Source: Thermoproteota archaeon (lineage in GTDB: Archaea; Thermoproteota; Thermoprotei_A; Sulfolobales; Pyrodictiaceae). Taken from it: DNA of 34,035 nucleotides. The position numbers and the translations under genes are program-made. This document shows, piece by piece, positions 1-34,035 of the stretch (its first letter is position 1; every line of letters begins with the position of its first letter). Under the pieces are notes generated by a model that saw only the letters and a program-made list of their open reading frames with translations, searched no databases and was not told the DNA's origin. The stretch spans positions 1 through 34,035 of the forward strand of contig JAADEY010000038.1 of the NCBI GenBank assembly GCA_013153145.1, in the 5' to 3' direction.

Positions 1-213
1 AGAAGATTGCAAGTGCTGTATATGTGTCTTATACGTTGATTAAACGGGGCGGGTACAGAATCATTCAATAGAAGATTGCAAGCCTTGTCTCGTGAGATGT
101 GCCAGTCAGCTTTCTATGTAAGTTCAATAGAATATTGTAAGGTTTTGGTGGCTATCAATGACAGCTCATTGTGATTTCGAAGAGTGAAGAATTATTCAAT
201 AGAAGGGTGTTGT
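1..213 (+). CRISPR. CRISPR array, leader-distal end with degenerate repeats
   Basis: Four copies of a 25-nt repeat are visible: the last 13 nt of one at 1-13, an intact copy at 58-82, and two decayed copies at 117-141 (about 17/25 matches) and 189-213 (about 18/25). The shared core is TTCAATAGAA and intact copies end in ATTGCAAG, which corresponds to the 8-nt 5' crRNA handle seen in crenarchaeal type I and III systems. That sets transcription left to right on the + strand. Spacers are 14-57 (44 nt), 83-116 (34 nt) and 142-188 (47 nt). Decay towards the right edge marks the old, leader-distal end, so the leader and the bulk of the array lie left of the window. No cas gene is present here. Confidence 0.9.
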
Positions 214-415
214 AGTTGAAGTTCTTGTTATTGTTTTGAACGTTGGATAGGAGGTCTTGAACTGTTTGATGGGGTATTGTTTCTTTGTGGCTTTGTTTGG
301 TTGTTGTGGAGGGCTGAGTTGATGTTTCGGCTGGATGTGGTTTGGTTTTGGCGTGTAGGGGTGTGCTGTGTTTTATGTCTGGTTTTGGTTTCTGTTGGTT
401 GTTGGGGTCTAGTGG
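214..415. other. G+T-rich spacer between CRISPR array and first gene
   Basis: This stretch has no convincing gene. The + strand is extremely rich in G and T (51 of 60 bases at 301-360 by hand count), which opens frames of low-complexity hydrophobic or Gln/Thr/Asn/Pro-rich peptides on both strands; none resembles a family I know. It probably carries the upstream region of the gene starting at 416, but I cannot pick out a clear TATA box. The base skew continues through the following genes and is described as a finding. Confidence 0.5.
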
Positions 416-1003
416 TTGTGTGTTGAGGCTGGCTTGTTGGAGAAGCCTTTGCCGAAGCCTGGTAAGGATGTTGTAGGTTATGCTTGTGCTCGGGTGCTTG
501 AGTCTATCCTGGAGTCTCATCTTGCGTTGGAGTTTCTTTATCGTGGGTATACGAGGAATGCTGCTGGCAAGGTGTTTCAGGCTTGGAGGGCTTTGTTGGC
601 GGCATTGCTTGCTTTGGAGAGGGATAGGTTAATGGAGGTGTTGAGGAGCGATGAGGAGAGGAAGTGGTTGGAGAGGGTGGGGATTCCACGTGTGCCTACT
701 GGTAAACTTAAGCGTTTGTCTCAGCTCCTTGAGAAGGTTGGTTATAGGGATGTTGTGCACTATACGAATACTGCTCTGAGTCTGCATGATTACCAGTATC
801 ATGGCCCAGATCCCGATATGGCTATGAGTAAGTATGCATGCAGGGAGGAGGCTGTTGTTGATGCAAAGGCATTGGTGGGGGTTATTGTTAGACTTGTTGA
901 GAGTTATGTGAAGCCTAGCCTGGAGAGAAGGCGTGCGTGGACGGAAAGGCATGAGAAGGAGTTGGATGCGTTGAAGGAGAGACTAGGCAAACTGTATTCC
1001 TAG
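416..1003 (+). CDS. PaREP1-family protein
   Basis: The 195-residue product resembles the archaeal PaREP1/PaREP8 family, which is expanded in hyperthermophilic Crenarchaeota and has no established function. Visible hallmarks are the N-terminal helical block (residues ~27-65) with ESHLALEFLYRGYTRNAAGK and FQAWRALLAALLALERD, and the later block with RLSQLL and LHDYQYHGPDPDMA (~118-135). It is soluble and mainly helical, with no signal peptide or membrane segment. The start is TTG at 416, because an in-frame TAG lies at 410-412; a later start is possible. Codons are strikingly rich in third-position T and G, unlike genes right of 5 kb. It stands alone between the CRISPR trailer and tRNA-Val. The family call is fairly sure; function is unknown. 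Confidence 0.75.
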   Translation: MCVEAGLLEKPLPKPGKDVVGYACARVLESILESHLALEFLYRGYTRNAAGKVFQAWRALLAALLALERDRLMEVLRSDEERKWLERVGIPRVPTGKLKRLSQLLEKVGYRDVVHYTNTALSLHDYQYHGPDPDMAMSKYACREEAVVDAKALVGVIVRLVESYVKPSLERRRAWTERHEKELDALKERLGKLYS

Positions 1004-1147
1004 GCACCATTTTAACCTTCAAGGGGTATCTATGATGGTGTTTTTGTTTCATGGCGTGTTTCCGGTAGTTATGAATGCTGTTGGTGATTCTGCGTCGTAG
1101 TAAAGGTTTTACCCCCTTCTGGGTATTGGTGTGTCTTGGTTGGGGTT
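1004..1147. other. intergenic region upstream of tRNA-Val
   Basis: A T/G-rich gap. It must contain the tRNA promoter, but no canonical TATA box at about -26 is obvious; the nearest A/T-rich run is around 1100-1112. A box-C-like ATGATGG occurs at about 1032, but no box D partner (CTGA) lies nearby, so I do not call a C/D guide RNA. Confidence 0.4.
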
Positions 1148-1225
1148 GGGCCCGTCGTCTAGCCTGGTTAGGACGCCGCCCTCACAAGGCGGAGGTCCGG
1201 GGTTCAAATCCCCGCGGGCCCACCA
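1148..1225 (+). tRNA. tRNA-Val (anticodon CAC)
   Basis: The cloverleaf folds cleanly by eye. The acceptor stem pairs GGGCCCG (1148-1154) with CGGGCCC (1215-1221), followed by discriminator A and an encoded CCA at 1223-1225. The anticodon stem-loop is CCGCC-CTCACAA-GGCGG, giving anticodon CAC (valine, GUG codons). The T arm is CGGGG-TTCAAAT-CCCCG. There is no intron. It reads valine GTG codons. Confidence 0.97.
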
Positions 1226-1256
1226 ACAACCCCTTCTCCCCGGGGTCGTGGCTTGT

Positions 1257-1940
1257 TTATTGTGTGTATCTCTTTGTTATTTGTATGATTTTGGCTCTTA
1301 GCTCGTTTAGGTGTAGCTTGTCTGGTGGTGGTCTTTGGCCTATCTTGATTCCTTGGAGTGGGTCCGAGCAGTACATTGCTTCGCTTAGTTCTCCTCTTAT
1401 TATTGCTGGTGGGAGGAATGCTATTGCTCTTATCTCTCCCTCTTTGATGTCCTGTATGTTTGTTACTATGGTGTGTGTTGCGTATCTTGCCTGTGCGCGT
1501 GTTAGGTAGAGTTTGTCTGCGTTGGGGTGTTTGTGTACGGATAGTATTTTGGCTGCTTCTATGTCGATTGCGTATTCTGGCTTGTTTTCGTCTCCTAGGA
1601 GTAGTCTTGCTGGTAGGCCGATGAGTATTCTGAGGCTGTATCTTAGTTCGGCTAGTGTTGCTCGGTCTATTTGGCTTGCTTGTTGTTTGGGTGGTAGGAT
1701 TGTTTTTGCTAGTTCTAGTGCCTTGTTTTTGATTTCTTTTACGTAGTCTTGTTGTATGAGTATGTTTGCTGGTAGCATTGAGTATCTTGTCTGCATTAGG
1801 AGGCTGTGTAGTTGTGTTAGTAGTTGTTTTGCTTTGTGCTTGTTGTATGGGTAGTGTAGGCGTTGGCCTGTTATCATCTTCTTTAGTCTTTCTAGGGCGT
1901 CTATGGCTACTAGTATTCGGAAGTCGTTTCGTGTGTCCAT
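1257..1940 (-). CDS. tRNA-binding-domain (OB-fold) protein
   Basis: A 227-residue protein whose C-terminal half (about residues 125-200) is a tRNA_bind OB-fold of the kind found at the C terminus of MetRS, in the PheRS beta subunit and in Arc1p/EMAP-II-type cofactors. The diagnostic stretch is VHKHPNADKLYLTRAQA, then IVTNI, and an ending FLPPAIIRGELSEAMYCS. The N-terminal ~120 residues are helical and basic and I do not recognise them. By family analogy it may act as a stand-alone tRNA-binding factor that helps aminoacylation; the partner enzyme is unknown. The start ATG at 1940 follows a strong Shine-Dalgarno run (GGAGGAGG) a few bases upstream. It converges on tRNA-Val (31 bp gap). Codons are A-rich at third positions, mirroring the G+T-rich + strand. 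Confidence 0.8.
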   Translation of the reverse strand: MDTRNDFRILVAIDALERLKKMITGQRLHYPYNKHKAKQLLTQLHSLLMQTRYSMLPANILIQQDYVKEIKNKALELAKTILPPKQQASQIDRATLAELRYSLRILIGLPARLLLGDENKPEYAIDIEAAKILSVHKHPNADKLYLTRAQARYATHTIVTNIQDIKEGEIRAIAFLPPAIIRGELSEAMYCSDPLQGIKIGQRPPPDKLHLNELRAKIIQITKRYTQ

Positions 1941-2068
1941 TTGCCTCCTCCTCGGTTATTATTGGGTCATCCTTCTGGTATGGTAAATAGGGTTATAGTT
2001 TCCGTGGCTGTGTTGTGGCTATGGGGCGTTGTTGCCCCTGACTGGGTTAGGGGTGAGGGTCGGAGGGC

Positions 2069-3004
2069 TTGTCTGGGGGCTGTGGTGGTGTGTTTAGGCC
2101 TCCTTGGAGGCTGTTTGTTGAGTGGATTAGTAGTGGTGAGGCTTGTTTTAGGGAGGTTGTGGAGTTTATAGCGTCTAGTAGTGTTGGTGGGCAGGCTGTT
2201 GATGTTGTTGTCTTGTCTGGTCTTGGTAAGGCTTTGGTGATGGATGGTAAGGTTCAGTCCTCGCTGTATGATGAGTACTGGTATCATGAGGCGCTGGTGC
2301 ACCCTGCTATGCTGCTGCATCCGTGTCCGTGTAGGGTTCTCGTTGTTGGTGGTGGTGAGGGTGCTACGCTTAGGGAGGTTCTCCGCCACCCGACGGTCTC
2401 CAGGGCGGTCATGGTTGATATTGAGCCGTCGATGATAGAGATGGCTGAGAGGCTTCTAGCGGAGTGGCATCAGGGGTCTTTTAGGCATGCCTATGTGGAT
2501 GTGGTTGCTGCTGATGGTAGGGGGTTTGTCGAGGCTGTGAGGCCTGGATGCTTCGACGTCGTCATACTGGATCTCGTGGATCCGCTTGAGGGTGGGCCGG
2601 CAGTATACCTCTACACGTTGGAGTTCTATAGGGCTGTCTACCGTGCGCTCAGCGGCAACGGGGTCGTGGTCACGCAGGCAACGTCTCCGGTGCTGCATCC
2701 ACGGGTCTTCGCAGCCATATACCATACTATGGCTAGGGTGTTCCCCCATGTAGCGGCCTACACCGTGTATATGAGGAGCTATAACGGGCTGTGGGGGTTC
2801 GTCATAGCGTCCAAGACCGAGGACCCCTCATGCCTCATGGGGAGGGTTGACGAGCTGCTCAGGGAGAGGGGTGTGAGGGGCCTAAGGTTCTACGATGACG
2901 AGACCCACCGCTGGATGTTCAGCCTGCCGAGGCCTGTTAGGAGGGTGCTTGAGGAGTATAGGGTTGTGTCGACGGATAAGGAGCCGGTTTCGATACCGTT
3001 CTAG
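2069..3004 (+). CDS. speE: polyamine aminopropyltransferase (spermidine synthase family)
   Basis: This enzyme transfers an aminopropyl group from decarboxylated S-adenosylmethionine to a diamine or polyamine; in hyperthermophiles the products include spermidine, agmatine-derived or longer polyamines that stabilise nucleic acids. The 311-residue protein has the family pattern: an N-terminal beta domain with SLYDEYWYHEALVHPAML (~70-88), the nucleotide motif VVGGGEGAT (~106-114), acidic strand end VDIEPSMIE (~131-139), AADGRGF (~160) and the DLVDPLEGGPAVYLYT active-site block (~180-195). Substrate preference cannot be read. TTG at 2069 gives the full ORF; an in-frame GTG at 2090 is an alternative. 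The first ~450 bases use T-rich third positions, while the remainder uses C/G, an abrupt change within one gene. Confidence 0.9.
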   Translation: MSGGCGGVFRPPWRLFVEWISSGEACFREVVEFIASSSVGGQAVDVVVLSGLGKALVMDGKVQSSLYDEYWYHEALVHPAMLLHPCPCRVLVVGGGEGATLREVLRHPTVSRAVMVDIEPSMIEMAERLLAEWHQGSFRHAYVDVVAADGRGFVEAVRPGCFDVVILDLVDPLEGGPAVYLYTLEFYRAVYRALSGNGVVVTQATSPVLHPRVFAAIYHTMARVFPHVAAYTVYMRSYNGLWGFVIASKTEDPSCLMGRVDELLRERGVRGLRFYDDETHRWMFSLPRPVRRVLEEYRVVSTDKEPVSIPF

Positions 3005-3071
3005 CGGTGCTCGGGGGTTAACCATAATAAGCCTCTATCCATGTAAGAGCTGATTCTTGGAGCCTCCCCCA

Positions 3072-3086
3072 CCTCCCCTGGGGAGG
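3072..3086. repeat. perfect inverted repeat upstream of tRNA-Ser
   Basis: CCTCCCC (3072-3078), a single T, then GGGGAGG (3080-3086): 7-bp arms around one central base, ending 7 bp before the tRNA. It lies where the tRNA transcription start would be expected. It may be chance in GC-rich DNA. Confidence 0.5.
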
Positions 3087-3093
3087 CCTGGGC

Positions 3094-3222
3094 GCCGGGG
3101 TGCCCGAGCGGCCTAAGGGGGTGGGCTCGAGGCCCATCCGGTCTTTCCGGCTCTGTTGGCGGGCTGGGAGACCCACTGCCCCGTGGAGGGGCGCGCGGGT
3201 TCAAATCCCGCCCCCGGCGCCA
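3094..3222 (+). tRNA. tRNA-Ser (anticodon CGA) with a 39-nt intron
   Basis: The acceptor stem pairs GCCGGGG (3094-3100) with CCCCGGC (3212-3218), followed by discriminator G73 (a serine feature) and encoded CCA (3220-3222). The T arm is GCGGG-TTCAAAT-CCCGC (3195-3211). A long variable arm (GCCCC/GGGGC) marks a class II tRNA. The anticodon stem pairs GTGGG (3121-3125) with CCCAC (3172-3176) only if about 39 nt, 3132-3170, are removed after position 37; the anticodon CGA is 3128-3130. The intron ends in GAG, as does the 5' exon, so exact splice points are ambiguous by up to 3 nt and the bulge-helix-bulge is of a relaxed type. The permease stop codon lies 6 bp downstream on the other strand. Confidence 0.92.
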
Positions 3223-3227
3223 CTCGG

Positions 3228-4856
3228 CTACTTTATCTTCTTGTACTGTTTGCTCTTCTCGAGCCACTTCTTTTTCTCCTCGGGTGTTGTGAAGTGTATG
3301 TGTAGTGGGTGGTGGTATGGTAGTTTTGCTTTCTCCTCTATCCTTCTCCTCAGCTCTCTCGCCTCCTTCTTCTCTATCTTCTTGCTTGCTACTACTAGTA
3401 GGTCTACGTCGTGTGCCTTCTCTAGCTCTCCGCGGGCTACGCTGCCGACTAGGTAGATCTCTTTGACTCCTGGTACCTCCTTCTCGACGTGCTCGACTAC
3501 CTTTGGCACCCATTTGTGCCATTCCTCTATCATCTTTATGCGCTCCCTCAGCCTCCAGTCAACGTATTCCTTGATCCTCCTGCCGCTTATGGCGCGGTAG
3601 AGCGCCTCTATTATGAAGGATGAGGCTACTATGATTGCTACTGGTATGAGTTCCTCCGGTCTCTTGATTGCTGAGTTGTAGAGTAGTATTGCTAGTGCTG
3701 CTGTTGCCGCTATGCCTCCTATGACTGGGAGTACTGGGTTTGCTCTCGTCTCTCTGCGGAGTTTTGCGCATGCGAAGTTCACTGAGGCGAAGATTATGAG
3801 GAAGCCGGTGCTCCCTGCGAGGGAGATGCCGCTTAGGTTGAGGAGGTTTGTTGCTAGGAGTGCTAGTACTGCGACCATTAGTAGGCCCTCGTACCCGGCT
3901 TTCCAGATCTTCTTCTCCACTATCTTTGGTAGCTCGCCGTACCTGGCAACCATGTAGCTTACCCTCGCGCTGCCGTAGAGTGTGGCGTTTATCGCTGAGG
4001 CTGTTGATGCTAGTGCTGCGAAGCCTATGAGTATGAATCCTATTTCTCCTAGGAAGGGTTTGGCTGCCTCTGCTAGTGCGTAGTCCCTCGCCCTCACCAC
4101 CTCCTGGTATGGTAGGTTGCCTACGGTTACTATTGCTACTAGGATGTAGATGAACATGACGAAGACTACTGATAGTATGAATGCCTTCGGCAGCGTTGAT
4201 TCCGGCTCCTCCACGTCCTGGGCCGTGTTTGCTATTAGCTCGAAGCCCTCGTAGGCAAGGAATATCATCATTCCCCCGGCTATGATGTTTATGGGTGAGG
4301 GCCAGTTCGCTGGGGATAGCCTGGCGAGCTCTATTGTCATTAGGCCTGCGAAGCCGAAGAGCATCAGTATTGCTACCTTGAAGCCTACGAGGGCGTCCTC
4401 AGCCTTACCGACTATGTAGGCTCCCAGCATGTTTAGGAAGGTGAATAATGCTATCACGAACGTCGCTAGTATATGCCTCCATATGACCACCTCGTGGCCG
4501 AACATGAGGGCTGAGCCGTAGCCGCCGAAGGCGTAGGCGTATAGTGACAGCATTATCACGTAGCTTAGGAGTAGTAGTATGTTCAGCCCGCCGACGGCGA
4601 CGTTGTTGCCGAAGGCCCTTACGAGATACTCTATGGTTCCTCCCTCACTCGGGTACCTGACGGAGAGCTTGGCGTAGGAGTAGGAGGTTGCGAGTGCTAT
4701 GAGGCCGGCCACGAAGAATGCTATCGGTGCAGCCCCCTTGGCCAGCTCCACGGTTAGGCCGAGGACTGCGAATATGCCGCCCCCTATCATCCCCCCGACT
4801 CCTATCGAGAAGGCCTCCCAGAAGCCGATCTTCCTGTGGTGTATCGGCGGGGGCAT
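3228..4856 (-). CDS. APC-family amino-acid permease fused to a nucleotidyltransferase domain
   Basis: A two-part protein of 542 residues from ATG 4856 (545 from an in-frame GTG at 4865). Residues ~8-425 form a typical APC-superfamily transporter: TM1 carries the broken-helix motif IGVGGMIGGGIF (~18-29), there are about 12 hydrophobic segments, and AYEGFELIAN (~201-210) is the conserved TM6 region. It probably imports an amino acid across the cell membrane. Residues ~435-542 form a cytosolic MNT-type nucleotidyltransferase domain with the signature GS-x10-D-x-D at about 471-485 (LVGSVARGELEKAHDVDLLV). The third acidic residue of active enzymes seems replaced in PLHIHFTTPEE, so catalysis is doubtful. 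ATG 4856 is preferred because GGTGA lies just upstream. It converges tightly on tRNA-Ser. Third positions are A-rich (on its own strand) in the 3' half. Confidence 0.88.
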   Translation of the reverse strand: MPPPIHHRKIGFWEAFSIGVGGMIGGGIFAVLGLTVELAKGAAPIAFFVAGLIALATSYSYAKLSVRYPSEGGTIEYLVRAFGNNVAVGGLNILLLLSYVIMLSLYAYAFGGYGSALMFGHEVVIWRHILATFVIALFTFLNMLGAYIVGKAEDALVGFKVAILMLFGFAGLMTIELARLSPANWPSPINIIAGGMMIFLAYEGFELIANTAQDVEEPESTLPKAFILSVVFVMFIYILVAIVTVGNLPYQEVVRARDYALAEAAKPFLGEIGFILIGFAALASTASAINATLYGSARVSYMVARYGELPKIVEKKIWKAGYEGLLMVAVLALLATNLLNLSGISLAGSTGFLIIFASVNFACAKLRRETRANPVLPVIGGIAATAALAILLYNSAIKRPEELIPVAIIVASSFIIEALYRAISGRRIKEYVDWRLRERIKMIEEWHKWVPKVVEHVEKEVPGVKEIYLVGSVARGELEKAHDVDLLVVASKKIEKKEARELRRRIEEKAKLPYHHPLHIHFTTPEEKKKWLEKSKQYKKIK

Positions 4857-4903
4857 GACCTTCACCGGCTATGGGTTGGCTGCAGGGGTGTTCTGGCTAT
4901 AGT

Positions 4904-6400
4904 TTATGCCTGGGCCGCGGTATTTCTGGTCTCGCCGGACAGCCTGGCGAGGACGTCGGCCACGGGCTCTCCCGTCTTCTCCGAGACTATCTCGGCGACC
5001 CTCTCGAGCAGCCTCCTAGTCACCCTTCCCTCACGGTAGGCGTTGGCCAGCTTCTCGGCGTCTATGAGCCTCCAGCCGCCGCCGGTGTTCACGAGGTCTG
5101 CCTCTAGGTCTATGTAGCGGAAGCCCGTTGGCGTAGGCTCGGGCGGGGTGTTTATGTTCAGGTATATCCCCTTGAGCTCACCGTTCTCGGAGTAGTACTC
5201 GTGTTTTATGAGCCAGGAGGAGGTGTCGATGTACGTGTATATCGTGTCGCCAGGCTCCTTCTCGACGCCTAGCCCGTCGTAGACGCCGGGGCTCCTAACC
5301 CTCCTCTCCATAACGGCCCTTATCCCGTCCCCATCGGCCTCTATGCTCTGGAGCCTCCCAGGCCCTATGGAGATGTATGAGCCGTCGAGCTTTACGTGTA
5401 TGAGCTCCACCCGGTGCTGCTTGGAGAGCCTCTCGGCGGCCTCCTCTAGGAGGGCCTGCCTGAGCGGCTGCTCCTGGGCTCCGTGGCTGAGGGCCTTCTC
5501 TGCATAGTCTATTATCTCTGGTAGGCTTGTGTCGCGGTAGTTTGCCTTTATGCTGTGGTGGTGGCTCAGCGTCGGCACCACTGCCGCCCGGAGCGAGTCG
5601 AGCTCCTCCTTGTCGCTCGATGACACGTCGACTAGTGCTAGGGCCTCGCCCTCCTCGAGGACTGTGTCCTCGGTGGGCTGCATGGCCTCTATGAGCTTGA
5701 GCCTCTGCACCAGCTCCCGGAGCTCCTCCTCTATCTCCCTCTCCTCGCCGTGCCTGGCGCTGCTCCTCCAGTGTATGGAGTACCCGTTGGAGGTGTATGG
5801 CACGGCTATGGAGGCGAGGAGGGCTCGTCTATCGCTGCTCCTTATGTGTTCGCTGAAGGTGACGCGGAAGCCTCCAGGCCTCTTCGACACTATAGCGTAG
5901 TCGCCCACAACCTGTATGGTGTTGGGCTCCACCACTATGTCCTCGCCGGGTAGGAGCGCTGTGTGTACAACGCTTCCCTTGACTATCTCCCCCTCCCTGC
6001 ACTCCTCGAGCCCACGTACAACCACTCTAACGCCCTTCACTATTGCCTCGCAGCCGCCGTCAGTCCTTCTCCCCGTGAGCCTTGCGGCGACTGTGGCGTG
6101 GACGCCGAGGCTTGAGCGTAGGTAGAGCGAGTAGGGGAGCTTCTCTCGGAGCACCTCGAGGGCCTTGTCGACGGCCCAGGGGTAGCCTATCAGCAGCAGC
6201 CTGTTCATGTCGTCGTCGGTGTTCTTTAGGGTGACGTCGGCTGGGATTGTTAGGTCTGGGATCTTGAACCTCTCAACTATGACTCTCGAGGCCTGCGTGA
6301 CAGTGAAGCCTGCGTCGAGGAAGAGTTTCGTGAGCGCGGTGGCGTATATCCCTCTTATCCTTATCCTTGGCGTAGACGTGTTCGACAAGGCGTTACGCAC
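4904..6400 (-). CDS. FAU-1-type ribonuclease / AU-rich RNA-binding protein
   Basis: The 498-residue product matches the archaeal FAU-1 family, RNase E/G-related proteins first described in Pyrococcus as AU-rich-RNA binders and linked to 5S rRNA maturation. Visible parts: the N-terminal RIRGIYATALTKLFLDAGF block (~13-31), an S1-like section around LRSSLGVHATVAARL (~95-109), a charged coiled region (~215-240), and the C-terminal DUF402 domain with RSPGVYDGLGVEKEPGD, INTPPEPTPTGFRYIDLEADLV and WRLIDAEKL (~370-460). The start is GTG 6400; a TTG at 6388 has a better Shine-Dalgarno (GGGTG). A TATA-like GGTTTTTACC at about 6417-6426 (minus strand) would place transcription start near 6398, favouring a nearly leaderless GTG. 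Confidence 0.85.
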   Translation of the reverse strand: MRNALSNTSTPRIRIRGIYATALTKLFLDAGFTVTQASRVIVERFKIPDLTIPADVTLKNTDDDMNRLLLIGYPWAVDKALEVLREKLPYSLYLRSSLGVHATVAARLTGRRTDGGCEAIVKGVRVVVRGLEECREGEIVKGSVVHTALLPGEDIVVEPNTIQVVGDYAIVSKRPGGFRVTFSEHIRSSDRRALLASIAVPYTSNGYSIHWRSSARHGEEREIEEELRELVQRLKLIEAMQPTEDTVLEEGEALALVDVSSSDKEELDSLRAAVVPTLSHHHSIKANYRDTSLPEIIDYAEKALSHGAQEQPLRQALLEEAAERLSKQHRVELIHVKLDGSYISIGPGRLQSIEADGDGIRAVMERRVRSPGVYDGLGVEKEPGDTIYTYIDTSSWLIKHEYYSENGELKGIYLNINTPPEPTPTGFRYIDLEADLVNTGGGWRLIDAEKLANAYREGRVTRRLLERVAEIVSEKTGEPVADVLARLSGETRNTAAQA

Positions 6401-6454
6401 CCGGGCTGTCCTAGTGGTGGTAAAAACCCTTGCCGTGGAGGATGCGGGCTGCTT

Positions 6455-6505
6455 GAGCCAAAAAGCATTGTCCTCCTCCCGGGGCTGCAGCCCCTCCCAG
6501 GGCTG
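6455..6505 (-). terminator. possible terminator after UPF0147 gene
   Basis: On the minus strand a stem CAGCCC/GGGCTG (6488-6493 with 6500-6505, 6-nt loop) is followed about 24 nt later by GCTTTTTGG (T run 6460-6464). Archaeal termination mainly needs the T run. It separates the UPF0147 gene from the FAU-1 promoter. Confidence 0.4.
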
Positions 6506-6511
6506 GAGGAG

Positions 6512-6802
6512 CTACTTCTGCTTCGGCGCGTAGTCCCTTATCGTCTCGAGGAGCGTTATGACGTTCCAGATCATTGTACGCGCGTAGACGGGCATGTTGG
6601 GGTCCTGGCTTATCTCGTCCAGTATGCTTATGGCGTTGGCCGCTCTTACGGCTGGGCTTAGGCTCTCATCCCTCAGCTGCTTTATCGCGGCGGTTGCTGC
6701 TCTGCGTATGTTCCTCGGCACGCCGGTGTCGTTTATTATCCTCATCAGCATCATTATGGCCTGCCTTATCTTCACCTCGTTGTCGTATATGGGTGACGCC
6801 AT
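6512..6802 (-). CDS. UPF0147 family protein
   Basis: A 96-residue, all-helical protein of the archaeal UPF0147 family, recognisable from [20 protein letters not shown] and the block around [20 protein letters not shown] (~48-67). These proteins have HEAT-like helical repeats and no assigned biochemical function; family genes lie commonly among informational genes. The ATG at 6802 has GGGGGTG as ribosome-binding site 8 nt upstream. It is divergent from the zinc-ribbon gene at 6916, with a palindrome in the gap. Confidence 0.9.
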
Positions 6803-6822
6803 GGCACTGCCACCCCCAGCGG

Positions 6823-6839
6823 GCGTGGTAATACCACGC
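6823..6839. promoter_or_regulatory. 17-bp perfect palindrome in a divergent promoter region
   Basis: GCGTGGTA-A-TACCACGC is a perfect inverted repeat with 8-bp arms and a single central base; the overlapping CACGCGTG (6835-6842) is also self-complementary. It sits between the divergent UPF0147 and UPF0148 genes, upstream of both starts, where a dimeric regulator could control both. That role is inferred from position and symmetry only. Confidence 0.5.
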
Positions 6840-6873
6840 GTGTATTCCGGGGGCTAGAGACACGCGCTCTTCA

Positions 6874-6883
6874 CTATTTAAGG
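6874..6883 (+). promoter_or_regulatory. TATA box of UPF0148 gene
   Basis: CTATTTAAGG lies about 30 nt upstream of the expected transcription start (near 6903-6906), which leaves a short leader carrying the GGTGA ribosome-binding site before ATG 6916. Confidence 0.6.
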
Positions 6884-6915
6884 CTGTTAATGCAGGGGCT
6901 TTGCGGGGTGAGTGT

Positions 6916-7323
6916 ATGGCCGAGAGACGGATGGTTGTGAGGAAGATCGCCGACCTGCTGAGGGCTGGTGCAGCACTCCTACCCGAGCACTGCCCGATAT
7001 GCAAGTCCCCGCTCCTAAGGCTCCGGAGCGGCGAGGTCGTCTGCCCGATCCACGGCAGGGTCTTCATAGTACGCGACGAGGCGGAGTACGCGAGGGCCGA
7101 GCTGCAGGGCGTCCTGGAGGAGCTTGAGAGGGGCATAGTGAGGAGGCTCCATGGATACGCCCAGCTCATAAACAAGGGGGGAGAGGTTGACAGGGAGACC
7201 CTCCACGATATAATACTCTGGCTGGAGGCCGTCGAGAGGATTGAGAGGATACTGAAGTCTAGGACAGCGCCGCCAGCGGGCCAGGGCGAGAGGGAGGAGG
7301 CTAGGAAGCGGGGTGGACGGTGA
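6916..7323 (+). CDS. UPF0148 / autoantigen p27-like zinc-ribbon protein
   Basis: A 135-residue protein of the UPF0148 family, related to eukaryotic Sjogren syndrome/scleroderma autoantigen 1 (ZNRD2). The N-terminal part holds a zinc ribbon, HCPICKSPLL with a second pair CPIH (the final ligand is His), preceded by the helix RKIADLLRAGAALLPE. The C-terminal half is helical. Function is unknown; RNA or ribosome association is only a guess. ATG 6916 is chosen over the upstream TTG at 6901 because GGGGTGA lies 6 nt before it. Its 3' end overlaps the convergent dehydratase small-subunit gene by 23 bp (7301-7323). Confidence 0.82.
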   Translation: MAERRMVVRKIADLLRAGAALLPEHCPICKSPLLRLRSGEVVCPIHGRVFIVRDEAEYARAELQGVLEELERGIVRRLHGYAQLINKGGEVDRETLHDIILWLEAVERIERILKSRTAPPAGQGEREEARKRGGR

Positions 7324-7696
7324 GCACCGCCCGTGGGGGCTCAACCACGAGCTCAGCCTCCTCCCCATCAACCACGCCCTCCAGTACACCCTGCGCAAGG
7401 GGTGTATTGGTGAGCACGGCGCCAGCCACCAGCACCGGGTCAACGACGCCCACGATGATGCCCGCCGGCGCCAGCCCGTGCTTCCAGAGCGCGTACAGTA
7501 TGTAGGCGCCAACCGTGCTTCCACGGGCAGCCGGCGCCACTATTATGCGGCCGGCCACGCTCCTTCCATCCACATACCTGCCCGTCTCGGGGTCGACGTC
7601 GCCGTAGAAGGATATGGGCTCATGGAGGACTAGGAGCCTCCCCCGCGCCCTGCCCTCAACGAGTCCCCGGAGCTCATACCTCCTAGCAGGCCTCAT
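7301..7696 (-). CDS. phosphomevalonate dehydratase, small subunit (aconitase X swivel domain)
   Basis: The 131-residue protein is the small (DUF126, swivelling) subunit of the aconitase-X enzyme that dehydrates mevalonate 5-phosphate to trans-anhydromevalonate 5-phosphate in the archaeal mevalonate pathway, as shown for Aeropyrum pernix. Seen here: SVAGRIIVAPAARGSTVGAY (~42-61), matching the family segment that supplies an active-site serine, and later AGIIVGVVDPVLVAGAVL. Size is right for the family. The start ATG 7696 overlaps the stop of the large-subunit gene in ATGA (7693-7696), so the two are translationally coupled, expected for a heterodimer. A longer frame upstream lies inside the large-subunit gene and is not used. 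Confidence 0.9.
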   Translation of the reverse strand: MRPARRYELRGLVEGRARGRLLVLHEPISFYGDVDPETGRYVDGRSVAGRIIVAPAARGSTVGAYILYALWKHGLAPAGIIVGVVDPVLVAGAVLTNTPLAQGVLEGVVDGEEAELVVEPPRAVLTVHPAS

Positions 7697-8847
7697 CCTG
7701 GTACACCCCTGCACCTCCTCGCCAGCTCCTCGAGGCCTATGAGTGCGACCCGGACCCCGTGCCTCCTCGGCAGATAGTAGGCGGCCTTCACCGAGTCGGT
7801 CGCTATGCTCGAGACCGCGCCCCGCAGCGGGGCGACAACAAGGCATGTCCCGGGCAGGAGGCGCACCCCGCTCCTCAACGCGTAGTCGCGTACACGGGGC
7901 CACCATGGCTCCGAGACATAGTAGCCTGGGACGGCGACGTAGACCGGCATCCTGAAGCCCCTACCCCTCCACCTCTCTACGAACCTGACGATGCTGAGTG
8001 CCTCCCCGAGGGTGCGGTGGGGGCACCCGGTGAAGAAGAGGTCGGCGCTGCAGGGGTCTAGGTGGCTGTGCTCATCGATCCACTCCGCGAGGTCCCGGCG
8101 GGTGATCCTCTGCCGGGGCACTCCTGGCGGGGGGCGGGGCGTCACGGGGGTCACGGATTCGAGGTAGCCGTGGACGAGGGGCCCGTAGGTCGCGTAGGCG
8201 GCGGCGAACCCCCGGAACCCGGTCAGCCCCGTCAGCCAGCCACCGTCAAGCCTGACGAGGGGTGTTGTGCCCCTGGCCTCCTGGGCCACGAGCGCTCCTA
8301 GGGCGCCTGCCTCGACGATGCCCCGTGGGGGCTCGGCCTCGAACACTATGCCTGGCTCGGGGTATCCTAAGTGTACGCCGGCGAGGTACGTCTTGCCCGT
8401 CGCGGCGGCTAGCAGGGTGACGGGGCCGGCCTCCTTGTTGGTCATCGCGGCGAAGAACATGTTTGCCGTCGCCGCGGCGCTCGACTCCCCCCAGGCTAGG
8501 TGCTCGCCGCGCCTAGGCCTACGCAGTATGTAGGGTATGCAGGTCGCGCTGAACCTGAACCCCATCGCCAGGAGGCTCCTAATGATCCTCCACTGGCCCT
8601 CATAGTCCCGTAGGAGGTACTCATCCTCCTCGCCGACGGCCTTGGAGTCGAGGACGACGCCGGCCGGGTTGAAGGTGGCGAACACCCTCGCCCTAGCACC
8701 CTCGGCTAATAGGTCGAGTATGAACTCGAGGCCTGCATCCCCTATGTTCGAGTACGAGATGCCCGAGGCGTGGACATGGCTCACCTCAACCAGCTCGCCG
8801 GAGCCGCCGAGGGCCCTGCCAATCCTCCTCAGCAGCTCCTCGGCCAT
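7693..8847 (-). CDS. phosphomevalonate dehydratase, large subunit (aconitase X catalytic domain)
   Basis: A 384-residue DUF521/aconitase-X protein, the catalytic iron-sulfur subunit that pairs with the small subunit encoded next to it. Residues that fit cluster binding are Cys103 (SATCIPYIL), Cys275 (FFTGCPHRTLGEA) and Cys335 (LPGTCLVVAPL); the substrate loop GESSAAATANMFFAAMTN is at ~120-137 and HVHASGISYSNIGDAG at ~24-39. Reaction: mevalonate 5-phosphate to trans-anhydromevalonate 5-phosphate, feeding isoprenoid (archaeal lipid) synthesis. Start ATG 8847 overlaps the decarboxylase gene by 19 bp. Specificity for phosphomevalonate rather than another hydroxy acid is inferred from the neighbouring UbiD-type gene. 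Confidence 0.9.
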   Translation of the reverse strand: MAEELLRRIGRALGGSGELVEVSHVHASGISYSNIGDAGLEFILDLLAEGARARVFATFNPAGVVLDSKAVGEEDEYLLRDYEGQWRIIRSLLAMGFRFSATCIPYILRRPRRGEHLAWGESSAAATANMFFAAMTNKEAGPVTLLAAATGKTYLAGVHLGYPEPGIVFEAEPPRGIVEAGALGALVAQEARGTTPLVRLDGGWLTGLTGFRGFAAAYATYGPLVHGYLESVTPVTPRPPPGVPRQRITRRDLAEWIDEHSHLDPCSADLFFTGCPHRTLGEALSIVRFVERWRGRGFRMPVYVAVPGYYVSEPWWPRVRDYALRSGVRLLPGTCLVVAPLRGAVSSIATDSVKAAYYLPRRHGVRVALIGLEELARRCRGVPG

Positions 8848-10127
8848 GGCGCGACCCTCCGGTACTCCGGCCCCTCGCCCCTCAATGCTATGAACCCAGT
8901 CTTGCAGGTCCCCTCCGGCCCGCTGCTGGGGTCGAGGCTGGAGCCCCTAGCGCCGCACACTACTACCAGGTCCCTGCCGGCCTGGAACCTCGTGGCCAGT
9001 GCCCACTCGACGGCGTATGGGTTGTCCACGTCTATGTCATCATCGACGATGATGACCGACTTTAGGCTCGGGTGTGCAGCCCACGCAGCGAAGACAAGGT
9101 TCCTCGCCTCCTGCCTTGAGACGCCATGCACGGCGACGACCGCGTGGAGCCAGCCGCCGGAGCCGGGGGTCAGCCTTACAGCCCTAACCCTGCCAGGCGC
9201 TATCCTCGACGCATACCCGTATATCATGGCCTCCCTGGGAAACCCCATGAAGAACAGGTGCTCGGGGCTTGCCTGCACGATGACATGCATGTATGGCTCG
9301 TAGACACGGTTCTCGTAGACCGCCTCGGGCCTCAGGACGGGCTCCATCCTCACCCGGTCAAGGTTGCCTAGTATGTCGACGAAGGGGCCCTCCTCCTCCC
9401 GCTCCCCGCCGAGCACACCCTCAACCACGTACGACGCACCGCATGGCACGGGCAGCCCGTGGAGGGGCGTCCTGCACACCCTAAGGCCCCCGGTGAGTGT
9501 GGCCGCGAGCTCCAGCTCGAAGACCCCGTAGGGTGGTGATGTCGCGGCGGCTAGGAGGACTAGCGGGTGCACACCCACGGCGACGGCGACGGGTAGACGG
9601 CCTCTCTTCTCCAGCATCGTGTAGAGGTGGCGTGGCACGACACGTACAGCGCCATGCCCCTCCGGCTTTACGTGTATGCGGTGTATGGAGGCGTTACAAA
9701 CGCCCTCATCCTCTATGCATGCTATGAACACGCCTGCAGTCACGTAGGGGCCTCCATCCTCCTCGTAGATGACCGGCACGTGTATCGAGTTGAAGTCGCT
9801 ACCTATCTTCTCGAAGTACTTGTTGAACTCGTCCTCGATAAGCCGGCCATCCCTCCTCTCAGCGGCCTCAAGGAGCCTCGTATAGGCCTCGGCGACGCTG
9901 CCGACTCCGAGCAGGTGCCTGATAGTGTCGCGGTGCCCGAGCCCGCTCACGTAGAGCCTCGGCCTATCAACACCCTTTATCCCGTAGATTACCGGCCTGC
10001 CGCTGCCGAGGCTGCCCCATAGCCTTGGAGCTATGGGCTCGCCATCCAGTGTGAGCCTAACTGGTTTTACCCCGGCCCCTGCCAGCGTGTCGAGGGCTTC
10101 GCTGACCGAGCCGGCTATAGCATGCAT
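8829..10127 (-). CDS. UbiD-family decarboxylase, likely anhydromevalonate phosphate decarboxylase
   Basis: A 432-residue UbiD-family protein. Family members use prenylated FMN to decarboxylate alpha,beta-unsaturated acids. Recognisable pieces are VPVIYEEDGGPYVTAGVF (~117-134), the central split-barrel segment VAVAVGVHPLVLLAAATSPP (~182-201), ELELAATLTGG, and the C-terminal SVIIVDDDIDVDNPYAVEWA (~374-393) with RFQAGRDLVVV. In Aeropyrum pernix such an enzyme converts trans-anhydromevalonate 5-phosphate to isopentenyl phosphate; adjacency to both dehydratase subunits strongly suggests that substrate here. Prenyl-FMN supply (UbiX) and isopentenyl phosphate kinase are not in the window. The start ATG 10127 overlaps the kinase gene by 13 bp; a second ATG candidate is not in frame. 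Confidence 0.88.
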   Translation of the reverse strand: MHAIAGSVSEALDTLAGAGVKPVRLTLDGEPIAPRLWGSLGSGRPVIYGIKGVDRPRLYVSGLGHRDTIRHLLGVGSVAEAYTRLLEAAERRDGRLIEDEFNKYFEKIGSDFNSIHVPVIYEEDGGPYVTAGVFIACIEDEGVCNASIHRIHVKPEGHGAVRVVPRHLYTMLEKRGRLPVAVAVGVHPLVLLAAATSPPYGVFELELAATLTGGLRVCRTPLHGLPVPCGASYVVEGVLGGEREEEGPFVDILGNLDRVRMEPVLRPEAVYENRVYEPYMHVIVQASPEHLFFMGFPREAMIYGYASRIAPGRVRAVRLTPGSGGWLHAVVAVHGVSRQEARNLVFAAWAAHPSLKSVIIVDDDIDVDNPYAVEWALATRFQAGRDLVVVCGARGSSLDPSSGPEGTCKTGFIALRGEGPEYRRVAPWPRSC

Positions 10128-11395
10128 TTCGAAGCCCTCCCGGCCTCCTCTAGGTTCTCGGTTAACCTGACCAGCCCGAGTATAATGGTCTTGATCTCCC
10201 CCTGGTAGCTTGTCAATAGCCTCGCTTCTCCCTTGGAGAAGTCTATGCCGCGTAGGATCGCTATAACGTCTAGGCCCGGCTCCACCGGTATCGCGGATAA
10301 TGTGTTCTCCTCGCAGCCCCTACGGTATAGGTAGACGTGCTTCCCGCCATACCTCGCCGAGACGGCTGCTATGTCCTCCCTCCTCGGCTCGCCGCCGTCG
10401 TAGTAGATGTAGAGGGAGTCCATGGTCTCTGAGGCCGCTATTACGCGTACATCGAGCATCCTCGATAACTCCTCGACCTCGCTGCCGCTGAGCATCCTCC
10501 CGCTGAAGAGGCATGAGCCGAGGATACGCACCTCCCCAAGCCCCACGACCCTCTCTACAGCGCCCTCAAGGTACCTCGCATAGGCCTCCCTCCTCAACTC
10601 CCTCCGCTCAGCATGACTCCTCTCCCTCCTAACCGCGGGAGACGGCAGGATGAGTGTCTCTGTGAACGAGAAGACCCTCCTGAAGACCTCCGCCAGCTCA
10701 TCCCTACAGCCCACACATACGGCCGCCGAGCAGTCGATCAGCCTGCAGGCATTCGCCTTATACTCCAACGCCTGCAGCGTCGACGTCCACCCATCAGTAT
10801 CTATTACAACGAGGCCGGCACCCTCAGTGCTCTTAAGCCTCCAGTAGAGATCCACGATTGCCCCGACAACCCTCTCCTCAAGCCTGCTCGGAGTTATCGA
10901 GCCTATGAACCTCGAGTACCTGGCCCTCAGCCTACGGAGGGTAACCAGCTTACCATCAACCATCGCGGCGGAGACGAAGCCCGGTGGCCCGACATCAGCC
11001 TGCCCTACATCGGCGTCGATGACGCCGACCCTCCTGCCAGCGGCAAGCCCCCGGTTGATGAGTGTTATCGTGAGGCTCGTCTTGCCGGCATCGGTCGGCC
11101 CCACAACCATCACAGACTCCGTCGAAGCGAGCCTATCCGCGGCGGAGAGCCACTCAGCTACAACCTCCTCGCCCTCCACGGGCTCCTCTATGCCCCCGCC
11201 ACCGCTCAGCTCGGCCTCGACGCGCGCACCGTCCTCAGCGAGCAGTGAGTAGCTCCTATACCTCGGTAGCTCCACCTCCTCGCCAGCACTATACCTCGCT
11301 CCGAGGATTATGAGGGAGCCCTCCAACACCCTAAGCCTAGCCGGCCCATAGACCCGCACTACATGCCTCTCCGGGATCCTAACCTCGATCGTCAT
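10115..11395 (-). CDS. Clp1/Grc3-type polynucleotide 5'-hydroxyl kinase
   Basis: A 426-residue P-loop protein like archaeal Clp1, which phosphorylates 5'-OH ends of RNA (and DNA) with ATP. The N-terminal ~75 residues form the beta-rich domain (RLRVLEGSLIILGARYSAG), followed by Walker A VVGPTDAGKTSLT (~96-108), VGVIDADVGQADVGPPG (~122-138) which contains the family's acidic catalytic stretch, VVIDTDGW (Walker B-like, ~197) and a C-terminal beta domain. Probable role: repair or processing of RNA ends, for example in tRNA splicing by-products. The start ATG 11395 overlaps the upstream stop as ATGA (11392-11395). Co-transcription with isoprenoid genes has no obvious functional reason. Confidence 0.85.
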   Translation of the reverse strand: MTIEVRIPERHVVRVYGPARLRVLEGSLIILGARYSAGEEVELPRYRSYSLLAEDGARVEAELSGGGGIEEPVEGEEVVAEWLSAADRLASTESVMVVGPTDAGKTSLTITLINRGLAAGRRVGVIDADVGQADVGPPGFVSAAMVDGKLVTLRRLRARYSRFIGSITPSRLEERVVGAIVDLYWRLKSTEGAGLVVIDTDGWTSTLQALEYKANACRLIDCSAAVCVGCRDELAEVFRRVFSFTETLILPSPAVRRERSHAERRELRREAYARYLEGAVERVVGLGEVRILGSCLFSGRMLSGSEVEELSRMLDVRVIAASETMDSLYIYYDGGEPRREDIAAVSARYGGKHVYLYRRGCEENTLSAIPVEPGLDVIAILRGIDFSKGEARLLTSYQGEIKTIILGLVRLTENLEEAGRASKCML

Positions 11396-12006
11396 GGCTG
11401 CTCAAGCCTCAGGCCGGGCTTCAACGCTATCATTACAGCCGCCTCGGCGTCCCGGTCGAGGGGCTCGGGGCACGCACTCCTAAGCCCGGCCGGGGGGAAA
11501 CGCCTCTCCCTCCTCCTCGTAGTCCCATGCTCCGAGGTCAGCTCAACGATTATGCCGGGGCACCTAGCCTTAAGCTCTAGGGCGAGATCCTCGGCCCCAC
11601 GGCCCTCGACACCAACCCTGATAATCATCCTCCTGGGGTTGGCGTGGCTATAGAGCCTGCACATCCTCTCAGCGAACTCGGCCTCGTCGCCGACAACACC
11701 GTGCTCGAGCAATACATCATTAACTATTATAGCGTATTTCTTCACGGGGCCTGTGTCGACGCCGACGAGGATCTCGCGGATCCCGGCCTCCAGGAACCCT
11801 ATGAGGGTTGCTGCGGCCAGGAGGGGATCCCTTGGCACTACAAGCACCCTTCCAGAGCCGCAGGCGTAGACGCCGTCCGTGACGCATACGTCAACGTCGA
11901 CGCCGCCCCTAGTACAGGCTGGCAGCCCTAGGCGTGAAAGCACCCCCCTAAGCCTACGGGCAACCCAGCTGTCGCCTAGGCTTAGCCCTATCCTAACCCC
12001 GGCCAG
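11392..12006 (-). CDS. uncharacterised protein, possible RNase H/RuvC-like fold; non-canonical start suspected
   Basis: The protein has the segment REILVGVDTGPVKKYAIIVN, which looks like the first strand-loop-strand of RuvC/YqgF-like RNase H folds (usually G-x-D-P-G), and is rich in short strands afterwards; nuclease function is only a possibility. The first conventional start is GTG at 11943 (183 aa). However, the same frame continues upstream without stop as GVRIGLSLGDSWVARRLRG, a well-formed protein start, with no ATG, GTG or TTG. A CTG at 12004-12006, 8 nt after a GGGGGTG ribosome-binding site (12015-12021), is the best initiator (204 aa). It heads the five-gene overlapping operon and is divergent from the RecA-like gene. 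Confidence 0.6.
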   Translation of the reverse strand: MAGVRIGLSLGDSWVARRLRGVLSRLGLPACTRGGVDVDVCVTDGVYACGSGRVLVVPRDPLLAAATLIGFLEAGIREILVGVDTGPVKKYAIIVNDVLLEHGVVGDEAEFAERMCRLYSHANPRRMIIRVGVEGRGAEDLALELKARCPGIIVELTSEHGTTRRRERRFPPAGLRSACPEPLDRDAEAAVMIALKPGLRLEQP

Positions 12007-12072
12007 GCCGCCGGCACCCCCGAGCCTCTACCCCAGGTGAAGCTCCACCACGGTGACGTCTACGGCCACCCT

Positions 12073-12082
12073 TGAATATAGG
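12073..12082. promoter_or_regulatory. TATA box in divergent promoter
   Basis: TGAATATAGG lies about 28 nt upstream of the GTG start at 12104, which suggests a leaderless transcript for the RecA-like gene. Read on the minus strand, the same element (CCTATATTCA) is about 70 nt upstream of the CTG at 12006 and could serve the opposite operon as well. Confidence 0.55.
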
Positions 12083-12103
12083 CTCCCCCAGTACAGATAG
12101 CTA

Positions 12104-12733
12104 GTGGGTGGCAGGAGCCCAGCCGTGCTAAGCCGCCTACTGTCGGCCCTCACATCACCCGGCGTGACGACGATCTATGGCGAATACGCTGCAGGGAAGA
12201 CGACGCTAGCGCTTACAGCGGCCTCGAGGGCCTGCAGGAGGAGTACATGCCTCTACATAACCACCGAGGGGACGGAGTTCATAGAGAGGGCTGTTCAGAT
12301 CGGAGTACCCCTAGAGAACCTCGAGGTAGCGGACATCATAGACGTCTACGACTACACGACCGTCGTGGCAAGGCTCTCAAGGAGGCATCCATACCGGTTA
12401 ATAGTAGTTGACAGCGTGAACGCCCCCATCCGGAGGGCGGAGGAGCCCGGCTCGGCAGAGGTATACACACTCCTCGTAGCATTCATGAAGAGGTACTCGG
12501 CGGAGAACGCGTCAAGCATAATCCTAACAGCACAGGTCACGGCTGGTGAGGAGGATGAGCACCCAGCCTACTGGCCACCCCTAAGGGCCTACAGCGATAG
12601 GGTCGTTAGGGTTGAGAAGCTAGGAGCCAGCCTCCGCAGAGCCCTCCTCACCCCCGGAGGACTCACCGCCTGCTTCCTCCTCACCGCTAGAGGCCTCCGT
12701 GGAGCCCCCTGCCCCAGCGGTGGCGGCGGCTAA
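12104..12733 (+). CDS. RecA-superfamily ATPase (RadB/aRadC-like RadA paralogue)
   Basis: A 209-residue single-domain RecA-fold ATPase. Walker A is GEYAAGKTT at ~26-34, followed by LYITTEGTEF (~50-59), and Walker B LIVVDS at ~99-104; the end RALLTPGGLTACFLLTARGL resembles the last strands of RadB-type proteins. It lacks the N-terminal helix-hairpin-helix domain of RadA. Paralogues of this kind modulate RadA-driven homologous recombination or repair; the exact subgroup cannot be fixed by eye. The start GTG 12104 fits a leaderless mRNA; GTG 12125 is an alternative. Its last 114 bp (12620-12733) overlap the antisense nop10 gene, the largest overlap in the window. Confidence 0.75.
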   Translation: MGGRSPAVLSRLLSALTSPGVTTIYGEYAAGKTTLALTAASRACRRSTCLYITTEGTEFIERAVQIGVPLENLEVADIIDVYDYTTVVARLSRRHPYRLIVVDSVNAPIRRAEEPGSAEVYTLLVAFMKRYSAENASSIILTAQVTAGEEDEHPAYWPPLRAYSDRVVRVEKLGASLRRALLTPGGLTACFLLTARGLRGAPCPSGGGG

Positions 12734-12889
12734 CATCTTCATCCTATACCTGTAAGCCACGTACTTGTCCTCTGGCGAGAACCTCGGTGGATGTGGAACC
12801 ACCACCGGGCCACCGCACACTGGGCACTTGTCGCGTCTAAGCGTATACCTCCCACACCTGGTGCACTTACGGAGAAGCCACCTCAACAC
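12620..12889 (-). CDS. nop10: H/ACA ribonucleoprotein protein Nop10, with an extra acidic tail
   Basis: Nop10 is a small zinc-binding protein that, with Cbf5, Gar1 and L7Ae, forms the H/ACA complex making guided pseudouridines in rRNA. Residues 1-55 are typical: LLRKCTRCGRYTLRRDKCP with two CxxC pairs (CTRC, CPVC), then PHPPRFSPEDKYVAYRYRMK. Normal archaeal Nop10 ends near residue 55-60; this one continues with about 30 residues of Ser, Gly, Glu and Ala, encoded antisense to the RecA-like gene. The start GTG 12889 has GAGAGGGG just upstream. It follows aIF2-alpha by 60 bp, a neighbourhood conserved in Archaea. Confidence 0.9.
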   Translation of the reverse strand: MLRWLLRKCTRCGRYTLRRDKCPVCGGPVVVPHPPRFSPEDKYVAYRYRMKMLAAATAGAGGSTEASSGEEEAGGESSGGEEGSAEAGS

Positions 12890-12949
12890 AAACCCCTCTC
12901 ACGCAGCGTCTCAGCCGGGCGCCCCGGGGCTGGAAGTGTTGTTTGTTGT

Positions 12950-13753
12950 TCACCTATACTCGCGCTGGAAGGAGAACTCCACGTCCAGCTTGTTGGCCAG
13001 TTTCTCGGCTGTCTCGAGGGCGTTCTTGAGAGCCTTCTCCGCGGTCTTATAGGTGTTCGCCGTTATCTCTATTCGGTACCTCGGCGCGCCTATGGTGTAT
13101 ATCTTTACCTCAACATCCTTCGCCGTCGACGCCGCTGCATCCCTAGCCTTGATCAATACATCCCTTATCCTCTCGACACCATCACTAGCCATGCTCCGCA
13201 GAGTCATCGTACCCATAACCTTAACCCTCCTTATCTCTATGTGCTTCTTAGCCTCCTCAACCACTATAGGGGCCACGGACTCATCCACGCCTGCCTCGAG
13301 TACAGCCTCAATACCCCTCATAGCGGCCTGCTCGAGGCCAGCCATAAGCTCTCCATAATACTCCTCGAGCTTCCTACCGATGGTGTCGAGGACCTCGTCG
13401 AGGCTCTTGCCCAGCCTCTCCGCTATTATCTCCATTATCTTCAGTGCCTTCTGCGCCCTCTTCCACTCCATCATCTTCCTCTTACGCTCGGAGTCGGTGA
13501 CCCTCTTGAGTGAGACGTCGACATGCATCTTCCTACGATTAACCCTGATTACCTTGACTACTACCTTCTGCCCCTCCTTTATCACGTCCCTTATGTTCCT
13601 AACCCACCTCGACGTTATTTCGCTCCACGGGAGGTAGGCCTCCAGGCCATCATACTCATCGAGGGTCAGGTAGGCACCGTAGTCGTAGATCTTCTGCACA
13701 GTCCCTACGACAAGCTCGCCTACGCGGGGCAGCTCCCTCCTAGCTCTAGGCAC
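12950..13753 (-). CDS. translation initiation factor aIF2, alpha subunit
   Basis: A 267-residue aIF2-alpha, part of the heterotrimer that carries initiator Met-tRNA to the small ribosomal subunit. It has the N-terminal S1/OB domain (GELVVGTVQKIYDYGAYLTL at ~12-31, ending VDVSLKRV at ~79), a central helical domain (ERKRKMMEWKRAQKALKIME onward), and the C-terminal alpha-beta domain that contacts the gamma subunit (RRVKVMGTMTLRS to the end). Length is as expected. The start is GTG 13753, giving PRARRELP as usual for the family. A TATA box at 13788-13797 provides its own promoter, although S27e lies just upstream in the same direction. Confidence 0.96.
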   Translation of the reverse strand: MPRARRELPRVGELVVGTVQKIYDYGAYLTLDEYDGLEAYLPWSEITSRWVRNIRDVIKEGQKVVVKVIRVNRRKMHVDVSLKRVTDSERKRKMMEWKRAQKALKIMEIIAERLGKSLDEVLDTIGRKLEEYYGELMAGLEQAAMRGIEAVLEAGVDESVAPIVVEEAKKHIEIRRVKVMGTMTLRSMASDGVERIRDVLIKARDAAASTAKDVEVKIYTIGAPRYRIEITANTYKTAEKALKNALETAEKLANKLDVEFSFQREYR

Positions 13754-13787
13754 TAGGCTTCACCCAGACGTGGACGGCAGCCACACC

Positions 13788-13797
13788 CCTTTAAACA
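13788..13797 (-). promoter_or_regulatory. TATA box of aIF2-alpha / nop10
   Basis: On the minus strand the sequence reads GTTTAAAGGG about 25 nt before the predicted transcription start near 13766, leaving a short leader ahead of GTG 13753. Confidence 0.6.
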
Positions 13798-13925
13798 AAC
13801 CCGGGGCCCAGCACATGGAGGCAGACGCGGAGACGGGGATTAGGAGAGGAGGCTGCGAGGGGCTCCTCGGGGAGGATCCCGGGATGGAAAACAGGGGTGG
13901 TTTTATGCACTGTTTCTGCCCACGG
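13798..13925. other. non-coding gap between S27e and aIF2-alpha
   Basis: About 130 bp without a credible gene. It contains a short hairpin CTCC-TCGG-GGAG near 13871-13882 and the self-complementary ATCCCGGGAT near 13877-13886, lying in what would be the S27e 3' untranslated region. These may aid 3'-end formation; nothing else is recognisable. Confidence 0.4.
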
Positions 13926-14129
13926 CTAGCCGAGTATCTTGACTATCTGTCCCAGGATCTTCGCCTTCCCGCCCTGGGGCTTCACGAGCTCGGTTCCACA
14001 TACTAGGCATATTACGCGGAATGTCGCGTGGCTGAAGACTACCTGCTCGTGTCCGCAGGTGGGGCACCTTACTAGTATGAACCTGCTCTTGGGCTGGGGG
14101 ATTAGTATCTTTAGCTTCTTGGTCCCCAT
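13926..14129 (-). CDS. rps27e: 30S ribosomal protein S27e
   Basis: A 67-residue zinc-ribbon ribosomal protein of the small subunit. The zinc ligands are CPTC and CLVC in the stretches [20 protein letters not shown] and [20 protein letters not shown]. The start ATG 14129 is preferred over upstream in-frame ATGs because GGAGG lies 8 nt before it and because this matches the usual protein length. It follows L44e by 26 bp in a gene pair conserved across Archaea. Confidence 0.96.
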
Positions 14130-14155
14130 GGCTGCCGCCCTCCACTGGGTCATGG

Positions 14156-14437
14156 TTACTTCTCGACAAGCTCGTACTTCTTCATCCTTATACCGCGCCT
14201 CATGAGGGTGTAGCCGCACTTCTGGCACTTAAGCTTCAGCACCACCTTCTTGGTGACCTTTGCGAACCTCTTCTGCTTAGGCTTCCTCGAGCTTCCATAA
14301 CCCTTCTGCTTAGCCCTATACCTCCTCTCGCCAGCGGCGAGGCTCCTCCTCTTGCCATGGCTGTATATCGACACGGAGTGCTTCGTATGTGTCTTGCAGC
14401 GAGGACAGTAGGTTACTATTACCTTTGGTATACGCAT
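14156..14437 (-). CDS. rpl44e: 50S ribosomal protein L44e
   Basis: A 93-residue zinc-binding large-subunit protein located near the E site. Ligand pairs are CPRC (~11-14, in [16 protein letters not shown]) and CQKC (~74-77, in [12 protein letters not shown]), separated by the basic segment [20 protein letters not shown] 14437 is preceded by GGGGTG. It lies downstream of the primase/Gins15 genes, so its transcription may be partly coupled to replication genes; a weak TATA-like run (CTTAAGGGG) near 14485-14493 could give a separate promoter. Confidence 0.97.
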
Positions 14438-14489
14438 CCCACACTACACCCCGCACACTTCTCGCTACGCGCCCCTTATCCCGGGCCCC

Positions 14490-14933
14490 TTAAGCCTCGG
14501 GGAGCCTGCCTATAAGTAGTGCTTCCCCGAGACCCGCCGCCTGCAGGCCGAAGGCGTCCTCGAGGGGTATGCATGCCACTGATCCACGCGGGTACAGTCT
14601 CCCGTGCAGCTTGAGGGTCTCGAGGAGCTTCATGAAAACGCATCCACCCTGCCTGTTAAGGGCTAGGCCTGCAAGGCAGTGCTGGAGGAGGAGCCTAACC
14701 CTCTTGCATGGCTCGAGCACGCCGAGGATCATTGATGACAGTATCGTTGAGGCCCTTGAGAGGAGCAGTATGTATGCCTTCTTAGCCTCCTCCGCCCCCT
14801 CGTACTCTGCTGAGAGTGTGTCAGCCACAGCCTCGCTCACACTATCAATGAGCCTCGCTATGTCCACGGAGCCGCCCTTAGCACTACTCTCTATAGCAGC
14901 CAGCAGGGCTTCCAGCCCCTCACCCTCCCCCAC
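14490..14933 (-). CDS. probable GINS complex subunit Gins15 (Gins51-like), divergent
   Basis: I do not recognise this 147-residue protein from sequence alone. It is mostly helical (residues ~1-100, including ARLIDSVSEAVADTL and KAYILLLSRASTILSSMIL) and ends in a short strand-rich part with SVACIPLEDAFGL and ALLIGRLPEA. Length, a helical domain followed by a small beta domain ending in LP, and position all fit Gins15: in Crenarchaeota a PCNA-PriS-Gins15-L44e-S27e-aIF2alpha-Nop10 cluster is established. GINS activates the MCM helicase at replication forks. The GTG start at 14933 overlaps priS by 14 bp, indicating coupling. The alternative is an unrelated small protein. Confidence 0.5.
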   Translation of the reverse strand: MGEGEGLEALLAAIESSAKGGSVDIARLIDSVSEAVADTLSAEYEGAEEAKKAYILLLSRASTILSSMILGVLEPCKRVRLLLQHCLAGLALNRQGGCVFMKLLETLKLHGRLYPRGSVACIPLEDAFGLQAAGLGEALLIGRLPEA

Positions 14934-16101
14934 GGCGCCTCACACCCACCGGTTCAACGACACCCTTGCATAGAAGATATACTGCATGTGGAGCCGGCAG
15001 CCTATAGGACTCCCCCCGCCTAAGCCTCATGCTCCTCCCAAGGACGGTTATCACGGGAGTATCTACTATGGCCCTTACACGCATATAGTCCAGGTCCTTG
15101 AAGGGCGAGAGCCATGGGCCTGGCTTGAAGTCCGGCAGCTTGTCGGGTGTTAGCGGGTATACGGGTAGCCCTGTTCCGCCATGCAGGCTGTAGGGTATCC
15201 TGATAAGCCTCTTGGTGTCGACGGTCACCTGCTCGTCGATGGCTACCCCGATCTGTGTTTTCGCCTCCTCTACCAGTTCTTCGAGCCGTGTACACCCCCT
15301 AACCCTCCCGATGGGCGTGGGCGGGGATCTCATGAAGAACTCATAGCATCCTTTATCGCCGTAGCGGAGTAGCGCTAGGCGGGCAGCTATCCTTGCAACC
15401 CTCCCACGTATATCCGGCATCGATGCGACGGGTGGTAGTGGGGCGAGGCGCCTCCTCCTAGTCCTCTTCCTACCGGTCTCGATGACGGGGTTCTCAAACG
15501 CCTCGAGGTCGGCATCAACAGCCTTAATGTAGTTCACGAGCTCCCTGCGGGCCTGCTGATCCATGCGGGCCCATTCATCCTCGTCGCTCAGGTAGACTGT
15601 GAGGTGGAAGCCTCTATGCCCCGAGAACTCTATGCTTATCCTCTGCTTATCCATCCCGAGCTCGTAGACGAGTATGTCGTAGAGCTTCAGCGCCTCAAAC
15701 CCCGCCTCCTCTATACACTTGTCGGGCGTGAAGACGGTGTCGACGCCGGCATCCTTATCGGTGACCCTTACAGCCTCATCCATGCAGCCTGGGAGATGAT
15801 CTGCATCTATGTCGAAGACGAGGTCACTTGAAACCCACCCTTTCGAGTCCATGTCCTTGGCTCCAGGGGACTCGTAGCGTGCGCTGGAGTAGTAGATGTG
15901 CCTCGGAGGCTTCGACTCTATAAGCCTATAGAGTTCATCGACCCTCAAAACCTCGATGTGCCTTATGTATGTCGAGAGCCCCCATGGCTGTAGCGCGAAC
16001 TCCCTCCTGGCGTAATCGCTGGGCAGGCGTAGAGGCCTACGCCTATAGTAGCTGCGGAAGAGCGCCGAGAGCAGCGATACCCTTGGATCCCTGCGCTTCA
16101 A
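14920..16101 (-). CDS. priS: DNA primase small (catalytic) subunit PriS
   Basis: The catalytic subunit of archaeo-eukaryotic primase, which makes primers at the replication fork together with PriL. In this 393-residue protein the metal-binding pair is Asp97/Asp99 in DLVFDIDADHLPG, and the nucleotide-binding motif SGHRGFHLTVY is at ~160-170. A Zn-type insertion region is suggested around CMDEA and DKCIEEAG. It starts at TTG 16101; no better start is nearby, and the N-terminus RVSLLSALFRSYYRRRPLRL looks complete. It lies 28 bp after PCNA and overlaps the next gene, so PCNA, PriS and the putative Gins15 are likely co-expressed. Confidence 0.95.
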   Translation of the reverse strand: MKRRDPRVSLLSALFRSYYRRRPLRLPSDYARREFALQPWGLSTYIRHIEVLRVDELYRLIESKPPRHIYYSSARYESPGAKDMDSKGWVSSDLVFDIDADHLPGCMDEAVRVTDKDAGVDTVFTPDKCIEEAGFEALKLYDILVYELGMDKQRISIEFSGHRGFHLTVYLSDEDEWARMDQQARRELVNYIKAVDADLEAFENPVIETGRKRTRRRRLAPLPPVASMPDIRGRVARIAARLALLRYGDKGCYEFFMRSPPTPIGRVRGCTRLEELVEEAKTQIGVAIDEQVTVDTKRLIRIPYSLHGGTGLPVYPLTPDKLPDFKPGPWLSPFKDLDYMRVRAIVDTPVITVLGRSMRLRRGESYRLPAPHAVYLLCKGVVEPVGVRRRGGG

Positions 16102-16129
16102 GGCATTTACTTGCCCCTCAGTAAGGCCT

Positions 16130-16870
16130 CTACTCTACCCTCGGAGCTAGCAGGAACATGAACTTGGCTCCCTGGGGTAGGTCGTGCTCAACCATGACCG
16201 GCATGTCTGTGCTGAACCTTATCGTTATCGAGTCGGCCACCCTTGCAGCCGCCACGAGGTCTGTGAAGTAGTCGAGGCTGTACGTCGCCTCCTGCTCGCC
16301 CTCAGACTCGAGGTCGAGGAGGCTGCCGGATTCACGCGTGAACACTATCTCTGCTTCTCCGAGCTCGCCCTTAGACCTCGCAACGAGCTCGTCGCCGGAG
16401 ACCTTGAATGTGACGGAGTCGCCTATGAATTCTAGATCCTTTATCATGTCGCGGTAGGTCTCGCTCAGAACCCTCGCGGTCGCCTTGAAGCTTAGCTGGG
16501 GCTCCGGTATCTGCTCGGCTGTGATGTCGAGGCTCGGCAGCTTAAACTCCCTGTACAGTCTACCCCTGAAGGCTATAGTCAGGCTCTGCTCGTCAGCCAT
16601 GAGCTCCAGCTTATCGTTCTTCGACGCCCTCCTCAATATCTTAGCTACATCCTCCAGGTTAACACCTATATCAGTCTTCTCCGATACATCGAACTCCTCG
16701 AAGGACTCGGGCGGGAACCGTAGGTCTACCATAACGACGTGTGATGGGTCAAGGGCCCTGAACACGAAGCCCTCGTCGGGGTCTATAACGAAGACGCCCT
16801 CACTTATCACCTTCCCTATTGCCGTCAGCACCCAACGCCATACCCTTGCATCGAAGAATACAAGCTTCAC
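16130..16870 (-). CDS. pcn: DNA polymerase sliding clamp PCNA
   Basis: A 246-residue PCNA, the ring-shaped clamp that tethers polymerase, Fen1 and ligase to DNA. It shows the family N-terminus VFFDARVWRWVLTAIGKVIS, the FRALDPSHVVMVDLRFP segment (~40-56), the interdomain region around LPSLDITAEQIPEP, and the C-terminal strand FMFLLAPRVE. The start is GTG 16870, with GAGGGG 6-9 nt upstream; the longer in-frame extension to 16939 runs across the promoter and is rejected. Crenarchaea often have several PCNA genes forming heterotrimers; whether this one is homomeric cannot be told. It has its own TATA box. Confidence 0.96.
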   Translation of the reverse strand: MKLVFFDARVWRWVLTAIGKVISEGVFVIDPDEGFVFRALDPSHVVMVDLRFPPESFEEFDVSEKTDIGVNLEDVAKILRRASKNDKLELMADEQSLTIAFRGRLYREFKLPSLDITAEQIPEPQLSFKATARVLSETYRDMIKDLEFIGDSVTFKVSGDELVARSKGELGEAEIVFTRESGSLLDLESEGEQEATYSLDYFTDLVAAARVADSITIRFSTDMPVMVEHDLPQGAKFMFLLAPRVE

Positions 16871-16909
16871 TTCAGCCCCTCCCCTCGGATAAATCGCGCT
16901 ATCAGAGCC

Positions 16910-16919
16910 ATTATAAGGT
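16910..16919 (-). promoter_or_regulatory. TATA box of pcn
   Basis: The minus strand reads ACCTTATAAT, placing transcription start near 16890 and leaving a leader of about 20 nt that contains the GAGGGG site. The box lies immediately after the end of the upstream small gene, so PCNA-PriS can be transcribed independently of the long operon. Confidence 0.65.
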
Positions 16920-16932
16920 GTGGGGAGAGGGC

Positions 16933-17133
16933 CTAGCATCCTCTCCGCTTCAAGGCCTCCACGAGGGCCTCGAGCCCGCTCCTCGCCAGCCTATAGGACC
17001 TCTCTATGTAGGGCCTTGAAGATATGTGTGGTGGTGTACGGAGCAGGGCCTCGGAGAGGTCGTTAAGGATCTTCCTCTGTATCCTCAGCAGCAGCTCCAG
17101 CAGCTCCCCACACTCCCGGGGCCGCTCAGTCAT
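16933..17133 (-). CDS. small helical protein of unknown function
   Basis: A 66-residue, probably all-helical charged protein (CGELLELLLRIQRKILNDLS near the start, RLARSGLEALVEALKRRGC at the end). I know no family. Support for its reality is the ATG at 17133 that overlaps the TFS stop by 8 bp, the purine-rich codon pattern like its neighbours, and its position between TFS and PCNA with no gap to spare. A slightly longer start at 17148 would lie further inside tfs. It may be a small partner protein, but this is unproven. Confidence 0.6.
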   Translation of the reverse strand: MTERPRECGELLELLLRIQRKILNDLSEALLRTPPHISSRPYIERSYRLARSGLEALVEALKRRGC

Positions 17134-17464
17134 ACTCCCTCCATACATGGCCGCAGCGCACGCACTTGAAGAACCTAGTGGGTGGCTCGTCGGCAGCCCT
17201 CGTCTGAACCAGCCAGTAGTAGGCCTCTGTATAGCCGCACTTCGGGCATATAGCCCTCGTCTTCGGGAGCACCTCCATCTTCTTGTCCTTCCTAACGACT
17301 ATGAGCCTCTCCTTAGCGCTATGCTGTATCCTTGTGCGCAGGCTGATACCCTGCTGTCCAGAGTTCACCTCCTCCTCGTAGCCGCAGCTTGGGCAGACCC
17401 ACACCCTCTTACCGTCAACATTCTTTATCGACATGAGGGTTCCACACTTCGGACAGAACTTCAT
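17126..17464 (-). CDS. tfs: transcription factor S (TFS, TFIIS-like)
   Basis: A 112-residue transcript-cleavage factor that rescues backtracked archaeal RNA polymerase. It has an N-terminal zinc ribbon (FCPKC at 3-7, VCPSC at 23-27) related to Rpb9 and a C-terminal TFIIS-type ribbon (CPKC at 73-76, CVRC at 101-104). The acidic hairpin that enters the polymerase active site is visible as TRAADEPPTRFF, with Asp92 and Glu93. ATG 17464 is unambiguous. It lies in an RNA polymerase/exosome/PCNA gene string, downstream of Rpo11. Confidence 0.96.
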   Translation of the reverse strand: MKFCPKCGTLMSIKNVDGKRVWVCPSCGYEEEVNSGQQGISLRTRIQHSAKERLIVVRKDKKMEVLPKTRAICPKCGYTEAYYWLVQTRAADEPPTRFFKCVRCGHVWREYD

Positions 17465-17467
17465 TCC

Positions 17468-17815
17468 CTACCTACCCTCTCGCCTACCGGGTGCCGTTCT
17501 AGGCTTTTCAAGCTTGCCCGTCAAGGAGGCCACCCCCGTGCACATGGAGTCCAGCAACTCTTCGAGGCAGGGGGTGGGGGCCGGCCCTTCGTACTCCTCA
17601 AGCGAGGAGAGCCAGGGCGGGGTGTAGGCGTCCGGTGGAGGGCTTACGGTAATGTACTCCTTAACCTCGCCCAGCTCGGGCGGGGCATCGGTGCATGGGG
17701 GCTCCAGGCATACATCAACCCCTTCAACCCTGTCATAGCCCCTTAGTATGAGCAGGAGGAGTGCGCGTGCGTCACTGCAGTAGTGTATGACTAGGAGTCT
17801 ACGCTCCCTCTTCAC
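17468..17815 (-). CDS. hypothetical protein between rpo11 and tfs
   Basis: A 115-residue protein I cannot place. The N-terminal strand RRLLVIHYCSDARALLLLIL looks like the first beta-alpha unit of an alpha/beta fold, followed by a second strand with VDVCLEPPC; the remainder is proline-rich and ends in a basic tail. GTG 17815 overlaps rpo11 by 17 bp and the stop is 3 bp from tfs, so it is translated as part of the transcription-gene operon. Operon position suggests a link to transcription or RNA processing, no more. Confidence 0.6.
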   Translation of the reverse strand: MKRERRLLVIHYCSDARALLLLILRGYDRVEGVDVCLEPPCTDAPPELGEVKEYITVSPPPDAYTPPWLSSLEEYEGPAPTPCLEELLDSMCTGVASLTGKLEKPRTAPGRREGR

Positions 17816-18125
17816 CCAGTGCTTCCCTCAACTGTTTCTTGAGGTCGGCTATGTCCTCCAACACCCTCTTGAGGGCCTCCTCGAGCGCGTCGAGGGGGTT
17901 GACACCCTCCTCGGTGACTATCCTTAGAACCGGGTTTGATACGAGTATGTGCGGTATCGTGTAGGCGGCATACTTCACCCCAGGCGTGTTGAGTGCATAC
18001 TTCGCAACAAGGTTGGCGATTGTATGGTCTTCGCCTACGAGCTCGGCCTCAAGCGTTGTTGGTGTAAGCTTCCTAATCCTTATCCTCTCCCCGCGCTCCA
18101 AGGCTCCACCCTCTACCCTGGTCAC
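17799..18125 (-). CDS. rpo11: DNA-directed RNA polymerase subunit Rpo11 (L)
   Basis: A 108-residue Rpo11, which pairs with Rpo3 to form the assembly platform of archaeal RNA polymerase. The signature is ELVGEDHTIANLVAKYALNT (~29-48) followed by GVKYAAYTIPHILVSNPVLR, and a long C-terminal helix. The N-terminal ~15 residues are longer than in some relatives. GTG 18125 overlaps the DUF2067 stop as GTGA (18122-18125). Confidence 0.95.
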   Translation of the reverse strand: MTRVEGGALERGERIRIRKLTPTTLEAELVGEDHTIANLVAKYALNTPGVKYAAYTIPHILVSNPVLRIVTEEGVNPLDALEEALKRVLEDIADLKKQLREALGEEGA

Positions 18126-18730
18126 GCTGGCCGCCGGGCTTTAATTATGGTTGCCAGCCTATCCACCAACCCCCTCCACTCCCCCGAGGGTACAACCTTG
18201 CCCTCCTCATCCTCAAGTAGCACGCCCTCCTCAAGGCCAGCCTCAACGACCTCGTCCGGCTCGGCGTCTAGGGCAGCGGCTACAGCGGCTATGAGCCTCC
18301 GTGCAGCGGGCCTCGCCCTGAACCGCAGCTCCTCGACGGCCTCTGCAACCCTCTTAGCTAGCTCCATTACGAGTCCTAGCGGCGCGTCGGCCTCTATGAC
18401 CCCGCCCTCCAGGGCCCTTGCACGGTAGCCCCTTAGCCGGAGCGCCTCGCAGAGGGAGTCAACGGGGAATGTGTGCCCTATCTCTTTAGCTATTAGGTCT
18501 GCCCTAATCCTGCCGGTCGAGTTGAACATGTATAGCTCCCATAGCTCGGAGACAGCGTTCCTAATCCTCATCCACGCCTCCCTGACGACGGTCTCCGGGC
18601 CCCTTAGGACTATGTAGAGCTTCCCCTTCCTCGGCCTTATCTCAGCCTCTACGGGGCCAGCGGCCTTCGCAACCTTCTCTATTATCTTCTCGATATCGCC
18701 CGGCGGTATGCTTATCGTGTATAGCCTCAC
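18122..18730 (-). CDS. DUF2067 family protein
   Basis: A 202-residue archaeal protein of the DUF2067 family, commonly found between the csl4 and rpo11 genes. The N-terminal half has an alternating strand/helix pattern (RLYTISIPPGDIEKIIEKVA, then GKLYIVLRGPETVVREAWMR) that resembles a KH-like nucleic-acid-binding module; the middle contains IRADLIAKEIGHTFPVDSLC. RNA binding in connection with the exosome or transcription is an inference from fold-like pattern and neighbours. It starts at GTG 18730, 18 bp after csl4. Confidence 0.78.
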   Translation of the reverse strand: MRLYTISIPPGDIEKIIEKVAKAAGPVEAEIRPRKGKLYIVLRGPETVVREAWMRIRNAVSELWELYMFNSTGRIRADLIAKEIGHTFPVDSLCEALRLRGYRARALEGGVIEADAPLGLVMELAKRVAEAVEELRFRARPAARRLIAAVAAALDAEPDEVVEAGLEEGVLLEDEEGKVVPSGEWRGLVDRLATIIKARRPA

Positions 18731-18748
18731 CGTACGCGGCGAGCCCTC

Positions 18749-19336
18749 TCACCTCCTAGTCCTCGAGCGGTACATGTAGTATGTGGATACCTTCCTAGCC
18801 TCCTTGTTGCCGCAGCGGGGGCATACGAGGAGGTGTGAGCCGGGCCTCTTCTCCAGTATAGCTCCGCACTGTGAGCAGAACGCGACCACCACGCCGAACT
18901 GCGGCAGTTTTATCGACAGTATGTAGGGCGGCTTGCTGCTCAGGACGTGTGCCCTTATAAGGTCCCCGAGCCTCACGACCTGGTAGATCGAGTTCACGTA
19001 CTTCTCGCTCGCCTGCGATATATGTAGAACCCCCGTGAAGGAGCCGCTGAGCCTCCTCATCCTCTCATCGCCAACCATCCTGACCAGCGCCAGGTCCTCC
19101 CTCGGGACCATGCTGACGTAGCCATGTATAATGCTCCCCCTCCTCGGGATCCTCGGTGTACGGCCAGCAGGCTTTACGTTGAGCTTCCTCGTCTTCATGT
19201 CTATGAACGGGTAGCCGGTTATAGCGGCCCTTATCTCTCCGGCCTCCTCGAAGACATACGTGCCCTCTCCAGGCAGGTACTCCTCTATCACTGCGAGCAG
19301 GTCGCCCGGCAATACCAGCTTGGAGGGCTGCGCCAC
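18749..19336 (-). CDS. csl4: exosome RNA-binding subunit Csl4
   Basis: One of the two RNA-binding cap proteins of the archaeal exosome (with Rrp4), which feeds RNA into the Rrp41/42 ring for degradation or tailing. In 195 residues it has the N-terminal domain (LVLPGDLLAVIEEYLPGEGT at ~7-26), a central S1 domain (IIHGYVSMVPREDLALVRMV to GDLIRAHVLS) and a C-terminal zinc ribbon (FCSQC and VCPRC, ~153-175), which in archaea binds DnaG. GTG 19336 is the start, 6 bp after the METTL5-like gene. Confidence 0.95.
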   Translation of the reverse strand: MAQPSKLVLPGDLLAVIEEYLPGEGTYVFEEAGEIRAAITGYPFIDMKTRKLNVKPAGRTPRIPRRGSIIHGYVSMVPREDLALVRMVGDERMRRLSGSFTGVLHISQASEKYVNSIYQVVRLGDLIRAHVLSSKPPYILSIKLPQFGVVVAFCSQCGAILEKRPGSHLLVCPRCGNKEARKVSTYYMYRSRTRR

Positions 19337-19342
19337 GCCTCA

Positions 19343-19990
19343 TCACCCATCTACTCCTCTTCTGCACTCGATAATGGCGACGCGTATGTAATGTAGCTTT
19401 TTGCGGTGCCCGGGGTACATCGCTGGCAGCGGGAACTCCGCCTCACCGATAACCCTGCAGCTTCCCCCGCACCTCCTCGAAGCCAGCTCCTCGAGGCCGC
19501 GTGTATGGGCATCATGTATACTCAACACCCAGCCGGTGAGCCTGCACGCCTCAGCAACAAAATCCATGTCGATCCCCCTCCTAGAGGCTATCCCGAATGG
19601 CGGGTTCATCACGGCTAGGCCGTCTACACTCCGTAGTGGCGGGTGGAGGGCGTCGGCGGCGGCGAAGTCGATGTTTGGGAGCAGCTCGTGAAGCCTCGAT
19701 GAGACGGCCTCGGCGAGGAGCCCGGGGTCGATATCCACGCCGACAACGTAGCCGCAGCCCATGCATGCAGCGGTGTAAGCGAGCATGCCAGTCCCGCAGC
19801 CGAGGTCATATACTATCCTTGGCTGCCTACCAGCGACTGCAAGCCTCCAGAGAATCGCTACAGAGAGCTCCGCCGGTGTACGGTACTGCTCAAGCCTCTT
19901 CACGGGCCTTGTCGGCCTCGGGACGAGCCTCTCAAGCACCAATGCAAGGCCGCGCGCGGAACCGTCTCCGCAGAGAACAGTATCTACCAT
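19343..19990 (-). CDS. METTL5-like RNA N6-adenine methyltransferase
   Basis: A 215-residue class I SAM-dependent methyltransferase. SAM motif I is VYDLGCGTGMLAY (~60-72), motif II VVGVDIDPG (~81-89), and the catalytic motif NPPFG (~129-133) is that of exocyclic-amine N6-adenine methylases. The segment RLEQYRTPAELSVAILWRLA at ~32-51 matches the METTL5 group, whose human member methylates 18S rRNA with TRMT112. A 16S rRNA target here is inferred. ATG 19990 overlaps the dph2 stop by 7 bp. Confidence 0.82.
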   Translation of the reverse strand: MVDTVLCGDGSARGLALVLERLVPRPTRPVKRLEQYRTPAELSVAILWRLAVAGRQPRIVYDLGCGTGMLAYTAACMGCGYVVGVDIDPGLLAEAVSSRLHELLPNIDFAAADALHPPLRSVDGLAVMNPPFGIASRRGIDMDFVAEACRLTGWVLSIHDAHTRGLEELASRRCGGSCRVIGEAEFPLPAMYPGHRKKLHYIRVAIIECRRGVDG

Positions 19991-20988
19991 GGGAACACGT
20001 ACCCCTCAAGCCTGCCGGCGGCAGCCATCATGAACTCTCCGGGAGTGAGTACTATGGGGCTAGTCGAGCCAGTATAGTCCTCGATAGGGATCCGCGGGCA
20101 TGATGCAACGATGAAGGCGTCGTAGCTCCCTGGCCGGAGGTTTAGGAGGTAGTCGCGGCTGAGGGTATCCGAGATGTAGACGTCGACCTCGAACCCCGCG
20201 TTGCCGGCTGCACGTAGGATGCCCTCGATAAGCCATGGCCTATGCTGCCCCGGCTTCCTCCCATCTATAACCGCGAACCTCCTCCCCTCCATGGCCCGTG
20301 AGACCAGCCAGAGCCGCCTCGCGAGCACACTACGATAACACTCCCTAAGCCTCCCAACCTGCAGTGGCTCAGCTGAGTAGGGGTCTAGGGGCAGCACGCG
20401 CCCTGGCTCGCCGAGCCGGAGGGCTAGGCCGAGGGCGTGGAAGAGGCCGCCGGCAACAACCACTACTGCGTCGACCCGTAGCGAGTCGAGCCCGTAGTGG
20501 TAGCATCCAAGTATAGGTCTGACGGCCTCAACAACAAAGCCCATATCCCTCAGTGCCTCAGCCAGCCTGCCGGCGAGCAGCCTATGCTGCGCCGAGTAAG
20601 CCAATGCAACCCTGCGGCAACCAGTGCTGAGAAGCGCTGAGGCGAACTCCGAGACCCTGTCAAGGCCGGCGACGTACTCCCCGGGCACGTAGTAGACCCT
20701 ACACTCCTCGCTCCCGGGGAGCAGGGGGTACCTCTCATGGCCTATGTGGATGACGGCGTCGACTCCAAGCCTGGACGCGTACCCACAGCCTATGTCGCAC
20801 CCGCCGAAGGCGGGGTCTAGCCTCATGTATACACGTAGTCCATGTTCCTCGAGGAATGCGGCGAGCCTTGGAAGGTACTGGACGAAGCCCTGGGGAGCCT
20901 CAAGTAGAACTCTTGAGCCCTCACCCAGCTCGGTGAGTGGCTCGGTGAAGTCGAAGGAGTAGCCCTCGATGTTAAAGATGGTGGGCAT
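19984..20988 (-). CDS. dph2: diphthamide synthase Dph2 (4Fe-4S, non-canonical radical SAM)
   Basis: Dph2 starts diphthamide formation on elongation factor 2 by transferring the 3-amino-3-carboxypropyl group of SAM to a histidine. The 334-residue protein has three repeated domains with one cluster cysteine each: Cys64 (FGGCDIGCG), Cys162 (ILGCYHYG) and Cys297 (VASCPRIPIEDY), which corresponds to the three ligands in the Pyrococcus enzyme. Archaea have a single homodimeric Dph2. ATG 20988 begins directly after the L10e stop. Confidence 0.93.
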   Translation of the reverse strand: MPTIFNIEGYSFDFTEPLTELGEGSRVLLEAPQGFVQYLPRLAAFLEEHGLRVYMRLDPAFGGCDIGCGYASRLGVDAVIHIGHERYPLLPGSEECRVYYVPGEYVAGLDRVSEFASALLSTGCRRVALAYSAQHRLLAGRLAEALRDMGFVVEAVRPILGCYHYGLDSLRVDAVVVVAGGLFHALGLALRLGEPGRVLPLDPYSAEPLQVGRLRECYRSVLARRLWLVSRAMEGRRFAVIDGRKPGQHRPWLIEGILRAAGNAGFEVDVYISDTLSRDYLLNLRPGSYDAFIVASCPRIPIEDYTGSTSPIVLTPGEFMMAAAGRLEGYVFPW

Positions 20989-20989
20989 C

Positions 20990-21538
20990 CTACTGGGGCA
21001 CCGGGGGTAGGCCCTCCTTAAGCGGGATTATCCTTACCCTGGAGGGCAGCGGCAGCTTCGAGGCGCCGCGGCGTAGCGCCTCCTTAGCCTCCGCGAGGTG
21101 CTCCTTCTTCACACGCACCTCTATCACAGCCTGCCCCGGATAGACCCTCGCGGCGAGCCCTACAGGTTTCCCGAACGCCTGCCTCATACCCTCCTGAAGC
21201 CTGTCGGCGCCAGCGAATGCCATCATCTTGTTCTCTCTCAGCACGTGGTGCGGGTAAACCCTTATCCTCAGCAGGTAGTTCTGGTCACCTATCGTTGTTG
21301 ATAGGTACTTGTGGGTCATTATACGTGCTGCCTCGAGAGCATTGTGCCTTATCTGGCCCCTCTCCAGTACATAGAGCTCGAGCTTGTAGTCAAAGTCGCC
21401 GTGCACGTTACCCATGACGAACTTCTGTATCTTGGGCTGCGGTATACCGTGTATGTACTCGTGCCGGGTGTAGGGAGGCCCCGAGAACGCCTTCGCCCTC
21501 CTCTTAGTGAAGCACCTGGCAGGCTTCTGGGTACCCAT
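20990..21538 (-). CDS. rpl10e: 50S ribosomal protein L10e (uL16)
   Basis: A 182-residue uL16-family protein of the large subunit near the peptidyl-transferase centre. Diagnostic stretches are [19 protein letters not shown], the [20 protein letters not shown] block and the flexible-loop region [20 protein letters not shown]. The ATG at 21538 is chosen because GGTG precedes it by 4 nt and the mature start GTQKPARC is usual; a GTG two codons upstream is possible. A TATA box gives it a promoter of its own in the middle of the long gene string. Confidence 0.96.
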
Positions 21539-21571
21539 TAGCACCGCCGGGGCATGGCTTGGGCTGTGGCG

Positions 21572-21581
21572 GGTTATAAGG
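21572..21581 (-). promoter_or_regulatory. TATA box of rpl10e
   Basis: The minus strand reads CCTTATAACC, about 38 nt before ATG 21538, predicting transcription start near 21550. Confidence 0.6.
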
Positions 21582-22616
21582 CTACGCCTCCAGGATCATT
21601 ATCCTCGCCCAGAGGTTGCCGTGCGCAACCGTGCGTTCATGGATTATCCTTAGGCCGTGTTTCTCGGCCTCCTCCCTTACAAGCCTATGCTCAGTAGTTA
21701 TTATGGTCATCCTCTTCTCCAGGACCTCGGAGGCCGATGCTATAAACTCGCGGTAGAGGCTTCTCACAAGCCTCGGGCTGCCCAGCCTTATCCCGTACGG
21801 CGGGTTTGACACCATGTAGTCTATGGAGCCTACATAGTCTTTGAGCCTCCTCGCGTCGCCGTGAATAAACCTAATCCGCCTATCCAGGAGTGCGGCTGCA
21901 GCATTCATCCTGGCTCCCTCGATGTAGCGGGGGTTTATGTCCATGCATACCAGCGGGCTCTCCTCGAACAAGTAGCCTGCCTCAATAGGTATTGTCCCCC
22001 CACCGCACATGGGATCCATTATGGATTCCCCATCCCTTATCCTGGTTAGGTAGAGCATGCCGGCGGCTATGCTTGGCTTGAGTGATGCCGGGTGCTCATA
22101 GACCCTGTACCCCCTCCTATGCCACGACATATCCCCCGACAACTCGATTGCGACGTATGCAGTGTCGCCTATGACGTCAACTGCCACTATAACCGCGGGG
22201 TGGTCGAGGTTTACTGGGGGCCTCCTCCCATACCTAGCCCTTACAGCCTCTATGACTGCGTCGCCGGCGACCCTCGCGACGTCCATTGAGGTGTACTCGT
22301 GCTGGCCGCTCCTCTCAGCCCTCACGGCGAAGCTGGTCCAGGGCGTGACGTACTCATCGACGCCGGAGGAGGCGACAACGCCCCTGAGCTCCTCGAGGCA
22401 TCTCCTTTCGCCGCAGATGCTTGCCTTGGACAAGAGTATGCGGGCCCTATGTATGCATCTAAGCTCGTCAACAAGCTCCAGCGCGTCGTCGCCTACATCG
22501 ACTATTATCCTTCCATGCAGCCTCCTCTCCTCAACCAGCCTCGCGCCCAGCCTGGCCCCCGCCTCCCATGCAGCAACGTCCTCGAGTCCAGGGTTCGTGG
22601 TCAGCAGTAGCCTCAA
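21582..22616 (-). CDS. THUMP-domain tRNA guanine-N2 methyltransferase (Trm14/TrmN-like)
   Basis: A 344-residue tRNA methylase with an N-terminal THUMP RNA-binding domain (~1-155) and a C-terminal Rossmann domain. The SAM region is [20 protein letters not shown] (~199-218), with [15 protein letters not shown], and the catalytic motif [10 protein letters not shown] at ~271-280 is typical of N2-guanine methylases (m2G at position 6 for Trm14; m2G10 for Trm11-type). Exact position is inferred from overall similarity. The TTG start at 22616 overlaps the trmJ stop as TTGA (22613-22616). Confidence 0.85.
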
Positions 22617-23311
22617 GCCTCCACCCGCCTGAGCAGGGCCTTGAACAGCCTATAGATTTGGGATGCCTCGCCGGGGCTTGGGGCTCCACGGAAGATTACG
22701 TGTCTTAGGGCTGCCTCCGCGCCCTCCCTTCTCTGCTCCTCCGCGTATGCCTCGACAAGCCTCCTTATCATCGCCCGTAGCGAGTCCAGCTGCCTGCATG
22801 AAGCAGCCCTGTATCCGAGCCTATCCCCGAGGATCCTCGCCTTAGACGCCTCGTAGAGCACCACCGCTACCGACTGGGCGAGGTTCAGCACGGGGTACTC
22901 GGGGTTGGCTGGTATCGTTACGAGTACGTCGCATAGCCTTATCTCCTCCCTCGTAAGACCGACGCTCTCCCTACCGAACACTATCGCGGCACTCTCGTAC
23001 CTCGCAAGGAGCAGGGGCAATGCATCCAGCTCGAGCGCTGTCCTCAGGGCGTCCCAGTCGTTGTGCCGTGCAGAGGTGCAGACGGAGATACACACACCAT
23101 CCAGCGCCTCCTCTAGGCCCTCAACAACCCTTACCCATGCAAGCCACCTCCTCGCATGCGCAGCGTACCTTATCACCTCCTCATCGTCGAGCCGCACCCG
23201 TGGCGAGACTAGGTAGATCTCGTCAACACCCATGTTGACCGCGGTTCTCACAGCCATGCCGAGGTTTGTCTCGCCCTCAGTGCCGACAAGCACGAGCCGG
23301 AGATTCCTCAA
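22613..23311 (-). CDS. trmJ: tRNA 2'-O-methyltransferase TrmJ (SPOUT family)
   Basis: A SpoU/TrmH-type knot methylase that methylates the ribose of nucleotide 32 in tRNA (cytidine in archaeal enzymes). Motif 1 is NLGMAVRTAVNMG, motif 2 IVFGRESVGLTREEI, and motif 3 IPANPEYPVLNLAQSVAVVL; a helical C-terminal extension follows. I prefer the TTG at 23311 as start (232 aa), because GGAG lies 4 nt upstream and the product then begins directly with RNLRLVLVG; TTG 23332 and GTG 23323 are in-frame alternatives. It overlaps the HemK-like gene by 35 bp. Confidence 0.9.
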   Translation of the reverse strand: MRNLRLVLVGTEGETNLGMAVRTAVNMGVDEIYLVSPRVRLDDEEVIRYAAHARRWLAWVRVVEGLEEALDGVCISVCTSARHNDWDALRTALELDALPLLLARYESAAIVFGRESVGLTREEIRLCDVLVTIPANPEYPVLNLAQSVAVVLYEASKARILGDRLGYRAASCRQLDSLRAMIRRLVEAYAEEQRREGAEAALRHVIFRGAPSPGEASQIYRLFKALLRRVEA

Positions 23312-23870
23312 GGCACTCCGCACCCAGAACAACCGTGTAGAGGGTCTCGAAGAACAGTCTCCTCGAAATAACCCTCACCACCCTAAAACCGAGCCACCCA
23401 GCATACTCCATGAAGCCCTTCAAGCTCCCCGACAGGCTGGAGAACGTGACGACGAGTATGCATGAGCGGCACCCGGCGAGGCTCGTGAGGAGCCTCAACG
23501 CCTCCCGGAGGCCGCCGCACCACTGTAGCTCCTCGGGCCCGCTGCACGCGTCGGGCAGGTATGGCGTGTTGAAGATGACAAGCAGGCTCCCGGCGCCGCG
23601 CCTCAGCCAAGACGCATTGTCAGCCTGCACGACGTCCACGAGGTGGGATAGGAGGCCGTGGAGGGTGGCGACGCTGCACGGGTCTATATCGGATAGGACG
23701 ACGTAGCTGCTACTCCTACATGCAGTCCTAGCCACAACCCCACTGCCAGCACCAATCTCCACGCAGAGACGCGCGGCACCCGCAGCCTCGGCCGCCTCCA
23801 TGGTCTGCCATGTGTCCTCGGCGGGTGGGTAGGGTGACGGCCACCCTCCACAACTATACCCGATCCTCAA
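23277..23870 (-). CDS. HemK/Mtq2-like protein N5-glutamine methyltransferase
   Basis: A 197-residue class I methyltransferase of the type that modifies the GGQ motif glutamine of release factor 1. Visible are YPPAEDTWQTMEA (~15-27), which is characteristic of the archaeal/eukaryotic Mtq2 group, the SAM loop CVEIGAGSGVVA, DIDPC, and the catalytic motif as NTPYLP (usually NPPY; Thr replaces the first Pro). Archaeal Mtq2 works with a Trm112-like partner, not seen here. A TTG at 23870 gives a start that fits the homologous N-terminus (RIGYSCGGWP); longer frames lie inside ksgA. It overlaps ksgA by 17 bp. Confidence 0.8.
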   Translation of the reverse strand: MRIGYSCGGWPSPYPPAEDTWQTMEAAEAAGAARLCVEIGAGSGVVARTACRSSSYVVLSDIDPCSVATLHGLLSHLVDVVQADNASWLRRGAGSLLVIFNTPYLPDACSGPEELQWCGGLREALRLLTSLAGCRSCILVVTFSSLSGSLKGFMEYAGWLGFRVVRVISRRLFFETLYTVVLGAECLEESPARACRH

Positions 23871-24600
23871 GACAAGCCTTCTCCGCCAGCTCCAGGAACT
23901 CCTCCACACTTAACTGGTAGACCCTCCTACCCTCCAACCCCTCCAGCCTAGACCCAATACACTTCTCCGCAACCCTCGAGGCCAGCTTCCTCCGCTGGGA
24001 GAACATGCATCTAGCGAGCCTCTCGAGGCACTCAAAGAGCCTGTCGTCGAGTGTACGGGTTCTCTCAAGCAGCACGAGCCTCGATGCAACCCTTGGCCTC
24101 GGCTTGAAGCATGAAGGCGGGTATATGGGGCCGAGCCTCACACGGTACACGCTCCTCACAATCACCGTTATCCTACCATAACTCCTCTCACCCGGCCCCG
24201 AGGCCAGCCTGTCAGCAACCTCCTTCTGGAGGACGAGGACAGCATCACCCCGGGCACGCCTAGCGAGAAGGACTAGGAGGGGGCCCGTTATGCTATAGGG
24301 TATGCTCCCGAAGACAACGTCAAACGCGACAAGCCTGACGGGTGGATGGAGGGCATCCGCGACGACCAGGTCGGCGAGCGAGGAATCCTGGAGAGCCCTC
24401 AAGCAGGGCGATAGCAGCTCATCGACCTCCAAGCCCACGAGGTACTTGACGTGGCCGGCAACCCTCCTGGTGAGGGCTCCACAACCCACACCAACCTCGA
24501 GGACGACGCCCCTGCCTCGGATCCTAGAGGCAACGTCTCTTAGGAGCTTGCTGCAGGTTGTGAAGTGCTGGCCAAGCCTATGTAGCCTGTCCCTCGGCAC
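23854..24600 (-). CDS. ksgA: rRNA adenine dimethylase KsgA/Dim1
   Basis: This enzyme dimethylates two adjacent adenines in helix 45 of 16S rRNA, a late quality-control step in ribosome assembly. It has LGQHF near the start, SAM motif VLEVGVGCGALTR, LVGLEVDELL, VVADALHPP, and a C-terminal helical domain with PPSCFKPRPRVASRLVLL. The catalytic motif IV, normally N-(L/I)-P-Y, reads SIPY (VVFGSIPYSITGP), a substitution of a usually invariant Asn. GTG 24600 is chosen because it gives PRDRLHRLGQHF, as in relatives; it overlaps DUF655 by 23 bp. Length (248 aa) is normal. Confidence 0.9.
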   Translation of the reverse strand: MPRDRLHRLGQHFTTCSKLLRDVASRIRGRGVVLEVGVGCGALTRRVAGHVKYLVGLEVDELLSPCLRALQDSSLADLVVADALHPPVRLVAFDVVFGSIPYSITGPLLVLLARRARGDAVLVLQKEVADRLASGPGERSYGRITVIVRSVYRVRLGPIYPPSCFKPRPRVASRLVLLERTRTLDDRLFECLERLARCMFSQRRKLASRVAEKCIGSRLEGLEGRRVYQLSVEEFLELAEKACLEDRV

Positions 24601-25282
24601 CGCCGCGACCCATCCCGAGCTTCTGGTATATGCGCTCAAGGTACCTCAGGTAGAGGGGCTGCACTGCCTGGGGGCCCGGCCTCCTCGGGGGCTTAACGAA
24701 GAGGTAGTACTTCTCGCCTCCCTTCAGCTCGGCTATTATCCTCTCCTTTATCGCCTTCACCGGGTCTATGTTGACCCTCTCCCTTATGTCCTCGAAGCTC
24801 TCGAACGGCCTGGTCTCCCTCTGCTTCAGTATCTTCATCAGCGTCTTCTTTCCCACGCCTGGGAGTAGCTCGAGGCTATGCATCCTAAGCGTTATGGGGC
24901 CAGCGATGTTGAAGAACTCGACGAACACCTTCTCCTTAGCCTTTATAATCTCCTCTAGCACCTCGTTGAGCGTGTCCCTTGCAACGCTCGTTAGATCATC
25001 ATAGGTTATGGCCGTGTCTATCCGTTGTATCTTAAGCCTCAATTCCTTCTCCGGCCCCACGTAGACCCTCTCCTTGAGGCTGAGGCTTGCATTGGGGCGC
25101 GGGGTGGCTTCGAGCAGCATGAAGTAGTCCTCGCCTATGAGCTGGACGACTGGACGGTTGCGGTGGGCTGGGTGCCGGTCAATCGGGTTGCCCAGCGGCA
25201 AGTAGTCTAGCACGTAGGCGTAGAGCTCATAGTACCTAGGCTCCTTCTCCCTCCGCCCCCTTCTACGCCGTCCACGATGCAA
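24578..25282 (-). CDS. DUF655 family protein (HhH domain)
   Basis: A 234-residue archaeal DUF655 protein. It has an N-terminal beta-rich, OB-like part (YYELYAYVLDYLPLGNPI, VVQLIGEDYFMLLEA), and a helix-hairpin-helix section with SLELLPGVGKKTLMKILKQR (~136-155), a nucleic-acid-binding motif. Function is not established, but the family lies next to rpo4, rpl21e and ksgA in many archaea, which fits RNA binding in ribosome biogenesis. The TTG at 25282 has AGGTG 8 nt upstream, supporting this start. Confidence 0.88.
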   Translation of the reverse strand: MHRGRRRRGRREKEPRYYELYAYVLDYLPLGNPIDRHPAHRNRPVVQLIGEDYFMLLEATPRPNASLSLKERVYVGPEKELRLKIQRIDTAITYDDLTSVARDTLNEVLEEIIKAKEKVFVEFFNIAGPITLRMHSLELLPGVGKKTLMKILKQRETRPFESFEDIRERVNIDPVKAIKERIIAELKGGEKYYLFVKPPRRPGPQAVQPLYLRYLERIYQKLGMGRGGAEGQAT

Positions 25283-25356
25283 TATGATAGCACCTTCGTG
25301 TGCCTCACTAGGCCCAGTGTATAGGGGCCTATGAAGGGGTTAGAAGCTTACCTACC

Positions 25357-25707
25357 CTACTCGCCTTCCTCTGACATGCATGTAGACTTAAGAATCTCGA
25401 TGATCTTTTCAATCTCACTGGTCTCCAGAAGCCTGCCCTCGAAGTCAAGCATTATCCTGACCTCATCGATCGTCTCGGGTAGTATGCTTACGAGCATCGC
25501 TGCCGTTATATCCTTGAGACCCAGCTCCTCCCTCAGCATCCTATAGGCCTTCTCGGCCTCCTCCTCGCCGCACTTGCTGAACATCTCCAGGTACCGGTAG
25601 GTGGATTCTACAACAAGGCTCGTCTCCTCCCTATCCTCGTTGAGCCTCCTAGCGACAATAGCCTTGGCGACCGGAACCGGGACATACTCCTTAGAGACTA
25701 TCTGCAA
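25357..25707 (-). CDS. rpo4: DNA-directed RNA polymerase subunit Rpo4 (F)
   Basis: Rpo4 forms the polymerase stalk with Rpo7 and helps initiation, elongation and termination. The protein reads VSKEYVPVPVAKAIVARR at the start, then a helical body with LEMFSKCGEEEAEKAYRML and the C-terminal HRDC-like part (LPETIDEVRIMLDF). I choose TTG 25707 (116 aa) because a strong GGAGGTGG site lies 5-6 nt upstream; the ATG at 25731 would place that site inside the coding region. It follows L21e in the conserved L21e-Rpo4-DUF655-KsgA order. Confidence 0.92.
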   Translation of the reverse strand: MQIVSKEYVPVPVAKAIVARRLNEDREETSLVVESTYRYLEMFSKCGEEEAEKAYRMLREELGLKDITAAMLVSILPETIDEVRIMLDFEGRLLETSEIEKIIEILKSTCMSEEGE

Positions 25708-25772
25708 GACACCACCTCCACGCGAAACCATTGAGGCGGGGCGTGGGCGGGCCCTGGCCGCCCTCCCTTCTT

Positions 25773-26099
25773 TCAGCTTGAGGAGGCCTCCTCCTTAGGC
25801 ATGCTCGCCGGGGCTGGGCGTAGATGCTCGGGCCTCACGAACAAGATCTTCGTCTTACTCCCGACCTTGACCTCTACTATGTAGGCCTTCCCCCTCTTAC
25901 CGGTTATGATGCCGACCTTGCCGTGGTAGCGGCGGTGAGGCATCCCCTTGTGGACTGAGGGGTTTATCTTGATGTAGACCCTGTCGCCGGGCTTGTAGTC
26001 GTACATTAGCAGGCTTAGTGGAGGGACAGCCCCCCTCTCACGGATATGCTTCTTCAACAGCTTCCTAGTCCTATGCCTATAGCCCCTGGAGGCCTTCAA
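25773..26099 (-). CDS. rpl21e: 50S ribosomal protein L21e
   Basis: A 108-residue large-subunit protein with the usual basic N-terminus (ASRGYRHRTRKLLKKHIRER) and the SH3-like body DYKPGDRVYIKINPSVHKGM, PHRRYHGKVGIITGKRGKAY. The C-terminus has a short acidic/serine tail. It starts with TTG 26099, and GGTGA lies 7 nt upstream. It follows pus10 by 24 bp. Confidence 0.96.
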   Translation of the reverse strand: MKASRGYRHRTRKLLKKHIRERGAVPPLSLLMYDYKPGDRVYIKINPSVHKGMPHRRYHGKVGIITGKRGKAYIVEVKVGSKTKILFVRPEHLRPAPASMPKEEASSS

Positions 26100-26123
26100 C
26101 TCACCATCACCCTCCCGGCAGCC

Positions 26124-27431
26124 TCAACCAATACCCTCAAAGGCTACAACATCCAGCTCTGCGCAATATAACTCTTTCTTGATCACATCGGCGAAGCTGG
26201 GGCGGGTGTCGCCGCCATCCCCGTCAACCAGCTCCTTGACGTAGAGGCCTCCCTCACACTTCACCAGCGCCTCGAAGCAGCGTGGGGTCAGCAGCCTCGT
26301 CTTTACGGCGTAGACCATGCGTTCCCTCACTATGTCGGGCCTCCGGTGCCTAACCCTCCTCGGGGTCCTCTGCCTAACGATCCTGTTCCTGAACTCCTCC
26401 TCAATCCTCGCGAGATCCTCGGCTGTTACGGGCTCCGATGACACCACAAGAGCCCTGTAGACCTTCACATGCCTCGACTTCTCCTCCTTTATCTCCCTCA
26501 CATCCCTCCTCCTAGCCTCCCCGAGCAGCCTGACCTCTACCAGTCGACGCGCCCACGCGTTCACTCTCTCCTCGGCCTCCCGGAGGGGTGTTAGGCGGTT
26601 CGTGGGCCTCTTCACCTCGACTATGAACGGCCTACCCGTGCCCAGCATCCTTACGTCGACGTCCTCCCGGCCGGAGGCGTGGAGGATCAGCTCCTCTCCC
26701 CCGTAGAGCCTTAGGAGGGGTGCAAGTGCCTCCTCAACGGAGAAGGGGTACTTCTTTACACCGGTGGCTGTTATCCATGCTGACTGTGAGACCCTTCTGG
26801 CAGGCTTCCAGTAGATGCCCCGGATCAGTAGCGGCATGAGCTTCAGCTCAACCCTGCCCGACGGGATATGCACCTCTAGCAGTGCGTCCGGCGAGTCGAA
26901 GTCCACTGGTATACCCGTCGACGCCTGCACCCTCTTGCCGACCTCGCGTTTAACCTCAGAGCCTATGCTCTCAGCGTACCGCAGCATGAACCTCTGCTTA
27001 AACTCCTCCTCAGCCATCCTAATAGCCGGCTCGACGTGAGCAGCCACAAGGAAGCTCCTAACCCTACACCTCTCCCTCAACAGCCTGGCCGCCTCCGTGG
27101 ACACCCGCCTAATGAACTCCTCGAGATCGCCTCCGCAGATCACGCAGGGCCTGGGCTCGAGCTTCGAGCCCGTGAGCTCCTCGTAGAGGGTCTCGGCCTG
27201 CCTCCCTATATTCGGGGCTAGGTCGAGGAACGCCTTCTTCGCCTCCTCATCGCCCTCCCTAATCGCCGCGTGAAGCATCATCACGATGGCTCTCTTGAGC
27301 GCATCCCCCCTCTCCCTATTACTCCACCCCCTGCCAAGCAGCGCGAACATCCTCCCGAGACAGTTATCGCAGAGCGGCGCCTCGCGTAGCAGCTCCCACG
27401 CCTTATCGATGAGCCCCCTCCACCCCGGCAT
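26124..27431 (-). CDS. pus10: tRNA pseudouridine synthase Pus10
   Basis: Pus10 makes pseudouridine 54 and 55 in the T loop of archaeal tRNAs. The N-terminal THUMP-containing domain carries two CxxC pairs (LCDNCLGRMF and PCVICGG) that bind zinc. The catalytic domain has ASGREDVDVRMLGTGRPFIV, whose GRED-x-D Asp is the nucleophile, and RVRHRRPDIVRERMVYAV towards the end. I use ATG 27431 (435 aa); GTG at 27446 or 27455 would add a few residues. The preceding gene looks like the methyltransferase that acts on Pus10's product. Confidence 0.92.
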   Translation of the reverse strand: MPGWRGLIDKAWELLREAPLCDNCLGRMFALLGRGWSNRERGDALKRAIVMMLHAAIREGDEEAKKAFLDLAPNIGRQAETLYEELTGSKLEPRPCVICGGDLEEFIRRVSTEAARLLRERCRVRSFLVAAHVEPAIRMAEEEFKQRFMLRYAESIGSEVKREVGKRVQASTGIPVDFDSPDALLEVHIPSGRVELKLMPLLIRGIYWKPARRVSQSAWITATGVKKYPFSVEEALAPLLRLYGGEELILHASGREDVDVRMLGTGRPFIVEVKRPTNRLTPLREAEERVNAWARRLVEVRLLGEARRRDVREIKEEKSRHVKVYRALVVSSEPVTAEDLARIEEEFRNRIVRQRTPRRVRHRRPDIVRERMVYAVKTRLLTPRCFEALVKCEGGLYVKELVDGDGGDTRPSFADVIKKELYCAELDVVAFEGIG

Positions 27432-27442
27432 CTCAGCGCCAG

Positions 27443-27895
27443 TCACTCTCCACACACCACGTCAGCCCTCATGAGTATGACTGCTGCTAAAAACCATGCA
27501 TACAGCCTCACACCCCCAACAACTGCAAGGGGTGCAGGCAGCCGTATGCAGTCACAGCACTCCCGGAGCGCCTCGGTGTGGCTGCAGCACCCCTCAGTGT
27601 CTAGGGGCTTGTTCCTTGCAAGTTCTACGCCGGGCACCTTGCCGTAGAGTATTGCGCGGCGTATAAGCCCGGTGCATGACTCCTCGTCCATGCGTAGCCC
27701 GCGCAGCCTCCAGGGCTTAAACACGGCCAGGTATCCATCACTGAACCTGTTTACTAGCAGTACGTCCCTCCTAATACTGTTTGAGAGCAGTAGAGTATAT
27801 GATGCGACCCTGCAGAGCCCGAGAATCTTCCAGGGTGTAAGGGGTACCAGGGGCTCCATCCATTCAACGAGTACGGTTCTACTGTAGCGGGCCAA
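27443..27895 (-). CDS. TrmY-like protein (possible tRNA pseudouridine-54 N1-methyltransferase), shortened
   Basis: The N-terminal half resembles TrmY (COG1901/DUF358): LGLCRVASYTLLLSNSIRRD corresponds to the TrmY pattern of a leucine/cysteine/arginine helix followed by SHDIRRDV, and LRMDEESCTGLIRRAI matches the SPDE...IKKAL segment. TrmY is a SPOUT methylase that converts pseudouridine 54 to its N1-methyl form. At 150 residues this protein is about 45 shorter than typical TrmY, and the usual GDH-type SAM knot loop is not evident in the cysteine-rich C-terminal part (EGCCSHTEALRECCDCIRLP), so activity is uncertain. TTG 27895 overlaps srp54 by 17 bp; ATG 27859 would cut the matching N-terminus. 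Next gene is pus10, which makes its would-be substrate. Confidence 0.55.
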   Translation of the reverse strand: MARYSRTVLVEWMEPLVPLTPWKILGLCRVASYTLLLSNSIRRDVLLVNRFSDGYLAVFKPWRLRGLRMDEESCTGLIRRAILYGKVPGVELARNKPLDTEGCCSHTEALRECCDCIRLPAPLAVVGGVRLYAWFLAAVILMRADVVCGE

Positions 27896-29240
27896 GCTTC
27901 TTCAACACCTTCTCGGCGAAGTCCTTCCTCTTCCTAAGCTGGCGTAGGAACTTCTCAAGCGTCTTATAGTAGTTCATGAGGTCCTTCACGTCGCTCAGCT
28001 CAACTCCAGCGCCTATCGCTATCCTACGCATCCTCGACTTGTCTATTATCGATGGATTGTCCAGCTCCTCGTAGGTCATAGAGTTTATTGCTGCTATCCA
28101 CTTGTCTATCTTCTTCTCACCTAGCTTGGCAACCTTGTCGACAGAGTCAACCATCAACCCCATCCCGGGGAGCATCTGTATTATCTTCCTCAACGGGCCG
28201 AGCTTCCTGAGCTGTATGAGTTGCTGATATATTATCCTCATGTTTAGTTTTCCTTCCAGTATCTGGCGGACCGACTTCTCAAGCTCCTTCTCGGAGGTTA
28301 CTCTCTCTATGCGCTCCAGCAGGCCCTCTATATCGCCTATACCCATTATCCTTGCAACGAACCTCTTCGGCTTGAATACCTCGATCTCAGTGACGTCCTC
28401 GCCGGTGCCTATGAACTTTATCTGTGCGCCGGTGGCGGCGACGGCTGAGAGCGCGCCGCCTCCCTTAGCGGTGCCATCCATCTTGGTGACTATTATGCTC
28501 CCTATGGGCGTGTACTCGTGAAACCTCTTCGCGAGATCATAGCTCTTCTGGCCCATGGCGGCGTCTATGACCAGCATGACCTCGTCTGGGTCTATTGCCT
28601 CGGATATCTTCTTCATCTCGTCTAGGAGTGACTGTTCCTCGCCGTAGCCGTGCCTGCCGGCGGTATCGACTATTATCACCTCGGCGCCCATGTCTTTGAG
28701 CCTCTCTACACCCCTCCTCGCTATCCCCACTGCATCCTTCTCCCCGGGTTCACCGTAGAACATTGCACCGACCCTGGTGGCTAGCTGTTTGAGCTGCTCA
28801 TATGCTCCCGGACGGTAGGTGTCTGCGGCTACAAGTCCCACCCTGTAGCCCTCCATCCTGTAGTAGTAGGCCAGCTTGGCGGCGGTTGTGGTCTTGCCGC
28901 TTCCCTGCACTCCTACGAGCATTATCACGTATGGTGTGTGGTCCGGCTTTACTTCGGGCTCCTTGTCGCCTCCGAACATCTCTACGAGTTTATCGTAGGT
29001 TATCTTTATCAGCCAGTCCCTCCTCGAGACACCCGGCGGCGGCCTCTCCTTTAAAGCCTTCTCCTTGATCTCCTTGGTGAGCTTGAACACGAGCCTTACG
29101 TTGACATCGGCGCTCAGCAGTGCCCGCTGCAGCTCCCTTATGAACTCCCTAACCAGCTGCTCGTAGCTCCCCTCCCCCTTCACCAGCCTCCTCACAGCCC
29201 TGCGTATGTCGTCGAGGCCCGGCAGCCTAACCCCCTCCAG
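27879..29240 (-). CDS. srp54: signal recognition particle GTPase SRP54; start codon non-canonical or truncated
   Basis: SRP54 binds signal peptides and 7S RNA and, through its GTPase, docks ribosomes to the FtsY receptor at the membrane. N domain (ELQRALLSADVNVRLVFKLT), G domain with P-loop GVQGSGKTTTAAKL, DTAGRHGYGEEQ, TKMDGTAKGGGALSA and a methionine-rich M domain (LPGMGLMVDSVDKVAKLGEK) are all present. The first ordinary start is GTG 29195 (438 aa), but the frame continues upstream with LEGVRLPGLDDIRRAVRRLV, matching the conserved SRP54 N-terminal helix. That extension has no ATG, GTG or TTG before the stop; CTG 29238-29240 is the likely initiator (453 aa). Confidence 0.93.
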   Translation of the reverse strand: MEGVRLPGLDDIRRAVRRLVKGEGSYEQLVREFIRELQRALLSADVNVRLVFKLTKEIKEKALKERPPPGVSRRDWLIKITYDKLVEMFGGDKEPEVKPDHTPYVIMLVGVQGSGKTTTAAKLAYYYRMEGYRVGLVAADTYRPGAYEQLKQLATRVGAMFYGEPGEKDAVGIARRGVERLKDMGAEVIIVDTAGRHGYGEEQSLLDEMKKISEAIDPDEVMLVIDAAMGQKSYDLAKRFHEYTPIGSIIVTKMDGTAKGGGALSAVAATGAQIKFIGTGEDVTEIEVFKPKRFVARIMGIGDIEGLLERIERVTSEKELEKSVRQILEGKLNMRIIYQQLIQLRKLGPLRKIIQMLPGMGLMVDSVDKVAKLGEKKIDKWIAAINSMTYEELDNPSIIDKSRMRRIAIGAGVELSDVKDLMNYYKTLEKFLRQLRKRKDFAEKVLKKLGPLQ

Positions 29241-29265
29241 GCTGGGTAAGGATCTACTCCCGGCC

Positions 29266-29276
29266 CCTTATTATTC
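29266..29276 (-). promoter_or_regulatory. TATA box of srp54
   Basis: The minus strand reads GAATAATAAGG. Transcription would start near 29243-29246, only a few bases before the CTG at 29240, implying a nearly leaderless mRNA and supporting a start upstream of GTG 29195. Confidence 0.6.
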
Positions 29277-29307
29277 CCGGGCTATGGCGCGGGGGCGGTG
29301 GTGGAAT

Positions 29308-29318
29308 CTTTATAAAAG
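29308..29318 (+). promoter_or_regulatory. TATA box of the NusA-like gene
   Basis: CTTTATAAAAG, the strongest TATA match in the window, with a purine-rich element just upstream. Transcription is predicted near 29335-29342, giving a leader of about 50 nt before the conserved coding start at 29390. Confidence 0.75.
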
Positions 29319-29389
29319 CGCTGCATAGTCTCCTGCACCATAGCAAGTGATGCAGTGAGCAAGCGTGAGGAAGGGCGAGGTGGTGCGCC

Positions 29390-29914
29390 ACGGTAAACAT
29401 ACCACTTGACTACATATGCGTCAAGAGCGGCGTTCTCTGCCCGAGGTGCCAGAGCCTCGTCGACAGTGGGAAGGTCGACCCACGTGAGGTCGACATAATG
29501 AGGGAGCTGATAAAGCTAGAGGAGTCGGGGATGCATGTACTGAAGAACGCGACATACTACAAGACATACTTCATAGACTCCGACATGGCTATAATAGTGA
29601 TCGACCTAGGCGTCGGCAGCAGCGTGCCAATATACACCAAGAACGCGAAGCCGATAGAGCACAAGCTCGGACAGGCACTCGGAATGAGGGTGAAGCTGAT
29701 CCCACGAACCGGCGACATAAGAAGCCTGGCAATGCACCTACTCTACCCCGCAAGGCTGCTGGGAGTCAACACGCTCTGGCTGCCGGACGGCAGCATAGAG
29801 TACGTTGTCAGGGTGAATAGGAGGGATAGGAGGATCATAGAGCCCCGCAGGGAGCTCTATGAGCGCATCCTCGGGGAGCTCGCCGGCAAGAAGGTAAGGA
29901 TAAGGTTCGAGTAA
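29390..29914 (+). CDS. NusA-like KH-domain protein with N-terminal zinc-knuckle; start codon ACG or frameshifted
   Basis: An archaeal NusA-related protein thought to act in transcription elongation/termination or RNA binding. Full conserved product (174 aa) starts VNIPLDYICVKSGVLCPRCQ, with Cys10, Cys17 and Cys20 as likely metal ligands, then two KH-like modules (IIVIDLGVGSSVPIYTKNAK; LLGVNTLWLPDGSIEYVVRV) and ends GKKVRIRFE. The first ordinary in-frame start is ATG 29498, which would delete the cysteine motif. In the conserved frame only ACG 29390-29392 sits properly, 7 nt after GAGGTG (29377-29382). Alternatively, one extra base near 29386-29391 separates it from GTG 29380/29383. Confidence 0.8.
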   Translation, partial: TVNIPLDYICVKSGVLCPRCQSLVDSGKVDPREVDIMRELIKLEESGMHVLKNATYYKTYFIDSDMAIIVIDLGVGSSVPIYTKNAKPIEHKLGQALGMRVKLIPRTGDIRSLAMHLLYPARLLGVNTLWLPDGSIEYVVRVNRRDRRIIEPRRELYERILGELAGKKVRIRFE

Positions 29915-29943
29915 CCACCGATACACGCCTCCAGGGCGGGAGG

Positions 29944-31077
29944 CTAGTAGACGCATTTATGGATGTTTTTACACACCTCGCGGAGTATGAGGCTGGCGTA
30001 CATACCCTTCTCAAGCCTAAACACGAGCCAGGCACAGTCATCCTTCACGGAGGCGTCAACAGAGACATCTATGTAGACGGGCCTAGTGAACGTTCTCGCT
30101 GCCACACCGAACCTCCTAAAGAGCCGGAGGGAGTCCAGCTCAAGCCCGTGCCTAGCGAGGACGGCCTCAAGGAGCCTCCTAGCCTCACCCCTAACGCTGT
30201 CACAGGCATCGACGCCGGGTACCGGGGCCAGTGGACGGCCCTGCTCATCCCTGCCTTCTCCATCTATCCGCTCGTCTAGGGGATAGCCTTGCCTTATCCT
30301 CTCGCTGAGATACTCGTTAAATATGAAGGCCTGCAGGGCGGAGAAGTATAGCTGCATAAGGCCGTGGGGCGTCACCCCGGAGAGGCGTAGGACACCGAGC
30401 CTCTCAACCCTCCTAGCCATGCCGCGCTCGGGGTCTATGCTTGGCTTCAGCAGGATCCTCGATAGTATTATGCGGGGGTTCTCGTCCGGGTAAGGCTCGT
30501 CGATAGCCTCTAGCGCTGCGAGCCACTCGGCGTCATAGGCTAGGAGCAGGCCTACTACATGCGTGTTAGGCCTCCTCGTCCCAAACCTCTGGTAGCCATA
30601 GTAGGCCGGGAGCCTCAGCACCCTACCGGATAGGAGCCTTCCAGCCTCAATGGCTTCGGGGCCGCATAGCCTCACGGCAAACCGGTTCCCGGCTACAAGG
30701 CCTCTGGCCACCCGGCCTCTGCCACGCATTATCGCGGTGAAGCCGGGGCCCCTAATGACCCTGGGCGGGTTCTCGAGGCAGCTCTTCTTAACCGAGGCGT
30801 ATTGGAGTGCTGTCGCCCTGGCATCCTTGAGCCCGGCGACTGTTATGCATGAAGTCCTCACCCTCAACCTCCTGGCGAGCGTGTACACCATCCGCGGCGT
30901 GGAGACACCCTGCTTGACGACGGCGTATATGTAGTCTCCCCCGGGCAGTATGACGGGATCCTCGACAACTATGAAGCTCTTCTCACGCGGCTCGGGAACC
31001 TCGACGTCAAGCCCCGCGGCGAGAACCATGTAGTGCATCCCTAGGAGGTGGTCGAGGGGCTCCGGGGAGGGTATCAT
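29944..31077 (-). CDS. truD: tRNA pseudouridine-13 synthase TruD
   Basis: TruD forms pseudouridine at tRNA position 13. The 377-residue protein carries the catalytic motif [16 protein letters not shown] with Asp85, the FRIR-like [29 protein letters not shown] (~158-175), typical for the family, and [20 protein letters not shown] in the insertion domain. The start ATG 31077 overlaps the pth2 stop as ATGA (31074-31077). It converges on the NusA-like gene, with 29 bp between. Confidence 0.92.
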
Positions 31078-31439
31078 AGCAGCTTAAGCCTCCCCGTAAC
31101 CTTGTCCACCAGGTTGCTCGGCGCAGGCCCTACAGCTATGCATGTGAGCGTCCCAGGCGGTAGCTCCGTGTGGCCAGCATCCCTTATCACAGCAACTGGT
31201 AGGCCGAGGCGCCTAGCCTCCTCGGCAAGTCTCAGCAGCTCCCCCTCACCACCCCCCTTGAGAACCACCTTCTTCTGCCCCTCGGCTAGCCACGCCCTAA
31301 CCCACGAGGCCCACTGCCCCCCTGCATCGAGCGCCTCGACAACTGCTGTGACGGCTGCATGGGCAACCTGCGCGGCCAGTTTACCCCTGCTCATCCTTAT
31401 ATCTGTTCGAACAACTATCGACTGCTTATACTCGTACAT
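31074..31439 (-). CDS. pth2: peptidyl-tRNA hydrolase Pth2
   Basis: Pth2 cleaves peptidyl-tRNA released by stalled ribosomes so the tRNA can be reused. The protein has the family start [20 protein letters not shown], the active-site helix [12 protein letters not shown], and [19 protein letters not shown], ending in [23 protein letters not shown] 31439 (121 aa) is preferred because AAGGTG lies 9 nt upstream; GTG 31457 adds six residues. It forms a coupled pair with truD, both serving tRNA. Confidence 0.94.
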
Positions 31440-31475
31440 TACTGCATGCACCTTCACTACGCGGTGGAGGCTAGG

Positions 31476-31484
31476 CTTATTAAG
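31476..31484. promoter_or_regulatory. near-palindromic TATA box shared by divergent genes
   Basis: CTTATTAAG reads CTTAATAAG on the other strand, so it can serve as a TATA element in both directions: about 41 nt before ATG 31439 (pth2) and about 44 nt before GTG 31520 (zinc-ribbon gene). No second TATA box is visible in this short divergent region. Confidence 0.55.
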
Positions 31485-31519
31485 CTACATGGAGACCCGG
31501 GGCTCTGAGGGGTCTCCAG

Positions 31520-31729
31520 GTGGCTGAGGCTGCGCAGCCCACACTGAGCCTAGAGGAGCAGGCGAAGCTGCCGACGTGTATAAGCTGTAATAGGCTGATA
31601 ACGCCGTGGGAGAGGGGCGTAGCATTCCTCTGCCCCAACTGCGGCGAGGTATTGATCTGGCGGTGCTCCAAGTGCCGCAAGATGGGAGTCCCCTATAAGT
31701 GCCCGAAGTGCGGCTTCACAGGCCCGTGA
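31520..31729 (+). CDS. small zinc-ribbon RNA-binding protein (DUF1610-like)
   Basis: A 69-residue archaeal protein with four CxxC pairs arranged as two zinc fingers: CISC (~20-23), CPNC (~38-41), CSKC (~49-52) and CPKC (~61-64), the last within YKCPKCGFTGP. The family is annotated as Zn-ribbon RNA-binding protein and lies next to elongation factor 1-beta in archaea. GTG 31520 follows GAGGGG by ~9 nt. The stop is 11 bp before EF-1beta, so they are co-transcribed. Confidence 0.88.
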   Translation: MAEAAQPTLSLEEQAKLPTCISCNRLITPWERGVAFLCPNCGEVLIWRCSKCRKMGVPYKCPKCGFTGP

Positions 31730-31740
31730 GGTGTCGGGTT

Positions 31741-32019
31741 GTGGCGAAGGTACTCGTCCTCGTAAAGGTATACCCGAGCGACATAAACATCAACCTAGAC
31801 GAGCTGGCTAAGAAGATAGAGGAGAGGCTCCCAGAGGGCTACAAGATAACCAGGTACACCACCGAGCCTATCGCCTTCGGGCTCAACGCGCTGAAGCTAT
31901 ACATAGTCATGCCCGAGGAGACTGAGGGAGGCACGTCGAAGCTGGAGGAGCTCATAGCCGGAACCGAGGGCGTCGACGAGGTAGAGGTAGAGGCAGTCCA
32001 CCGCCTATCAGAGTTCTAA
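31741..32019 (+). CDS. translation elongation factor 1-beta (aEF-1B)
   Basis: The guanine-nucleotide exchange factor for EF-1alpha. The 92-residue ferredoxin-like protein reads AKVLVLVKVYPSDININLDE at the start, GYKITRYTTEPIAFGLNALK in the middle and ends VDEVEVEAVHRLSEF. GTG 31741 has GAGGTG 8 nt upstream; the longer in-frame start at 31699 lies inside the zinc-ribbon gene and is rejected. Confidence 0.95.
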   Translation: MAKVLVLVKVYPSDININLDELAKKIEERLPEGYKITRYTTEPIAFGLNALKLYIVMPEETEGGTSKLEELIAGTEGVDEVEVEAVHRLSEF

Positions 32020-32185
32020 CCCCGGGAAGCTACCAGCCCCTGGCCGCGACGCCGCGCAGACTGTTTTCACAGCCTCCCTAAGCCCTCTACAGGCTAACCG
32101 TCTTCTCACGGGATCCAAGGTAGGGTAGATTAGTGGTAAAGCATACGCCTAAACCCCTGGGAGCCGAGTCAAAGGGAGGGTAGCC
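32020..32185. other. intergenic region before cdc48
   Basis: About 165 bp without a credible gene. It presumably carries the promoter of the AAA ATPase gene, but no clear TATA box stands out; weak A/T-rich patches are at about 32061-32068 and 32128-32145. The GGGAGGG ribosome-binding site is at 32174-32180. A tRNA-like stretch near 32128-32152 does not fold as a tRNA. Confidence 0.4.
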
Positions 32186-34035
32186 TTGACGCTGCAGTCG
32201 AGGAGCAGGCGTAAGAAGGAAGTAATGCTCCGCGTGGCGGAGGCCAAGCAGAAGGATGTCGGCAGGAGCAGGGTTAGGATCGATGTAGGGATAATGAGGA
32301 TGATAGATGTAGAGCCCGGCGACATAGTCGAGATCGAGGGTAGGAGGAAGACCGCCGCGATTGCATGGCCGAGCTACCCCGAGGATCAGGGGCTTGACAT
32401 AATAAGGATGGATGGCCTCATAAGGAAGAACGCCGGGGTCAGCATAGGAGAGAAGGTCATAGTGAGGAAGGCTGATGTTAGGCCGGCAACTGTCGTTAAG
32501 CTCGCGCCTGCAAACTTCAGTATAAGCGTAGACCCTGGCTTCGTGAACTACGTTAAGAAGAGGCTGATAGACTACCCGGTCGTTGAAGGAGACACTGTAA
32601 TGATACCGGTGCTTAGCCAGGCAATACCATTCACTGTTGTTCAGACCAAGCCCTCCGGCGTCGTCGTGATAACGCGTGATACGCAGATAATCATACTCGA
32701 GAAGCCTGTCGAGACCTCTAGGATACCGAGGGTGACCTACGAGGATATTGGAGGGATGAAGGAGATAATAGAGAAGGTTAGGGAGCTCGTCGAGCTCCCA
32801 CTGAGGCACCCCGAGATATTCCGTAGGCTCGGCATAGACCCGCCCAAGGGCATACTGCTCGTCGGACCACCAGGTGTGGGTAAGACGCTCCTAGCGAAGG
32901 CGATAGCTAACGAGACCGATGCATACTTCATAGCGATCAATGGGCCGGAGATAATGAGCAAGTATTATGGTGAGAGCGAGCAGAGGCTAAGAGAGATATT
33001 CGAGGATGCGAAGAAGCATGCTCCAGCAATCATATTCATAGACGAGATAGACGCCATAGCGCCGAAGAGGGATGAGGTCATAGGCGAGGTGGAACGCCGT
33101 GTGGTGGCGCAGCTGCTCACCCTCATGGATGGCCTGGAGACGCGTGGGGACGTGATAGTCATAGCTGCGACGAATAGGCCAAACGCCCTCGACCCAGCGC
33201 TGAGGAGGCCCGGCAGGTTCGACAGGGAGATCGAGATACCCTTGCCGGATAAGAAGGGCAGGCTAGAGATACTGCAGATACACACCCGGTCAATGCCGCT
33301 AGCGGAGGATGTGGATCTCGAGCGCCTAGCTGAGATGACGCGCGGCTTCACCGGCGCAGACCTAGCGGCGCTGTGTAGGGAGGCGGCTATGCACGCGCTC
33401 CGCCGCTACCTGCCGATGATAGACTTCTCGCAGGACAGGATACCGCCCGAGCTCCTCGAGAGCATCGAGGTGAAGATGGAGGACTTCCTGGCAGCGCTCA
33501 GGGAGGTAGTGCCTGGAGGGCTCAGGGAGATCTACATAGAGGTTCCGGAGGTTCACTGGGAGGATATAGGCGGGCTTGAGGATGTTAAGCAGCAGCTACG
33601 CGAGGCAGTAGAGTGGCCCCTCAAGCACCCGGAGGCGTACAGGAGGCTCGGCATCAAGCCGCCGAAGGGAGTCCTACTCTTCGGCCCACCAGGCGTCGGC
33701 AAGACGCTGCTAGCCAAGGCGGTGGCGACGGAGAGCAGCGCCAACTTCATAGCGGTCAAGGGCCCCGAGGTGCTCAGCAAGTGGGTCGGCGAGTCTGAGA
33801 AGATGGTTAGGGAGATATTCCGCAAAGCCAGGATGCACGCCCCCTCAGTGATATTCTTCGACGAGATAGACGCCATAGCGCCCGCCAGAGGCCTAGGGTA
33901 CGACACGAGCGGAGTCACCTACCGTATAGTGAACCAGCTACTCGCCGAGATGGATGGTATTCAGCCTCTGCATAACGTTGTTGTTATAGCTGCAACGAAT
34001 AGGCCCGACCTCCTAGACCCAGCACTACTAAGGCC
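32186..34035 (+). CDS. Cdc48/VAT (p97) AAA ATPase, 3' end outside window
   Basis: The first ~616 codons of a Cdc48-type unfoldase that extracts and unfolds proteins for the proteasome. It has the N-terminal double-psi-barrel domain ([30 protein letters not shown]) and two AAA modules. D1: Walker [13 protein letters not shown], Walker [15 protein letters not shown], arginine-finger region [15 protein letters not shown]2: Walker [13 protein letters not shown] again and Walker [15 protein letters not shown]; the sequence stops just after [14 protein letters not shown]. The TTG at 32186 is the start: GGGAGGG lies 6 nt upstream and the first residues [12 protein letters not shown] lead into the domain. 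Confidence 0.95.

Follow-up and report, generated by a model that had tools for sequence, protein, structure and literature searches.

The window analyzed here, a stretch of 34,035 nucleotides, is contig 41 of a 47-contig genome whose nearest named relatives are Pyrodictiaceae, Hyperthermus, and Pyrodictium. It encodes a NusA2-type protein, divergently arranged with an SRP54 gene. Below, f1 is the window's own family and f2 to f11 are other families of the same order. The features of the NusA2 locus are as follows.

29308 to 29318, forward strand: TATA-like promoter element (TTTATAAAA at about 29309 to 29317), read from the sequence, which implies a leader of about 50 nt
29366 to 29368, forward strand: in-frame stop codon TGA, read from the sequence, the upstream limit of the NusA2 frame
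29377 to 29382, forward strand: Shine-Dalgarno sequence GAGGTG, 7 nt before the ACG, in a conserved leader block
29390 to 29392, forward strand: ACG, the proposed non-canonical start codon (TCG in 10 of the 14 family homologues), from the codon pattern and the constant Shine-Dalgarno spacing
29390 to 29914, forward strand: putative extent, from ACG to TAA, of the NusA2-type gene (NusA-like, with a KH domain)
29393 to 29395, forward strand: GTA, codon 2 (Val), the rival start; most other families have their canonical start in this column
29498 to 29500, forward strand: first in-frame ATG of the NusA2 gene, a Met inside the conserved protein and not its start; the preceding codons are conserved in all relatives

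After the TGA, the NusA2 frame reads GGA AGG GCG AGG TGG TGC GCC ACG GTA AAC ATA CCA CTT GAC, and the earliest ATG, GTG, or TTG in it is the ATG at 29498, where the longest ORF with such a start begins. The GTGs at 29380 and 29383 lie in a different frame. The original prediction had noted this missing start codon together with the Shine-Dalgarno sequence, the ACG, the two out-of-frame GTGs, and the TATA-like element; all were found as described, and the lack of a canonical start between this site and the conserved coding sequence extends to all 14 homologues of f1, more than chance would explain. The divergent SRP54 gene (27879 to 29225, reverse strand) also seems to be without a canonical start. 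In its start region (29225 to 29223) the window has CTG (AGG CTG CCG GGC CTC GAC), compared with ATG, GTG, or TTG in the other genomes of the family, and its first canonical codon, GTG at 29195, falls within the conserved N-terminus. As this CTG is private to the window genome, it may be either a CTG start or an assembly error.

The NusA2 protein matched the NCBIfam profile NF005013 (NusA-like) over positions 1 to 162 of 166 (E = 7.1e-46), its 156 bits falling short of the curated cut-off (175), and gave a weak KH_5 match. Residues 2 to 173 matched the solved Sulfolobus NusA2 structures (PDB 9fjl and 9f9u; E = 1.9e-44 for 9fjl), with 42 to 43% identity. An AlphaFold2 model, built from 12 window and locus proteins, had a mean pLDDT of 92.8, and its first 36 residues were predicted as well as the remainder. 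The best fold matches of the model were again 9f9u and 9fjl (TM-score 0.87 to 0.88; E = 1.3e-19 for 9f9u), that is, the solved NusA2 fold. These were followed by chains of the eukaryotic 40S subunit, with TM-scores of about 0.5 and E values down to 1e-9, which we take to be eS7 from the chain names. The Pfam profile Ribosomal_S7e scored 13.0 bits on the NusA2 protein, a weak match well below its cut-off of 33.5. The modeled fold makes NusA2 a possible archaeal relative of eS7, a relation of fold in which we claim no membership of the eS7 family.

Across f1, the position of the window's ACG was occupied by TCG in 10 homologues and by ACG in four, the window included (14 of 14, from 6 genera); these genomes share descent and are not 14 independent observations, and most are metagenome-assembled or without a species name. 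Two of them (G002 and G010) carry an additional in-frame GTG or ATG further upstream and keep both the Shine-Dalgarno sequence and the NCG codon, as we refer to TCG and ACG at this site. The codon that follows was always Val, as GTA, GTC, or GTT and never GTG. Because 14 genomes cannot share a sequencing error, and because four of them are single contigs (G003, G007, G009, and G011), errors of sequencing and of assembly are excluded as the origin of the NCG site. The extra base that had been considered, as a private frameshift, a programmed +1 shift, or a sequencing error, is likewise unsupported given the same arrangement in 13 other genomes.

Outside f1, three other families have ACG followed by GTT or GTA: f10 in all three of its genomes, f8 in a single genome (G142), and f6 in one genus (G100, G101, and G102), where G101 has an additional ATG two codons before the ACG. 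The sister family f4 has ATG GTG or TTG GTG with the ATG or TTG exactly at the NCG codon. Most other families, including f2, f3, f5, f9, and f11, start with ATG, TTG, or GTG one codon later, in the column of the window's GTA at 29393; in f11, G057 and G048 have the context AAG ATG. Where this Val column is canonical the preceding codon is arbitrary, and where it is GTA, GTC, or GTT with no adjacent canonical start the preceding codon is NCG, or ATA in three f8 genomes. Three genomes with ordinary starts two codons upstream (G058 and G059, with CTG, and G095) were left out of this count. The f8 homologues L025, L028, L044, and L195 (G045) have ATA at the NCG codon, followed by GTA, GTG, or GTC; G045 (ATA GTC), which has no canonical start in the open frame upstream, may use a different non-canonical start. 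On the protein tree, f1 with f4, f8 with f10, and the f6 genus fall apart, so there was more than one gain of NCG or more than one return to a canonical start.

The way in which the NCG codon varies was compared with the rest of the gene using Fitch counts on the tree of the 14 f1 genes, for which 173 ungapped codon columns were scored; as the sequences are related, no formal probability is given. Bases 1, 2, and 3 of the NCG column had 4, 0, and 0 changes, respectively, and those at the first base were between A and T only. This was the sole column of the 173 that joined several first-base changes with frozen second and third bases. Third-base changes averaged about 5 per column across the 14 genes, and only two columns had none, the NCG column and one Met codon. 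The Val column immediately after it had 4 third-base changes, free among A, C, and T and never to G, in genomes where GTG makes up 30 to 48% of Val codons. A plain Ser or Thr codon would not give the frozen CG, because TCG accounts for only 13 to 22% of Ser codons and ACG for 28 to 32% of Thr codons in these genomes. This pattern is what a start codon, but not a Ser or Thr codon, should show. Ordinary canonical starts vary in the same manner, their first base differing, with the same type of change, in 43 of 99 aligned ortholog pairs from two f1 genomes. From the Val codon onward, the f1 genes are under purifying selection.

The Shine-Dalgarno sequence at this site takes the forms GAGGTG and GGGGTGA in f1. 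The distance from GGTG to the NCG codon is 7 nt in 13 of the 14 genes and 8 nt in the other, this single nucleotide in the spacer being the only indel in f1 from the Shine-Dalgarno sequence into the coding frame; f10, the f6 genus, and G142 share the distance of 7 nt. For ordinary starts that were unambiguous and had 5 nt or more of Shine-Dalgarno match, counted separately in G001 and G003, GGTG was mostly 6 to 9 nt from the start codon (five starts at 6 nt, six at 7, seven at 8, four at 9, and three at 10), a usual range that includes the 7 nt seen here. A spacing of 7 to NCG fits best; a spacing of 10, to the GTN codon, is in the tail of the distribution and possible. Among 17 aligned homologues, conservation was limited to the Shine-Dalgarno sequence, the end of the spacer, and NCG-GT, and nothing was conserved upstream of the Shine-Dalgarno sequence. 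The same leader alignment contained no hairpin common to the family, no conserved RNA structure or binding site for feedback, and no TATA-like element conserved at the window's distance from the start. The TATA box and GAGGTG had together been taken to point exactly to the ACG. This holds for GAGGTG; the TATA box is not conserved in position, and from its location transcription would begin about 50 nt before the ACG, which supports a leadered mRNA.

To see how unusual this arrangement is, 374 non-overlapping reciprocal best ortholog pairs from parts of two genomes (G003, 0 to 0.8 Mb; G001, 0.16 to 1.36 Mb) were screened after removal of overlapping ORFs (antisense shadow ORFs). In both genomes, NusA2 alone had well conserved coding sequence ahead of its first canonical start codon, in a screen that is blind to genes with a canonical codon among the first residues. 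The other candidates comprised short matches due to chance, a single weak antisense-like pair, and antisense of tRNA. A second screen, by Shine-Dalgarno sequence, returned the same single gene. The scanned stretches showed no unusual Met tRNA. ARAGORN reported several tRNA genes with intervening sequences of 0.5 to 1.5 kb in the G003 and G001 stretches (L088 to L187; e.g., Trp, Lys, and Ala in G001), which could be either genuine long introns or the result of false joining.

From these observations we infer that NusA2 is probably translated from a non-canonical ACG or UCG start by initiator Met-tRNA, and that the start stays weak as a means of limiting or regulating NusA2. Of the options in the original prediction, ACG as initiator is thus the best supported, given the conserved NCG, its spacing, and its codon pattern. 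In the proposed mechanism, the near-perfect Shine-Dalgarno sequence would set the 30S subunit so that the codon 7 nt downstream, ACG in the window or UCG in most relatives, lies in the P site, where initiator Met-tRNA (anticodon CAU) would be accepted even though the second codon base is mismatched. The first base could be either A or U, by analogy with AUG and UUG, and the product would begin Met-Val-Asn/Gln-Ile-Pro-Leu-Asp-Tyr. Selection would keep initiation weak, so that NusA2 synthesis would be limited or regulated through the stringency of initiation, in the manner of bacterial infC with its AUU start. The avoidance of GTG at the next codon suggests selection for such a weak start. Feedback of the eS7-like NusA2 on its own start can be put forward as a hypothesis. 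Against the proposal, only one position of UCG would pair with the CAU anticodon, and to our knowledge UCG is not an established natural start codon. Direct initiation by Met-tRNAi, rescued by a strong Shine-Dalgarno sequence, is the most economical reading.

Of the alternatives, initiation one codon later, at Val, survives best and is still improbable. Here GUA, GUC, and GUU would be weak starts descended from the GUG start of related families. The canonical starts of f2, f3, f5, f9, and f11 do fall in this column, and the GGTG-to-start distances of the canonical families there are 8 to 12 nt, which includes 10. However, the third base switches freely between A, C, and T like that of an ordinary Val codon, the spacing of 10 is uncommon for these genomes, and the frozen NCG before the Val would be left unexplained.

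Also improbable, and speculative, is that ACG and UCG are recognized by a dedicated step, either C-to-U editing or base modification of the mRNA in these hyperthermophiles, or mismatch-tolerant initiation sensed by the eS7-like NusA2; this would be a start-codon switch so far undescribed in archaea. Editing taken by itself, or an equivalent base modification, would turn ACG into AUG and UCG into UUG, and we consider it quite unlikely. In f1 and f10, a single C-to-U change would make AUG or UUG of each affected codon, the first base being only A or T. The ATA at the same codon in f8 does not fit, and plain mismatch initiation needs no extra machinery. We know of no mRNA editing of the C-to-U, start-making kind in archaea. 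Precedents exist in chloroplast rpl2, psbL, and ndhD (PMC9845219).

We give very little credence to the two remaining explanations. A programmed +1 shift from the GTG or ATG overlapping the Shine-Dalgarno sequence, or a frameshift error, could draw on the GTG at -10 in 13 of the 14 f1 genes, whose frame a +1 shift would correct; yet this GTG (29380 in the window, once considered a lost start) belongs to the Shine-Dalgarno sequence and is itself preceded by none, the genes share no slippery site, the window's frame hits a TGA after a few codons, and an error cannot be common to 14 genomes. The true start might instead be the internal ATG at 29498, which is conserved in all 14 f1 genes, or lie upstream via a spliced leader. 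In the window, TGAGGT precedes this ATG by 7 nt (29485 to 29500) and could mark an internal start; it is not conserved, the Glu codon there being GAA in most family homologues. Against an internal start, the 35 codons from GTA to ATG 29498 are conserved as amino acids with free third bases, and the same segment is present in the solved NusA2 structures, with Cys residues conserved across archaea; a start at ATG 29498 only was accordingly rejected. No relative was found to start at the equivalent of this ATG, and canonical starts outside the affected groups lie at or next to the GTA 29393 codon. A spliced leader finds no conserved possible exon upstream of the Shine-Dalgarno sequence.

If the proposed reading is true, a conserved UCG/ACG start would widen the natural start codons of archaea beyond AUG, GUG, and UUG, the set listed in a review of archaeal initiation (PMC7531240), and a second-base mismatch could persist through the evolution of a whole family. 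It would also single out NusA2, an eS7-like KH protein, as a weakly translated gene, which offers a clue to what it does. A practical consequence is that gene callers limited to ATG, GTG, and TTG trim the conserved, cysteine-bearing N-terminus off the protein. The annotation of Pyrodictium delaneyi has 45% ATG, 30% GTG, and 25% TTG starts (PMC5556600), and literature searches on archaeal ACG/UCG starts returned nothing on point.

Several known systems resemble this one in part. The solved Sulfolobus NusA2 (9f9u and 9fjl) belongs to the same protein family and has the same fold, and its closest homologues here, those of f11, start at an ordinary ATG one column further on. In chloroplasts, rpl2, psbL, and ndhD likewise have ACG in the place of the start, which is edited C-to-U to AUG; NusA2 adds the UCG and ATA variants. 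Ribosomal protein L12ae of Staphylothermus marinus, for which an ATC start was proposed (PMC2678158), is also crenarchaeal, has a ribosomal function, and lacks ATG, GTG, or TTG, with its start inferred from alignment; that case concerns one genome and a third-base near-cognate, whereas NusA2 involves a whole family and a second-base mismatch. Bacterial infC, encoding IF3, starts with AUU (cited in PMC9845219) under translational autocontrol, and is likewise a gene of the expression machinery with a conserved sub-optimal start. In contrast to infC, NusA2 is archaeal, is not IF3, and has its mismatch at the second base (ACG/UCG) and not the third, and its autoregulation is a hypothesis.
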